From assembly GCF_022512515.1 (NCBI RefSeq), contig NZ_JAKWBK010000001.1, positions 372,001-436,000 on the forward strand: a stretch of DNA of 64,000 nucleotides. The letters run 5' to 3'. Positions 1 to 64,000 of the stretch are shown here, piece by piece; position 1 is the first letter of the stretch, and each line of letters opens with the position of its first letter. The notes under the pieces are model-generated. The model made no database searches. It was not told where the DNA came from and saw nothing but the letters and a program-made list of their open reading frames with translations. The DNA comes from Paraniabella hibiscisoli (lineage in GTDB: Bacteria; Bacteroidota; Bacteroidia; Chitinophagales; Chitinophagaceae). The position numbers and the translations under genes are program-made.

Positions 1-8
1 AAATACTA

Positions 9-862
9 TCAGAACCTGATTCCCACATTATAAGGGGTCATATCCAACCCGTCTTTAAACATACCTTTAATGGCATAAGACCCATATAAACTGATCACAC
101 CTAAATTCACCTCAGCTACATAAGATAGTTTCCAGGGATTTAAATTAAGGTTGTCTTTCAGCTTTAACTTGCCTTCGTCGGAGGTGATGGTTTTATTGCG
201 CGCACTGTATAAATAGCCTGCGCTGATACCCGCACTAAAGCCCCACTCCTTGGTTTTTTTGCGGAGAGCTCCAGTCCTTTTTTATGCTTTTTTGTAATGG
301 AGTAACCACCTGTATGTTTTCCAAAATCAAAATTCAGCATCAAAGGAAAGGTGACGTAATCTGCTGCTAATTTATTTTTAGAATAGGTACGACCTGCTGT
401 ATTATCCCATTCTACATAAGGCAGATTGTCGTTAAACCGAACCGGGTTCTTAAAGCGGTAATTATTCAATTCCAGGCCCAGTGCATATTTCAGATTCACG
501 TTATGATTGATAAGGTTCACTTTTTGACTTACCAGCCAGATATTTACATTCACCGACTTACCGTTCCTCAAGTCGAACCAGGAAGCATCAGCACCAGGAG
601 CAAAAGCCTGGGCGCCCGCCGAAGTGTAATTGGTATTATCTACAAAATTAGAAAAGCCCAGGTCAATTCCACCAAACCAGCTGGTAGTGATATTTTTCCG
701 GCGTGTAGTTTTTTCCCATACCTCGCCGTTAGTATCTACAATCACTTTTTTATTATCCTTATCGGTAATAACCTGTACTGTTACAGAAGAAGTATCTTTT
801 TGCGCATAAGCCGCGGCCGACATCACCACACACAGGGCAGTTGGTAAAAATTTGCGTAACAT
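9..862 (-). CDS. Predicted outer-membrane beta-barrel protein, last gene of an ECF sigma cassette
   Basis: Secreted protein of about 284 residues. The N-terminus is a clear signal peptide (hydrophobic stretch ending around A-Y-A-Q, residues 1-21), followed by alternating polar and aromatic segments and a C-terminal Phe just before the stop, as expected of an outer-membrane barrel. One base is missing in a run of seven T near 246-253; restoring it continues the frame to a stop at 9-11. It follows the ECF sigma and anti-sigma-like genes on the same strand, so it is probably co-transcribed and may belong to that envelope response. No specific family was recognised. The barrel assignment is an inference from composition and the terminal Phe. 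Confidence 0.7.
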
Positions 863-878
863 ATATTGTATTTTAGTA

Positions 879-1884
879 TTATTTTTCTACACGAATGGCA
901 AACCCTGCGACATTTATATTATCGCCACCATCAGATAAGATATCCAATGCGCGGTCGCCGATCTGCTTTTTAATTTTTTTAAACAGCGATTTTTTTTCTT
1001 TCACCGGCTCCTTTGCTGATAGCAAAGAAGTTGATGTTTCTGCTACGGGTGGCTGGGAAATTGTTCCTACAGGTTCTTTGACAGGCTCGGGCGATGATTG
1101 AACCGGATTGCCTTTAACTCCGTTTCCATTATTGGTGGTAGCCAGAGAATTGCTATTAGTTACTTCTTTTCTGCCTGCTAAAGGCTCAGGTACCGTTGTA
1201 GGCTCAATTGGGCTTTGTTTAGCTCTAGCATATGTTTTGCCTTGTTTTTGAGTATTCTCGTCATCCGCTTTAGCAGATGCAGCCTCCGGCATAACAGGCG
1301 TATCCGTATGAGTAATGGTATCAACAACCACCGCGCCGGGACGACCGGCTGTGTAACAGGTGGCGTATTAATTGCCACACGCTCATCATTAGCCTCTTCC
1401 TGCTCCGACTGATTTAAAACCAACCAGGTACTCACACACAATAATAAAGATGCGGCAATAGCCAACTTACGCCAGTCCATACTTCTTACTGCGGCTCTTT
1501 TATATAGTTTTTCTTTAGCCGGGTATTTTATTGAAGTGTCTGCTTTTAAATAAAGCTTGCTCAAAGTATCTAACTCCAATTTTAGCACCTTGTCGCTCAT
1601 AGCCTCATGTTCCACTTTGCCAGCCAATTCCTTTCCCGCCTCACCATCGAGGTAGGTGAGCAGATCTTCTTCTGTTAATGCGGCGCTTCTGATCAGTTTT
1701 TCTTTACCGGCAAATCCAATATTCTCATCGCCGCCAAAAACCGTTTGCTTTAACAAATCCAGCTCAACAGCCAGTTCAGGATTTTGCTTAACAAACGCTT
1801 CGACCATTTCTTTTTCCTCCGCCGACAATTCATTGTCAACGTACATTAAAAAAACTCCTCGTAATTATGTTGATTAATTTGCAT
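879..1884 (-). CDS. Anti-sigma-factor-like single-pass membrane protein
   Basis: About 335 residues: an acidic cytoplasmic part (residues 1-125), one membrane helix near 135-155 (K-L-A-I-A-A-S-L-L-L-C-V), then a long low-complexity Pro/Thr/Glu/Lys-rich extracytoplasmic tail. Architecture and position directly downstream of an ECF sigma gene suggest the cognate membrane anti-sigma factor. Two one-base deletions break the reading: a T7 run at about 1848-1854, which separates the true start (MQINQHNYEEFF, ATG at 1884) from MYVDNE, and a site near 1335 in GC-rich sequence between the helix and the tail. No zinc-binding HxxxCxxC motif is visible, so it is not a classical ZAS anti-sigma. Its function is inferred from context. 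Confidence 0.7.
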
Positions 1885-1901
1885 TGTTAACTTCTTTGTT
1901 G

Positions 1902-2387
1902 TTAAACCAGATTATTCACACTTACCAGGTAAGATTTTAACTGTAACCTGGAACGATGCAGGTATACTTTCACCTGCGATGCATTCAGCCCGGTAATTTC
2001 GCCAATTTCTTCATAGCTATACCCTTCATAATCTTTCAATAGAACTAAAGAGCGGTTTTGTTCTGACAGCCGGGATAAAGCCTGCTCTAATACAGCTTTT
2101 AAGTTATTACGCTTTTCTTCAACACCCTGGTCCAGGCTTTCAAATGACTCATGTAAATCCATCCTGCTGGTTTTCCGATAATGATCTACCATTTTGTTAT
2201 AGGCCACTCTAAACAGGTAAGCTTTTGCCGTATCCAGGTTAATATCCGACCTGTTCTGCCACAACACTTCGTATGCATTCTGCACCATATCTTCTGCATC
2301 CGCCCTGTGCCGCATGGTTTTCAGCATAAAGCGATACAAAGCATCTGAATAATCCGTTACACAATCATTGTAGTCTTTCTCAGTCAT
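1902..2387 (-). CDS. ECF RNA polymerase sigma factor (sigma-70 family)
   Basis: 161 residues, intact. Region 2 lies at about residues 10-80 (DYSDALYRFM, then DAEDMVQNAYEVLWQ and the AYLFRVAYNKMVDHYR helix). Region 4 lies at about 100-155 with the helix-turn-helix YSYEEIGEITGLNASQVKVY. Length and the absence of regions 1 and 3 fit the ECF class. It would direct polymerase to a small regulon, probably including its own operon. The next gene begins 17 bp downstream, which suggests one transcript sigma / anti-sigma / outer-membrane protein. Confidence 0.92.
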   Translation of the reverse strand: MTEKDYNDCVTDYSDALYRFMLKTMRHRADAEDMVQNAYEVLWQNRSDINLDTAKAYLFRVAYNKMVDHYRKTSRMDLHESFESLDQGVEEKRNNLKAVLEQALSRLSEQNRSLVLLKDYEGYSYEEIGEITGLNASQVKVYLHRSRLQLKSYLVSVNNLV

Positions 2388-2504
2388 AAAACAGCCAGAA
2401 CCTTAATTATCAATTACTTTACGATCATTTAACTTCCGATTGCAGTACAAAAATTATTTAAATGCCCGCCCTCGTATCTATTATACGGGCAGGGAAATAA
2501 AAAG

Positions 2505-3860
2505 TTACAAAAAAATAAAAAAATTAACGAAGCACCATCTGGCGGTCAGCATCAGCCTGATGAGAATAAAAAGCATTACTGAAAAGGTGAGTAAAGAAGT
2601 ACCTCCATAGCTTATGAGCGGTAATGGAATACCGATTACGGGAGCAAGACCGATAGTCATGCCCAGGTTAATAGCAATATGAAAGAAGAAAACGGAGGCC
2701 ACACCGTAAGCATAACAACGGCTAAAAACACTTCTTTGCCGCTCCGCAATTGTTACAATTCTAAATAAAAGCAGCAGATAAAGGCCGAGCAAAACCACAC
2801 TCCCGGCAAAACCAAAGCCTTCACCAATGGTGTCAAAAATAAAATCGGTGCGTTGTTCCGGCACAAAACCATACCTTGTTTGTGTTCCGCTTAAAAGCCC
2901 TTTACCTACTAATCCGCCACTGCCAATGGCTATTTTGGATTGCTTTACATTGTAATCGGCTGTATTTTTTGCTTACCGGTTTTGGCATCCACTTTCATTT
3001 CACCTTTAATATACTCTTCAGGTATATCTCTTCCGATGGTACTAAAAATACGTTCCACCTGGTGTTTTTCAAATACATGGGTGAATAAAAACGGCACCCC
3101 AAACCGCTGTACACCAATACAAAGCAGTCCGATCAATAAGATCTTAACTAAAACACTTTTATCTCTTTTTATCTGCCGCTGGTTTAGCAAAAGCACAATA
3201 CCAATAATTACCGCCAATATAATCGCCAGCAGGTTTTTGTCTAGCAACAAAGTAGCAACTACCAGTGTTGCGGCTGCAAAACCAATTACAATATACATGG
3301 GTGGAAGCCCTTCACGGAACATTACCAGGAAAAAGCAAAAAACACCAGGGCCAGCCCTGTTTCTTTTGCAAAATGGTTAATACCGCAGGGGCCAGCGTTA
3401 GGCCGGCTGCAATCAATTGCGACTTCGGCCGGCTAAAGTCCATTTCGGGCAGCGAGAGGTATTTTGCCAAAGCCAATGCTACGGTTATTTTACAAAACTC
3501 TGCCGGCTGAAACTGGAAACCGCCGATACGGATAATTGATTCCGTACCTTTTACAGCAGAGTGGAAGGGAAATACGAGTAGCAACAGCAATATGCCCCCG
3601 GCATACCAGAGGTTAGCAGTCGCCGGAAAAAACTTACTATCGGTTAATAGAATAAACAACCCGAGAGCCATTGCTACACAGGCATAATAAAATTGCTTGC
3701 TGTAATCTGTTTTGTAGTTTAAAAAGCTCTGCAACACCGGATCGCCATCTTTATAGGTTACCGCAAAAATAGCCAGCAGGCCAATAGCCAGTAAAATAAG
3801 GTAAACAATGATTAGCACGTAATCCACCCCTTTTGATATCTCTGTTTTTCGCTGTGTCAT
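2505..3860 (-). CDS. rodA: RodA, SEDS peptidoglycan polymerase
   Basis: Multi-pass SEDS-family glycosyltransferase that polymerises lateral-wall peptidoglycan with PBP2. The N-terminal helices, the Q-P-A-E-F-xK segment (residues about 110-120), the F-R-E-G-L-P loop and the C-terminal P-L-I-S-Y-G-G-T-S-L signature are all present, giving about 452 residues as in the family. Three one-base deletions split it: in AAGAAA near 3360, in a T5 run near 3330, and near 2950. After repair the middle reads YNVKQSKIAIGSGGLVGKG, the normal RodA sequence. The start lies 2 bp after the mrdA stop, so the two are translationally coupled. Confidence 0.93.
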
Positions 3861-3862
3861 GC

Positions 3863-5988
3863 TTATGCCGGATGTGTAGCTTTAGATTGTTTGGAATATT
3901 TTCTGGTATCTGTTAATATAGCCACCGCGGTTGCTATATTCTTTTTCCTCTGCTCTTCTTTTTTCTTTTCTTCTTCTAATTTTTTACGCTTAGCTGCACT
4001 GTCGGCTGTAGCCCTGTTGCGTCCACGGAATTTTAGAATCAGGCTGCTATCCTGGTAATCCTTTAACCACTGGTGAGCCCTGGCAGAGTCCGTCAAGTAT
4101 TGCAACCTGGGTAAATAAGGTGGCATTAAGTTTACTTTAGCGGTTCTTTCTACATCTGCTTCACTTTTGGCATTTAATGTATCAAACAGGTATTTTTCCA
4201 TCATCAGGCGTGCAATAGGACCTGCGGAGGACCCTCCATATCCACCGCTCTCCACTACCACAGCAACACATATTTTCGGGTCTTCTTTAGGGGCAAAACA
4301 AACAAACATCGCGTTATGCGGTAAATCCCATTTCTTGCCACCAATGATCCTTGAGTTTTGAGCGGTACCGGTTTTTGCACAAACATTAATTCCCTGAATT
4401 CTTACGTTACGGGCAGTACCATGCGTAACTACATCCTGCATACCATTGATGGTTGCGCTGAAAGCTGTATCTGAAATATGAGTAAGCGCATCATGCCGGG
4501 TGCGATATTTACTCATAAATACTGAGTCGGCGATGGTTTCATTTTCAAGACTATCCACAAAATGCGGTGTATAGTAATAACCCCGGTTAGCAATAATACA
4601 CATGGCGTTAGCTAATTGCAAGGGGTGGCCAGCATTTTATCCTGCCCGATACCCAGTGTGAGGTTGGTACAGGAGTTCCAGGAGCCCCGGTATTCTTTAT
4701 CATAAACAGCTACTGTAGGAATATTCCCCATATTTTCACTGGGCACATCTACACCGAGGCGAACACCCAAACCAAACAAGTTCATATAATCTTCCCAAAC
4801 CTCGTATCCCTTTTTAGCATTTCCGTATTTACGGTTGTCCACTACTTTTCTATATACATCTACAAAATAGGAGTTACAGGAGTTAGCGATTGCAGCTCTC
4901 AGGTTAGCAGCGTGTCCTCCTCCGGCATGAGTACAAGCCGGCTTCCCCGCACCGCAGGCAAAATAACGTCCGCCACAAGGATAACCAAACGCAGGTGTTA
5001 TAACGCCTTCATCCAAAGCAACCAAGCCACCAAGGGGCTTAAAGGTTGAGCCGGGAGGATAACGTCCCTGTATCCCCCTGTTTAAAAGAGGTGATGCCAC
5101 ATCCAGGTTCATCTTCTGATAATTCTTTCTGAACTCGGGTCCCGTAAGGTCATTGGGATTAAATGTAGGTCCTGAAGCCATTGCCAGGATACCTCCAGTT
5201 TTAGGATCGATGGCTACAGCGGCACCTACTTTATTACTGATCAGTTTTTCGGCAAGCGCCTGTAATTCTACATCAATATGCGTTTTCAGTCCGCGGCCGG
5301 CCACGGCCATTGTATCAAACTCGCCGTTCTCGTAGTGCCCAACCAGTCGGTTCTTATTATCCTTTATCATGTACTCAATACCCCGCTGTCCCATCAGCAC
5401 TTTTTCATAAGTATATTCCAACCCGTTTTTCCCACGATAGTCACCCATGCGGTAAAAACCACCAGAGCGTTCTATATCACGCTGATCGGCTTCACTGATA
5501 TATCCTAAAATATGTGCTCCCACATTAAACGGGTAAGATCTCACAGGTCGGGCTACCAGGTTAAAGCCAGAAAACCGCCAGCCATTCTCTTCAAACCGGG
5601 CCTGCATTTCCGGGGTCAATAACGACATGAATATGGAAGGCCTCACCCGTGTATTCTTAACCACTGCATCCACAATTTTTTGCCGGAACTCAGCAGTATC
5701 AATATTCATCAGGCTGCAAAAGGCTGAGGTGTCGATATTCTTTACTTCGGCAGGTGTAACCATCAGATCGAACATAATAATATTGTTCAAAATGGGCTTT
5801 CCCTTGCGATCGAAAATAATACCTCTCTCAGGGTAAACTATTTTTTGGAAAACAGCATTATTCATGGCCAATTCGTGATACTTCCTGCCAAAAATCTGCA
5901 GGTTCACCAATTGAGCTAGTATAACGATGAAGACGGCCAGGAAAATGGCGCGTATGATATAACTCCTTGACTGATTGAATACGGACAT
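3863..5988 (-). CDS. mrdA: Penicillin-binding protein 2 (MrdA), elongasome transpeptidase
   Basis: Class B PBP of about 708 residues. It has an N-terminal membrane anchor (residues 10-30), a PBP dimer domain with P-E-R-G-I-I-F-D-R, and a transpeptidase domain with the SxxK motif in YPPGSTFKPL, an S-x-N equivalent in ANSCNSYF and K-T-G-T-A-Q. The C-terminus is a charged Lys/Glu tail. It cross-links lateral-wall peptidoglycan in the periplasm, partnered by RodA encoded 2 bp downstream. One T is missing in the TTT run near 4613-4620; repair reads A-T-P-L-Q-L-A-N-A-M-C. Start chosen at 5988 because the anchor helix begins directly after it and a promoter box lies 40 bp upstream. Confidence 0.95.
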
Positions 5989-6320
5989 GTAAAAGGGAAA
6001 ACTTTAGCAGGATAACAATAATAGATGCAAAAGTACATACAGAGCTGCGTTGCTTTAACTATTTCTACCTAAAAATTTAATAATACTTTGCAGCTCCCGA
6101 TACACTCAGTTATCACCGGGCCAACCTCGATCTATGCTTGAAGGTATAAAAGGTTCTAACCAGGCAAACATGTTATTGGAAAGCATAAATGACCACTAAT
6201 GAATGCTCTATTTCCATACAGCTCGTTAGTATATCACGGAGGTTTAGGAAAACTACAGGTCAACTCCATGAACGAAGCTGTAGCCAAGGCCATCAAACAA
6301 CAAATTGTATAAGAGGTAAA
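5989..6320. other. Gene-poor gap between mreD and mrdA, holding a 37-codon plus-strand ORF
   Basis: This 332-bp stretch interrupts the otherwise compact rod operon. On the plus strand, 6199-6312 could encode a 37-residue peptide (starting MNALFPYSS, ending AVAKAIKQQIV), and 6134-6196 a second short frame (starting MLEGIKGSN). They look like pieces of one decayed or frameshifted gene, but no family was recognised. The part next to mrdA carries its promoter box. Confidence 0.35.
6028..6035 (-). promoter_or_regulatory. Bacteroidota -7 box for mrdA-rodA
   Basis: TACTTTTG on the minus strand matches the Bacteroidota TAnnTTTG -7 element and lies 39 bp upstream of the mrdA start. No convincing -33 TTTG is at the usual spacing. 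It suggests that mrdA-rodA can be transcribed separately from mreBCD. Confidence 0.5.
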
Positions 6321-6853
6321 CTAGGCTGTATTCGACCTGAACTTTAGCTTGCGTGGAAAGATCAGTTCGGCTATGATGATCATTAGCATGCTGATGGCAG
6401 TTGTTATAATCACTTTCATCAAAAAATGAAGGATAGAGCCAAATGACAGCCACTCCAGGAACAGCAGGTAAAAGTTGTGGCAAAAAGCAAGGATCAACGC
6501 ATATAATAAATAAGCGTTCCATCCCATAGCTTTGGGAGAAGGTTCTTTATAGCTAAACTCTGTCGCGTCTTTAGGCGCAAAAAGATTAATAATAAAAGGG
6601 CGTAGAAAAGCGATCAGCACGCTGGCAGCTGCATGTAGTCCCGGCGTCATGGTGTAATAATCTACACTGATCCCTAATAAAAAACCGAGTATCAGCACCC
6701 ATCCTTTTTCATATAGAAAGGGAGCCATAAGATAAAAAGAAAATAAATATAAGGAGTGATCAGCTGGTGCAGGTGCGGCATTATGTTTAACACATATACC
6801 TGCAAAAAAACAAACAATATAAAGCGAATGGTATTTCTTACTAGATCACTCAT
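6321..6853 (-). CDS. mreD: MreD, rod shape-determining membrane protein
   Basis: About 177 residues with five or six predicted membrane helices (for example VLILGFLLGISVDYYT and the C-terminal MLMIIIAELIF). MreD is the poorly conserved membrane partner of MreC in the elongasome. Its position between mreC and mrdA is the main support. One base is missing near 6733, separating an N-terminal helix pair (MSDLVRNTIRFILFVF) from the rest. The start at 6853 overlaps the mreC stop in an ATGA, which indicates translational coupling. Confidence 0.88.
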
Positions 6854-7725
6854 TTATTCCCTCCTTTCTTATCAACCATATCATGCGTTGCTTTATCTAA
6901 TTGCTCCAACTCATTGTAATGAATATTCTCCACCACAAAAACCTGCTGAAGGCTGGTTAAATTAGCTGCTGGCTGTACTTTTAAAATAAAGAAGTTACTG
7001 GATTTATCGATCAGCACTTTGGAAACAATGCCCACCATACGGCCGGGAGGATAGCTCCGCGAATAAGTTCCTGTTAAAATAGTATCCCCTCTTCGTACCG
7101 AATCGGTTTTAGGAATATTGTTCAGCGTCAGCTCCTGCGGCGACTTCCCATCCCAGCTCAACATACCGGCGCTGCCGGTTCTCTTGAGCTGTACACTGAA
7201 TTTATTCACTACATTCAGCAGGCTCATTACCTCACTAAAGTTCTTACCGGTATTGATCACTTTCCCAACCAATCCGCCATTGGAACTAAACACGCCCATA
7301 TCATCACCTACGCCTGTGCTGCTTCCCCGGTTGATCTGAAGATAATTTTTATCGCTGGCCGAAGTGCTGTATACTACCTGTGCACTTCTCCACGCATAGT
7401 GACGATTACTGCCCAAAGTATCTCTGTAGGTTGAATCGCGCATCACCGTTGTTCCCGAATCTGCTACCACGAAATTCGCGTTCAATAAATTCATCAGGGA
7501 GTCATTCAGCAGGTGCACCCGCCTGTTTTCTTCCTGCATGGTAAAAAAATCTTCTAGTGAATTATACTTGCCGTTAAAATAGGAAGTAATCCCTCCGGCA
7601 AAGCCAAGGCCTTTCGCCCGGTGCGATCTGTTATAAGTAAACAGAAAGTACAATGCAATGATCTGCAGTACCAGGAACAGGATAAAAACTGAGTAACGCC
7701 GGATGAATAAAAAGATATTGCGCAT
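6850..7725 (-). CDS. mreC: MreC, rod shape-determining protein
   Basis: 291 residues, intact. It has an N-terminal membrane helix (residues 9-29, YSVFILFLVLQIIALYFLF), a short coiled segment, and a periplasmic beta-rich domain with the family G-x-V-x-x-V pattern (GLVGKVINTGKNFSEVMSLL) and GRMVGIVSKV near the end. It is the periplasmic scaffold linking MreB filaments to PBP2/RodA. Gene order mreB-mreC-mreD and the 4-bp overlap with mreD agree with this. Confidence 0.95.
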   Translation of the reverse strand: MRNIFLFIRRYSVFILFLVLQIIALYFLFTYNRSHRAKGLGFAGGITSYFNGKYNSLEDFFTMQEENRRVHLLNDSLMNLLNANFVVADSGTTVMRDSTYRDTLGSNRHYAWRSAQVVYSTSASDKNYLQINRGSSTGVGDDMGVFSSNGGLVGKVINTGKNFSEVMSLLNVVNKFSVQLKRTGSAGMLSWDGKSPQELTLNNIPKTDSVRRGDTILTGTYSRSYPPGRMVGIVSKVLIDKSSNFFILKVQPAANLTSLQQVFVVENIHYNELEQLDKATHDMVDKKGGNK

Positions 7726-7815
7726 GGCTCCTTTGGATGTTGAAAAGTTAACAGGTTGATCAATTGATAAGGAAGATAATTAAGTGCATCCGCATATAAA
7801 CCTGCTCATACTTAT

Positions 7816-7843
7816 TTAACCTGTAAACTTATAACCTATCAAC
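7816..7843. repeat. Degenerate 7-bp tandem repeat in the mreB-mreC gap
   Basis: Four successive heptamers, TTAACCT, GTAAACT, TATAACC and TATCAAC, lie in the 125-bp spacer between mreB and mreC. Units share an AAC core and phase exactly at 7 bp. The same kind of heptad array recurs at other sites in the window. Confidence 0.55.
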
Positions 7844-7849
7844 CCACAA

Positions 7850-8874
7850 TTATCTCATTACAAATGGATACCTGTCATAGTTCTGCAACGCAATACCCGT
7901 GCCTCTTACTACACTTTTCAGCGGATCATCGGCTATATGTACAGGCAGCTTAATCTTCTGGCTTAATCTTTTATCCAAACCTCTTAACAAGGCGCCACCA
8001 CCTGTAAGGTATAAGCCACGGCGATAAATATCACTGGCCAGCTCGGGAGGTGTTTGCTCAAGCGCTTTTAATATTGCTTCTTCGATTTTAAAAATACTTT
8101 TATCCAGGGCTTCGGCTACTTCCTGGTAGCTTACCATAATCTGTTTAGGGATACCGGTTACCAGGTCACGCCCGTTTACAGGAATATCATCAGGTGGGTT
8201 GTCCAGGTCTTTCATAGCAGCACCAATCTGTATCTTGATCTGCTCAGCAGTACGCTCCCCTATTAAAAGGCTATGGTACCTTCTTAAGGCTTCCATAATG
8301 TCGGCTGTAAATTCATCACCGCAATACGTATACTCTGGTCGCAAACAATACCTGCTAATGCAATAACCGTAATACCTGTAGTTCCACCACCGATATCAAT
8401 GATCATGTTACCAACCGGTTCCTCCACATCAATACCAATACCTAAGGCAGCAGCCATCGGCTCATGAATCAGGTATACTTCTTTGGCGCCCGCCTGCTCT
8501 GCACTGTCTCTAACCGCGCGCTTTTCTACTTCCGTAATCGAAGAAGGGATACAGATCATCATTCTCCAGCTGGGTGGGAACAATGGTTTTTTAGGATACA
8601 CCAGCTTTATCAGCTCGCGTATCATTAATTCGGCCGCATTAAAATCTGCAATCACACCATCTTTTAATGGTCTAACCGTTCTGATGCTTTCATGCGTTTT
8701 TTCGTGCATCATCAATGCACGTTTACCAACCGCCAATACCTCCTTCGGGTTATTGCGGTTAAGTGCTACAATACTTGGCTCATTTACAGCCACTTCATCG
8801 TTATGTATAATGAGGGTATTTGCGGTACCCAAATCCATTGCTATTTCCTGAGTAAACCAGTTGAAAAGTCCCAT
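7850..8874 (-). CDS. mreB: MreB, actin-like rod-shape protein
   Basis: About 341 residues, the normal MreB length. Actin-fold motifs visible are MDLGTANTLI (phosphate 1), IDIGGGTTGITVIAL (phosphate 2), and the adenosine motif YLTGGGALLRGLDKRL. It forms membrane filaments that organise lateral-wall synthesis. One G is missing in a GGG run near 8317-8321; restored, the sequence reads IRIAGDEFTADIMEALRR as in all MreB proteins. First gene of the rod cluster, with a promoter just upstream. Confidence 0.97.
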
Positions 8875-8901
8875 TCTGCTATATATTCAAAATTGTGTTG
8901 G

Positions 8902-8933
8902 CAAAGGTGAAGTAATTTCCCGAAAGTAACAAA
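8902..8933 (-). promoter_or_regulatory. Promoter of the mreBCD operon
   Basis: On the minus strand a TTTG at 8933-8930 and CACCTTTG at 8909-8902 are separated by 20 bp, the spacing expected for the Bacteroidota -33 TTTG / -7 TAnnTTTG promoter; only the first base of the -7 box deviates. The mreB ATG lies 27 bp further on. Confidence 0.6.
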
Positions 8934-9112
8934 GCAAATGAACAAAACGCTTTATTTTTCGGCATTTGCACATTATTAACAGAATTTTTAATCTGAAGTT
9001 TAACGGCTTCATTTCTGCATTAAAAGTGCGACCAAATACTAACCCCATAACAGCCCATTCCCACGCTTTCCAGCTTTATCTGTTGTTAACCCAAAGGAAT
9101 GGTTTTTTTCAG

Positions 9113-9120
9113 TACGTTTG
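9113..9120 (+). promoter_or_regulatory. -7 box for the transketolase subunit gene
   Basis: TACGTTTG is a full match to TAnnTTTG, 29 bp upstream of the ATG at 9150. No -33 TTTG is found at the normal spacing. The region lies between two divergently transcribed genes. Confidence 0.5.
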
Positions 9121-9149
9121 CCGGATAACTAAAGTTAAAACCAAAAGAA

Positions 9150-10112
9150 ATGGCTTTAAAAGACATTCAATCAACAGGAAGTAAAGATACCCGTAGCGGC
9201 TTCGGCGATGGTATAGTAGAAGCAGCGCGTAAAAACGAAAATATTGTAGCCCTCACCGCCGATTTGTTAGGCTCGATGAAACTGAACCAGTTTGTTAAAG
9301 AGTTTCCCGAAAGATTTGTGCAGTGTGGTATTGGCGAAGCCAATATGATCGGGGTTGCTTCAGGATTATCCATCGGAGGAAAAATTCCTTTTACTACCAC
9401 TTTTGCTAACTTCAGTACAGGCCGGGTATACGATCAGATCCGTCAATCTGTTGCTTACAGCGGCAAGAACGTAAAGATCTGCGCTTCTCACGCCGGTGTT
9501 ACCCTGGGAGAAGATGGCGCTACCCACCAGATCCTGGAAGATATTGGTTTGATGAAAATGTTACCTGGTATGACGGTAGTGGTACCTTGCGATTATACAC
9601 AAACAAAAGCAGCTACGCAGGCTGTTGCAGAATACGAAGGACCTGTTTATCTGCGTTTTGGTCGTCCAAGCTGGCCTATTTTCACCAAAGAAGAAGATTT
9701 CAAGATCGGTAAAGCACAATATTTCTCTGAAGGTACTGATGTAACTATTTTCGCCTGCGGTCACCTGGTATGGAATGCCATACAGGCAGGAGCTGAGTTA
9801 GAAGAAAAAGGTATTAGCGTAGAAGTGATCAATATACACACGATCAAGCCTTTAGATGAAGAAGCCGTGATCAATTCTCTTAAAAAGACGAAATGTGCGG
9901 TTACCGCAGAAGAGCATAACATTATTGGCGGATTAGGGGATGCTATTGCACAGTGCGCTGCTAAAAACTTCCCTGTACCTATTGAATATGTGGGTACTAA
10001 AGATACTTTTGGCGAAAGCGGAACACCTAAGGAGTTGCTGAAAAAATATGGCATGGACATTCCAGACATTGTTGCTGCTGCCGAAAAGGTTATGGCAAGA
10101 AAAAATGCTTAA
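9150..10112 (+). CDS. Transketolase, C-terminal subunit
   Basis: 320 residues, intact. It covers the pyrimidine-binding domain (residues about 10-170, with the cofactor-activating Glu in GIGEANMIGVASGLS) and the C-terminal transketolase domain (about 190-310, TIFACGHLVWNAI and AEEHNIIGGLGDA). Such split transketolases need a separate N-terminal ThDP/pyrophosphate-binding subunit, normally encoded next door; none is found here, because the upstream neighbour is divergent mreB. It could also be a DXS-like C-terminal homologue, but the length and GRPSWPIF segment favour split transketolase. A strong terminator follows. Confidence 0.9.
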   Translation: MALKDIQSTGSKDTRSGFGDGIVEAARKNENIVALTADLLGSMKLNQFVKEFPERFVQCGIGEANMIGVASGLSIGGKIPFTTTFANFSTGRVYDQIRQSVAYSGKNVKICASHAGVTLGEDGATHQILEDIGLMKMLPGMTVVVPCDYTQTKAATQAVAEYEGPVYLRFGRPSWPIFTKEEDFKIGKAQYFSEGTDVTIFACGHLVWNAIQAGAELEEKGISVEVINIHTIKPLDEEAVINSLKKTKCAVTAEEHNIIGGLGDAIAQCAAKNFPVPIEYVGTKDTFGESGTPKELLKKYGMDIPDIVAAAEKVMARKNA

Positions 10113-10136
10113 TATTTGTGATCGAATTATAGTAGC

Positions 10137-10167
10137 AAACCCGCGCCATGTCGCGGGTTTCTTTTTT
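10137..10167 (+). terminator. Rho-independent terminator after the transketolase subunit
   Basis: A 9-bp perfect stem (AAACCCGCG / CGCGGGTTT) with a 6-nt loop is followed by CTTTTTT. It sits 24 bp after the stop codon. Confidence 0.9.
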
Positions 10168-10207
10168 AGTTTAAACCTTTCCCTATCTTGAAAGTCTTAT
10201 CAACTCA

Positions 10208-10777
10208 TTGATGGAGCGCTCCTTTCTTTCTGATGACGAACTTTTATTGCTGTTTCGTGACCCGGTTACGAAACAGAAGGCATTTTCCCAGGTTATCGAC
10301 AAATACAAGGAGAAGCTCTATTGGCACATACGCAGGATGGTTTTAATACATGAGGATGCGGATGACGTACTGCAAAATGTATTCATAAAAATGTGGAAAG
10401 GGCTGGATCAGTTCCGGGAGGAAAGTAAACTCTACAGCTGGCTATACCGGATAGCTTCCAACGAAAGCATCACCCATCTCAACCGGATAAAAAAACAGAA
10501 ACAGGTTGAAACGGACGAAGAAGCATATAGTTTCCTGGAAGAGAAAGTAAAAGCGGACTCTTATTTCGATGCGTCAAAGGTTGAATGGAAACTACAATTG
10601 GCTATTCAAGCCCTTCCCGAACAACAGAAGTTGGTTTTTAACCTGCGTTATTTTGACGACATGCCCTACCAGGAAATGAGCGAGGTACTAGGTGTAAGCG
10701 TAGGAGCCTTGAAGGCCAGTTATCACCACGCTGCGAAAAAAGTGCAGGATTACCTGGTAAATGAATTAAACTTTTAA
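10208..10777 (+). CDS. ECF RNA polymerase sigma factor
   Basis: 189 residues, intact. Region 2 (residues 25-90) has HEDADDVLQNVFIKMWKGL and SWLYRIASNESITHL; region 4 (130-185) has LVFNLRYFDDMPYQEMSEVL with the recognition helix VSVGALKASYHHA. It heads a three-gene cassette with a membrane protein and a small secreted protein, the usual Bacteroidota arrangement in which sigma activity is held by the downstream product. Confidence 0.92.
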   Translation: MMERSFLSDDELLLLFRDPVTKQKAFSQVIDKYKEKLYWHIRRMVLIHEDADDVLQNVFIKMWKGLDQFREESKLYSWLYRIASNESITHLNRIKKQKQVETDEEAYSFLEEKVKADSYFDASKVEWKLQLAIQALPEQQKLVFNLRYFDDMPYQEMSEVLGVSVGALKASYHHAAKKVQDYLVNELNF

Positions 10778-10805
10778 TACCCTTGCGGGTCTATTTTAGT
10801 AAGAG

Positions 10806-11386
10806 ATGAATGAGCACAATGACATATTAAAGGCATTGCGGCAGCAAATGAAAGAACATGATCAACATGATGGACCATTTCATGTTCCGGAGGATTATTT
10901 TCCTGAACTTGAGAACAAAATTCTTGCAACAGTTTCGGACGAAGCCGCCGCTGACCCAATGATATTTACCAATGAGGGTAAAAGGCAAACGTTTACTGTG
11001 CCCGATGGTTATTTTGACGATCTCGGGCAAAACATTCTCAAAAAAACCACATCACCTGCGTCTGTCAGGAGGCTATTCACCTCCAAATGGCAACAGATTG
11101 CAGCAGCAACCATTACCGGGCTGATCGTTTTAAGCGGCATTTATTACCGGGAATCGTCTGACTCGCGTCCAATTGCCATTCAAAATCAACCCAACAGTAC
11201 CCCAGCAATCCGTAATATCAGCGTTAATGAGCTGACCGATTTTGTGGAGGATGCCGCTACCGGCAATATTAAAGGCAACGATAAAAAAATTCCGTTGACA
11301 TTAATCAACTTTTTCAACAAGTAAGCAGCCAGGATTTAGAAAGTTTTTTAAACGAAACTGCCGCTAACCATACTGAATTATTTTAG
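10806..11386 (+). CDS. Single-pass membrane protein, candidate anti-sigma partner
   Basis: About 193 residues. The N-terminal half contains two copies of a V-P-x-x-Y-F motif (HVPEDYFPELENKIL near 25-40 and TVPDGYFDDLGQNIL near 62-76), then one membrane helix (about 100-118, IAAATITGLIVLSGIYY) and a C-terminal tail with an acidic VNELTDFVED segment. One base is missing near 11297; repair extends the tail with a second helix-like segment (Q-D-L-E-S-F-L-N-E-T) to the stop at 11384-11386. The position between an ECF sigma and a secreted protein suggests an anti-sigma or co-regulator. No characterised family was recognised. Confidence 0.65.
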
Positions 11387-11392
11387 ATAGCT

Positions 11393-11781
11393 ATGATCCA
11401 ATACCGTCAAATATTACTTGTTTTTGCGGCACTTTTAGTGTGTTGCACCAGCATATGCGCTCAGCAAAAACCTCCCTCAAAAGTTGATGATGTATTCTTT
11501 GAATATGTGTCAAAAACGCTAGAACTAAAGCCTTCAGACGCAGCACAGATGCGACCTCTGGTTAAAAAATACCTTAATGAAAGAAAGAAGGTTTATGGCC
11601 GGTTTTCCGACCCGCTGGAGCGGGAACAGGAGATTCTAAACATCAAAATAAACTCCCGGAAAGAGATGGCCTCCATCATTGGCATACAAAAGGCCAATGC
11701 CTTTTTTCAAGCGAACAGAACTTTCGCCGTAAGATACGCGAAGAGCTTAAAGAGCGTGATAAGGAACGGAAGAAAAATTAA
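11393..11781 (+). CDS. Small secreted protein, Spy/CnrX-like charged helix
   Basis: About 129 residues with a signal peptide (residues 1-23, cleavage after C-A-Q), then an almost entirely helical charged region. One T is missing in the TTTTTT run at 11700-11706. After repair the C-terminus reads SEQNFRRKIREELKERDKER, a typical ending for these ECF-linked periplasmic helical proteins. It follows the membrane protein by 6 bp. Likely a periplasmic sensor or modulator of the sigma cassette; this is inferred from position and composition. Confidence 0.65.
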
Positions 11782-11906
11782 TGTTTAAACTTTTTTTCAA
11801 TAAATTTTTTTGTCTGATAGTATTTCCTATTTTTGCAACTGGTGTTTTTCATAGGTTAGCAACGGCCAGCTCTTTTAGGGCAGGCCTTTTTTTATCTGCT
11901 ACTTTT

Positions 11907-12639
11907 TCATTCTCCAAAACGTTTTACCGGTGTTTGAATGTCATGATAAAACAAAAACTGCCAATCACCCCCTTCCTGCAACCATTTTTCCCGCAATTGC
12001 ATAGCTTTTTTCCATCATAGTCATACTTGGCTGCAAACCTTGTTTTCATCTGTGAAAGCTGGGGGCATCGTCGGCGCCAAAGAAAATCGTCTCTCCGCCC
12101 TCATTCAGCCAAATTACGCGGTGAAATTTCGAATGGGCGCCGGTAACCTCGTAACTGATTCCATCGGCAATAAAGCCCGTTTCAGCCTCCGTGAGCACCA
12201 GGTTATCGGACTGCTGTAGTAACTCCAGCAAATCAGTATTGTATGAGGCTGAACCTATTTCCAGGGCATAATCCAGCTCCTGTTGCTGAATATGGTAAGT
12301 GGCATTTTCAAAAGCAAGCTGCCTCGTATAAGGATTGATCAGTCCGCCTGCATGGTCTTTATGTAAATGACTCATAATAACCTGGGTAACATCAGTAGCG
12401 TTAATGCCATTGTCGCGCAGATTTTTATATAATTGAAACTGGCCGTCATCGTCGATAAGCCCAAGACCTGTATCCAATAATATGATATCGTCAGCGGTTA
12501 TTACTACAAAAGGCTGAATTTCCACTAAAAGGCTGCCTCTGTTGCGGTCCGCCATTTCGTCTTCACTTAACTTAAAGGGAATAAATTTCTTTGAGGCATC
12601 TACGGTGAATGCGCCTTCCGATAAAGGTATAATTTTCAT
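11907..12639 (-). CDS. MBL-fold metallo-hydrolase
   Basis: About 244 residues of the metallo-beta-lactamase superfamily. The zinc motif HxHxDH is seen in MSHLHKDHAGGL (residues about 90-101), a later metal-ligand His in VTGAHSKFH (about 168), and a DDAP segment. One C is missing in the CCCCC run near 12060-12065; repair continues as QLSQMKTRFAAKYDYDGK to a stop at 11907-11909. Substrate cannot be told: the family includes lactonases, glyoxalase II-like enzymes and others. Confidence 0.85.
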
Positions 12640-12677
12640 AGAAGCAAAAGTAGCTGTTATTACGAGGAGAAAAATGG

Positions 12678-15600
12678 CTACATATTCCTCCTATACTGCC
12701 CTCCAACCTCATATAAAGCATGTGTAATTTTTCCCAGCGAACAAAATTTCACACAGTCCATCAATTCCGCAAAAAGGTTACCATTCTGAAGCGCCACTTG
12801 CTTAAGTTTTTGTATTGCTTTCGCGCCTTCCTGTTGATTTCTTTTTTAAAAGCCTCCAGGTTGGCAATCTGCAGTTCCTTTTCCTCCGTTGTGCTCCTGA
12901 TCACTTCCTGCGGCAGGATCGTTGGGCTTCCTTTCTTACTTAAAAAGTATTGACCCCCACCAGCGGTAACTCCCCATTGCTTTTCTGCATTTCATAATGC
13001 ATGCTTTCTTCCTGTATCTTATTGCGCTGATACATTCTTTCCATCGCTCTAATACGCCGCCTCTTTCGCTGATGCGCTCAAATTCGGTCAGCACAGCAGT
13101 TTCAACCAAATCAGTTAGTTCTTCCAGGGCAAAACTTCCCTGCAAAAAGTTTTCTGATTTAGCGCTACCCAATTCACGGTTAATGATCAGCTGTATGGCC
13201 ATAGCTCTTCTCACACTCTCTTCAGTGGGCGTAGTAATCGCCTCATCATAAGCATTCGTATGCAAAGAATTACAGTTATCATATATAGCGTATAGAGCCT
13301 GTAAAGTGGTACGGATATCATTAAAGTCAATCTCCTGAGCGTGCAAACTTCTACCCGATGTTTGTATATGATATTTTAATTTTTGTGAGCGCTCGTTAGC
13401 CCCATACTTCTGCTTCATTGCTTTGGCCCATATACGCCGTGCTACCCGGCCTATCACACTATATTCAGGATCCATGCCATTACTAAAAAAGAAAGAAAGG
13501 TTAGGCGCAAAATCATCTATATGCATACCCCGGCTTAAATAATATTCTACATAAGTAAAACCATTGGCCAGCGTAAAAGCCAGTTGGGTGATAGGATTAG
13601 CTCCTGCTTCCGCAATATGATAGCCACTGATGCTGACGCTATAAAAATTCCGCACCTGGTTATTAATAAAATACTCCTGCACATCGCCCATCAGTTTCAG
13701 CGCAAATTCTGTAGAAAAAATGCAGGTATTCTGCGCCTGGTCTTCTTTCAAAATATCTGCCTGCACCGTTCCCCGCACCTGCTTTAAGGTTTCCGCTTTT
13801 ATATTCTCATAAACATCAGCAGGCAACACTTCATCTCCACGTAAACCTAGTAGCTTTAACCCAAGACCGCTGTTACCTTTTGGAAGATCACCGGCATAAA
13901 CCGGTTGACCATTCTCCTTAAACTTCTCCTGTAGCCGGCTATTCACTATTGACCATTGACTATTTTTCTCCAACCACTTCTCACATTGCTGATCTATGGC
14001 CGCGTTTAAAAAGAAGGCCAGCAATATAGGCGCAGGACCATTAATCGTCATGGATACTGAAGTAGCCGCATCACAAAGATCAAAGCCACTGTATAATTTC
14101 TTGGCATCATCTACGGTTGCAATACTCACACCGCTATTACCCACTTTCCCAAATATATCTGCCCGATGCGCAGGGTCTTCACCGTATAAAGTAACACTAT
14201 CAAAGGCAGTGCTCAAACGTTTGGCCGGCTGATCGAGGCTTACATAATGAAAACGCTTATTGGTACGCTCGGGCCCACCCTCTCCTGCAAACATCCGGGT
14301 TGGGTCTTCACCCTGGCGTTTTAATTCAAATACACCTGCAGTAAACGGAAATTTACCGGGCAGGTTTTCCTGTAACTGCCATTTTAAAATATCACCCCAA
14401 TCCTTATACTTCGGCAGCGCGATCTTTTTGATCTTCGAACCGCCTAAAGACCAACTGATCAAAGATTGCCGGATCACTTTATCCCGCACCTTATACTCGA
14501 AATAATCCTGGCTATAAGCCTTAATTATTTCCGGCCAATCATCTATTAGTTGCTTATTTCCCAGCTCCAGATTGGCCAACAGTTCCAGCTTTTTTCGTCA
14601 ATAATTGCCTTTACATTCTCCAGCAATTGACCTGCGCCTTCGAGCTGGTATAATTGCGAAGCTATGGTCGATTGAGACACCACCCATTGATCATAGGCTT
14701 GTATTGCCTCTGTTACTTCGGAGAGATAGCGCACCTGCTTTGAGGGGATGATCTGCGTTTTCCCTGTACTATTACCCTCAGGCAGTTCAACAGTCCTGTT
14801 CCAGGCTATTCCGGTTTTCGACTGAATGGCTTTTACAATGCGATCGAATAATTCATTTACGCCTGCATCATTGAATTGTGAAGCTATTGTACCAACCACC
14901 GGGATATCCTCCTCTTTTGCAGTCCATAACTGGTGATTACGCCTGTATTGTTTTTTCACATCCTGCAAAGCATCCAGTGCGCCGGGCTTATCAAACTTAT
15001 TGATACAGATCAGATCAGCATAATCCAGCATATTGATCTTCTCCAGTTGAGACGCGGCGCCGTATTCAGGCGTCATCACATATAAGCTCAGGTCGCAATA
15101 GTCCACAATAGAAGCATCGCTTTGTCCCACGCCTGCGCTTTCCAATATCACCAGGTCAAAGCCCGCCGCTTTACAAATGCTGATCGCCTCCCGGGCTGTC
15201 TTGCTTAAAGCAAGATGATCATTACGGGTGGCCATGGACCGCATATAGGCACGCGAGTGTGAAATGGCGTTCATACGGATACGGTCGCCCAGTAAAGCGC
15301 CACCCGTCTTTTTCTTGAGGGGTCAACCGATATAACTGCAATGGTCTGATCAGGAAACTGATGCAAAAAGCGACGTACTATTTCGTCTGTAACAGATGAT
15401 TTACCTGCACCGCCGGTACCTGTAATACCAAGCACAACACCCTCCCTATTTTCTGAAACCGGAAAGCCTTCGACAGGCAAACCCAGCTCCGCATTGGTTA
15501 TAGCCCTTGCTATACGGCGAACATCTCTGCTTTCGCCCAGAGGGGGTGTATCATTCCAGTTTTCAGCTGCTTTAAAATAATCAGTTTTACGTGCCCGACT

Positions 15601-16008
15601 CAGCAGGTCTTCGATCATACCCTCCAATCCCATTTGCCGGCCATCATCAGGCGAATAAATATGCTCGATACCATACTCATGCAATTCGTCGATCTCTACC
15701 GGTAAAATAGTACCACCACCGCCGCCGAATATTTTTATATGTCCACAACCAGCCTCCTGTAACATGTCAAACATGTATTTGAAGAACTCAATATGTCCGC
15801 CCTGGTAACTGGTTATAGCTATAGCATGTGCATCTTCTTCAATTGCACACTCCACTATTTCATGCACGCTCCGGTTATGCCCCAGGTGAATGATCTCCGC
15901 ACCTTTACCTTGAAGAATACGGCGCATGATATTAATAGCGGCATCATGTCCGTCGAATAAAGAAGCGGCTGTAACAATTCGTATCGTTGTTGTTTGTGTT
16001 TCGTTCAT
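12678..16008 (-). CDS. icmF: Single-chain B12-dependent acyl-CoA mutase with G-protein chaperone domain (IcmF type)
   Basis: About 1110 residues in IcmF order. The N-terminal cobalamin-binding domain (residues 1-135) has D-G-H-D, S-Y-Q-G-G and a GGGGG loop. A MeaB-type GTPase domain (about 200-480) has P-loop [12 protein letters not shown] and NKFD. A TIM-barrel mutase domain follows (about 560-1100) with [11 protein letters not shown]. These enzymes interconvert branched and linear acyl-CoA (isobutyryl/butyryl or pivalyl/isovaleryl) with adenosylcobalamin, the G domain aiding cofactor loading. Three one-base deletions (near 15312, 14587 and 13034) break it; repair restores [20 protein letters not shown] at the first. 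Residues about 682-689 ([10 protein letters not shown]) are encoded by a heptad-repeat insert. The acyl substrate is uncertain. Confidence 0.9.
13941..13961. repeat. Heptad repeat inside the icmF coding region
   Basis: Three 7-bp units (ATTCACT, ATTGACC, ATTGACT) lie in frame within icmF between mutase helices. 21 bp equals seven codons, so the frame is preserved. It resembles the intergenic heptads at 24999-25040. Confidence 0.6.
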
Positions 16009-16069
16009 ATAGCGGGTACTGATCTTAACAAACTTACATGAAAATCAGCAACCGGGCTTCACCTCCATT

Positions 16070-16436
16070 GGGTGTATTTCAAATTTTCGCTAAAGTCATG
16101 CCGTCGAAGTGCAGCGCCTCGGAAATAGTAGAGATTTCCTCGGGCGGATGCATGAATCATTAATATATCGCTGCGATGCAGCTCTACCCCCTTTGTGATT
16201 ATTGTTTTACTGATATATCGCAGCTATGCTGCTTTTATTATTGTGTGATCATTGCCGCATAGCGGCATCGTATTAATAGCTGCCATAATAATTCGTCAGC
16301 TATCTGAGCTGCGTAGCAGTGATATATTCTGTTTTAAACAAAGAGGAATTGATGCGATCGTTCTAGAGATTTCCCCGCAGGCTCAAAGGGATCTGCAAAA
16401 GGAACTATAGCATAAGCGAAAATTTGAAATGCACCC
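16070..16436. repeat. Nested inverted-repeat island (MITE/REP-like)
   Basis: The 498-bp gap between icmF and the next gene has no ORF but is highly structured. Outer arms of 22 nt at 16070-16091 and 16415-16436 are inverted copies with one mismatch (core ATTTCAAATTTTCGCT). Inside are inverted copies of ATATATCGCTGCGATGCAGC at 16163-16184 and 16307-16327 (three differences), and further small hairpins at 16121-16139 (GGAAAT/ATTTCC), 16213-16233 (GCAGC-TATGC-TGC) and 16253-16267 (GCCGC/GCGGC). It could be a non-autonomous mobile element or a bacterial interspersed mosaic element. No transposase is in the window. Confidence 0.7.
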
Positions 16437-16506
16437 CCTCCACTTGACTAACCAGGAATCATCTTAGATAGAAAGTAAAAAAACATATCGGTATTTTTAC
16501 AGCTAA

Positions 16507-16940
16507 ATGCTTACTCACAAAAAACTAAAAATCGGGACCATTATTTTACATGGCTTGATACTTATTGGTGCGGACATGGAATAGCGCCTTTTTTTCTGCT
16601 TGAAATAGTCGGATTTTTAAATGCCAAAGAGACTAACACCAACTTTTCATTTTTGCCCGAAGAAAACCATTTTTTTGCCGTCGGACTGACTGCCATCCTG
16701 GGTAAGATAGTCATTATTATTTCCTTGTTTATTGTACAGAAAAACCGAAAACTACTATTTCACATATCAGGACTATGCCTGCTTTGGCTAAGCGTTATTT
16801 ACTTTGGATATGATGCGGCTAATGACTCTTATGTACATATTGCCTGGGTCACCGTAGTCCCCTTTTTTATTTGTACTATTTTAACCTTTACAGGCAAGTA
16901 CCTGAAAAAAGCATATCATTGGCTGGGAGAGAATTTATAG
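16507..16940 (+). CDS. Small four-helix membrane protein, unknown function
   Basis: About 144 residues with four predicted membrane helices (GTIILHGLILIGAG; AVGLTAILGKIVIIISLFIV; KLLFHISGLCLLWLSVIYFG; WVTVVPFFICTILTF). One G is missing near 16570; repair joins the N-terminus MLTHKKLKIG to GHGIAPFFLLEIVGF. No family was recognised. It converges with the downstream receptor gene. Confidence 0.65.
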
Positions 16941-16990
16941 AGGCACAACAAAAGTCACTTTCTTTTGCTGCACGTCCAATCTTTTTAATT

Positions 16991-19423
16991 TTAAAACTTC
17001 AAGGTAATACTGGCCATTGCCGATCTCGGCATTTGAGGTGCCAATACGCCCTGCCCTGCAAAATACAGCTCATCCGTCAGGTTATCCAGTTTCAAGCCTA
17101 ACCTGAAAGATTTGGTTTCATAGAACACCGTTGCATTGAGCAGTGTATAAGCCGGTATGGTGAAAACACCGGTTACCGCAGAATTCGCTGTTTCGAAATC
17201 GCCAATATAGTTACCGCCAAAACCAGCTCCCAGCCCTTTTAATCTACCACTGGGTATACCATAGCTGATCCAAAGATTAGCCAGGTCTGCCGGGCCTGCA
17301 CTTGGAGGTCTTCTGCCCTGTGTAGCAGCTACCGCTGATTGAGTAAGCTTGCTGTTATTATGCGAATAACCTGCTACCATGTTCAAGCCGCTGAAAGGAT
17401 TAGCGATCAACTCCAGCTCAAAGCCTTTGCTAAACTGCGTACCATCCTGTACCTTGATATTGTAATTAGCGCCATCCCTTACCAATTGTTCATCGCGTAC
17501 CACATTGGTCACCTCAATTTCGTAATAGCTGGCAGTAAGGTTCAACCGGCCGCTAAACATATCCAGCTTCACACCTGTTTCCCACTGATTCGCCTGCTGC
17601 GGTTTTAAAACCCCTGAAATATCCGGTACAGGTTGGGTTACAGGAGCCACATTGGAGAAGCCATTCATATAATTGCCGAATACAGAAAGACGGTCCTTAA
17701 TCACCTGGTATACCAGCCCTAGTTTGGGAGATAAAGCAGTTTGACCATATTTTGAATTAGCTAATACGGTGTCAGTTGCCAGGTCGTAAGTACCATTTCC
17801 TTCAAAGCGATCCAGCCTCAAGCTTACCATTGCCAAAAGATTATCCGTAATATTCAGCACATTTGATGCATAAGCGCTATAGATATTGGAACGTGTATTA
17901 TTTCTTACGCCCCTGGCCGTGCTGGCAGCCAGCCTGGCATCAACAAGCGCCCTGTTTAGCTTTGAATAATTAGGGTCAGTCGGATTTAAGGCATTTACAA
18001 AATCTAAAACGATATAGGGAGAGTTATCATTTTTGATGCGCTGGTTTACATAGTCCAGTCCTACCAGTAACCTGTTACGCATCTTCCCTATCTTAAAATC
18101 ACCCACAAAATTCTGCTGTATATCTAAATTGGCGTTCATGGTATTCTGGTAAGAGATATTTCTTTCCAGGCTATCATCGGTTGCTTTACGTATAAACTGG
18201 TACTGGTAGTATCCTTCAGACTGACGGGTATTGTTGGAGAGAATGGTTTGTGAAGTCCATTGACTGGATATCTGGTAATTAAAGATAGCCCTTAGATTAG
18301 CTGTTGGATTTTTCATAGAAAGATCGTTATTGGTATAAGATCTTTTGAAATTAAATCCTAATTCTTCAGGTGTATGAGCAACGAACGGCCTTGTACGATT
18401 TAAAAAAATAGCAGAAGGCGTGGTAAACTCCGATGTATACAACTCTGCATTCAGATTAATCCTCAGTCTTTCGTTTACCCGGTACTCCAAGGCAGGGGCC
18501 ACAAAGAAAGATTTTCTGAAACCCGCATCCTGCCAGCTGTTCTGATTCTGGTAAGCAACATTCACCCTGCCCAATAAGTTTTTCTCTTTATTGATAGGAC
18601 CGTACACATCGGCTGTAAGCCGGTTTAGATTAAAACTACCGTGTATAAAAGAAACTTCACCTCCGAAACTTTCCTGGGGCTTACGGGTAATAAGGTTGAT
18701 AACGCCACCGTAGGTAGCCACCGCACCGCCATAAAGCGTAGCAGATGGACCGCGTAATACTTCAACTTTTTCAACATTAGCGGGATCAATTTCTCCGTTT
18801 GTTTGCGTAGGCACTCCATCAACCATGGATACTTCGGTTCTGAAACCACGAAGACTGTAATAAGTAGCTCCGTCTGAATTGATACCCCTATTTGCCGACA
18901 CTTTAAAAATACCCGGTGCATTCTTTAGCAGGTTACTGAAATCGGTGGTAATCTGCTCTTTGATCAATTCTTTGGATATACTGCTGTAAGCCTGGGGATT
19001 TTCCAGGTTGCTCAGCGGCATTTTTGCTACCGTCTGGCTTTTCTTTACCAGGAATTTATTCTTACCGGCTGTTATAATTACCGTTTCCAGTTCAGCGCTA
19101 TTGATCTGCAAAGTAAACACGGGCTTCGCTGTTTGAACCGAAGCTACACTCACCTCCTGCTCTTTGCTTTCGTAGCCCAATAACGTAACCTGTAATGTAT
19201 AAACACCCGGCTTCAGTCTTGCAAATTCAAAACCACCTTCGTTATCTGTAGCGGTACCCTGCTTTGTATTTTTAATCACTACACTTACATTGGCGGCTGG
19301 CCGGTCGTCGGAAGTTTTAACCATACCTGCAATAGCTCCAAATTTTTCCTGGCCCAATACATTTAAGCAAAGCATAGTGCAGATAACAACTGCTAACACG
19401 CGGAATACCATCAATTTTTTCAT
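16991..19423 (-). CDS. TonB-dependent siderophore receptor with N-terminal carboxypeptidase-like domain
   Basis: 810 residues, intact. Signal peptide 1-24 (ending L-G-Q), CarboxypepD-regulatory-like beta-sandwich at about 28-110 (GMVKTSDDRPAANVSVVIKN), plug domain about 130-260 (LRGFRTEVSMVDGVPTQ, VEVLRGPSATLYGG), then a 22-strand barrel ending in L-K-F. The plug sequence with NVEKVEVLRGPSATLYG and the barrel ending AMASITLKF resemble the ferric-siderophore (FhuE/FoxA-like) group. It imports a ferric chelate across the outer membrane using TonB energy. Chelate identity is unknown. It stands alone with its own promoter box. Confidence 0.93.
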   Translation of the reverse strand: MKKLMVFRVLAVVICTMLCLNVLGQEKFGAIAGMVKTSDDRPAANVSVVIKNTKQGTATDNEGGFEFARLKPGVYTLQVTLLGYESKEQEVSVASVQTAKPVFTLQINSAELETVIITAGKNKFLVKKSQTVAKMPLSNLENPQAYSSISKELIKEQITTDFSNLLKNAPGIFKVSANRGINSDGATYYSLRGFRTEVSMVDGVPTQTNGEIDPANVEKVEVLRGPSATLYGGAVATYGGVINLITRKPQESFGGEVSFIHGSFNLNRLTADVYGPINKEKNLLGRVNVAYQNQNSWQDAGFRKSFFVAPALEYRVNERLRINLNAELYTSEFTTPSAIFLNRTRPFVAHTPEELGFNFKRSYTNNDLSMKNPTANLRAIFNYQISSQWTSQTILSNNTRQSEGYYQYQFIRKATDDSLERNISYQNTMNANLDIQQNFVGDFKIGKMRNRLLVGLDYVNQRIKNDNSPYIVLDFVNALNPTDPNYSKLNRALVDARLAASTARGVRNNTRSNIYSAYASNVLNITDNLLAMVSLRLDRFEGNGTYDLATDTVLANSKYGQTALSPKLGLVYQVIKDRLSVFGNYMNGFSNVAPVTQPVPDISGVLKPQQANQWETGVKLDMFSGRLNLTASYYEIEVTNVVRDEQLVRDGANYNIKVQDGTQFSKGFELELIANPFSGLNMVAGYSHNNSKLTQSAVAATQGRRPPSAGPADLANLWISYGIPSGRLKGLGAGFGGNYIGDFETANSAVTGVFTIPAYTLLNATVFYETKSFRLGLKLDNLTDELYFAGQGVLAPQMPRSAMASITLKF

Positions 19424-19442
19424 TAATTTGGTTTTGTGGCCG

Positions 19443-19450
19443 CAAAAGTA
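19443..19450 (-). promoter_or_regulatory. -7 box of the siderophore receptor gene
   Basis: TACTTTTG on the minus strand (full TAnnTTTG match), 19 bp before the receptor ATG. No iron-box palindrome was evident around it. Confidence 0.5.
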
Positions 19451-19529
19451 GGTCTAGTATGAAGCAGGGAGTTTACGAGATGCGGAAAATTATCGATCTG
19501 AGAGCATCTATGCATTTTTACGCAGCCTC

Positions 19530-19604
19530 TTACCGCCAGGACGCAAGGGCGGCAGGTTCTGAACGAGAGCAGCGTTGTTGTTATTTAAAAGCCCTGGCGG
19601 TTAA
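19530..19604. repeat. Intergenic inverted repeat, AACCGCCAGG type
   Basis: TTACCGCCAGG at 19530-19540 is mirrored by CCTGGCGGTTAA at 19593-19604, with a further CCGCC/GGCGG pairing inside the left half. It lies in the 268-bp divergent gap between the receptor and the aminotransferase. Resembles short dispersed palindromes of this phylum; its role is unknown. Confidence 0.5.
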
Positions 19605-19691
19605 ATAGCCATCTATAATCTAAGATTATATTATAATAAGTAAAACTCACTGAATCGTAGAATTCTCTTCCCTTTCTTAACTTCGCCCCGC

Positions 19692-20873
19692 ATGAATCAA
19701 CGGGAACTATTTTTGCGCCATGTAGCGCAAACTTCTACAGCGCCACTGGCATTAGAAATCACGAAAGCAGAAGGCGCCATCTTGCGCGATGTAAATGATA
19801 AAGAATACATTGATCTTATCGGGGGCATTAGTGTGGCCAATGTAGGCCACAGGCATCCAAAGGTTATTAACGCTATACATCAGCAGCTGGATAGCTATAT
19901 GCATATTATGGTGTATGGTGAATTTGTAGAAGCGCCACAGGTGCAATACGCTCATTATCTGGCGCAGCACTTACCCGAAAATCTGAACTCGGTTTATTTT
20001 ACCAACTCAGGGGCCGAAGCGGTTGAAGGCGCCATGAAGCTAGCCAAACGGGCTACCAACCGTACCCAGATCATTGCCTGCGAAAATTCTTATCATGGAT
20101 CTACCCAGGGCGCTTTGAGCATTATCGGCAGCGAATACTGGCGCAATGCCTACCGGCCGCTTTTACCAGGCATCCTGCATTTGCAGTATAACAGCCAGGA
20201 GCTCATTGATACTATCGATACGAATACAGCCTGTGTAATACTGGAAACTGTACAGGCGGAAGCAGGCATTATTGTGCCTGAAGCAAACTGGCTGCAAGCA
20301 GTACGGAAAAAATGTACCGAAACAGGAACCCTTTTAATATTGGACGAGATACAGGCAGGTTTTGGCAGAACGGGCAAACTTTGGGGATTTGAGCATTTTG
20401 GAGTAGTGCCGGATATTGTTCTGCTGGGAAAAGCATTAGGCGGTGGCATGCCCCTCGGTGCTTTTGTGGCAGATAAGGAATTAATGATGCAATTGGCAGA
20501 CAACCCGGTGCTGGGGCATATCACTACTTTTGGCGGTCACCCGGTTTGCTGTGCTGCAGGACTGGCGGCCATGCAGGCATTGATTGATGAAGCTATGGCA
20601 GACGGCGCAACTCAAAAAGGCAACCTGTTCAAGTCGCTACTTCAGCATGAGCAAATAAAAGCGGTGCGTCATATAGGTTTATTAATGGCAGTGGAGTTTG
20701 ATAGTTTTGAAACCAATAAAAAAGTGATCGATGCAATAATTGAAACCGGTGCGTTAACAGATTGGTTTTTGTTTGCATCAAACTGCCTGCGTATTTGTCC
20801 ACCGTTAACGATCAGCGAAGCAGAAATACGGAAAGCCTGTACTATCATCATAGATGTGCTCAACAAAAATTAA
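19692..20873 (+). CDS. Class III PLP aminotransferase (acetylornithine/4-aminobutyrate type)
   Basis: 393 residues, intact. Fold type I class III features: FTNSGAEAVEGAMKLA (phosphate-binding, about 97-112), SYHGSTQGALS, LLILDEIQAGFGRTG with the cofactor Asp, and the PLP lysine in LLGKALGGGMPLGAF (about 248). It transfers an amino group between an omega- or alpha-amino donor and 2-oxoglutarate; the family is annotated loosely as aspartate aminotransferase family. Substrate cannot be fixed from sequence. A TAACTTCG box 6 bp before the ATG suggests a very short leader. rpiA follows 37 bp downstream. Confidence 0.9.
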   Translation: MNQRELFLRHVAQTSTAPLALEITKAEGAILRDVNDKEYIDLIGGISVANVGHRHPKVINAIHQQLDSYMHIMVYGEFVEAPQVQYAHYLAQHLPENLNSVYFTNSGAEAVEGAMKLAKRATNRTQIIACENSYHGSTQGALSIIGSEYWRNAYRPLLPGILHLQYNSQELIDTIDTNTACVILETVQAEAGIIVPEANWLQAVRKKCTETGTLLILDEIQAGFGRTGKLWGFEHFGVVPDIVLLGKALGGGMPLGAFVADKELMMQLADNPVLGHITTFGGHPVCCAAGLAAMQALIDEAMADGATQKGNLFKSLLQHEQIKAVRHIGLLMAVEFDSFETNKKVIDAIIETGALTDWFLFASNCLRICPPLTISEAEIRKACTIIIDVLNKN

Positions 20874-20910
20874 GACATTATACCCAATCGCAATTACACA
20901 AAAGAATACA

Positions 20911-21588
20911 ATGGATACCGCAAACAACGAAAAGAAAATGGCAGCGCTGGAAGCTGTAAAAGAAATTAAAGACGGCATGACAATAGGACTGGGCACCGGC
21001 TCTACGGCTTATTATGCCATACATGCTGTGGCAGAGCTGATCCGGCAGGGTATGACGCTCAAAACCGTTCCAACTTCCGAGCAAACCAAACAAATGTCTA
21101 TAGAGTTAGGTATTCCTATGGTAGATATTAACAGCATTGATTCGATTGACGTGACGATCGATGGAGCTGATGAGTTCACCCAAAACCTCGAACTGATCAA
21201 AGGAGGAGGCGGCGCACTTTTAAGAGAGAAGATTGTGGCCTCTATCACTAAGAAACAGATCATCATCACTGACAGCTCCAAAATGGTACACCAGCTGGGA
21301 AAGTTTAAAGTACCGATTGAGGTGATCCCTATGGCCTGCAGCTATGTAATGCGGCAGTTAACCGCAATTGGCGGCATCGGGCTGGTACGTACAAAAGAAG
21401 GCAAGGACTATATCACCGACCAGGGTAACCTGATCATTGATGCCGACTTTGGATTGATTGAACACCCGGCGGTGTTAGATGAGCAGCTGAACAAAATTGT
21501 GGGCATAGTAGAACATGGTTTATTTATTGGCCTGGCTCATAAAGTTATTATGATCAGGGACGGCGAAACAATTACCTTTTCTGCATAG
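20911..21588 (+). CDS. rpiA: Ribose-5-phosphate isomerase A
   Basis: 225 residues from the ATG at 20911 (MDTANNEKK). RpiA motifs in order: GLGTGSTAYYAI (phosphate-binding), VPTSEQT, DVTIDGADEF with catalytic Asp/Glu, and KGGGGALLREKIV. Interconverts ribose-5-phosphate and ribulose-5-phosphate in the pentose phosphate pathway. A longer in-frame start at 20854 would overlap the preceding gene and add a non-conserved tail, so it was not chosen. Ends at a strong terminator. Confidence 0.96.
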   Translation: MDTANNEKKMAALEAVKEIKDGMTIGLGTGSTAYYAIHAVAELIRQGMTLKTVPTSEQTKQMSIELGIPMVDINSIDSIDVTIDGADEFTQNLELIKGGGGALLREKIVASITKKQIIITDSSKMVHQLGKFKVPIEVIPMACSYVMRQLTAIGGIGLVRTKEGKDYITDQGNLIIDADFGLIEHPAVLDEQLNKIVGIVEHGLFIGLAHKVIMIRDGETITFSA

Positions 21589-21601
21589 TAATGAATTATA
21601 A

Positions 21602-21645
21602 AAGGGCTGTACCGGCAAACGCCCTGTACAGCCCTTCTCTTTTTC
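21602..21645 (+). terminator. Terminator after rpiA
   Basis: An 11-bp perfect stem (AAGGGCTGTAC / GTACAGCCCTT), 13-nt loop, then CTCTTTTT. Placed 14 bp after the rpiA stop. Confidence 0.88.
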
Positions 21646-21668
21646 GAACCGGGCACTAATCCCTGGTT

Positions 21669-21860
21669 TCACTTTTTTATGGCCGGCCGCTCACCGTCCT
21701 TATACCATTCTTCCCCATGCATCTGCTTACTACGATGTTCACTGCAAAACCTCCCGTTATGGCGCTTTGCAAAATATTTCTCTCCCGCAAATGCATAAAA
21801 ACTTCCAAACGTTATTACGGCAGCCGTCAAACCGATCCAAATACTTTTTCTTCTGTTCAT
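21669..21860 (-). CDS. Small membrane-anchored protein, unknown function
   Basis: 63 residues: one hydrophobic segment (8-24, WIGLTAAVITFGSFYAFAG), possibly a signal anchor, then a basic His/Lys-rich tail. It is the last of a minus-strand run with an ECF sigma and two other small membrane proteins, all closely spaced. No family was recognised. Confidence 0.55.
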   Translation of the reverse strand: MNRRKSIWIGLTAAVITFGSFYAFAGEKYFAKRHNGRFCSEHRSKQMHGEEWYKDGERPAIKK

Positions 21861-21880
21861 TGCTTGTTTTTTAAAGGTTA

Positions 21881-22174
21881 TTAAATGGATTGAGTTGCAG
21901 CTGCTTTACGATCACGGCCTCCGCAACCATATTGAAAACGTTCTTTGAACTGGGCATACTCCTCATCCGTCATGTTTCTTACCTTGTCAGCAAAGCGGGT
22001 AAAACGCTCATGGCGCCTGCTTCCCGGCCCCCAGGACCCACGCCCGAACAAACGGAATAATAAGCCTACAATGAGTACCAATACAGCTACCCGCAACACG
22101 AAGAAGGGTATAAAAAATAAAGCGGCTCCAATAAGGACGCCTCCTATTATGGGTTTTACAATTGATCTGTTCAT
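21881..22174 (-). CDS. Small membrane protein with C-terminal RNMT-E-E motif
   Basis: 97 residues: two adjoining hydrophobic segments at 7-45, a Gly-rich hinge, and a charged C-terminal helix with KVRNMTDEEYAQFKERFQ and a C-G ending. The same pattern (K-x-R-N-M-x-x-E-E-x-x-x-F-x-x-x-W/F, then C-G) ends the neighbouring 107-residue protein, so the two are probably paralogues. Linked to an upstream ECF sigma gene. Role unknown. Confidence 0.65.
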   Translation of the reverse strand: MNRSIVKPIIGGVLIGAALFFIPFFVLRVAVLVLIVGLLFRLFGRGSWGPGSRRHERFTRFADKVRNMTDEEYAQFKERFQYGCGGRDRKAAATQSI

Positions 22175-22349
22175 AACTATTTTTTTTAATTGTTTACCTA
22201 TAGAATAACGTCCCTTGATCGTAAATTACTTTAGAAAAAACCGCTTTTGCTGCAGGTTTTGGCTTTTTGCCGGTGAAAGCACCTGTAATGCCGGTTAGCC
22301 ATTATTGTAAATTATCACTTACGTTAAAAGAGCTTTTGCACTATTACCC

Positions 22350-22386
22350 CCAAATAAAAATGCGAAGAGAAAACTCCCTTCGCATT
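22350..22386 (-). terminator. Terminator after the 107-residue protein gene
   Basis: Read on the minus strand: AATGCGAAG, a 10-nt loop, CTTCGCATT, then TTTATTTG. The 9-bp stem is perfect. It separates this gene from the next small gene downstream. Confidence 0.75.
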
Positions 22387-22408
22387 GCTACTATTTCGCT
22401 TTAATTAT

Positions 22409-22732
22409 TTAAGAATGCATCCCGCATCGGCGCTTCCAGGCTTCCCTAAATTTTTGCCGCTCTTCCTCACCCATATTTCGATACTTGTCTCTCAGTTCAC
22501 CCCGGGATCCGAATTTTTTACGACCGCCGCCACCAAATCCACTGAATAATATTTTACTCAGCACCAGTATACCCATCGCCTGCCAGTAATTCACCGGCCT
22601 TACAGGAAGTACATCGGGTAATACTGCATTCCAAAGCAGCATTACAATGGCGCTAAATAAAAAGACAGCCGCTGCGCCACAGAGTACCATCAGTATAACC
22701 GGCGGCCGCCCACATTTTCTTCTCATGCTCAT
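22409..22732 (-). CDS. Small membrane protein with C-terminal RNMG-E-E motif
   Basis: 107 residues with two hydrophobic helices (about 12-35 and 47-62), a Gly/Arg-rich linker and a C-terminal helix DKYRNMGEEERQKFREAW followed by R-C-G. The start lies 10 bp after the sigma stop, implying co-expression. Paralogue of the 97-residue protein downstream. A pair of short anti-sigma-like or sensor proteins is possible but unproven. Confidence 0.65.
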   Translation of the reverse strand: MSMRRKCGRPPVILMVLCGAAAVFLFSAIVMLLWNAVLPDVLPVRPVNYWQAMGILVLSKILFSGFGGGGRKKFGSRGELRDKYRNMGEEERQKFREAWKRRCGMHS

Positions 22733-22742
22733 AAAATATCTT

Positions 22743-23316
22743 TTATAAATTACTTAACTCGTTGTACAAATACTGCAATCGTTTACGCAAATGTTGTACC
22801 GCATAACGCTTACGGCTGATCACAGTCTTAATGCTTTCACCACTTTTATCGGCTATTTCCTGCAAGGTCATATCCTCCAGCTCATTCAACACAAAGGCTT
22901 CCCGCTGCGCTACCGGTAGCTCTTCCAGGGCCTCAAATAAAGACTCCCAAAAAAGCTCCTTAAAATCTTCGAGTTCGGGGTTATCATTAATAGCCAGTAA
23001 AATATCCTTAAAATACACATCGCCGTCCTCCCCTTCGTACTGGTAATCTTCAATAAGTTATCGGGCTTCTTTTTCTATACCTGTCGGTGATCTTATTGCG
23101 GGCCACGGCAAATAACCATCCGCTTACCTCTTCGATAGTTTGAGTGGTTGACGTATTGGTAAACTGGTACCATACATCCTGCAGAATATCTTCGGCATCG
23201 GCATCGGTATTTACCTTTCCGCGTATGAAGCCAAAAAGCCGCTTACTGTAATTTCTCACAGTATCCACAATATTCTGCTTTTTGTCTTCGGCCATTATCG
23301 CTATTCCGTCCGCCAT
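22743..23316 (-). CDS. ECF RNA polymerase sigma factor
   Basis: About 191 residues. Region 2 (residues 20-85) has DADAEDILQDVWYQF and GWLFAVARNKITDRYRK; region 4 (125-185) has LPVAQREAFVLNELEDMTLQ and ESIKTVISRKRYAVQHLR. Between them the frame is broken near 23055-23075. Either two missing bases (giving K-K-P-D-N-L-L-E-D-Y) or one extra base restores an acidic linker EDYQYEGEDGD. An alternative start at 23295 (MAEDKK) is possible. Heads the small-membrane-protein cassette. Confidence 0.85.
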
Positions 23317-23403
23317 TAAAATAGTAAACGGACGATGGAGGAAATTACTTTAAAAAATCTGAATTACGGTTTTAGAGACTGATTTTGAGTATACAAAAAT
23401 CTG

Positions 23404-23629
23404 TTAACCCGGTTTAAGATGTAGAATGCCGGCGGATACCAGATGGTGAGCATGTTGAAATAACGCTGCAATTAAATGGTCAGTAAAGATACCAGCAACA
23501 GAATAGATGGCATTTTCCTTGCCTGCCGCCCGGTCAGGCGGGTGTCGCAATCAGTTTATCTACAGTGCTAAGGGCATCAATGGCTGCTACTAACAATAAC
23601 ATCCCTGCATCTTCCGGTATAGCCTCCAT
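23404..23629 (-). CDS. Small ORF coupled to hisS, interrupted by a GC palindrome
   Basis: ATG at 23629 lies 2 bp after the hisS stop. The frame encodes MEAIPEDAGMLLLVAAIDAL and then meets a stop inside a GC-rich palindrome (23521-23542). After a net one-base shift the other side reads ENAIYSVAGIFTDHLIAAL to a stop at 23404. About 74 residues if joined. The two halves look like one small protein split by, or carrying, the palindrome. No family was recognised; it may be a decayed gene. Confidence 0.35.
23521..23542. repeat. GC-rich palindrome, copy 1
   Basis: GCCTGCCGCCCGGTCAGGCG followed by GG. Left GCCTG pairs with CAGGC, and CCGCC with GGCGG. Related copies are at 38820-38837 and 52415-52456. 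Confidence 0.55.
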
Positions 23630-23631
23630 TA

Positions 23632-24992
23632 TTACCAGCTAAAATGCAACAGATCATTAAAATTCACCTGTTGCTGCTTTCCCGTTGCCAGGTTTTTGAC
23701 ATTTACTACACCCTGTTCTAATTCCTTGCTTCCCAGCGCCGCTATATAAGGAATGGCCTTTTTCTCAGCATATTTAAACTGCTTATCAAATTTGCTGTTC
23801 TCGTGAAACACTTCACAGGCAATACCCTCATTACGCAGTGCTTGAGCCAGTTCTATTGCTTTGGCAACTTCAGCTTCGCCTAAATTGAAGAATAAGAGCT
23901 TCGTTCCGGTTGCTACTTCTTTTGGGAAAAGATCCAGCTCGCTCATTACATCATAAATACGATCGACCCCAAATGAAATACCTACTCCCGGAACATTCGG
24001 TACGCCAAATAAACCGGTCAGATCATCATAACGGCCTCCGCCGCCAATGCTACCTATTTGTACGCCGTTGGCTTTTACCTCGAAGATAGTTCCGGTGTAA
24101 TAGTTCAGGCCCCGGGCAAGTGTAAGATCAATTAGGGGTGAATAGGGAATAGCGAGTGGTGAATGGGAAATAATGTACTCCAGTTCTTCAACACCCTTTA
24201 AGCCGGTTTCGTTTTGGGCGAAAATGGCTTTTAGTTGTTGTAATTTTTCTTCGTTGCTACCGCTAATATTTAAAAAAGATTCGATGGTCTGAATCTGCGC
24301 TTCATTTAAACCCCGGCCTGATAATTCTTCTTTTACTTTTTCTATACCGATCTTATCCAGTTTATCGATGGCAATGGTAATATCGATCATTTTTTCAGCG
24401 CCACCACAAATATCTGCAAGGGCAGCCAATACTTTCCGGTTGTTAATCCTGATCTCTACCTCCACTTTCAGCTTTTGAAACACCGTAGCGTATATATTTA
24501 CCAGCTCTAACTCGTTCAGTAAAGATTTACTACCCACCACATCGGCATCGCATTGGTAAAACTCGCGGTAACGGCCTTTCTGAGGGCGGTCTGCCCGCCA
24601 TACCGGTTGCATCTGGTAACGTTTAAAAGGCATGGGCAACTGCTGATGGTTCATGGCCACATAGCGGGCGAAAGGGATGGTTAAGTCATAACGCAGCGCT
24701 CTTTCCGTGATATCTTTACTGGATTTACCTTCAGTAATTTTAGCAAACCCTGCCTGGATCTTCTCCGCCTTGGCTTCATTATCTAATCCGTTATTTAATA
24801 TTTTAAAGATCAGCTTATCGCCTTCTTCTCCATACTTCCCCATTAAAGTTTCGAGGTTTTCCATGGCGGTGTTTCCAGCGGCTGAAAGCCATATAACTCA
24901 AAAACAGTACGAATGGTATTGAAAATATAATTACGTCTTCTTACCGTATCCGCTCCAAAATCTCGCGTTCCCTGTGGTATTGTTGGTTTCAT
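23632..24992 (-). CDS. hisS: Histidyl-tRNA synthetase
   Basis: About 453 residues, class II synthetase. N-terminal [13 protein letters not shown], motif 2 region [19 protein letters not shown] (about 107-125), histidine motif [12 protein letters not shown], and motif 3 [14 protein letters not shown], then an anticodon-binding domain. Charges tRNA-His. One G is missing near 24864; repair gives L-E-T-P-A-M-E-N-L-E-T. Residues about 274-285 ([13 protein letters not shown]) are encoded by five tandem heptamers, an unusual insert just before the [10 protein letters not shown] motif. Start at 24992 is fixed by the conserved N-terminus. Confidence 0.96.
24137..24171. repeat. Five heptads inside the hisS coding region
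   Basis: Units GGTGAAT, AGGGAAT, AGCGAGT, GGTGAAT and GGGAAAT follow one another at exact 7-bp phase within hisS and encode a Ser/Pro-rich loop on the minus strand. Confidence 0.7.
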
Positions 24993-24998
24993 TTTTTT

Positions 24999-25040
24999 GT
25001 CGATTGTCGATGGTCCATTGACCATGGTCTATTAGCTATT
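24999..25040. repeat. Six heptads between the phosphatase gene and hisS
   Basis: GTCGATT, GTCGATG, GTCCATT, GACCATG, GTCTATT and AGCTATT run without interruption, filling the gap between the hisS start and the phosphatase stop and overlapping its last codons. Confidence 0.75.
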
Positions 25041-25494
25041 TTCTATATTTCTCTATTATCGCCTCGCAGGCACTGTCAATCATATCGTATACATCATGAT
25101 AGCCGGGTTCGGGACCATACCATGGATCGGGCACATCCCTGTTTTCGCCGGGATAAATTTCGTTCATTAATAACTCCACTTTTGATGCATCGAATTTCCC
25201 CTTGGCGATCCATTTTATTTCATCTACTACGTCCTCGGCCATTGCATAGATCTTGTCGTATTTTTCAAAATCGGCTGCAATAAACCTGCGGGAGCATTGC
25301 CCGCTAATATCCAACCCTCTCGCTTTTGCTACTTTTTGAGAAAGCTGATGTGGGGCCTCACCCGTATGATAGCCATTGGTTCCCGCACTATCCACCCTCC
25401 AGTTTAAACCGGCCTGGTCTACCCTGTGCTGCAAAATGCCTTCAGCCAAAGGACTTCGGCAGATATTTCCGAGACATACCATCAAAATATTCAT
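25036..25494 (-). CDS. Low-molecular-weight protein-tyrosine phosphatase
   Basis: 152 residues from ATG 25494. The P-loop CX5R is at the N-terminus (VCLGNICRSP, Cys about 7, Arg about 13), and the general-acid loop D-P-W-Y-G near 119 in NRDVPDPWYG. Hydrolyses phosphotyrosine; bacterial members act on tyrosine kinases of exopolysaccharide export or stress pathways. Start chosen at MNILMVCLGN because a GGAGG sequence lies 5-10 bp before it and upstream in-frame codons are not conserved-looking. hisS lies 43 bp downstream on the same strand. Confidence 0.93.
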   Translation of the reverse strand: MNILMVCLGNICRSPLAEGILQHRVDQAGLNWRVDSAGTNGYHTGEAPHQLSQKVAKARGLDISGQCSRRFIAADFEKYDKIYAMAEDVVDEIKWIAKGKFDASKVELLMNEIYPGENRDVPDPWYGPEPGYHDVYDMIDSACEAIIEKYRK

Positions 25495-25567
25495 CCTTCC
25501 TCCGTTATTACTTTTAATCAATGTAAGCAGCCCGCTAAAACGCTGTACAGGCCTTATTTCACGGGCG

Positions 25568-25575
25568 CAAAGATA
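25568..25575 (-). promoter_or_regulatory. -7 box of the phosphatase-hisS unit
   Basis: TATCTTTG on the minus strand, a full TAnnTTTG match, about 73 bp before the phosphatase ATG. The leader also holds a GGAGG just ahead of the start, a Shine-Dalgarno not usual in this phylum. Confidence 0.5.
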
Positions 25576-25619
25576 AGCGCCATTACAAATTGTCAATCCT
25601 CTTTCCCCAGGGAACGCAA

Positions 25620-26321
25620 TTAATTTCTTTCTGAGTTGTAATCCCTGTTACAGTCGGGCATATAATCCTCCAACGAGTGTAATTGCTTGTTGTTATAGTT
25701 GTCGAAATGAAACTGATCCAGCTTTTTAAGGAGGTTTGCCAGCTGGTATTTTTCGGCATCCGCTAAATTCCCGGCAGCAATAATCCCTAATACATCCATT
25801 TTTTGAAAAGCGCTAAAAAGGGCTTGTCTACCGTTAGGAGTTATCGTCATCAGTTGGCTGCGATGATCATCCGGATTGTCCGATTGTGTCATATAACCTG
25901 CTTTTATTAAGCGTTTTACAATTTCAATCCCACTGCTTTTCTCTATAACATTTTTTCTTATCAACTCAGTTTTAGAGATAGCATGCTGCTGCATAGCTGT
26001 GGCCAGCATACCGAATTCCTCAATTGTATTGATCGTTGTACCTGCCAGCGCCGTTTTTGCGTAAAATTTGATATAGCGATATAAAAACAAAAAATGCTGG
26101 GCTATCACCCGCTCTATATTATCAGGATACGTTTTTCCTTCTGTAATAAAAGGACCGGATTCCGCACTTATAAAACTGTTTTTCAACTCAGTTAAGTCCT
26201 GCTTTTCGTTAATTGAGTCAATCATTCCTGCCAGGGTAAGCGCTTCTTTGTCAGCCACTGTCGATTCATACGCTTCCAACTTTTCTAATAGCACCTTTAA
26301 AAGTTGAATACTGTTCATCAA
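25620..26321 (-). CDS. MarR-family transcriptional regulator
   Basis: 233 residues. A winged-helix region at about 95-190 includes NTIEEFGMLATAMQQHAISK, the recognition-like helix IEKSSGIEIVKRLIKAGYM and the wing DNPDDHRSQLMTITPNGRQ, the MarR hallmark D-x-R-S. The N-terminal 90 residues are helical and likely form the dimer interface. It diverges from a TonB-dependent receptor gene across 78 bp, so it probably controls that gene and itself. The effector is unknown. Confidence 0.85.
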   Translation of the reverse strand: MMNSIQLLKVLLEKLEAYESTVADKEALTLAGMIDSINEKQDLTELKNSFISAESGPFITEGKTYPDNIERVIAQHFLFLYRYIKFYAKTALAGTTINTIEEFGMLATAMQQHAISKTELIRKNVIEKSSGIEIVKRLIKAGYMTQSDNPDDHRSQLMTITPNGRQALFSAFQKMDVLGIIAAGNLADAEKYQLANLLKKLDQFHFDNYNNKQLHSLEDYMPDCNRDYNSERN

Positions 26322-26399
26322 AATGTATGTTTTTGTTCCAAAATTACTTAAAATTTATTGCTATCTCATTTAAATTGTGTTTTTTGTACTAAAAAACCA

Positions 26400-28813
26400 A
26401 TGCCTAAGCCGATATTGTATGTTTTAATACTATTTTTATGCTATTCGAGAGCCTTTTCTCAAACCACGGGAAACATCAATGGTATAGTAAAAAACAAAAA
26501 CACCCAGGAGCTTTTAACCGGTGTAACTATTGTTGCTGAAGGCCCCGATACGGTCACCGCTGTAAGCGATAGCAAAGGTTTCTTTTCAATCAACACGCGT
26601 GTAGGCAATTATGCAATTAAAGCCACCTCTGTAAATTATGATGCGCTCTACCAGTATAATATTACGGTAAGCTCAGGTAATGCTACCATTATTGAACTGG
26701 AATTACAGGAAAGCTCAAAGCTGCTTGAAGGGGTGACGGTAAAGACCGGTAAATCGGTAATGGCCACCAATATGATCACACCGCTATCCACCCAAAGACT
26801 TACTTCAGAAGAAATTAAGGTAAACCCCGGAGGAAATTTTGACCTTTCGAAAGTGATACAGGTATTACCTGGTGTGGGCGGCGGTACCACCCCTAGCCGG
26901 AATGATATTATTGTACGCGGCGGCGGCCCGGCTGAAAATGTGTATTACCTTGATGGCATTGAAATACCCGTGTTGAACCATTTTCAAACCCAGGGCGCCA
27001 GTGGCGGTGCTACGGGTATCATTAACGTATCTTTTGTAGACGACATACAATTAACCTCATCGGCATTCGACAGTAAGTATGACAATGCGCTGGCATCCAC
27101 CTTTGTGATTAAACAAAGAAATGGTAACCCTGAAAAAACGGGCGGCAACCTCAGGCTTTCCGGGAGCGAATTTGCCGCTACACTGGAGGGTCCTGCTGGC
27201 CCTAAAACCACCTACCTGGCTTCTGCCCGCAGATCTTATCTAAAGTACCTTTTCACCCTGCTTGACCTTCCTATAAGGCCCGACTACTGGGACTTCCAAT
27301 ACAAAGTGAATCATAAGATCAACAAAAAAACCGAACTTAATTTTATTGGTATTGGTGCTATTGACCGCTTTAAACTGGAAGCACCTTCCAATTCAGATGC
27401 CAATACCGAATATACACTCAGAGCCAACCCATTGATCAATCAATGGAATTATACTGTGGGAGCTACTTTGAAAAGGCTGGTCAATAATGGATTTTATACC
27501 CTGGCCTTAAGCAGAAATATGTTCTCTAATGGCTTGCGCCGGTATGAGAACAATGCAACAGAGTCGGGTGCCTTGCTTTACGATCTGAACAGCCGGGAAG
27601 CAGAAAACAAGCTGCGCCTGGATGTAAATAAGTTCAAAAATGGCTGGAAGTATGCTTATGGCCTGGGCGGACAGTACGTAAAATATAATGCCGACCTGTT
27701 TAATATACTGCCTGCTGATGCTGATAATGCCACACAACCCACCACCATTAGCAGCCAAACCGATATTGATTTCTTCAAACTTGGCGCTTATGGGCATGTA
27801 AGCAAGCGCTTTTTTGAAGACCGGCTGCTGCTTTCGGCTGGTGTTCGGTCTGATGTAAATAGCTTCACCACAACCGGCATGAATCCGCTGAAAACATTAT
27901 CGCCCCGATTATCACTTGCCTATTACTTATCCGATAGCTGGAACCTATCAGCTTCAGCGGGTAGCTATTATAAAATTCCTGTTTATACAAGCCTCGGTTA
28001 TAGAAATGCATCAGGAGCCTTAGTGAATAAAGACCTGGAGTATATTCAATCTATACACTATACAGCGGGCATCCAGTTTATACCGCGAAATGATTTCCGG
28101 TTTACACTGGAAGGGTTTTATAAAAACTACAACAACTACCCGGTATCGGCAACAACCGGTATTTCCATCGCCAATATCGGTACTGATTTTTCCGCTATCG
28201 GCAATGACGTGTATCGCTCATCGGGTAAAGGAAGAGTGTATGGTGTAGAAGCCTACGCGCAACAGAAACTGGTGAACAACCTGTTTTACGTAGTGAGTGC
28301 GACTCTGTACCGGTCAGAATTTTCGGGCAGCGACAACCGCTTTATCCGCTCTACCTGGGACCTGGGCTATATCGTTGCTTCCACGCTGGGTTACAAATTT
28401 AAACGCAACTGGGATATAGGCGTTAAGTATCGGATCGCAGGAGGACAGCCTTACACTCCGTTTGACATGACTGCTTCGCAAGCCGCTTACCTGACAACCG
28501 GCAGGGGCACCCCTGATTACAGCCAGCTCAATTCCGAAAGGCTGCCATTCTTCCAGCAGCTGGACCTGAGAATTGATAAAAGATATTATTTCAAAAAGAC
28601 CAGCCTGGATCTTTTTATAGATTTCAGAACGTGTTGTTGTATAAAACGCCCGGCCTGCCAGATTATACTTTTCAACGCAATGCAGATAACACCGGCTTTG
28701 CCACTACCGACGGGCAACCGATAGCCCCTAACGGAAGCAATGCCATCCCTGTTATCCTAAACGATCGATCGGCCAATATTGTACCTGCGATAGGATTTAT
28801 CTTTGAGTTTTAA
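26400..28813 (+). CDS. TonB-dependent receptor with carboxypeptidase-like N-terminal domain
   Basis: About 804 residues. Signal peptide 1-20 (MPKPILYVLILFLCYSRAFS), CarboxypepD-like domain 24-100, plug about 125-240 (NDIIVRGGGPAENVYYLDGI), barrel to a terminal Phe (IGFIFEF). One C is missing near 28628; repair joins LDLFIDFQNVLLYKTPGLPD to the stop at 28811. ATG 26400 is preferred over an upstream in-frame ATG because the signal peptide begins there. The adjacent divergent MarR regulator suggests substrate-responsive control. The lack of a SusD partner argues against a polysaccharide system. Confidence 0.9.
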
Positions 28814-28926
28814 GTATTTAGGAAGCCCTAAGCCGCAAAACCGCTGCACTGGCTTTCTAAGAGCAGATTTTTGAATGCAGACTGGGTGTTGTTTTACAAT
28901 AATTATTTCAAAAGTGCAACATTGGG

Positions 28927-28934
28927 TATCTTTG
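28927..28934 (+). promoter_or_regulatory. -7 box of rlmN
   Basis: TATCTTTG, full consensus, ends only 4 bp before the rlmN ATG (28939), so transcription would start at or next to the start codon: a predicted leaderless mRNA. Confidence 0.55.
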
Positions 28935-28938
28935 CAAA

Positions 28939-29978
28939 ATGGCAGGAAAACAGAATATCAGAGATCTGACGCTCTCAGACCTCGAAAACTACCTATTATC
29001 TATTGGTGAAAAAAATTCAGGGCAAAGCAGATTTTCGAATGGCTTTGGTTGAAACCCGTGCAGCATTTTGATGCAATGACAAACATTAGCAAGGATTTAC
29101 GTGAGAAACTGACTAATAATTTCACCTTCCCTTCTATAACCGTAGATACCGTTCAGCACTCGGAAGACGGTACCATCAAATCGAGGTTCAAGACCGTTGA
29201 AGGTCACCTTACCGAAGGTGTGTTGATACCTACAGAAGAGCGGAAAACCGCCTGCGTAAGTTCTCAAATAGGGTGTAGCCTTAGCTGTAAGTTCTGCGCT
29301 ACGGGTTATATAGACCGGAAGCGCAACCTGAATTTTGATGAGATTTTTGACGAAGTTGCGCTGATCAATCAACAATCTTTGGAGGTTTACGACAAGAAAC
29401 TTACCAATATCGTTTTTATGGGTATGGGTGAGCCTTTGTTGAATTACAAAAATGTATTGAAAGCCATCGAAAAGATCACATCGCCTGAGGGATTAGGAAT
29501 GAGCCCGAGACGTATTACTGTTTCTACTGCCGGCGTTGCTAAACAAATCAAACAATTGGGTGATGACAAAGTAAGGTTTAAACTGGCTTTATCCTTGCAT
29601 GCGCCGACCGATAAAAAGCGGCATGAGATCATGCCTATTAATGACAGTAATAATATCAAATCGCTGATAGAAGCGCTGAACTATTTTTACAAACAAACCA
29701 AGAACGAAATTACTTTCGAGTATATCCTCTTTAATAATTTTAACGACTCCATACAGGATGCGGACGACCTGATCAAGATCTATAGACAGGTACCATCGGA
29801 TCTGATTAACCTAATCGAATACAATCCTATCGAATTTGCCCAGTTTACCAAACCCTCCGAAGAAAAGGTGGAGGCGTTTATGAAGCATCTCGAAAAAAAC
29901 AGGGTAAATGTACGTTTACGCCGTAGCCGCGGAAAAGATATTGATGCCGCATGCGGGCAGTTGGCGAATAAAGGATAG
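28939..29978 (+). CDS. rlmN: Dual-specificity 23S rRNA/tRNA adenine-C2 methyltransferase RlmN
   Basis: About 346 residues. Radical-SAM cluster motif CxxxCxxC in GCSLSCKFCATG (about 112-123), MGMGEPLLNY, ARRITVSTAG-like segment (PRRITVSTAG), and the C-terminal catalytic Cys in DIDAACGQL. Methylates A2503 of 23S rRNA and A37 of some tRNAs. One A is missing in the A7 run near 29009-29015; repair gives GEKKFRAKQIFEWLWLKPVQ. ATG 28939 matches the family N-terminus. Confidence 0.96.
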
Positions 29979-30090
29979 GAGGAAGATATCTGGATATTAG
30001 ATGTGGGATGTACGGGTACACCACCACCACAACTTACATACTACCGAAGAACTGAGCTTTTTCCACCGGCAACTACAAAGTATAACTGAA

Positions 30091-30126
30091 AAACCTGCAA
30101 CATGTAAGCGTTGCAGATTTTTTGTT
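30091..30126 (+). terminator. Terminator downstream of rlmN
   Basis: AAACCTGCAAC pairs with GTTGCAGATTT (one mismatch) around an 8-nt loop, followed by TTTTGTTTT. The 112 bp between it and the rlmN stop hold no convincing gene. Confidence 0.7.
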
Positions 30127-30137
30127 TTACATCTCTG

Positions 30138-31117
30138 TTACTTTAAATCGCTTTTCTTTAACGACGACAAAATACCAAACTGTTGATTTTTTGTATCGAG
30201 TATCAAAACCTGGTGTAAAAACAATTTATTTCCCGTCATGCCGCCTATCCCCGCTTTTAGCATCCGCTCTACCTGTGAGGTGCTGGCACCTTCCATATAA
30301 GTTACAGACTGCAGAGAAAGTTTTGTACCGACTATATTGATGCAAGCTGTAGATGGATAAGTATTAGCAGTTAAGGTCCTGTCCCATGATTTTACCTGAT
30401 GCTGCATCGGTTTTGCTCCGGACTCAGCTAATTGTAAACAAGTTTCTTTGTTGGTTAGCAGTTCAAACATGCTTGATCCCGTATCGAAAAACAAAAGGGT
30501 TTCTTTTGCGTTTATTTTTGCGGGCAACAATACACTTTTATTCACGTAGGTGAAGTTTGAAAAAAAAACATCTTTTGTTTTAGCCTATGAGTAACCGACG
30601 ATAAAAGGTGGATCTTTTTATCCGGATAATCAAGAACTACAACCCGATAATCTATCAGGTCGGCCCCAATTGTTCCGATTATTTCTTTGCGCCCCTCCCT
30701 CCAATCTGCAGCAGCATTATCAAATTGTTGTACCAGGATTTTACAGGCCGTAGCCGGTGTTTGACCTATCCAAAAATTATACTCCCCGATCCTGTTGTCA
30801 TTTTCTGTCAAGGGGACTGCATCCGGGTATTTCAGCCGGATAGCATCGAGTTTATTTTTATAAAATATTGAAGAAGGAGCGCCCAAATCGAATTGCATAT
30901 AAAATATGCGTGGGCAATTTCTTAATCTTACCGGAATGAGCATAGCTGTGTACGCTTCCCATTTAGAATGAACGGAATCGCCCTGCCACTCAAAAGAAAT
31001 AGTAGATAGCCCCGAAGGCAATACTAATGATCCAACCGATGCGGATTGAGCCCAAAGGCTGCAGATAGGAAAAATAACAAAAGCAATAATAATGGGTAGT
31101 AAGTTTAATAACTTCAT
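30138..31117 (-). CDS. Secreted aspartic-peptidase-like protein with two lobes
   Basis: About 326 residues. Signal peptide 1-24 from ATG 31117 (ending L-W-A-Q). Two halves share a layout: D-L-G-A (in QFDLGAPSSIFYKN) followed by IIGTIGADLIDYRVVVLDYP, and D-T-G-S (in LLFFDTGSSMFELL) followed by AGIGGMTGNKLF and LILDTK. This D-T/L-G plus hydrophobic-G-x-x-L-D pattern is typical of retropepsin-like domains, here twice. The first motif has Leu-Gly-Ala instead of Thr-Gly-Ser/Thr, so activity is uncertain. One T is missing in the T9 run near 30561-30569. No processed partner is apparent. Confidence 0.65.
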
Positions 31118-31208
31118 TTTAATTGGTATTTTTTGCATGCAAACCTAAAATGAAGTAACGGTCAACAAACCGGCATTTACCCGACATTTACCCGACACTC
31201 AATAGTAA

Positions 31209-31811
31209 TCAACATTTTACAGAGGCTAATTTCAGTTGATTGATCTGTTGGAGCGTTGCCACAATAATAAAAGCATTGAGCAGGTACATTGCAAAGAATG
31301 GCAGTAAATAACTTATCAAATATGTCTTATTGAAATGAGCGGCCACAAGCAAGTTATAACCGAGCGTTAGCAACATTAATGCATGAAGTGAAATGATCCA
31401 GTAAATTTGTTGCCGGATAATGGTTCGCGCAGCTGCTACAGTTTCAGGATGACTAAGTCCATGCTTTCTCAAAAGGTAAACAGGAATTAAAAAGTGTACG
31501 AATGGAATGACCAGGTAACTGAAGCAGGATAGGCAAAGGTTTTGTAAAAAATGCTTTTCATTACCGGCAACCACACTTTCAGGCAAACCTGGTTTGTCTT
31601 CCAAACCCTCATTCTCCGTTTCATTTATCAGCTCTTCAAAACTTGTTTCCAGTGCCTGGGCCAAAGCCTTTATAGTAAATGCCCTGGGAATACTTTCACC
31701 ATTCTCAATTCTTTGAATGGTTCGAACGGTTACATGGGCAAGACCCGCCAGATCCTCCTGGGTAAGCCCTTGCTTCTTTCTCGCCAGTACTATTTTTTTT
31801 GACAACTCCAT
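31209..31811 (-). CDS. XRE-family regulator with a membrane-embedded C-terminal domain
   Basis: 200 residues. HTH_3 domain at 5-60 (LARKKQGLTQEDLAGLAHVT and RTIQRIENGESIP), a charged linker, then four hydrophobic segments from about 90 to 190 (FSYLVIPFVHFLIPVYLL; IYWIISLHALMLLTLGYN; YLISYLLPFFAMYLLNAF). A DNA-binding domain tethered to the inner membrane suggests sensing of a membrane signal. Monocistronic, downstream of the histidine kinase on the same strand. The ligand is unknown. Confidence 0.85.
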   Translation of the reverse strand: MELSKKIVLARKKQGLTQEDLAGLAHVTVRTIQRIENGESIPRAFTIKALAQALETSFEELINETENEGLEDKPGLPESVVAGNEKHFLQNLCLSCFSYLVIPFVHFLIPVYLLRKHGLSHPETVAAARTIIRQQIYWIISLHALMLLTLGYNLLVAAHFNKTYLISYLLPFFAMYLLNAFIIVATLQQINQLKLASVKC

Positions 31812-31944
31812 TGCAGTAGACTACTACAGTAAAGATAAGTATTGTATTTTCTTTAGCTTCGGAGGCGCCTGTTACCGTATTGCCTGGAGGAGGTTGCATA
31901 GCGTGTACATATACATAGACCACCATGTATCGTACATAAAAAGT

Positions 31945-32988
31945 CTAATCCTTCTTCGCTCTTAATGTAAACCCGATAGTGGTGCCTACATCCTGCGTAC
32001 TCCGTATATGTATGGTCTGACCATGCGCTTCAATAATATGTTTGCAAATGGCCAGCCCGAGGCCGCTACCCGTTGCGTCCATGCTACGGCCAATATCCGT
32101 TCGGTAAAAGCGTTCGAAAATGCGAGGCAGGCTTTTTTCGGCAATGCCAACGCCGTCATCACTTACTTCAATCAATATTCTTTTATCATCAGTGCGGTAA
32201 ATACCTGCCTTAATAGAACCGTTATGCTTACCATATTTAATGGCATTTTCAAAAAGGTTTAAAACAATCTGCCGTATTTTTTCTTTATCGGCATGCACAA
32301 CAATGGGCGCTTCACAACCTTTTTTAATGCTAAACTTAATGGCCTTGGGTTCAGCCTTAATAGAAATGCTTTCGAAAGTATCTTTCAGCAGATCCTGTAC
32401 CACAAAATTTGTTTTCACCAATACCAGTTCGCCACGTTCAAGGCTGGAGATCTCATCGAGGTCCGTCAGTAAATTGGTAAGCCGCTCTACATTTTTAGCA
32501 GTCTTCTCCAAAAATTTCCTGCGCAGCACCGGGTTTTCGGGTTCATCCTGCAGCAAAGTATCTACATAACTTTGTATGGTAAAGATGGGCGTTTTGAATT
32601 CGTGCGAAAGGTTTTGCAAGAACTCCCTCCTGAACTGTTCATTAGCCTTTAACTGATCTACCTGCTTCTGATTCTCCTGGGCCCAGGCTTCTACATCCTC
32701 GGTAACTTCACCAATGCTTTTTTGGGTAAAATATACTTGTAATAAGTCTCCTCGCGTTTGGTTGCTTTTGTTTGATAAATAAATTTATAGATCAGCTTTA
32801 TTTTACGATAAATAAAATTGTCTAACACAAAAGAGATCAAAATATAAGCGCGGTGAGCAGGATCACGAATGAAACCAGTGCAAACAGCCAACGCTTTTCC
32901 ACCGCGTATAATAAAACACTTACGGGTACGGCCAGTGCCAGGGCTGTATAAAATGATAACTGCTTGGGGAAAGATTTTTTGGATTCAT
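31945..32988 (-). CDS. PhoR-like sensor histidine kinase
   Basis: About 348 residues. Two N-terminal membrane helices (FYTALALAVPVSVLLYAV, then FALVSFVILLTAAYILISFV), a short cytoplasmic linker, a HisKA domain with the phosphorylated His in NLSHEFKTPI, and a HATPase domain with the N box (LNLFENAIKYG), G1 (SDDGVGI) and G2 (GSGLGLAICKHI). Three one-base deletions, near 32717, 32850 and 32975, obscure the N-terminus; the start at 32988 is inferred after repair. Adjacent to a response regulator gene 30 bp upstream. PhoR-like by domain pattern; the stimulus is not shown. Confidence 0.85.
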
Positions 32989-33018
32989 CCGTTTCTAAGA
33001 TTCAGGGCTTCACGGTTC

Positions 33019-33692
33019 TTAAACCTCAAATTTATAACCCACTCCTTTAACGGTGGTAATACAATCCATATCCAGCTTCTGACGTATTTTGCGAATATGC
33101 ACATCGATCGTTCTGTCGCCTACTATCACGTCATTACCCCAGATAGCATTTAAAATCTCGTTTCTTAAAAAACACGACCGGGTTTTAATGCCAGCAGGTA
33201 CAATAATTCAAACTCCTTCTTCGCTAACACAATCTCTTTGTCTTCTATCTGAACCAGGAATTTCTCCGGATCAATACTAATATTACCCACTTTAACCGCC
33301 TTGGAATTATCTTTCTGCACTCTTCTTAAAAGAGCTGCTACCCTGCTCAACAGAACTTTAGGGCTTACGGGCTTGCTTACATAGTCATCTGCTCCCGTTT
33401 CCAAACCACGTACCTGGGTAACTTCATCATTCAGTGCGGTCAAAAACATGATCAAAGTATCCTTGAAAGCCGTTTGCCCGCGCAGCACCTGGCAAACCTG
33501 TACACCCGTTTTTTTCGGCATCATCATATCCAGTATGATCAAATTGGGCTTATGCTGATAGGCTTTGTCTATTGCTTCATCCCCATCTTTTGCTGTAATT
33601 ACTGTATATCCTTCTTTCTCAAGATTATAGGATAAGATTTCTAAAATGTCTGGCTCGTCATCTGCAATTAGTACTTTATAGCCTTTATCCAT
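33019..33692 (-). CDS. OmpR/PhoB-family response regulator
   Basis: About 224 residues. Receiver domain 5-120 with acidic pocket ADDEPD, phospho-Asp in LIILDMMMPKKTG, conserved Thr (LTALND) and Lys (DYVSKPVSP). The C-terminal winged helix has DRTIDVHIRKIRQKLD. One T is missing in the T6 run near 33170-33175; repair gives RVFLRNEILNAIWGNDV and a stop at 33019. Forms a two-component system with the downstream kinase, whose coding region begins 30 bp after this stop. Confidence 0.92.
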
Positions 33693-33900
33693 TTTAATAA
33701 TAATTTAAAGCAAACGTAACAGTAATTTGTTTTATACGGAAATAACCGGCTTTTGTTAAGCCTATCTTAATGTAAATTTAATATTGCAAGCTCCTTCAAC
33801 TATGTGTTTAATATAAAAAATGTTACAAACCGGCTTAATTATTGCTGCTGTGTGGTTGATTTTTACAAATACCAATAAATTTGCTGTCACCTTATATACT

Positions 33901-36161
33901 ATGAATTCTTTATCTATCACTATTCTGAAAAGAATACTTCCTTTGCTGGCGCTGCTACTTTTTACGGTTAACGCTGATGCCCAGAGACGAAAAAAGAAAA
34001 AGCAAATAGCCGAACCCGTTAAAATTGTTGATACGATCCCTGCTTACAAGATCGCCATCAACAGGCAGATCATGCACGAAAAGTTAGAAAAGGAGCAGGC
34101 TTCTTTGCTTTCTATTGATGGTAAAGCAGATAAGCTCTTAACCATATCAGCCGACGAACAGCTAAACGCGGCAGTGACAGACGCAGCTACTAAAAGAGTG
34201 GATTGGCTGCAATATGAAATAGAGACCAGTTCCACTATTGATGCTCGCCTGAAAGCCAATTACCTGGATGGTCTGACCACCATTCTGAAGTACGTAAAAA
34301 CCTATAGCCGCAGCAGGCAATCGGCCCTTAATTACCTGCCACAGGTTATTGCTACCTATAAGCAACTCATTGAAGCTAATACCAAAAACCAATCCATTGC
34401 CCCTATTATACAGCCACTTTCGTTTGAAATAGCCAATGCGGCGCTTCAACCGGAAGTATTTAAAGATAATACCGGTTACAGCGATGTAAGAGACCTGATG
34501 ATACTTAAAACCGCTGACCGTTATCCGGAAAAGGCATTTGCAGCGCTGAAAGCATATCCTGAATCACCGGTAGCAGACAGTTTGATTAGGGTGATCGGCC
34601 ATAAGTATCCCTACCTGGTTTACGATTACGCACAGGCTAACAATAAATTCAGCTATCGCCTTCAAAACATAGAGGACGACTCGCTGATCGTTCATATTGT
34701 TTCTATGGCTCGCAATCCTAATAAAAGCGGGCAGTTTTATTTTCCCTTCCTGGACAATATTGTGAAGGGAAAAATAACCATGGAAGATATCGACAAGGCC
34801 AAAACAGACCCTGTAAAATATTTCCGCCTGCTGGTGCAAACACAAATAGATTATACGCAACGCGCATTAAACGGCGATACAGCGATGGGCCATACCAGCC
34901 TTTTAAAGAAACTGGAGCAGAAAGCTAAGGACGACTTTGTGGCTAAGATCAACGGACTACACGAAATGTCTGACGGGGTTCGTTTTCGTTGCCTGCAACC
35001 ATTAACAGCCGAAGAGTTATATTATGTTGCGGTACTTACCAACGGACTTATTTATACCAGCAGTTATACCAATGGTGTTTACCCGTTAATGATGCGCAAA
35101 GCCAATCAAAAAGGCGATGAGCTGTTGAAGAATATCCATTTTGATCATTACAGAAAATTCCTAAGCCAGGCCGCATCCTATAATACCTTAAAGAACTTTT
35201 TGGGAAGCTTCTCTAATAACGCAGACGCAACGGACCTGATGAAGGCATTTGTTACGGGGCTGGAAAAAACAAATGGGCTGGAAGACGGTGTGGACGTGGC
35301 AGACTCTTATGCCAGTATAGCTGAGACCTTGCCGGACCTGTCGAAGGATATGTTAGCAAACGTAAAATTAAACCTGGACAGAAATCATAGCGACAACAAT
35401 AAAAAAGGTATTGCCATCTACGATATTCTTTATAACCTGTTCCTGTCGGCAGACTCATCCAATCATGTAGATCTGACCAGTAAACTGGAAATTCCACCGG
35501 TATATAATGTTCCGTTCTCTACACTTACCAACGAAAATGGGGAAGTAATATCGCAGGTATTTTTTACGGAGACCAGGATGGACGTAATATCTTCAACGGT
35601 TTTTTAAACATGTTTGGTGGTGGTAACTGGAAGGTGGACGGCAGCAACAAACAATGGGTCGTTATCAAATCAACCAAAGGCAAACCCGTATCTATTTATG
35701 CTAATCGCCCGCTGGATGAAAACAAAGGCCTGGATGATAAAGCCCAGCGTGCATTAAATGATTACCTCGATGAGCATAACCTTCACCCAACCGTTACGAT
35801 ACACCGGGGCCATAGCTATTATGCAGAGGCCACTATCGGTTATATGGCACCCACGTCTAAAATTGTGTTTATGGGGTCCTGCGGTGGCTTTAACCTGATT
35901 GACTCTATTCTTAAAAAATCTGAAGACGCACATATTATTGCTTCCAAGCAAATCGGGCGTACTTCAATCAATAAACCTTTCTTTTATTTATTAACAGAAA
36001 AGCTGCGTACCGGTACTGATATCGACTGGATCCCTTTTTGGAAAGAATTTAAAGGAAGGGCTAATGTAGCCGGCTTTGAAGACTATATTCCACCCTACAA
36101 AAACCTGGGCGCTATTTTTATAAAAGCCTATAAAAAAGAAACCGGCGAAACGGATGTATAA
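33901..36161 (+). CDS. Secreted protein with helical N-terminal region and caspase-fold-like C-terminal domain
   Basis: About 754 residues from ATG 33901 (signal peptide, cleavage near A-D-A-Q). Residues 30-530 are mostly helical with no recognised domain. The last 230 residues show a hydrophobic strand plus His (PTVTIHRGHSYY) and, about 25 residues on, a strand plus Cys (KIVFMGSCGGF). This His-Gly ... Cys-Gly arrangement is what clan CD (caspase/gingipain-type) cysteine peptidases have. One T is missing near 35562; repair joins SQVFFYGDQDGRNIFNGFL to the rest. Peptidase activity is an inference; it could also be an inactive scaffold. Confidence 0.65.
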
Positions 36162-36165
36162 TAAA

Positions 36166-36193
36166 GAAGCTGCCTCAAAAATGAAACAGCTTC
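36166..36193. terminator. Hairpin between convergent genes
   Basis: GAAGCTG at 36166-36172 pairs with CAGCTTC at 36187-36193. It lies in the 61-bp gap between convergent genes and lacks a clear T tract on either side, so terminator function is tentative. Confidence 0.4.
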
Positions 36194-36222
36194 GTAAGTA
36201 TGTAGTCTTTTAAAAACAAGAA

Positions 36223-36573
36223 TTATACCGTAGCAAAAACCTGCACTTCTACTTTCCATTCAGGGCGTGCTAAACGCACTACCTGCATAGTGGCGCGTGA
36301 AGGTGTTTGTCCCTGATCAGCCGCAACCCAGCCTTCCCATACCTTATTCAACTCATCAAAGTCGTTGATATCGGTAAGATAAATATTGGCAAAAAGGATA
36401 TTAGCTTTATTAGTGCCGGCTTTTTCCAATAAGGCATCAATACTGTCAAAAATATTTTGCGCCTGAGAGGCAACGGTATCCCCATCTGCCACTTGTCCGG
36501 CTAAAATCACCAGGTTTCCGGCTTTCGAAGCCTCACTCATACGAGGATTTTGTTCTATTCTTTGAACACTCAT
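36223..36573 (-). CDS. RidA-family protein (enamine/imine deaminase-like)
   Basis: 116 residues. Rid fold with N-terminal QNPRMSEASKAGNLVILAGQ and the C-terminal TPSRATMQVVRLARPEWKVEVQ split around the conserved Arg (S-R-A-T) that binds the substrate carboxylate. The family hydrolyses reactive enamine intermediates of PLP enzymes. The exact subfamily is not decided from the sequence; the N-terminus lacks the A-P-x-A-I-G-P-Y seen in archetypal RidA, so it may be a Rid subgroup. Confidence 0.85.
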   Translation of the reverse strand: MSVQRIEQNPRMSEASKAGNLVILAGQVADGDTVASQAQNIFDSIDALLEKAGTNKANILFANIYLTDINDFDELNKVWEGWVAADQGQTPSRATMQVVRLARPEWKVEVQVFATV

Positions 36574-36760
36574 TTCTTTTACGTTTGCTTAGTTAAAAAG
36601 TTAGAAAAATATTTTATTATCGATCGCATAAATATATCAATAAAAAATTATCCTGCCTCTTCCGGCAATCTAAAGCTAACCGATCGTTCGTTCATAAATG
36701 AAAAAGATCGCCTCCCAATTTTAGAAGCAACCTTTTCTTAGTTATCTGTAAAAGTTATTG

Positions 36761-37734
36761 TTACTGTTGCTGCTGTTGTTGCATCTGCTCCATATAAAAC
36801 CGATATGAATTGGTTTCAGTAGATGGAACCGGCTTGTCCGATTTATAACTGAAAGCGGGTTGGTTCACCGTTTCTTCAATAGGAACCACTGTTCTATTAT
36901 CGATGGAAACCAATACTTCCAATACGTGGTGCGAAGACCCTTTGTAAGTGCCCTTTACCGGTGTTACATCAGAGAAGTTTCTACCTACAGCCAACCTTAT
37001 ATGCCTGTCGCTGGCGATACAATTATTGGTGGGATCCAAACCGATCCATCCATAATCCGGTAAATAAGCTTCTACCCAGGCATGAGTAGCACCTTCTCCT
37101 CTAAACTCATGATTTTTGGGGCAGATATAGCCGCTTACATAGCGTGCGGGAACCCCTACCCTTCTTAACATCAGCAATAAAAGATGGGCAAAGTCCTGGC
37201 AAACGCCGCCTTCAATTTCCATATTTCATCCACTTTGGTTTCTACACTGGTAATGCCCTGTTTATACTCAAAATTTCTATAAATATGCTCAGAGAAACCC
37301 AGTGCATTCACAAACGGTGTTTTACCGCTGTCAAACATCCCCTCTAAAAACATTTGTAATTCATCGGCACTTTCAAAAGCTTCCTGGTGCATAAAATCGA
37401 TATATGGAAACTGTTCCTGTACCGTTAGCAGGCGCTCCCATTGATCCGCTGCCGGCATCTCGTTTTGAGGAACCTGCACTTCCTGGGTAACTACTTCTGC
37501 TTCCGAAGAAACCACCAATTCATTATGAGGCGCTACTATAGAAAACATGCCCAGCTTATTCCCGAAATAATCTATAAAAATCTCCACCGAAGGATTTTGA
37601 GTAATTGTTATTTTATGACTCACCAACTGCTGCAGTGCATCCTGTATGGGATATAACATAATCTGGTTGGTACATTCAACTGCCGGACTGCTGTAAGAAT
37701 AGCGGGTAATATGTTTGATCTTAAATGATGGCAT
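36761..37734 (-). CDS. Transglutaminase-like cysteine peptidase of the ATP-grasp/alpha-E cluster
   Basis: About 324 residues. N-terminal beta-rich domain (FKIKHITRYSYSSPAVECTN), then the transglutaminase core with the catalytic triad Cys in AGVCQDFAH, His in GEGATHAWVEAY and Asp in GLDPTNN. A Gln-rich tail follows. One G is missing near 37204-37210; repair gives VDEIWKLKAGVCQDFAHLLL. Usually found beside alpha-E and circularly permuted ATP-grasp genes, as here; proposed to cut or rearrange peptide bonds made by the ATP-grasp enzyme. No substrate has been established. Confidence 0.9.
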
Positions 37735-37823
37735 TCTTAATTTTTTGAAACGTTTTGGTTCTGCAATGCTAATATCAAAATTTTATTTCGTAAAATCGGA
37801 ATTTACCATTGCAGCAACCCGGC

Positions 37824-38759
37824 TTAATTATAACCGAAATAATGTTTGTTAAAAGCTCTTGCTATATTGTGCAGATCTGTACGGGTTTGCGCCAGCAAAC
37901 TCCTGATACTATCTCCTTCTTTTAAATTGCAGGAACTATATTTAAGATTGTTCAAACCTTTCCCAATCAGAAAGTCCACATGCTCATAGCTTTCAGGAAT
38001 ACTTTGCCCATACAACCTTTTAAAGTACCGGCTGATATGCGAGGTACAATACAAAATGGAGTGTACAAAATCTTCGTCGTACAATATCTGCTTTATAATA
38101 GTATCGGGTTCTACGATGCCACGGGATGACTTTAAATAAGCTTCATATCCCGAAAGAGAATATAACAGGTACCTCAGCGAGGGTGTCGCCGTTTCATGCG
38201 CCATATCATAATCAATCTCTTTGAGCTTGATATCAGTAACATCTGTTGTGATCACCGCTCTCTCTACATAAAGTCCTACATTTAAAAAATTGTAAGCTTC
38301 TCCACGCGACATGGTAACATTAATTGTACCGTATAAGAAAAGTCCGTGTTTCAGCAAAGCATCCAAAGCGGTAATAGGATCACCATATTTAATGGTGCGT
38401 TGAATGCTTCCCTCCCTGATCAGTAAATAATAGCCATTAAGTGTGTGCCACATTTCTTTGGTAATATGATCCTGCACAGCCTTGGCATTCTCCCGCGCAC
38501 GGGTAATATTATTGATGAGAGAAGCATCGTTATCCCTGTCCAACATCACGTAGTTCAATACAGCACGCGAGTCAAACTGGATGGGTTCAATCTTAGCAGC
38601 ATCGAGGTAGCCGTAAGTTTGCAACACCGTCTTCCAATTGTATTCTCTTATTTCATCCTGGGACGCAATATAGTTGGTTCGCAATACCCTCAGCAACCCA
38701 TTGGTTCTTTCCATATAGCGAGCCAACCAAAACACCGATTCTGCAACACGACTTAACAT
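37824..38759 (-). CDS. Alpha-E domain protein
   Basis: 311 residues, intact, essentially all helical. The family signature MLSRVAESVFWLARYMERT opens the protein, with R-A-R-E-N-A-K-A-V-Q-D near 87-97. Alpha-E proteins are known only from gene neighbourhoods with ATP-grasp amidoligase-like and transglutaminase genes; their biochemical role is undetermined. Sits between those two genes, same strand, 90-95 bp spacing on each side. Confidence 0.92.
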   Translation of the reverse strand: MLSRVAESVFWLARYMERTNGLLRVLRTNYIASQDEIREYNWKTVLQTYGYLDAAKIEPIQFDSRAVLNYVMLDRDNDASLINNITRARENAKAVQDHITKEMWHTLNGYYLLIREGSIQRTIKYGDPITALDALLKHGLFLYGTINVTMSRGEAYNFLNVGLYVERAVITTDVTDIKLKEIDYDMAHETATPSLRYLLYSLSGYEAYLKSSRGIVEPDTIIKQILYDEDFVHSILYCTSHISRYFKRLYGQSIPESYEHVDFLIGKGLNNLKYSSCNLKEGDSIRSLLAQTRTDLHNIARAFNKHYFGYN

Positions 38760-38760
38760 T

Positions 38761-38788
38761 TTAAATTCTAAATTTTAAACTTTAAATG
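38761..38788. repeat. Four heptads between alpha-E and ATP-grasp genes
   Basis: TTAAATT, CTAAATT, TTAAACT and TTAAATG follow at exact 7-bp phase, directly upstream of the alpha-E start, then GTCAACTT/GTCAACTC octamers at about 38801-38816. Confidence 0.6.
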
Positions 38789-38819
38789 ACTATTCACCCA
38801 GTCAACTTGTCAACTCCGT

Positions 38820-38837
38820 CTGCCGCCGGGCAGGCAG
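38820..38837. repeat. GC-rich palindrome, copy 2
   Basis: CTGCCGCCGGGCAGGCAG, 15 bp before the ATP-grasp stop. Related to the palindromes at 23521-23542 and 52415-52456. It may act as a transcript-end hairpin here. Confidence 0.5.
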
Positions 38838-38852
38838 TAACTCTTAACTTTT

Positions 38853-40301
38853 CTATTCCCCCAAGACCCAGGTATCCTTACTGCCTCCTCCCTGAGACGA
38901 GTTTACCACCAAAGAGCCTTCCCGCAAGGCAACGCGCGTTAACCCGCCAGGAACGATATTGATACCGTCAGGTCCATACAGTGCGAAAGGTCGCAGGTCT
39001 ACCCTTCTCGGCTGCAGCTTGCCATCAATATAGCAGGGAGATGAGGACAAATTAATAATGGGTTGGGCAATAAAATTTCTAGGGTCTTCCAATATCGCTT
39101 TTTTATACTCTTCCATTTCCTCTTCCGTCGCTTTATTCCCCATCAGCATACCATAACCACCCGACTCGTTCGTTTTTTTGATGACCATATTGCCCATATT
39201 GGCAAACACCATGGATCGGTTTTCTGGTACATCCAATCCATAGGTAGGAACATTTTTCAGAATGGGCTCTTCATTCAGATAATAGCGGATCATGTCCGGC
39301 ACATAAGAATATACCGCCTTATCATCTGCTACACCATTACCCATGGCATTTACGATAGCCACATTACCTTTTCTGTAAGCCCAGTAAATGCCCGGTACAC
39401 CCAGTATACTATCTGGGCGGAAGGTAAGCGGATCAATAAACTCATCGTCTACACGGCGATAGATCACATCCACCTTCTGCAAACCGCTCGTTGTTTTCAT
39501 ATAAACATGATGGTTTTCCACTACCAGGTCTCTGCCTTCCACCAATTCGATACCCATCAGGCGTGCCAATGTCGTATGCTCAAAATACGCCGAATTGTAC
39601 ACGCCTGGGGTTAGTAAAACAACGGTGGGGTTACTGGTTTGCCGGTTAGCCAGGCCCAGCAGATTCTTCAGCAATAATGAAGGGTATTCGATCACCCTGC
39701 GTACATTATTGCGCGGTATTAAATCAGGAAATATTCTAAAGGTAATGCTCCGGTTCTCCAGCATATAAGACACACCCGAAGGCGTTCTCAGGTTATCCTC
39801 CAATACATAAAAGCTGCCATCTGCATCCCTGATCAAATCAATGCCTGATATATGAGAATAGATATCGAAGGGCACATTGACATTCATCATTTCCCTCAGA
39901 AACAAGGGACAGGAATAAATAAGCTTAGCCGGAACAATACCATCTTTTATGATGAACTGCTGGTGGTATACATCTTTCAGAAATACATTTAATGCCCTCA
40001 AACGCTGCTTTACCCCGGCCTCAATAATTGCCCATTCCTTAGCCTCAATGATGCGAGGTATGATGTCAAAGGGGAATATCTTTTCCACCCCCTCATTATC
40101 GCTATATACGGTAAAGGTAATTCCCTGAGTCATGAAGAGCTTTTTTGCCAGCTCGTCCTTATTGCCCATTTCTTCGGCCGAAAGGCCTTCAAGGGTTTTA
40201 ACCAGGTGGAGATAGCTTTCTCTCACCCCGGTCTGGCTCATCAACTCATCCCAAACATTAGACTGTGTATGATAAGATTCTAAAATTTTCGGTAATGTCA
40301 T
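38853..40301 (-). CDS. Circularly permuted ATP-grasp protein (type 2)
   Basis: 482 residues from ATG 40301 (MTLPKILESYHTQSNVWDEL). Recognisable segments: RIIEAKEWAIIEAGVKQRL, ISGIDLIRDADGSFYVLEDN with the metal-binding E-D-N, PSGVSYMLENR, RRVDDEFIDPLTF, and the Gly-rich NESGGYGMLMGNKATEEE. Circularly permuted ATP-grasp enzymes are predicted to ligate a carboxylate to an amine with ATP. First gene of the ATP-grasp / alpha-E / transglutaminase run. A longer in-frame extension upstream is AT-rich, hydrophobic junk and was not used. Confidence 0.93.
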   Translation of the reverse strand: MTLPKILESYHTQSNVWDELMSQTGVRESYLHLVKTLEGLSAEEMGNKDELAKKLFMTQGITFTVYSDNEGVEKIFPFDIIPRIIEAKEWAIIEAGVKQRLRALNVFLKDVYHQQFIIKDGIVPAKLIYSCPLFLREMMNVNVPFDIYSHISGIDLIRDADGSFYVLEDNLRTPSGVSYMLENRSITFRIFPDLIPRNNVRRVIEYPSLLLKNLLGLANRQTSNPTVVLLTPGVYNSAYFEHTTLARLMGIELVEGRDLVVENHHVYMKTTSGLQKVDVIYRRVDDEFIDPLTFRPDSILGVPGIYWAYRKGNVAIVNAMGNGVADDKAVYSYVPDMIRYYLNEEPILKNVPTYGLDVPENRSMVFANMGNMVIKKTNESGGYGMLMGNKATEEEMEEYKKAILEDPRNFIAQPIINLSSSPCYIDGKLQPRRVDLRPFALYGPDGINIVPGGLTRVALREGSLVVNSSQGGGSKDTWVLGE

Positions 40302-40618
40302 AATACAGGCTGCGTTTGCTTTAAAATTGAATATATATATAAAAAGGATAGAAAACAAAGAATATTTTAATATATAAAATATAGTAAATGTTAATATTTC
40401 AAACCAAAAAATACAAAAAACGAATTTATAATATAAATTATAACATATAAAAACAATATTATCTAATATATAAGACATCCAAAGCCTGGTATTTCATCAA
40501 ATAAAATACAAATACATTACTTTAATTTATTATACCTATACCGAACCTACCTTTTGAGATTAGTTCAATTTTATATATTAATTTTTATTAAATCCTATTT
40601 TCACCAACCAAATCCTTT
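40302..40618. other. AT-rich gap upstream of the ATP-grasp operon
   Basis: 317 bp, extremely A+T-rich with short TA runs (for example near 40330-40340). No ORF, hairpin or repeat was convincing. It presumably holds the promoter for the ATP-grasp operon, but no TAnnTTTG box was identified with confidence. Confidence 0.5.
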
Positions 40619-40626
40619 TATCTTCG
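40619..40626 (+). promoter_or_regulatory. -7-like box before a small ORF
   Basis: TATCTTCG, the TTCG variant also seen at 19678-19685 and 60363-60370, 37 bp before the ATG at 40664. Confidence 0.4.
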
Positions 40627-40663
40627 CCAGGCTAATAAATCATTGTATCGAAAACTATAATCA

Positions 40664-40929
40664 ATGAAAGGACACGCAACGCTACAAAAACCCAGGCAGG
40701 TTTTGAGAATCATTAAATTGAAAAGAACCATTACAAAAAACACCGAACTGTTCAGTACTCTTTACTGGAATTACTATGCCATGAATTTTTTGTCTTAGCA
40801 GCCGGATCAATACCGTTTTTTGTAACTCAAATATGCCAGGAGGGTTCACTACATCAGCAGGCTACCGAACGCTGTACATTCGAGTGCCAATACGAGCCAT
40901 TAATTGAAGTTAAAATCTTCTCCGGATGA
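40664..40929 (+). CDS. Small hypothetical protein, frameshifted
   Basis: Starts MKGHATLQKPRQVLRIIKLK. If one T is restored near 40770 it continues as LLCHEFFVLAAGSIPFF to a stop at 40927, about 88 residues with one hydrophobic segment and four Cys. A promoter-like TATCTTCG lies upstream and the adenylate-forming gene 40 bp downstream. No family was recognised. Coding status is uncertain because the frame must be repaired to see it. Confidence 0.4.
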
Positions 40930-40957
40930 TGTAAAAATCAGGACGAAAACTTTTATC

Positions 40958-40965
40958 TACATTTG
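40958..40965 (+). promoter_or_regulatory. -7 box of the adenylate-forming ligase gene
   Basis: TACATTTG, full TAnnTTTG match, ends 4 bp before the ATG at 40970, the same geometry as rlmN; predicted leaderless transcript. Confidence 0.5.
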
Positions 40966-40969
40966 GCGC

Positions 40970-42264
40970 ATGAACGAGTTACCATCTATTTCTTTTCAGA
41001 AAGCGTCCTCCATAAAGACCTACCAGGAAAAAAGCTGGCGGATCTTTTAGTATATCTGCAAACCCATTCGGCTTACTACCAGGAACTGTTCCAGGTAAAT
41101 GGTATACAAATTCAGGACATAGGAAGTATAGATAATCTGTCGTTAATACCTCCAACAGAGAAAGAGCACCTGCAAATGAGGAACAAGGAGTTCCTGTGTG
41201 TAGCCCAAAACAAGATTATTGAATATACTGCCACTTCGGGCACAGTAGGTAGCCCGGTAACTGTTGCACTAACCGAAAATGACCTGCAAAGGCTGGCGTA
41301 TAATGAGTACAGCTCTTTTGCCTGTGCCAATGGCACTTCTGAGGATATTTACCAGTTGATGCTGACCCTCGACCGTCAATTTATGGCCGGCATGGCTTAT
41401 TATAGCGGTATCCGTAAACTGGGCGCAGGTGTAGTGCGCGTAGGCCCGGGTGTACCCTCCTTACAATGGGAAACGATAGAAAGACTTAAACCTACGGCTA
41501 TTGTGGCAGTACCTTCTTTTATTATCAAACTGATACAATATGCGGAAGATAATGGCATTGACATTAATGCCTCTTCTGTAAAGAAAGCCGTTTGTATAGG
41601 GGAGAATATCAGAACCGAGCAACTTGAACCTAATATACTGGCACAAAGAATAACAGATAAGTGGAACATACAGCTGTTCTCTACCTATGCGTCTACTGAA
41701 ATGCAAACGGCTTTTACCGAATGTGAGGCAGGCAAAGGAGGTCATCTAAATCCGGAACTACTGATCGTAGAGCTGATTGATGACAATGGCCAGCCAGTTA
41801 CAAATGGAGAGCCTGGCGAAGTAACCATTACCACCCTGGGTGTAGAGGGAATGCCCTTATTAAGATATAAAACCGGTGATATTTGCAGGGCTTATACCGA
41901 ACCCTGCAGTTGCGGCAGGCATACCTTACGACTTTCGCCTGTGATCGGCCGCAAAAAGCAAATGATCAAATACAAAGGTACGACCCTGTTTGCTCCTGCT
42001 CTATTCGAGATCATTCACCGGATAGACGCCATAAAAGAATACGTAGTGGAAGTGTACAGCAATGAAATAGGAACCGACGAAGTGCTGTTGTATCTTACGG
42101 CAGTCAACGACCTCGAAGAAACGCAAAACAAGATCAAAGCTTATTTACAAGCGAGACTACGCGTAACACCTCATATTAAATATATAGAACCCGATGTAAT
42201 GCAAAAAATGCAGTTCCCGGACGGAGTGAGAAAACCGGTGAAGTTTATTGACCGGAGAAACTAG
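40970..42264 (+). CDS. Phenylacetate-CoA ligase-family adenylate-forming enzyme
   Basis: About 431 residues. N-terminus MNELPSISFQKASSIKTYQE is seen after restoring one A in the A6 run near 41025. ANL-superfamily core: YTATSGTVGSPVTVAL (P-loop-like, about 88-103), STYASTEMQTAF, then MPLLRYKTGDICR (about 295) and the hinge region RLSPVIGRKKQMIKYKG. A CxxCG-like EPCSCGRHT follows, as in PaaK relatives. It activates a carboxylic acid as acyl-AMP and likely transfers it to CoA. No phenylacetate catabolic genes are nearby, so the true substrate is unknown. Confidence 0.88.
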
Positions 42265-42722
42265 CTAATATTTATACTCCAATGTTTTATAGTATCCCTG
42301 CTGCCCTGAGATATCGATGGATATTTTATTGGTGTTTTTTGCCTGATGGGATAAAGATCAAAACTATAGGTTCGTACACCTGGCATAGCACAGCCAACTC
42401 CATAAGTTAATGCAATTTTTAAACCATGCAGAGGAGGGTAAACTGCAGCAATAGAAACTTCATGCAGTACATCAAGACTTGCTGGGTCTGTACAGCCGCT
42501 GGCCAGGCCTAATTTTAATGTCAGGCAATCCCCGGATATAGAAGCATCCATAATAGTGAAAACATCCGAAGCTACGGTAGCAAAGTTTTGAGCGTTGGCA
42601 GTAACAGCATTCCCACATGGCTGACTCGTCCTGGCCTTCTCGGTATTTTCCTCAACTGGTGAAGAACGCTTGCAGGAAAAACCAACAATAAGTAACAAAA
42701 TGGGCAGATAGATTAGTTTCAT
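42265..42722 (-). CDS. Small lipoprotein, unknown function
   Basis: About 152 residues. Lipoprotein signal peptide with lipobox V-G-F-S-C (Cys about 17), then a beta-rich domain containing four further Cys (P-C-G-N, G-D-C-L, S-G-C-T, V-G-C-A). One C is missing in CCC near 42345; the repaired C-terminus reads DLYPHQAKNTNKISIDISGQ and stops at 42265, abutting the convergent ligase gene. No family was recognised. Confidence 0.65.
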
Positions 42723-42887
42723 ATGTATATTTTTATTATCCCAATTCCGGCCTCGGCCAAAAGAATAGGTTATTTCTATTAATAACGCAGGCTACCGGAA
42801 TAACGCAACTGGGTAAAGATTCTTTACATCCCAAAATCAGCACTATTCGTCCTGTAAAATACCAGATTGTCATAACACAGTAAAAGT

Positions 42888-42926
42888 TTTCCCGATCTCG
42901 TAAATAGAATTTCCCGATCTCATAAA
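42888..42926 (+). promoter_or_regulatory. Direct-repeat operator upstream of the haem-uptake operon
   Basis: TTTCCCGATCTCGTAAA at 42888-42904 and TTTCCCGATCTCATAAA at 42910-42926 differ at one base and start 22 bp apart, two helical turns. They lie 50-88 bp upstream of the receptor ATG, ahead of an AGAGTTTTG stretch that could serve as the -7 box. The arrangement suits a regulator that binds as a head-to-tail dimer. Confidence 0.65.
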
Positions 42927-42975
42927 CGATTGCTTGAACTTATTAAGAGTTTTGCCCTCTTATTACGAAAGGAAA

Positions 42976-45022
42976 ATGAAGGAACTTTACAAGCATCTGC
43001 TATTTATATTAACTGCACTATCGGCTAACCAATACTTACACGCACAAAGCGATACCAGCAAAGTATTGGAAGAAGTTACGGTTAGTACGGGACAGTATGC
43101 ACCCCAGTCCTTAAAGAAATCAGTGTACAAGATAAAGGTGATCACTGCCGAGCAAATCAAAGCAAGAGCAGCGTTAAACCTGATACAGGTGCTGAATATG
43201 GAACCCGGTATTCGCTTCAGCAATGATAATACCCTGGGGGTTACTGATATACAGCTAATGGGAATGACGGGACGTAGCATAAAAATATTACTGGACGGTG
43301 TACCTGTGGCTGACCGTAACGATACCCGCGAAAGCCTGAACCAGATTGACATACAAACTATAGAGAGGATTGAAATTGTAGAAGGACCTATGAGTGTCAT
43401 CTATGGTTCTGATGCATTGGCCGGGGTGATCAATATCATCACTAAAAAAATAAGAATACCCGCTTTACAGTTGGGGCACGTGCTCAGGAGGAAACCGCAG
43501 GGGATGAGTATAGCTTTTAGGGAATAAAGGATCGCACCTTCAATCGATAAACGCTTCTTTTTCCAAAAACAAATTTTTCGTAAACGGAGCTTTTACCCGT
43601 AATGATTTCAGGGGTTATGGGGGTAATTATGGCCGTGATAAAAGCTGGAAGCCCAAAGAACAATGGTTAGGTAATGCCACAATTGGTTACCGTGGAGAAA
43701 AGAATACAATTTACTACCGCATTGACGGGCTGGATGAGAATATTGCAGCTAAGGGTGCTATTAATATGAATACTTATAAAGCATTTGATCAGCAATTTAT
43801 CACCAGCAGGTGGATGCACCAGGTGCAGGACGACTGGCATATTAATCAAAAGTTCCACCTCAACAGTGCCATTTCTTATACCGATTATAGCCGCCGCACT
43901 CATAGCACCCGCCACGATTTTACCAACAATACAGATGAACTAACCACCGGCCTCGGAGAACAGGATACTGCCGTGTTCACCACTTTATTCTTCCGGTCGC
44001 AGGGACATTATAAGATTAATGAAAAGCTGTCGGTACAACCCGGTGTTGAATACAACCGTAATGCAGCTTCAGGCGCCAGGATAGAAGGCTCGCCGGTAAT
44101 TAACGACTTTGCCTTTTTTGCATCAGCAGAGTGGAGGCCTTTAACGCGTGTTAATATACGCCCTGGTTTCAGACTGATTAAAAACTCCCTGTATGATGCA
44201 CCGCCTATTGTACCTGCACTCAATGCTAAAATTGGCTTGAGGGATAATATTGATCTGCGTTTGGCTTATGCTCAAGGTTACCGGGCCCCTGCACTCAGAG
44301 AATTATATTTTGATTTTGTAGATGCCAATCACAAAATCTACGGTAACAAAGACCTGGAAGCCGAAACCTCTAACAGCATTAATGCGGCGCTAAGCTGGCG
44401 TTATGGCACTCAACTACGCTCTACTTTTACTTTCAGCAGTTTCTACAACGTATTTAAAAACCTGATCGACTATGGCACAGACCAGACCGATGGCACCATC
44501 ACCCGCATGATGAATATAGATGAATTTAAAACGACCGGGGCTTCGTTCGAGCAAATGTTTGTATACAGACAATGGCAGCTTAATATCGGCGCCTTATACA
44601 TCGGCCGGTATAACCGGTTAAGCAGCGAAGACAACGTTAGCCGCGAAGTACCAAAGTTTAACTGGTCGCCGGAAGCCAATGCCAGCCTGTATTACAACTG
44701 GAAAAAAGCTGAAACTACGCTGGCATTTATGTACAAGTATACAGGCCCTCGTCCGACATGGCAATATGTAAGTATAACTACCAGTAACGAAGTAAAACTC
44801 ACCCAGTTAAGTAGCTTTAGTTGGGCTGATTTTACTGCTACCAAAACGTTACTGAAAAACATTACCCTACAAACAGGTATCAAAAACATTTTTGATATCA
44901 AAAACGTAAACAATACATCGGCCGGCGATGGTGTACATAGCGGAGGCGGAGGTGCATCTCCTATTGGCTACGGCCGTTCCTATTTCCTCGGTATTTCTTA
45001 TCAATTTATAAAAAATAAATAA
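42976..45022 (+). CDS. TonB-dependent haem receptor (HmuR-like)
   Basis: About 682 residues. Signal peptide to L-H-A-Q (about 22), plug domain with VLEEVTVSTG, LLDGVPVADRND and IERIEIVEGPMSVIYGSDAL, then a barrel ending YFLGISYQFIKNK. Two one-base deletions, in the A7 run near 43444-43450 and the T4 run near 43515, break the plug-barrel junction; repair reads ITKKNKNTRFTVGARAQEET. No CarboxypepD domain, as in haem/cobalamin receptors. A HmuY-like gene follows 11 bp downstream, which makes haem the likely substrate. Preceded by a direct-repeat operator. Confidence 0.88.
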
Positions 45023-45033
45023 TCAATACACAC

Positions 45034-46080
45034 ATGAAACAATTACTCGTGATGACGATGGCCGTAGCAGTACTGGCCTCCTGCAGCAAAGATGAAGATC
45101 CTATTATTATTGTACCACCATCTAATGGTAGCATAATTACGCTCAATGGGCTTATAGCCAGCGAAGCGGGTACCAGTGCGGGCAACTCAGTCTTTGTAGA
45201 CTTTAGTACAGAAAAACAATTTCCGGTAGCCAGAGAGAGCTGGGACCTGGGATTTTATACCGGTTCAGATTTTCGGGTCATAACTAATAACACGACGTTT
45301 GCTTTTGCAAAAGTTACTGGCAAAACTGACATCAACACCGTAGGCTCAGCTGATACTATTGGGGTAGTTCTTTCATTCAACCAGGTATCTCCTCCCTTAT
45401 TAACATCCGGTATAGCCGATGACCCAAGCGGTGATCTATCAAAAACAGCCATACCCGCTATCTCTGCAACTGAAGCAGATAATAAAGTTATTATAATAAA
45501 CAGAGGAACAAACGGAGGAATTGCTGCAAAAGATTTTATAAAAATCCGAATACTAAGAAGTAGCAACGGCTATACGCTCCAGTATGCACCGCTCACTTCA
45601 AGTACCTTTAGCACCGCTCAAATAGCCAAAAGTGGAGACAGCGATTTTGCATATATAAGCCTGAGTAATGGCGCCACAGTTACCACTTTTCCTACAAAAG
45701 TAAACTGGGACATTCAATGGGGCTATTCAGTAATGGCGTTTGGAACTTACTATTACGGATATTCAGACGTTGTTGCCATCAACCATAGAAACGGAGTTCA
45801 GGGATTACAAAGAATATACAGCAGTGCGGAAGTTGCAGCTGACGCCTTTACTAAGTTTAATAAAGATAGCGTTGCAAAATATTCTCTATCGTCAGACAAA
45901 TGGTCAATCGGCAGCAATTGGAGAACAGCCTCACAGACTGTGACCAGCGTTGCAAAAGATCGTTTCTATATTGTAAAAGATCAGGCAGGGAACTATTATA
46001 AACTCAAATTTGTAAGCTTCGCAGCTCAAGATGGCGGTACCCGTGGGAAGCCGCAGATTGCTTACGAATTAATCAAGTAA
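45034..46080 (+). CDS. hmuY: HmuY-family haem-binding lipoprotein
   Basis: 348 residues, intact. Lipobox L-A-S-C at 14-17, then a beta-rich HmuY fold with family segments ESWDLGFYTG (about 68-77), KVNWDIQWGYSV (about 222-233) and the C-terminal YYKLKFVSF. HmuY proteins sit on the outer membrane and pass haem to the TonB receptor HmuR. Haem-binding His residues cannot be assigned with confidence. Second gene of a three-gene operon. Confidence 0.88.
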   Translation: MKQLLVMTMAVAVLASCSKDEDPIIIVPPSNGSIITLNGLIASEAGTSAGNSVFVDFSTEKQFPVARESWDLGFYTGSDFRVITNNTTFAFAKVTGKTDINTVGSADTIGVVLSFNQVSPPLLTSGIADDPSGDLSKTAIPAISATEADNKVIIINRGTNGGIAAKDFIKIRILRSSNGYTLQYAPLTSSTFSTAQIAKSGDSDFAYISLSNGATVTTFPTKVNWDIQWGYSVMAFGTYYYGYSDVVAINHRNGVQGLQRIYSSAEVAADAFTKFNKDSVAKYSLSSDKWSIGSNWRTASQTVTSVAKDRFYIVKDQAGNYYKLKFVSFAAQDGGTRGKPQIAYELIK

Positions 46081-46114
46081 TTTTAATACGATCAAAAACT
46101 ATCAAAAAAGAACA

Positions 46115-47008
46115 ATGAAAAAACTATTGTGTATCGCGGTGGCAGCAGCTTTGGCCGTGCCTGCAACCGCTCAAAATGGCAAGGAAAATATTAATAAGCT
46201 CTGCGGATGCTTCGAGGTTACTTTTAAATATGCCGAAACATTCTCGCCGGATAAAGATTATAAATTTCACGACCGCGAAAAAATACAGGGAGCTACTGAA
46301 TTGTCTTTACCTATTATCAACACCGATAAAAGAGTAGTAATACAACACTTATTGGTAGTAGGCAATGGCATGGTGGTAAAACACTGGCGGGAAGACTGGA
46401 CTTACGAAAACCCGGTACAGTGGAACTACAAAGGCGATAAGGTTTGGGAAAAAGTGAACCTGAACAAAGCAGATGTAAAAGGCAAATGGTCACAGTCCGT
46501 ATGGGAAGTAACCGATGCACCACGCTACCAGGGCTCAGCGCCATGGCAGGTGGTAAACGGTCATACGATCTGGGAAAATACGGCTGATGCTCCGCTTCCT
46601 CGCAGGGAATATACCCAACGTTCAGATTATAATATCCTGCAAAGAACCAACCGCCTGGTGATCAACGGTAACGGATATGATCATATCCAGGACAATAAAA
46701 AAGTATCACGTGCCAATGGCGCCGATAAAGTAATTGCAGAAGAAAAAGGTTTGAACCTGTACGAAAAAGCAGATGACTCAGATTGCGAAGCAGCTACTAA
46801 ATACTGGAACGAGCATAAAGGTTTCTGGACTGCTGTACAGCAGGAATGGGATAAAGTATTAACACAAAAATCATCCATCAAACTGGTGAACGATAATGAG
46901 CTGATGGGTACTTTGTTTAAACTGGCCGACGACTGGAAGGAGAAAAAACTGACAGCCGCCGATGCAAATACTACTGTGGCAGCAGTGTTAGCAAAGCATA
47001 TACAGTAA
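46115..47008 (+). CDS. DUF6607 family secreted protein
   Basis: 297 residues, intact, with a signal peptide (cleavage after A-T-A-Q). NKLCGCFEVTFKYAETFSPD opens the mature part, with VKHWREDWTYENPVQWNY and RYQGSAPWQVVNG further on. It is commonly found next to HmuR/HmuY-type genes, so a role in haem or iron handling is likely though unproven. 34 bp after hmuY. Confidence 0.85.
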   Translation: MKKLLCIAVAAALAVPATAQNGKENINKLCGCFEVTFKYAETFSPDKDYKFHDREKIQGATELSLPIINTDKRVVIQHLLVVGNGMVVKHWREDWTYENPVQWNYKGDKVWEKVNLNKADVKGKWSQSVWEVTDAPRYQGSAPWQVVNGHTIWENTADAPLPRREYTQRSDYNILQRTNRLVINGNGYDHIQDNKKVSRANGADKVIAEEKGLNLYEKADDSDCEAATKYWNEHKGFWTAVQQEWDKVLTQKSSIKLVNDNELMGTLFKLADDWKEKKLTAADANTTVAAVLAKHIQ

Positions 47009-47091
47009 TTGAAGCGCTAGGGTTGTTGTATCTAACTTGATGCCTTTGATCAGGCTGTCAACAAAATATACTACCAAAGTATAAAATAAAT

Positions 47092-47158
47092 GTCGTCCTG
47101 AGCTTGACGAAGGACATTAATGGTCCGTCGCCTATGACTTCGTCAAGCTCATCCTGAC
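47092..47158. repeat. Inverted repeat between convergent genes (GAGCTTGACGAAG type)
   Basis: GTCGTCCTGAGCTTGACGAAG at 47092-47112 is mirrored at 47138-47158, sharing a perfect 13-bp core GAGCTTGACGAAG and outer GTC. It lies in the gap between the DUF6607 gene and the convergent GH78 gene and may also terminate transcription on both strands. Resembles the dispersed CTGAGCTTGTCGAAGG palindromes found in many bacteria. Confidence 0.65.
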
Positions 47159-47232
47159 AGCAAAAATTTGAGAGAAACATTCATTTTCTAAATAGTGGAT
47201 ATACGCCGCGTCATTTTTGGCGTGGCATTTTT

Positions 47233-49874
47233 TTATTCCGAAAAGCTAAAACTGTGCCTGCCCCCAGCCACTTGCTGTGCCGGTTGACCGGGTATTACAA
47301 CCGATGCAATACAACCCTTAGGAATAGTAATATCTAATTGTACTTTATTGCCGGTTCTTTTCCATGCAGACCTGATTGTACCGTAAACGGACTCATGATA
47401 ACCTTCTGCAAACTGCAGCTCTTTTATAAAGGCCGGTTTAATAGTGATCTTTTTAAAAGCAGGAACAGACTCATCCATCTGTATCCCGGCAAGGGCTTTA
47501 TACATCCACGCCGCAATAGCCCCCATAGAAGGGTGATTACGCGAAGCATCACCAATATTCCTGCCGACATCCCAGGTTTCAAAAAGGCTGGTGGCATCAT
47601 AATTTTTGATCCAGTATCCCCAGGACGGAAGGGTTTCCTTGGTTACCATTTTATATACTGTTTCTGTATAACCAAACCTGGACAATACTTCCGGCACGAT
47701 CAATGAACCTATAAAGCCAAAATCAAGACTATAGTTATTGGAAGCTATTGTTTTGTCCAGCTTTTTAGCCAGTGTTTCCCGGTACTTCTGCGGCGCAATA
47801 TTCATGTACAATGGCAATGCATAAGAGAGCTGCGTTTGATTCGCATAAGTCATTTTCTGTTCATCGAAATAATGTTTATTGATGCGTGCTTTAAGATCTT
47901 CGGCTTTGGCTGCATACTGCTTCTCCTCTTCTGGTTTACCTAACAAAGCCGCCATGCGCGACATCAAGACATAGTCCCAGTAATAATAACAGGACACCAT
48001 AAAATCATTAGGCGTGATGGCCTTATAGTACAGCCAGTCTCCCAGGCCGTCTTTTAAAAGTCCCTTATCGTTTTCGATAGTAGCCAGGTATTTTAAATAC
48101 CGTTGAGCTGTAGGATACACACTGCGTATACTTTCTACATCACCATAGTATTGATACAATAGGGACGGCACAATGAATATAGCGGCGTCCCATACGGGCC
48201 CGGCCCATTCTGAATTCCAGTTCCAGGAAGTGGGTACAATGCCCGGCACATTACCATCTGCGCTTTGCGCATCAGTCATATCCTTCACCCATTTGGCATA
48301 GATGCTGCCCGAGTTATAGCTGAGCATACCTGCTTCCTGCACCATAAAGCCATCGGCCATCCAGCCATTTTTTCGCGGGTGGGACAGTCGGTAGGAATAC
48401 CAAATAAATTGCTGAGATAAGAATTGCTGCAGATATCGAAAATCTGGTTTAACAATGGATTCGAGCTTTTAAAGCTGCCCGCTTTATCCACCAGGCTATG
48501 CATGCGCAGGCCCTCCATGGTAATGGTAGAAAGATCAATCTTTTTATCAGATGTCATTTCGATATACCTGAATCCATGATAAGTAAAATCAGGAACAAAA
48601 GTTTCTTTACCTGTACCTTTCAGATGATAGATGTCCATCTGGATCACATCCCTCGGATTCCGGGGTCTTAAATGCATATTAATATTACGCTGATCAATGC
48701 GGCCGGTACTATCTGTCATTTCCGCATGGCGTAAAGTAACCCGGGTTCCCCCCTCGCCTCTTATATGCAGTTGGGGCACACCAGCAAAATTGACACCCAT
48801 ATCGAACACATAGCAGGTATCATTGATCTTTTTATCGATTTTGCCCGCAACACTTCTGACACGCCGATGGATGGCATCGACTGGGCTTCCATAAGCGGAG
48901 CCGTGGCTGCTGTAACTATTGCCGGCTGCCAACCCTGCGCGTCAAAACCTGCAGTAGCCCATCCTGTTTCTTCTTTTGTGGCATCATAAGTAGTTCCGGC
49001 ATGAATATTATCAAAGCGAACAGGGCCGGTTGCCGTAAGCCAGTCCGCGCCTGTTTTAATAATCTCTTTGGTACTGTTTGCATATACTATATGAACTTCG
49101 CCTATCGCCTGCGGACGTTTGCGCCAGGGTGCTTTATGAAAATTCCATACCGTTGGCGTTTGTTCGTTAAACCAGCCATTGCCCAACTGTATACCGATAC
49201 AATTATCGCCCCTTTTCAATTTTCCAGTAATATCATACACATTATATAATATGCGTTTGCTGTAATCGGTAAACCCGGGATCCAGGGAATGGGGATTGAG
49301 ACATTCGCCGTTAATATAAAGCTGGTAGTATCCCAGCCCGCTGATATAACATCTGGCTGAAACGATTTTGCTTTCGGCGCTAAAAATCTTCCTGAACCGG
49401 GGAGAAGCATCATATTCGATACTCTGGTTATCGGTAATCCATTCGCCGGTCCAGTCAGAAGCCTGCATTTTAGCTGTTTCAAACCAAACCGGGGCCGATT
49501 TAAAAGATTTATTACCGGCCTGTGCTTCCACCCTCCACCAGTACCGGGTATGTGCCTTCAGCGAATTGCCATTAAAATAAATCATTTGCGCATCGCCGGT
49601 TTGAACCTGGCTGTCCCAAATATCCGCCCTACCCTTAAGCAACAGTTTTTTATCAGAAGCCACCAGTATCCGGTAGGAAGTTTGAGTAGCCGTTTTGGCG
49701 TTTGTCCACTGCCAGCTTAATCTGGGTTTCGACTGATCAATACCAAGGGGGTTCCCGGTATTCACAACGCAGACCGGTAGGGCCGTTTTGACTCATGGCC
49801 GGGAAAACTGAGCTGAGCAATATCCATACCAGCGTAATCTTAAAAATAGTTTTGAAAAATTCTGATCGGTTCAT
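47233..49874 (-). CDS. Alpha-L-rhamnosidase, GH78
   Basis: About 881 residues from ATG 49874, with a signal peptide ending A-M-S-Q. N-terminal Fn3-like region (SKPRLSWQWTN), Bac_rhamnosid N domain (CYISGLGYYQLYINGECLNP), the beta-sandwich domain (DFTYHGFRYIEMT), the (alpha/alpha)6 catalytic barrel beginning GIPTDCPTREKNGWMADGF, and a C-terminal beta domain. It removes terminal alpha-L-rhamnose from polysaccharides or glycosides. Three one-base deletions lie near 49756, 48840 (A run) and 48370 (A6 run). It is alone, without Sus genes, and secreted or periplasmic. Confidence 0.93.
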
Positions 49875-49975
49875 AGCAAGAGGAAGTATTCGTTTACCTA
49901 ATGGCGGAAGATAATCCATTTCGGGCTATTTTACCCGGCTGAGAGGCGGATACAGTATAAAAGCCCTATATTCCT

Positions 49976-49983
49976 TACCTTTG
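49976..49983 (+). promoter_or_regulatory. -7 box of ileS
   Basis: TACCTTTG, full TAnnTTTG match, 20 bp before the ileS ATG at 50004. No -33 element was seen at the usual spacing. Confidence 0.5.
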
Positions 49984-50003
49984 CACTCATTTTTTAGCGT
50001 ATT

Positions 50004-53000
50004 ATGAGTGCAAAATATCAGGAGTTTTCGGGTTTGAATCTACCCGCAATAGAAAAGGAAATATTATCGAACTGGACAGCAAATGAGGCGTTTGAGAAAA
50101 GTGTTTCTTTGAGAGAAGGCGCTGAGCCTTTGTTTTTTACGAAGGGCCACCCAGTGCCAACGGCATGCCGGGCATTCACCACGTTATTTCGCGCACCCTT
50201 AAAGACCTGGTTTGCCGGTATAAAACCATGCAGGGCTTCCAGGTAAAACGCAAAGGCGGCTGGGATACGCATGGCCTGCCCGTTGAGTTAGGTGTAGAAA
50301 AAGAGCTGGGCATTACCAAAGAAGATATTGGCAAAAAAATTACGGTTGAAGAATACAACCAGAAATGCCGGGAAGCCGTACTGCGCTTTAAAAGCCAGTG
50401 GGACGACCTTACCCGTAAAATGGGCTATTGGGTTGACCTGAATGATCCCTATATCACTTTCAAAAATGAATATATTGAAACGCTGTGGTGGATCTTAAAG
50501 CAATTGTTCAATAAGGGGCTTTTATACAAAAGCGTGAGCATCCAGCCTTATTCTCCTGCTGCCGGTACAGGCCTCAGCTCGCATGAGCTCAACCAGCCTG
50601 GAACTTATAAGGATGTAAAAGATACCAGTGCCACCGTATTATTTAAGGCGGTTAAAAATGAAAAGCTGGCTGATATAGCTGGTGATGTTTTTTAATGGCC
50701 TGGACCACTACCCCATGGACCTTACCTTCTAACCTGGGCTTAACTGTGGGACCCAATATTGAGTACAGCCTGGTTCAATCCTTCAATCCATATACACATG
50801 AGGCACAAAATGTGGTAATAGCAACGGCTTTGCTGCATAAGTATTTTAAAGCAGAGGGTAAAGATGCGGATCTGGCAGCTTACCAGAAAGAAGATAAGAT
50901 TATCCCCTGGAAGGTGATTAGCACTTTCACCGGCAAAGAACTGGAGGGGTTAAGATATGAGCAGTTGATGCCTTTTGAGGCCAACAGCCTTGAAGCGGTA
51001 CAAGCCATCACGCCGGATGCAGATCCATTTAAAGTTGTGATCGGCGATTTCGTTACCACAGAAGACGGAACCGGTATCGTGCATACGGCTCCTGCTTTTG
51101 GTGCAGATGACTATAAAGTAGGTCAGAAAAACAACCTGGGCATTGTGACCCTAGTAGACCGTGAAGGGAAATTTGTTCCCGGTGTGGGAGAATATAGCGG
51201 CCGTTATGTAAAGGATTATAAAGACGAAGCCAACTATGTTGATGTAAACGTTGATATTTCGGTAGACCTGAAATTGAAAGGCAGAACCTTTAAGGTAGAG
51301 AAATACGAGCACAATTACCCGCACTGCTGGCGTACCGATAAACCTGTTTTATACTACCCGCTGGATGCCTGGTTTATCAGAACCACGGCCCTGCGCGATA
51401 AAATGGTGGAGTTGAACAAAACCATACACTGGAAGCCCAAGTCAACCGGCGAAGGCCGATTTGGTAACTGGCTGGAGAATATGGTAGACTGGAACCTGAG
51501 CCGTAGCCGCTTCTGGGGAACGCCGTTGCCCGTTTGGAGCACTGAGGATGGGGAAGAGATCAAATGCATCGGTTCTATGAGGAGTTAAATACCGAGATCA
51601 AGAAGGCCAGCGAAGTTTTGGGCGGAGAGGTTAACAAACATTACCTGCACGATGGCATCCTCGACCTGCATAAACCTTATGTGGATGAAGTGATACTGGT
51701 AAGCGATAGTGGAAAACCGATGCGCCGTGAGCCCGACCTGATCGACGTATGGTTTGATAGTGGGGCCATGCCTTATGCACAATGGGGACTGGATTACGAA
51801 AAGCTGAAAGCCGGAGATCCGAAACCGTTCAATCAGCCCTTTGATCACAATTTCCCGGCCGACTTTATCTGTGAAGGCGTAGATCAAACCCGTGGCTGGT
51901 TTTATACCCTGCATGCCATCGGCTCTTTGTTATACGAAAATGTTGCCTTTAAAACAGTGGTGAGCAACGGTTTGGTGCTGGATAAAAACGGCAACAAGAT
52001 GAGTAAGCGCCTCGGCAACGTGGTGGATCCGTTCGACACCATTGAAAAATTTGGTGCTGATGCTACCCGCTGGTACCTGATCACCAATGCATCGCCCTGG
52101 GACAATCTTAAATTTGATATTGATGGTATTAAAGAAGTACAACGCAAATTCTTTGGTACTTTATATAATACCTACCAGTTTTTCGCTTTATATGCTAATG
52201 TTGATGGCTTTACCTTTAAAGAGCCTTACCTGCAAATGAACGAAAGGCCGGAAATCGACCGCTGGATCATTTCTTCGCTCAATACCCTGGTAAAAAATGT
52301 ACATGTGGCGATGGACGACTACGAGCCGACGCAGGCCGGGCGTTTAATAGAAGATTTTGTAGATGAGCATTTAAGTAACTGGTACGTACGTCTTTGCCGC
52401 CGCCGGTTCTGGAAGCCTGCCCGCCGTAGCTCAGGTTCAGCCCAGGCAGGCGGGGGAGAGTATGAGGCAGATAAAGTATCTGCTTACCAGACTTTGTATG
52501 AATGCCTGGAGACCGTATGCCGGTTGATGGCTCCTATTGCCCCCTTCTTCAGTGATGCGGTATTCCGTAACCTGAACAGCATTACCCAGCGTCATAGCGC
52601 AGAAAGTGTGCATCACGCCTTTTTCCCAAAAGCCGATGAAGCCCTTATAGACCCATCGCTGGAGGAAAGAATGCAACTGGCCCAGGATGCTTCTTCACTG
52701 ATCTTATCCTTAAGAAAGAAGGTGAATATTAAAGTACGTCAGCCTTTGCAAAAAGTGTTGATCCCGGTTTTAAACCCTTCGATGAAAGATCAGCTGGAAA
52801 AGATCGAAGAACTGATCAAATCAGAAGTAAATGTGAAAGAAATAGCTTATCTTACCGAAACGGAAGGTTTTATCAAGAAAAAGATCAAACCAAACTTCGT
52901 TGCTTTGGGTAAAAAGCTGGGTCCTAAAATGAAGGCAGTTTCTGGTGCGCTGGCTCAATTCAGCCAGGAAGACATCAGTCGCCTCGAAAAAGAAGGTAAT

Positions 53001-53401
53001 TATGAATTGCTTATTGATGGCGAAACCGTATCACTGAACGTGAACGAAGTAGACATTAACAGCGAAGATATTCCGGGCTGGACAGTGGCCTCCAAAGGAG
53101 CGCTTACAGTAGCTCTGGATATTACCATCACCCCGAATTACAACAGGAAGGCGACGCTCGTGAGTTTATCAACCGTATTCAGAAGATCAGGAAGGATAGT
53201 GGTTTTGAACTTACAGATAAGATAAATGTTGTTATTGACACAAGTGAAACATTAAAAGATTCGCTGACGGCCTATAAAGATTATATTTGCGCGGAAATTC
53301 TCGCAGAAAATTTATATTTTCAGGCTGTTACATCCGACAATGGTATAGAAATTGATGTTAACGAGAACATTTTAAAAACGATTGTTTCTAAAAAAGGGTA
53401 A
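50004..53401 (+). CDS. ileS: Isoleucyl-tRNA synthetase
   Basis: About 1133 residues, class I synthetase. HIGH-equivalent PPSANGMPGIHH (about 50-60), editing domain (GDFVTTEDGTGIVHTAPAFG), KMSKS equivalent NKMSKRLGN (about 660), and an anticodon-binding domain. Four one-base deletions, near 50140, 50690, 51580 and 53130. After repair of the last, the C-terminus reads ITPELQQEGDAREFINRIQK and ends at 53401. A segment of about 13 residues (PARRSSGSAQAGG, about 805-818) after RLCRRRFWK is encoded by a GC-rich palindrome and is not part of the normal enzyme. Charges tRNA-Ile. Confidence 0.96.
52415..52456. repeat. GC-rich palindrome, copy 3, in frame within ileS
   Basis: GCCTGCCCGCC at 52415-52425 faces AGGCAGGCGGGG around a GTAGCTCAGGTTCAGCCC centre. 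The reading frame of ileS runs through it. Related copies lie at 23521-23542 and 38820-38837. Confidence 0.65.
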
Positions 53402-53406
53402 AATAA

Positions 53407-54269
53407 ATGGCTACAAAAAAAGCACACCGGTTAAGAAAACAGCTCCGGCCAAGAAAACAGCTCCAACAAAAGCGGTAGCAAAAGCTCCTGCTAAAAAACC
53501 TGCGCCATCTGCAGGGGGAGCGGCTCCAAAAAAACTGCCCGTCCGGCAGGTGGTGCAACTCCGGCTAAAGCTGCCAGCAAAAAACCCGCTCCCGCTAAAA
53601 CTGTAGCCAAAGCAGTGCCTAAAAAAGCAGAACCTGCAAAGGTTGCTAAAGCACCGGCCAAGAAGGTGGAGCCTGCTAAAACCGTTGTAAAAGTGATCCC
53701 TAAAAAAACGGCGGCCAGCAAAGTAGTTGTAGAAAAAACACAGGCACCGCCGCAAAAAAAGCCGGTACCCAAAGTACCACCCAGAAAAGAAACAGGTAAA
53801 CCCCTGTAGTACCTAAACTGTCTACCAAAAGTGCAGTAAAGTACACACCGGATTTTACCAAAAGCATTTTAGACACCCATAAAAACGAAAAAGTGAAATC
53901 AGTAGTAAGGTATTCAGATAGTGATTTACAGGAGTTCAAAGAGATTATCCTTAGAAAGTTAGACGCCGCAAAAAAGAGCTGGCCTATTTACAGGGACTTA
54001 TCACCCGTCGTGATGAAGGTGGTGATATGGACGAAGGTCGTTATATGACTATGGAAGATGGCAGTGTAAGTATGGAACGCGAGCAACTGAGCCAATTAGC
54101 AAGCCGCCAGATTACTTTTATCGACCACCTGGAGAAAGCGTTAATGCGTGTTGAAAACAAAACATACGGTATTTGCCGCGTAACAGGTAACCTTATCGAC
54201 AAAGCCCGCTTGCGTGCCGTGCCTCATGCTACTTTGAGCATCGAAGCTAAGTCGATGATGAATAAATAA
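53407..54269 (+). CDS. TraR/DksA-type protein with H1-like Lys/Ala/Pro tail
   Basis: About 288 residues. The first 130 are low-complexity repeats of A-K-K-x-A-P / P-A-K-x-V type, like histone H1 or bacterial HC1 tails. The C-terminal 120 form a DksA-like coiled coil (EFKEIILRKLDAAKKELAYL) and degenerate zinc-finger region (KTYGICRVTGNLIDKARLRA) with one Cys left of the usual four, as is common in this phylum. It may bind RNA polymerase and nucleic acid. Four one-base deletions, near 53416, 53537, 53803 and 53975. Starts 5 bp after ileS, so likely co-transcribed; a strong terminator follows. Confidence 0.85.
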
Positions 54270-54292
54270 GCTGGTAACAGTATTAAAATAGT

Positions 54293-54322
54293 AAAGCGAG
54301 GCGGCAACGCTTCGCTTTTTTC
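54293..54322 (+). terminator. Terminator after the ileS-traR/dksA unit
   Basis: Stem AAAGCGAGGCG / CGCTTCGCTTT (one G-T pair) with a GCAA tetraloop, followed by TTT and further T. Ends the ileS transcript. Confidence 0.88.
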
Positions 54323-54361
54323 TTATCCTCCATTTGTTTTCAAGTACTCCTTATATATATA

Positions 54362-54832
54362 ATGACCATTTCATTCGATTACGATAAAAAACAGGTAATT
54401 CAGGCCTTACGCTATCATTTTATATCTAAAACGGAACTCCGTATTATGATTATACTGGTGAATGCGTTTGCCATTTTATCGCTGGTATTATATGCATTGG
54501 GAAAGATCACCCCTACCGCCTTCCTTACCTATTCCTTTCTCTGGATCGTATTAATGGCCAGCTTGTGGTTTATTTTACCTACCGCAGTGTACCGGCAGGC
54601 CAAAACATTTCAGCATTCATTTAATATGTATTTTAATGATACCGACTTTACACTGGAGCATGAACGGGGAAAAAGAAGCTGGCCTTACACAGCCTTACGT
54701 AATTATAAGGAAACGCCTAATTTCTTTCACCTGTATTTTGATGCCAAATCGTTTCTGCTGGTTCCTAAAAACGCATTTGATGACCTGGAAACACTGCAGC
54801 GTTTCAGAGATCTGTTGAAAAGCAAAATATAA
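54362..54832 (+). CDS. YcxB-like membrane protein
   Basis: 156 residues, intact. Two membrane helices (about 30-50, IMIILVNAFAILSLVLYALG; 55-77, PTAFLTYSFLWIVLMASLWF), then a soluble domain with FNDTDFTLEHERGKRSWPY and FHLYFDAKSFLLVPKNAF, the pattern of the YcxB family. Function unknown. Convergent with the acetyltransferase gene 5 bp downstream. Confidence 0.75.
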   Translation: MTISFDYDKKQVIQALRYHFISKTELRIMIILVNAFAILSLVLYALGKITPTAFLTYSFLWIVLMASLWFILPTAVYRQAKTFQHSFNMYFNDTDFTLEHERGKRSWPYTALRNYKETPNFFHLYFDAKSFLLVPKNAFDDLETLQRFRDLLKSKI

Positions 54833-54837
54833 GACTG

Positions 54838-55266
54838 CTAATTAATACGTTTCTTCATCAGGATATGGGCAATGGAAAGCTTTAGAAATTCATCGCCTGT
54901 AATAATGTATCCCATTTTTTCATAAAACCCGGCTGCGCTCGAGCGGGCATGCATTGATATCTCGCGGTAACCTATGTCCCGTGCTATTGTTTCAGCAAAT
55001 TCCATCAGGGCACGGCCAATCCCTTTCCCCTGCAATTGGTTTCTTACCGCCATTTGTCTCAAGATAACGCCAATATCGCCACCTTCACCAACATGCAGCA
55101 ACCCAGCATTTTTTCTTCTTCAAACGCACCGATCAGTATATTTTCCCTGTCTGCCTCAATATCGGTGCCTTCCAGTTCCATCCCCAATGGTTTGCGCAGA
55201 ATTTCGTTGCGCAGGTCGATCATTTGCTGATACTTTTGTACCGTAATCTATAATTTTTAAGGCCAT
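54838..55266 (-). CDS. GNAT-family N-acetyltransferase
   Basis: About 143 residues from ATG 55266. The acetyl-CoA loop is in LRQMAVRNQLQGKGIGRALM (R/Q-x-x-G-x-G/A), and IGYREISMHARSSAAGFYEK follows as in GNAT motifs A and B. Two one-base deletions, near 55100 and 55243, hide the N-terminal 55 residues (DLRNEILRKPLGMELEG). Acetyl acceptor unknown. Confidence 0.85.
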
Positions 55267-55406
55267 CCGGATTGTTTTACAAGACTGATTTTACGATAAC
55301 CGTTGTTTGTAAAATAGTGTTTTTTTTGGCTTAAATTCAACTTTTTTAAAGCATGACAACATTTTTACATTTTTTTTGTTTCTCATACTTATTTAGTCAA
55401 AAACTC

Positions 55407-55414
55407 TATTTTTG
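55407..55414 (+). promoter_or_regulatory. -7 box of acpP
   Basis: TATTTTTG, full TAnnTTTG match, 26 bp before the acpP ATG. Confidence 0.55.
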
Positions 55415-55440
55415 CACTCAACAAACAAAAACAATCAGAT

Positions 55441-55677
55441 ATGTCAGACATTGCATCAAGAGTAAAGAAAATCATCGTTGACAAATTAGGCGTTGACGAA
55501 GCAGAAGTAACTACCGAAGCATCTTTTACCAACGATTTGGGCGCAGATTCTCTCGATACCGTTGAGTTGATTATGGAATTTGAAAAAGAATTCAACATTT
55601 CTATTCCTGATGAGCAGGCTGAAACAATTACCACTGTAGGCCAGGCTGTATCTTACTTAGAAGAGCACGCTAAGTAA
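55441..55677 (+). CDS. acpP: Acyl carrier protein
   Basis: 78 residues, acidic four-helix protein. The phosphopantetheine Ser lies in the D-S-L motif of [16 protein letters not shown] (Ser about 37). Carries acyl chains in type II fatty-acid synthesis. fabF and rnc follow on the same strand, the classical acpP-fabF-rnc order. A hairpin separates acpP from fabF. Confidence 0.98.
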
Positions 55678-55741
55678 TAACTTTAGAAACAAATGCTTCG
55701 GTTGCCGGGCTTACCGGCGATCCGCTAGCAAAATTTTATAT

Positions 55742-55780
55742 CCGCCTTTGAAGTGGTTACCCATGCAAAGGCGGTTTTTA
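55742..55780 (+). terminator. Hairpin/attenuator between acpP and fabF
   Basis: CCGCCTTTG (55742-55750) pairs perfectly with CAAAGGCGG (55766-55774), then TTTTTATT. It is 20 bp before the fabF ATG. It could partly end acpP transcripts, keeping acpP mRNA in excess over fabF. Confidence 0.75.
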
Positions 55781-55794
55781 TTAACGTAGAGCTA

Positions 55795-57049
55795 ATGGAA
55801 TTTAAAAGGGTAGTAATTACTGGTATGGGTGCTTTGACACCGCTGGGGAATACGGTAGACGAATATTGGAACGGATTGATCAATGGCGTATCAGGTGCCG
55901 CACCTATCACCCAGTTTGATGCATCGAAGTTCAGAACCCGGTTTGCCTGTGAAGTAAAGAACTTCGAACCTACCAATTTCCTGGATAAAAAAGAGGCTCG
56001 TAAAATAGACCGCTTTTCCCAGTTTGCACTAGTGGCAAGCGACCAGGCAATGGCCGATGCAGGGCTGAATAAAGAAAATATCAACCCCGACAGAATTGGT
56101 GTGGTACTGGGCAGCGGTATCGGAGGCTTAATTACTTTCCAGAACGAGGTAATGGATTTCGCCAAAGGCGATGGCACTCCCCGTTTTAACCCTTTCTTTA
56201 TTCCTAAAATGATCCTGGATATTGCTGCAGGACAGGTGAGCATGCGGCATAATCTACGTGGTCCTAACTACGCGGTAACCAGTGCCTGTGCCAGCAGCAC
56301 CAATGCGATGATCGATGCGATCAACTTACTACGCTTAGGCAAAGCAGATATTATTGTTACAGGTGGTAGTGAAGCCGTTATCAGCGAAGCTGGTGTTGGC
56401 GGCTTTAATGCTATGAAAGCCATGAGCGAACGTAACGACGACCCGGCTGCTGCCTGCCAGCAGACCTTATGACAAAGATCGTGATGGCTTTGTAATGGGT
56501 GAAGCAGCAGGTATTTTAATACTGGAAGAATTAGAACATGCAAAAGCTAGGGGCGCAAAAATCTACTGCGAAATAGTAGGTGGTGGCGCCAGTGCCGATG
56601 CTTACCATATTACAGCTCCTCATCCTGAAGGGTTGGGCGCTAAAAATGTAATGCTGGCGGCTTTAAGCGATGCCGGCCTGAGCATTACCGATATAGATTA
56701 TATCAATACACACGGAACCTCTACTCCATTGGGAGATGTAGCTGAAACCAAGGCCATCCTTGATGTTTTTGGAGAACACTCCTATAAACTTAACATCAGT
56801 TCTACCAAAAGTATGACAGGCCATTGCCTGGGAGCTGCGGGTGTAATTGAAGCCATTGCCTGCATCAAAAGTGTTATGCACGATATTGTTCCGCCAACGA
56901 TCAATCATTTTACAGACGATCCGGATCTGGATCCGAAATTAAATTTTACCTTTAACAAAGCACAAAACCGCGTGGTAAACGCTGCCTTAAGCAATACTTT
57001 CGGTTTTGGAGGGCATAATGCCTGTGTTATTGTAAAGAAATACACATAA
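55795..57049 (+). CDS. fabF: Beta-ketoacyl-ACP synthase II
   Basis: About 417 residues from ATG 55795 ([18 protein letters not shown]). Catalytic Cys in [14 protein letters not shown] (about 164), His in [11 protein letters not shown] and [13 protein letters not shown]. Elongates acyl-ACP with malonyl-ACP. Near 56455 the frame is broken; the conserved sequence [11 protein letters not shown] resumes one net base later, consistent with an extra base or a 4-bp TGCC duplication in GCTGCCTGCC. An in-frame ATG at 55753 lies inside the preceding hairpin and was not chosen. Confidence 0.95.
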
Positions 57050-57055
57050 ACATAA

Positions 57056-57784
57056 GTGAGTTTTATTAGGGACCTTTTTTCCAGGAGTTCTGATACATCT
57101 CTTAAAAAAGAGTTGAAGAATATATTGGGTTTTGCACCCGATAACTTTCAACTTTATAAAACGGCCCTAACCCACCGGTCTATCAGCGAAAACGTAGATG
57201 AAAACAACGAAAGGCTGGAGTACCTGGGCGATGCAATACTTAGTTCCATAACAGCCGACTACCTTTTCAGACGCTACCCCTATCACGGTGAAGGTTTTCT
57301 TACCGAAATGCGCAGTAAAATGGTGAACCGCCAGCAGCTGAATGATGTGGCGGTAAAAATGGGCTTGAAAAAGATTGCCAAATTCAACAAGCTCGACAAC
57401 TGTCTTAAAACCAGCCATATTTTTGGGAATACACTGGAAGCCCTGGTAGGCGCTATTTACCTGGATTATGGGTATAAACGCACTTGTAGATGGGTACAGG
57501 ACTACCTGATAGGGCCGCACATGTTTATGGACGAGTTGGAAACCCGGGAGATCAATCACAAAAACAAACTATACGGCTGGGCTAACCGCAATGGCAAAGT
57601 GCTTGAATTTAACCTCCTGAGTGAAAAGATAGAAAATGGCCGGAGGTTATTTACCATGGCCGCCGTTGTAGATGGAGAAGCCCTTGCACAAGGCAGCGCT
57701 TTCAATAAGAAAGACGCTTCTCAAATTGCTGCTAACACTGCACTAACGTTACTGGGTATTAACCAAAGCGAACCCGTACAATAA
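57056..57784 (+). CDS. rnc: Ribonuclease III
   Basis: 242 residues, intact, with a GTG start 6 bp after fabF. RNase III signature NERLEYLGDAIL (about 42-53) and the second metal-site segment LEALVGAIYLDYGY (about 123-136), then a double-stranded RNA-binding domain (about 163-235, YGWANRNGKVLEFNLLSE ... DASQIAANTALTLL). Processes rRNA precursors and structured RNA. The fabF neighbour is conserved across bacteria. Confidence 0.97.
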   Translation: MSFIRDLFSRSSDTSLKKELKNILGFAPDNFQLYKTALTHRSISENVDENNERLEYLGDAILSSITADYLFRRYPYHGEGFLTEMRSKMVNRQQLNDVAVKMGLKKIAKFNKLDNCLKTSHIFGNTLEALVGAIYLDYGYKRTCRWVQDYLIGPHMFMDELETREINHKNKLYGWANRNGKVLEFNLLSEKIENGRRLFTMAAVVDGEALAQGSAFNKKDASQIAANTALTLLGINQSEPVQ

Positions 57785-57827
57785 TCACCGTTTTATAGTT
57801 CCTGTCCCTTTTTATTACCTTTAGCTG

Positions 57828-59000
57828 ATGGTAAAAGAGATGCCCGTGTACATGGACTACAGCGCTACAACGCCCTGCGATGAAAGAGTAGTGCAGGAAA
57901 TGCTCCCCTATTTTACGCAATATTTTGGCAATACCGCCAGCCGTGTACATAGTTTCAGCTGGCAGGCAGAAGCTGCCGTAGAACAAGCCAGGGAAAGAGT
58001 AGCCAGACTGTTACAAGTACCAGCCAGGGAGGTTGTGTTTACTTCAGGAGCTACAGAAGCCTGTAACCTGGCATTGCGGGGGCATTTTCGAAATGTATGC
58101 AGTAAAAGGCAATCATATTATTACCACCAAAACAGAGCACAAAGCCGTTTTGGATACCTGTAAGGCTTTGAGAGAAAAAGGAGCATCTGTTACTTACCTG
58201 GATGTGGATGCTAATGGGATCATTGATCTGCAACAGCTGGAAGCAGCAATCCAACCACATACTATTTTAGTAGCTGTTATGTTCTCTAATAATGAAACCG
58301 GCGTGCTGCAACCTGTAGCGCGAATAGGTGCCATTTGCAAACAACGCCAGGTATTATTTTTTGCGATGCCACACAGGCAGTAGGCAAAATACCCGTGCAT
58401 CCCAACGAAGCAGGCATAGACCTCATGAGTTGCAGCGCTCACAAAATGTACGGACCAAAGGGTGTGGGCGCTTTATATATCAGAAGTCGTAATCCCCGGG
58501 TTAAAATAATGCCTCAACTTACGGGAGGTGGCCATGAACAAAACATCAGAAGCGGTACTTTGAATGTGCCGGGTATCGTAGGTTTTGGTAAAGCCTGTGC
58601 TTTATGCAGCGAAGAGATGGCTACGGAAGCCACCAGACTGGAGACCTTTCGAAATACACTTACCCAGGCACTACTCGAAATACCAGGTAGTTCGCTGAAC
58701 GGGCATATTACCCAACGCCTGCCTCATATTTCCAATATTTCATTTAACGGACTTAACAGCAGCCTGTTGTTATCAGCACTTAATAAATCACTGGCACTTT
58801 CGGCGGGGTCAGCCTGCACCAGCGGCAGCCTCGATCCTTCCTACGTTTTGGCCGCAATGGGCTTACCCGAGCAGGTGTCGCGCGCTGCGCTGCGCTTTAG
58901 CCTGGGCAGGTTTACTACAGCAACTCACATTGATTTTGCTATTGAAGAGGTTTGGAAATGTGTAACTGAATTAAGAAACCAGATCCCTGTATTTGAGTAA
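57828..59000 (+). CDS. Cysteine desulfurase (NifS/IscS class)
   Basis: About 390 residues. [18 protein letters not shown] opens the protein; the PLP lysine is in [17 protein letters not shown] and the catalytic Cys in [15 protein letters not shown]. It removes sulfur from cysteine for Fe-S clusters or tRNA thiolation. Frame breaks: one extra G in the G5 run near 58078 (repair gives [17 protein letters not shown]), and one missing T near 58365 (repair gives [17 protein letters not shown]). It stands apart from any isc/suf genes in this window, so the target pathway is open. Confidence 0.93.
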
Positions 59001-59079
59001 TCAGGCATCGGCCCCATGCACAAAAAAGCCCCGGCGCATGGGCCAGGGCTATATTTAAAAAGAGGCTAATAGCGTCGCA

Positions 59080-60159
59080 TTAATCTACCACCAAAAGACC
59101 TACGGTAACATTTAAGAAGTTATCGCAATAAGTTATGGGCGATGTTGAACAAACATTTTCCAGGTTGATCGTGTTTCCTGAAATCAAGGTAGTGGTAACA
59201 TTGGTATTGTTGCTTAACACCAGGGTTTTTGCCGTGTTTATTGCAGGACTGATAGTACCGGTATACTTTCCTGCAGCTGTCCGGCTCCATGTAACAGTAA
59301 CGCCCAGGTTATTTACTAATGGAACTCCTACCGGAGCGCCGGTTCCCTGCTGGCTTACCACTGTCGCATACACCCGGTTGGCATTACACATATAAGAAGT
59401 CTTACTAATCTCAGATTGATCTAACACATTATTCCGGTTCATGTCCGTACCATAATTGATACGGGTACCACCACCTGCGCAATTGGCACCGATAGGCTCG
59501 GGTACCACATCTACCAGGCTGTTATAACCATTGGTGCCGGTACCGCCTGCCGCATTACAGATATATTGCGTGCTTTGCACTTCACTGTTATCCAATACAT
59601 TGTTACGATTAATATCTAAACCCGCACTTATTTTAAAACCGCCGCTGGCACAATTGGCGCCGGCAGCTTCTGCCACAACTGAGGTCAGGGTGCTGAGTCC
59701 ATCATTTCCATTGCAGATATAGGCAGTGGTTTGCACTTCAGCAGCATCCAGCACATTATTGCCATTGGTATCTACGCCTGAAGTAACCTTATATCCACCT
59801 TTTGCGCAATTGGTTCCCGCACTTTCTGTTACAAAGGAGATCAGCGAATTTCTGCCATTGCTGCCGGTACCTCCGTTGCCATTGGTACCGTTACACAGGT
59901 ATTTGGTAACCTGCACTTCGCTGGCATCCAATACGCTATTCCCATTCAGATCTATTCCGGAAAGTACCTTATACCCTCCATTGGCACAGTTAGTACCTGC
60001 GGGCTCGGTTACAAAATCGATCAGGCTATTTTTGCCATTAGTGCCATTGGCACCATCAGTACCGTCTGTTCCGTCAGTACCATTTCTGCCCTGGGTTCCT
60101 TTTTTGCAACTAAATAAAAGGGCACAGAACAAAGTAACTACAATAAAATAAGTTCTCAT
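59080..60159 (-). CDS. Repetitive lipoprotein with collagen-like stretch and four DUF7151 repeats
   Basis: 359 residues, intact. Lipobox L-F-S-C (Cys 18), a short G-x-x run (NGTDGTDGTDGANGTNG, residues 26-42), then four repeats of about 50-55 residues (about 50-95, 108-150, 160-200, 214-256). Each has N-C-A-x-G-G-x-x-x-x-x-G-x-D-x-N-x-N-x-V-L-D and ends Y-x-C-N. The D-x-N-x-N-x-x-L-D-x-x-E core looks like an EF-hand Ca-binding loop, and each repeat has two Cys that could pair. A non-repeated beta-rich C-terminus follows. Surface-exposed; function unknown. Confidence 0.85.
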   Translation of the reverse strand: MRTYFIVVTLFCALLFSCKKGTQGRNGTDGTDGTDGANGTNGKNSLIDFVTEPAGTNCANGGYKVLSGIDLNGNSVLDASEVQVTKYLCNGTNGNGGTGSNGRNSLISFVTESAGTNCAKGGYKVTSGVDTNGNNVLDAAEVQTTAYICNGNDGLSTLTSVVAEAAGANCASGGFKISAGLDINRNNVLDNSEVQSTQYICNAAGGTGTNGYNSLVDVVPEPIGANCAGGGTRINYGTDMNRNNVLDQSEISKTSYMCNANRVYATVVSQQGTGAPVGVPLVNNLGVTVTWSRTAAGKYTGTISPAINTAKTLVLSNNTNVTTTLISGNTINLENVCSTSPITYCDNFLNVTVGLLVVD

Positions 60160-60362
60160 TTTGTTTTGGCCTAGAGGGGGTAATGTTTAAAGGCTAATCC
60201 GCCGCAAAAATACTATAAACCAGTTAAATAAAGAGAATTTTATCGTCAATGCCATATGAGTGTAAGAGAGTATAGAATATATTGAAAACGGCTTTGTTTT
60301 TTTGAAATTTATCATCCGATGCCACTTATCATTGTCCTGGTATAAAAATTATCTAAATCTAC

Positions 60363-60370
60363 TACCTTCG
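60363..60370 (+). promoter_or_regulatory. -7-like box of the M20 peptidase gene
   Basis: TACCTTCG, the TAnnTTCG variant, 22 bp before the ATG at 60393. Confidence 0.4.
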
Positions 60371-60392
60371 TAAGCATAATAAAACATTCTAT

Positions 60393-61759
60393 ATGAGCCA
60401 AGTTTGGAAAGAATACCAGGAGCAAAACCAGGAAAGATTTTTGAAAGAAATGATGGATCTGTTACGTATTCCATCAATCAGCGCTAAAAGTGAACATAAA
60501 GATGATATGATCCGGTGCGCTGAAGCGGTGAAGGCATCTTTACTGGCCAGTGGTTGTGATAAAGCTGAAGTGATGGATACGGGCGGGCATCCGGTGGTTT
60601 ATGGCGAAAAAATGATTGATCCGACAAAACCTACCGTATTGGTTTACGGGCATTATGACGTACAGCCTGTGGAACCACTGGAGCTGTGGCATACACCTCC
60701 TTTTGAGCCTACTATTAAAGATGAAAAAGTATTCGCGCCGCGGCAGCGCAGACGATAAGGGACAGTTTTACATGCATGTGAAAGCCCTGGAAACCATGGT
60801 GAAAACCAATACCATGACTACCAATATTAAGTTTATTATTGAAGGCGAGGAAGAAGTAGGCTCTCTCTAACCTGGGCAGGTTTGTAGCAGCCAATAAAGA
60901 GCTATTAAAAGCCGACGTGATCCTCATCAGCGATAGTTCTTTGCTGAGCATGGAGAACCCGTCTCTTGACACGGGCGTGCGTGGGCTAAGCTATATTGAA
61001 GTGGAAATAACCGCGGCAGCGCGCGACCTGCATAGCGGTACTTATGGAGGAGCAGTGGCCAATCCGATAGTAGTATTATCTAAAATGATCGCCAGCTGTC
61101 ACGATGAAAACAACCATATTACCATACCTGGATTTTACGATGACGTAAATGTGGTTTTGGAAGAAGAAAGAGCGTTGATCAATAAAGCGCCTTTTAACGA
61201 ACAGGAATATAAAGACGAAATTGGCATCCAGGAATTATGGGGTGAGAAGGGCTTTAGCACTTATGAACGCACCGGCATCAGACCAACACTGGAACTTAAC
61301 GGTATCTGGGGCGGCTATACCGGTGAAGGAGCGAAAACGGTGTTACCAGCCAAGGCAACGGCGAAGATCTCTGCAAGACTGGTTCCTAATCAAACCAGCG
61401 AAAAGATCACTGAATTATTATTAGCTCATTTCAGAAAAATAGCCCCTTCCTGCGTAACAGTGAATGCTTTTGAACATCATGGTGGCGAGCCTTACGGTAC
61501 ACCAATCGACAGTAAGGGTTACCAGGCGGCAAGCAAGGCGCTGGAAGCTACTTTTGGCAAAACACCGATACCGGTAAAAGGTGGCGGCAGTATTCCTATT
61601 TGTCATACACTCGAAAGCGAGCTGGGCACTAAAATCATCTTCATGGGCTTCGGACTGGATAATGACGGATTGCATAGCCCGAATGAGAAATACAATATCG
61701 AGAACTATTATAAGGGCATCGAAACCATTCCTTATTTCCACCAGTTCTTTGCAGAATAA
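60393..61759 (+). CDS. M20-family metallopeptidase (dipeptidase)
   Basis: About 455 residues. Di-zinc ligands are visible: His in VLVYGHYDVQP, bridging Asp in RGSADDKGQ, Glu pair in IIEGEEEVGS, then Asp in LISDSSLL, and a late His in GGSIPICHTLES. A lid domain (about 190-350, LHSGTYGGAVANP) is inserted as in M20A/F dipeptidases. Hydrolyses di- or small peptides in the cytosol. Two frame breaks: one apparent extra C near 60738 in GCGCCGCGG (repair gives VFARGSADDKGQFYMHV), and a CT-repeat slip near 60868. Confidence 0.92.
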
Positions 61760-61766
61760 AGTGAAT

Positions 61767-62419
61767 GCCACGAATGCACGAATAGTTATTACTTATTCAT
61801 TCGAGCATTCGTGGCTAATATAATATTGCTGACACTTATAAACCACCACCTATGAACGAACCAATCATCTTTAAAGAAGAAAGCTATGAAATTGTAGGCG
61901 CCTGCATGGAAGTACATAATCATCTGGGTGCAGGGTTTGCTGAAATAGTTTATAAGGATGCGCTGGAATATGAGTTTAGACAACGCGACATTCCTTTTGA
62001 AAGAGAAAAACAGTATACTGTCCAATACAAAAACATCCTGCTACCTCATTTATTTTATGCCGACTTCGTTGTGTTTGATTGTATCATTCTCGAAATAAAA
62101 TCTGTTTCACAGTTCACTAATGAATTTACAGCACAATGTATTAATTACCTGAAAGTGTCGGGTAATCAGTTGGCCATGCTGGTAAATTTTGGCTTAGCGC
62201 GTCTGGCTTATAAACGTATTGTCTGGTAGTAGTGCCTTATTGAAGAATTTTATAACGCCACGAATGCACAAATGATACGACAAAAGTCTTGAACTTATTA
62301 GGTAGTTAGCTATTTGCTCATAACATCGAAGAACATAATTCGTTTCAACGAATCAATAAAGCTCTTCCATTGATTTACTAACTTTTTCTGAACATCTCAA
62401 AAATTCGTGCATTCGTGGC
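61767..62419. mobile_element. Candidate single-gene element bounded by perfect 17-bp inverted repeats
   Basis: GCCACGAATGCACGAAT at 61767-61783 and its exact reverse complement at 62403-62419 enclose one gene (61852-62229). Two further arms lie inside: an inverted copy at 61799-61815 (one difference), which forms a 17-bp hairpin with the left end, and a direct copy at 62257-62273 (one difference). No target-site duplication is apparent: the flanks differ (GTGAAT left, AAATCT right). No transposase is encoded. It may be a mobile unit, or repeats that accumulate around this gene family. Confidence 0.55.
61852..62229 (+). CDS. GxxExxY protein, PD-(D/E)XK nuclease-like fold
   Basis: 125 residues, intact. 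Family motif G-F-A-E-I-V-Y at residues 28-34. The later YADFVVFDCIILEIKSV has Asp71 and E81-x-K83 in the spacing of a PD-(D/E)XK catalytic site, and E20/E31 could complete it. The family is widespread in Bacteroidota, often in several copies per genome, and has no proven activity. It sits alone between the M20 and GH16 genes, surrounded by four copies of a 17-bp repeat. Nuclease activity is a prediction from motif spacing only. Confidence 0.85.
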   Translation: MNEPIIFKEESYEIVGACMEVHNHLGAGFAEIVYKDALEYEFRQRDIPFEREKQYTVQYKNILLPHLFYADFVVFDCIILEIKSVSQFTNEFTAQCINYLKVSGNQLAMLVNFGLARLAYKRIVW

Positions 62420-62448
62420 AAATCTGCATAGCTCATTTCAAAACCCTA

Positions 62449-63550
62449 CTACAGCGGCTTCACTTTTATATAATCTACTTCGAACACCGCAGGAAAGGTG
62501 GTGAAAAATAAGCCTTCTATATTACAGGCATTGCTATTATTCCCGGCTGGTGTCTTCTGATCTTTTAAACAACGGTTCGGCATAGGTAAGTATCCCAACT
62601 GCTGATCTGGCTGGCCTACCCAGCGGCCACCTACCGCCATATTCACACATATATCCCAGGTTTCGTTAGCGCTGTTTGGGTAACGTTTCTCAACGGAGGT
62701 CCTGTCAACCAGGTGCAGGTCACGGATCGTTTGTATATCCGTTAGTTTATAATACCCGTATGGTGTACCATCGAGGTAGGCCGTAAAGATGATAGGATCG
62801 AGCAGCTCGTTATTGTTTTCATTAGCGCTTTTAATTTCCACCGCCCACACATGCCAGCCGCCGGTTCCGGCAACGGGCTCTTCAAAAAAACATGCTGTTG
62901 CGTGGTGTTCGCTCCTATTGTATTGGGAAAATGCAGGGTAAATTTAGAGTACCCGGGCCGATAGCCGCCAAAATACTCCATAATATCTACTTCTCCCCAG
63001 GAAGCGCCATCTTTCCTACGCAGCCAGAACGCAGGTAAAACGCCCTGTCCATGCGGAATACGTGCTCTTATTTCATACCGGGCGAATAAGGAAAATACCT
63101 GGGCGTAGCAGCTTCACGGGTATTGATCAGCCCTGACGTCCAGTACCGGGTACCTGCAGGTAACCCCTCCTGCGGTGATGCACGCATAATACCATCGCTA
63201 CTAACAAAAGACATTACAGGCGCCTGGTAGGCGGGCCCGGAGAAAGTTTCTTTACGCGAAGTGATCTTCAAAGTTCCATTGGAGACCTCCAGGTTATCAG
63301 GGCGATACCATTGGGATTCGAAGTTGCCTGATGAGTAAGGTAGCGACATTCTCAACCACTTAGCCGGATCAACGGCTGTGCCCGAAAAGTCCTCGTAGAA
63401 ATAATACTGTTCTTTTTCAACAGGTGGATCAACAGGGGCAGGTTTTTTACAGGACGCCAGCAATAATACAACGATCATCCATTTTATACCAGCAGTAATA
63501 GAATTACGAGGATGGAGCTGTTTATGTATCCATTGGTGAACAAGCATCAT
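62449..63550 (-). CDS. GH16-family glycoside hydrolase, lipoprotein
   Basis: About 367 residues. Lipobox L-L-A-S-C about residue 34, then a concanavalin-like domain with the GH16 catalytic ExDxxE in WGEVDIMEYFG and HVWAVEIKS behind it. The family cleaves beta-1,3(4)-glucans or related galactans; subsite specificity is not evident. Two one-base deletions, near 63085 (repair gives PRYEIRARIPHGQGVLPAFW) and 62885 (T run; repair gives HVFFEEPVAGTGGWHVW). Outer-membrane anchoring is likely. No sugar transporter genes lie beside it in the window. Confidence 0.9.
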
Positions 63551-63777
63551 ATTATAGCTTCAGATAATAAAGTTAAGCAATAATAAAGCCGCTTTCATCA
63601 GGTCTGGTAATTGATGTTCACATTGGTGGGTTCACTTTGCAGTGTCTTCTAACCTCGCAATTTGCCTGTTCTTTTTGTTGCTTTACCGATAAAAATTGGT
63701 TCTTTAATAGCGGTATCTTTTCTTTGAAGCACTAAGATTATTTTATTCACTCAGCTATTGCTACAAACATTTACCCT

Positions 63778-64000
63778 ATGACTAAGTTGCTCGGAGGAGT
63801 TACCCTCTTCTGCTTTATATTCATAGCTGTTGCGCCGGTACTGGCGCAGGATAATACCGAGCTCAAACAAATGCATGATGCTGACCAGGCCGCCCGTATG
63901 CAACAACCTATTAACTGGGACATATTGAATGTGCAGGACAGCCTGAGAAAAATAAGAGCTTACCAGTTGCTGGATTCGGGTAAGGTAAATACCGGACAGG
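63778..64000 (+). CDS. Secreted protein, DUF6624-like, cut by the window edge
   Basis: Open to the window end (74 codons seen). Signal peptide 1-21 (ending P-V-L-A-Q), then ELKQMHDADQAARM and WDILNVQDSLRKIRAYQLLD, resembling the start of DUF6624 proteins (M-x-x-x-D-Q-x-x-R, then D-x-x-R). The conserved Q-H-x-D region would be beyond the edge. Family assignment is tentative. Confidence 0.6.
   Translation, partial: MTKLLGGVTLFCFIFIAVAPVLAQDNTELKQMHDADQAARMQQPINWDILNVQDSLRKIRAYQLLDSGKVNTGQ

Follow-up and report, generated by a model that had tools for sequence, protein, structure and literature searches.

What connects a small predicted nuclease gene with the short inverted repeats on either side of it, and do gene and repeats together form a unit that spreads? 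This question is raised by a locus in the window, by which we mean the whole 64-kb stretch of DNA analysed here, where one GxxExxY gene stands between mirrored copies of a 17-bp motif. An earlier note on this DNA had read the arrangement as a minimal mobile or self-spreading unit whose nuclease could act on the repeat hairpins.

The hairpin-gene-hairpin locus

The locus comprises the following features, given in window coordinates:

60917..61759, + strand: M20 peptidase gene, C-terminal part; left neighbour and anchor for the orthologous-site comparison
61766..61783 (17-bp motif 61767-61783), + strand: outer left arm, copy 1, exact GCCACGAATGCACGAAT; motif scan and inverted-repeat match
61799..61815, - strand: copy 2, 1 mismatch to GCCACGAATGCACGAAT; partner of copy 1 in the left hairpin, arm spacing 15 nt
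61852..62229, + strand: GxxExxY gene, 125 aa, predicted PD-(D/E)XK nuclease fold; profiles and predicted structure
62257..62273, + strand: copy 3, 1 mismatch to GCCACGAATGCACGAAT; opens the right hairpin
62403..62420 (17-bp motif 62403-62419), - strand: outer right arm, copy 4, exact GCCACGAATGCACGAAT; partner of copy 3 in the right hairpin, arm spacing 129 nt

The framing repeats described in the earlier note are real, as GCCACGAATGCACGAAT at up to 3 mismatches has just four matches in the window, two of them exact and all around the GxxExxY gene, against a chance level of 0.12 (mean of 100 shuffles; maximum 1). Its two inner near-copies are borne out too, each being the partner arm of a hairpin, one per gene side. 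The outer arms (61766-61783 and 62403-62420) form an 18-bp match with a spacing of 619 nt, and the single gene that they enclose, at 61852-62229, is indeed GxxExxY, since its product passes both TIGR04256 (GxxExxY; 135.7 bits, cut-off 35) and PF13366 (PDDEXK_3; 123.3 bits, cut-off 22). Copy 1 can pair either with copy 2, as a hairpin, or with copy 4, as the outer stem; in the alternative pairing, copies 1 and 4 and copies 2 and 3 make two nested stems, which is how we read the predicted RNA fold of the unit (-162 kcal/mol vs a mean of -143 for 20 shuffles). The repeat word is iterated at the locus, with CCACGAAT followed by GCACGAAT. Among the 71 window ORFs of at least 100 aa, an inverted repeat scoring at least 16 joins the 300-bp flanks of GxxExxY alone, and three other ORFs score 14. 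The unit begins 7 bp past the M20 peptidase stop, a position outside 23S rRNA, and the region 61500-62700 has no Rfam match up to E 1.

The reading of the M20 gene (60393-61759) and of the right-hand gene (62449-63550) is split over several frames; the broken frames of both neighbours, taken with an assembly completeness of 83%, suggest assembly indel errors. Elsewhere in the window, a putative collagen-like lipoprotein (59080-60159, - strand) is rich in GTNGTDG and carries repeated EPAGTNCANGGYK-like modules.

A predicted PD-(D/E)XK nuclease

The AlphaFold2 model of the window protein has a pLDDT of 96.5. Below E 0.001, Foldseek returned only four chains of 4ic1 (SSO0001, a Cas4; best E 1.7e-4); LHK-Exo, RecE, AddAB, a Cas4-family protein and lambda exonuclease came next. 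With VIA-align, 4ic1 reached Z 9.9 with an rmsd of 3.3 over 98 residues, the next structure reaching 7.7. Invariant positions across 20 diverse aligned homologues include H22, E31, D71, E81, K83, Q95 and Y99, and H, D, ExK and QxxxY among them correspond to the RecB/Cas4 signature. The protein is thus predicted to be a PD-(D/E)XK enzyme with the fold and the catalytic residues of the Cas4/RecB type. It resembles the Cas4, RecB and lambda-exonuclease nucleases in predicted fold and in these invariants, and differs from them in being a stand-alone protein of 125 aa. Estimates of dN/dS range from 0.03 to 0.16 with a median of 0.064 (144 pairs at 76% identity or more, dS being saturated in many), by which measure the protein is under purifying selection.

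No sequence relative was found in the PDB up to E 1, and five profile matches at E 0.83-0.86, all to one homing-endonuclease fusion protein, were taken as chance. Membership in an anti-phage defence system was considered and set aside, as no PADLOC model matched up to E 1; the best PHROG match had an E of 0.16. In the open-licence PMC library, we found no description of the function of GxxExxY genes, recognised no report of repeats linked to them and found none of the literal repeat strings. Where papers of this library name GxxExxY or PF13366, they mention the gene or domain in passing, in passages that leave the repeats unmentioned.

Flank inverted repeats across GxxExxY loci

GxxExxY genes occur in 75 of 117 genomes of the family and in 101 of 198 genomes of the phylum. 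Three sets of loci were scored by one criterion, namely that the two 300-bp flanks be joined by a local inverted match scoring at least 16. Set 1 held 94 loci, namely 30 returned by the family search, the four own-genome paralogues and 60 more in list order (three matches near a contig start were left out and one split match was merged), and 88 of these had 300 bp on both sides. A flank inverted repeat was present in 60 of the 88, against 6% with swapped flanks and 0/86 with flanks taken 600-900 bp out. Direct matches of score 16 or more between the flanks (33/88) are expected if both sides hold whole hairpins or iterated words. An alignment of the window protein's clade detected 531 relatives, and the best 80 of them formed set 2, which gave 54/70 against 1/58 at 900-1200 bp out, or 53/69 without L230, which scores high only through aligned masked N runs; its swapped-flank rate is high (37%) because the clade shares one word. 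The two sets overlap slightly (L211, L213 and L247 are L047, L046 and L048). Set 3, the 30 best TIGR04256 loci from the 198 phylum genomes, gave 22/30 (swapped 8%, further out 0/30), with words mostly of the CACAGAG type. The remaining 28/88, 16/70 and 8/30 loci of the three sets have no flank inverted repeat of score 16, three of the five GxxExxY genes in the window's own genome being among them. It was also considered whether the unit sits in opposite orientation between shared neighbours at some loci; this was rejected, the cross-side matches being weak paralogues of 24-42% identity.

Motif copies and paralogues in the own genome

In the own genome (6.1 Mb), the motif has 23 matches at up to 2 mismatches, vs 0 for the reversed control. 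Nineteen of them lie away from the window gene, at 14 other places; 14 of the 23 make up seven convergent pairs less than 150 bp apart with GCC outward, and 13 of the 15 motif places are free of any overlap with ORFs of at least 90 aa. Five GxxExxY genes are present in this genome. The earlier note had asked whether the 17-bp motif flanks most copies, and here it does not: the CACGAAT motif was not found within ~4.9 kb on either side of the other four. A single motif universal to all GxxExxY genes was accordingly rejected, as the four paralogues carry other words. By eye, TGTCTGAAC...GATT words flank the paralogue at C5:12071 on either side; at C3:292924, this word lies to the left of the gene and the right arm is degenerate. 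CCGCAGAG words enclose the paralogue at C1:3057254, and the one at C1:811865 has a ACCATTAAG/ACCATGAAG-type array upstream only. The automatic flank score is 18 for C1:3057254 (L028) and 9 to 12 for the other three. Four word types stand beside the five paralogues, with one gene for the CACGAAT-type and two for the TCTGAAC-type repeat class.

Repeat word versus protein lineage

Word classes were assigned from the flanks alone by our own regular expressions, which labelled 80 of the 94 set 1 loci and left 14 unlabelled; some expressions count a site twice, and among the 'CTAAT' labels a few seem to be spurious. A near-identical rule, applied to check the labels, gave 72/88 for near flanks vs 13/86 for flanks 900-1150 bp out. 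Over the 80 labelled loci, word class changes 16 times on the protein tree, where 300 shuffles averaged 44.4 changes and never fell below 39, and in 60/80 cases a protein shares its word class with the one nearest to it from a different genome (expected 18.0). Because several word classes occur in one genome, host relatedness alone does not explain the match between word and protein. Among close homologues of the window protein, 69/70 have at least two CACGAAT/CACTAAT/CACAGAT-type words within 250 bp; in the distant control, 1200-1450 bp out, any word class appears in 4/58 set 2 loci. The close-homologue records carry titles from Bacteroidota groups, Melioribacteraceae/Ignavibacteria, Chlorobiota, Calditrichota, Acidobacteria and Bdellovibrio, and are mostly metagenome bins, so that binning errors are possible. 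Judged from sequence comparison, word and protein are co-inherited across GxxExxY lineages.

Dispersed gene-less copies

At up to 1 mismatch, the motif is found in 11 of the 117 family genomes (reversed control 0). Genomes were divided by whether they have a homologue, complete or as a fragment, at 60% identity or more; two or more copies occur in 5 of the 6 genomes on the near side of this cut vs 3 of the 111 others. With 15 further congeners, the corresponding figures are 12/13 vs 6/119 (both tables Fisher-tested). The cut was set after inspection of the data and admits two fragments (G030, G121), and because the genomes are related to one another, the p-values make the evidence look stronger than it is. 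One exception is G040, where a 65% homologue is paired with the CACAGAT word. In the counted genomes, gene-less copies are more numerous than units and, where looked at, lie mostly between protein genes; the congener G128 has 93 motif copies, and in G059 and G127 all counted copies are at the unit itself. In G030, the variant ACCACGAATGCACGAAT accounts for 15 of 25 copies, including two of the three beside its gene fragment, and genome-specific word variants are, by such counts, common to gene-flanking and dispersed copies.

Some genomes are rich in the motif without a close gene, with 20 copies in G125, 15 in G129 (best gene 53%), 9 in G032 and 10 in G044. The TGTCTGAACYRNGATT word is present in 40/117 genomes at up to 102 copies (control matches 2 in all), and the TCTGAAC word occurs without a close gene in G077 (102 copies), G105 (20), G046 (19) and G005 (10). 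These same four genomes, which hold the TGTCTGAAC word at 10 to 102 copies and have no GxxExxY match or a very weak one, possibly harbour orphan repeat populations. In G045, a stretch of ~39 kb (C1:462275-500890; L083, L091) holds ten TGTCTGAAC repeats and two GxxExxY genes.

The form of the copies was followed in G122, where neighbours less than 150 bp apart are convergent in 10/12 cases and divergent in none, and where a partner arm is present at 12 of 20 sites, the other 8 consisting of one arm. The solo hairpins of this genome have conserved arms and mostly unrelated loops (L301 and L302 share a loop). Unrelated loops and single arms (8/20) are not what simple copy-and-paste would give, and no target-site duplication was seen by eye in the 12 nt on either side of the 20 sites. 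At L308 of the same genome, related hairpins are arrayed at steps of ~90 bp with an inner CGCCAATTAGATTGGCG palindrome.

Presence, decay and absence at orthologous sites

The M20 gene to the left of the unit is present in all 17 genomes searched, and in 11 of them an S4-domain gene lies downstream within 1.5 kb. The M20-S4 space holds an intact unit in G127 and G128, a unit with its gene in two frames in G123, a unit with an internal gene deletion in G121, and a solo hairpin in G124 and G122, degenerate in G119; it holds no unit in G125, G117 and G118, and other DNA in G129. In the remaining six genomes, the M20 site has an intact unit in G000 (the own genome), a two-frame copy in G131, a fragment in G120, a gene-less hairpin in G130 and no unit in G022 and G126; as the assemblies of G000 (83%) and G120 (72%) are of low completeness, some frame breaks may be sequencing errors. 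Sister genomes differ in having the unit or an empty site (G128, G125) and the unit or a solo hairpin (G127, G124). In G117, the relic ATTCGTG stands 18 bp before S4, matching the outer-arm position of G127, which makes loss likelier there than primary absence. No target-site duplication was seen at the M20 site, where the relatives are too diverged for base-exact empty sites, and the search for a fresh insertion from a close genome pair gave partial matches only. With trees compared by eye, ancestral insertion followed by repeated loss fits the M20 site better than recent jumping.

A second site is flanked by genes that we take to be copA (left) and an MFS gene (right). It has one hairpin in G131 and no CACGAAT hairpin in G122; in the own genome, an Imm7 immunity gene stands between two CACGAAT hairpins (L030:9233-10030, that is, C1:452934-453730), Imm7 being the sole gene scanned, and in G120 two hairpins enclose ~10 kb with a further hairpin inside (site loci including L361 and L362). 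On comparison of these sequences, the polymorphism shows a hairpin-bounded change that may be gain or loss.

The claim of a mobile or self-spreading unit thus survives in part. In its favour are the recurrent architecture, the match of word to lineage, the dispersed gene-less copies and a site that is sometimes empty or reduced; against it are the lack of any target-site duplication seen and the better fit of the M20 site to an old insertion with repeated loss. The earlier note had asked whether empty orthologous sites exist, and the M20 site is without the unit in some genomes of the same genus (e.g. G125, G118). It had also held that a motif scattered genome-wide with no enrichment near the gene, at a locus never empty, would speak against its reading: the motif is scattered, with 19/23 matches away from the gene, yet its enrichment at the gene is strong, and in some genomes the site lacks the unit.

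Four-helix-bundle genes with similar brackets

TIGR02436 four-helix-bundle (S23-like) genes are present in 87 of the 117 family genomes. Of the 30 best-scoring loci (L135-L164), 29 were usable, and 23/29 have flank inverted repeats of iterated words (swapped 10%, further out 0/26). Their words (e.g. TAAGTTTTAAG) are mostly unlike the GxxExxY words.

Explanations for the gene-repeat association

A gene between mirrored words, related genes with related words and scattered copies of the words together make gene and repeats look like partners, and on these sequence patterns we consider it very likely that the two are functional partners. On balance, we lean towards a widespread two-part system in which the GxxExxY nuclease and its word hairpins form a REPIN/RAYT-like pair, the enzyme acting on its own repeats; that the nuclease drives the spread of the repeats is a narrower claim, on which we stand evenly divided. 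The nuclease would recognise its own word, probably as a hairpin or cruciform, and would nick or process it; repeat copies might then gain new sites via repair or recombination, as proposed for RAYTs and REPINs, and recombination between flanking hairpins could remove the gene and leave a solo hairpin.

A different reading makes the unit a passive selfish insert of the intervening-sequence (IVS) type, which the host would tolerate because RNase III cuts out the long stem of its transcript (copy 1 with 4, 2 with 3) and whose protein may act on RNA or hardly at all. Such an RNA parasite would account for the predicted outer 18-bp and nested stem (-162 vs -143 kcal/mol) and for the TIGR02436 genes bracketed likewise in the same genomes (23/29), and it has a counterpart in the Coxiella IVS, where terminal inverted repeats are described together with an S23 ORF and with tandem heptamers (PMC4990558). 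We nevertheless regard it as unlikely, given a predicted fold like that of DNA nucleases, purifying selection on the protein, and gene-less copies that exceed units and lie mostly between protein genes. The hairpins might instead be spread by another agent or by recombination, GxxExxY being one of several cargoes swapped or deleted between them, as the copA-MFS site with its hairpin alone, Imm7 or ~10 kb between hairpins would allow. An ordinary cargo, however, would not be expected to have its protein tracked by the word or to be bracketed at most loci tested, and apart from GxxExxY none of the 71 window ORFs has brackets of score 16, which leaves this explanation quite improbable.

It has also to be asked whether GxxExxY is an ordinary chromosomal gene regulated by the repeats as operator or terminator. 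In favour of this, 28 of the 60 set 1 loci with flank inverted repeats have a right arm that starts no more than 10 nt from the stop codon. Mirror symmetry on both gene sides, the 19/23 own-genome matches at 14 other places and the presence of four word types beside the five paralogues of a single genome all tell against regulation of this kind. So does the mostly unrelated gene neighbourhood (64 loci make 2016 pairs, of which 32 have a neighbouring homologue in common, some of these matches being weak), and we give this explanation very little credence.

Relation to known systems and significance

Orphan repeats and genome-specific variants, as described above, have parallels in REPIN/RAYT systems. 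The GxxExxY repeats are likewise short intergenic palindromic doublets that may form hairpins, in many copies per genome, and the gene is flanked by its own repeat class. REPINs are described as hairpin doublets, with gene-flanking repeats and gene-specific repeat classes (PMC3116915). Unlike the RAYT enzyme, a REP-associated tyrosine transposase of the Y1 HUH type, the protein here belongs by profile and predicted fold to a PD-(D/E)XK family; the repeats also differ in being iterated short words, with several gene-word pairs per genome. Because the RAYT enzyme is absent, the GxxExxY system is not itself a member of REPIN/RAYT.

The likeness to the 23S rRNA IVS lies in a small ORF, terminal inverted repeats forming a predicted stem and tandem heptamers, and it extends to the S23 ORF, in that the TIGR02436 genes show a hairpin-bracketed architecture too; the differences are a location outside rRNA, a different protein and dispersed gene-less copies. 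For Coxiella, the IVS is described as a 428-nt selfish element whose ORF is prone to decay (PMC4990558). By analogy, we infer that the 23S rRNA intervening sequences may be one case of a wider class. A broader and distinctly tentative proposal, which we rather doubt, is a new selfish class in which GxxExxY nucleases and, separately, S23-like bundles would each be matched to its own palindrome of an iterated word of 7-10 nt, recognising it and causing it to spread or home; the 23S rRNA IVS would then be the one long-known special case.

Through the association, a DNA target can be predicted for each GxxExxY member from the sequence that flanks it, which makes the function of these genes directly testable. 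If the favoured two-part reading is true, REPIN-like repeats would have in GxxExxY a second class of partner enzyme, unrelated to the first, and the link of gene and repeats may offer a frame for the intervening sequences.
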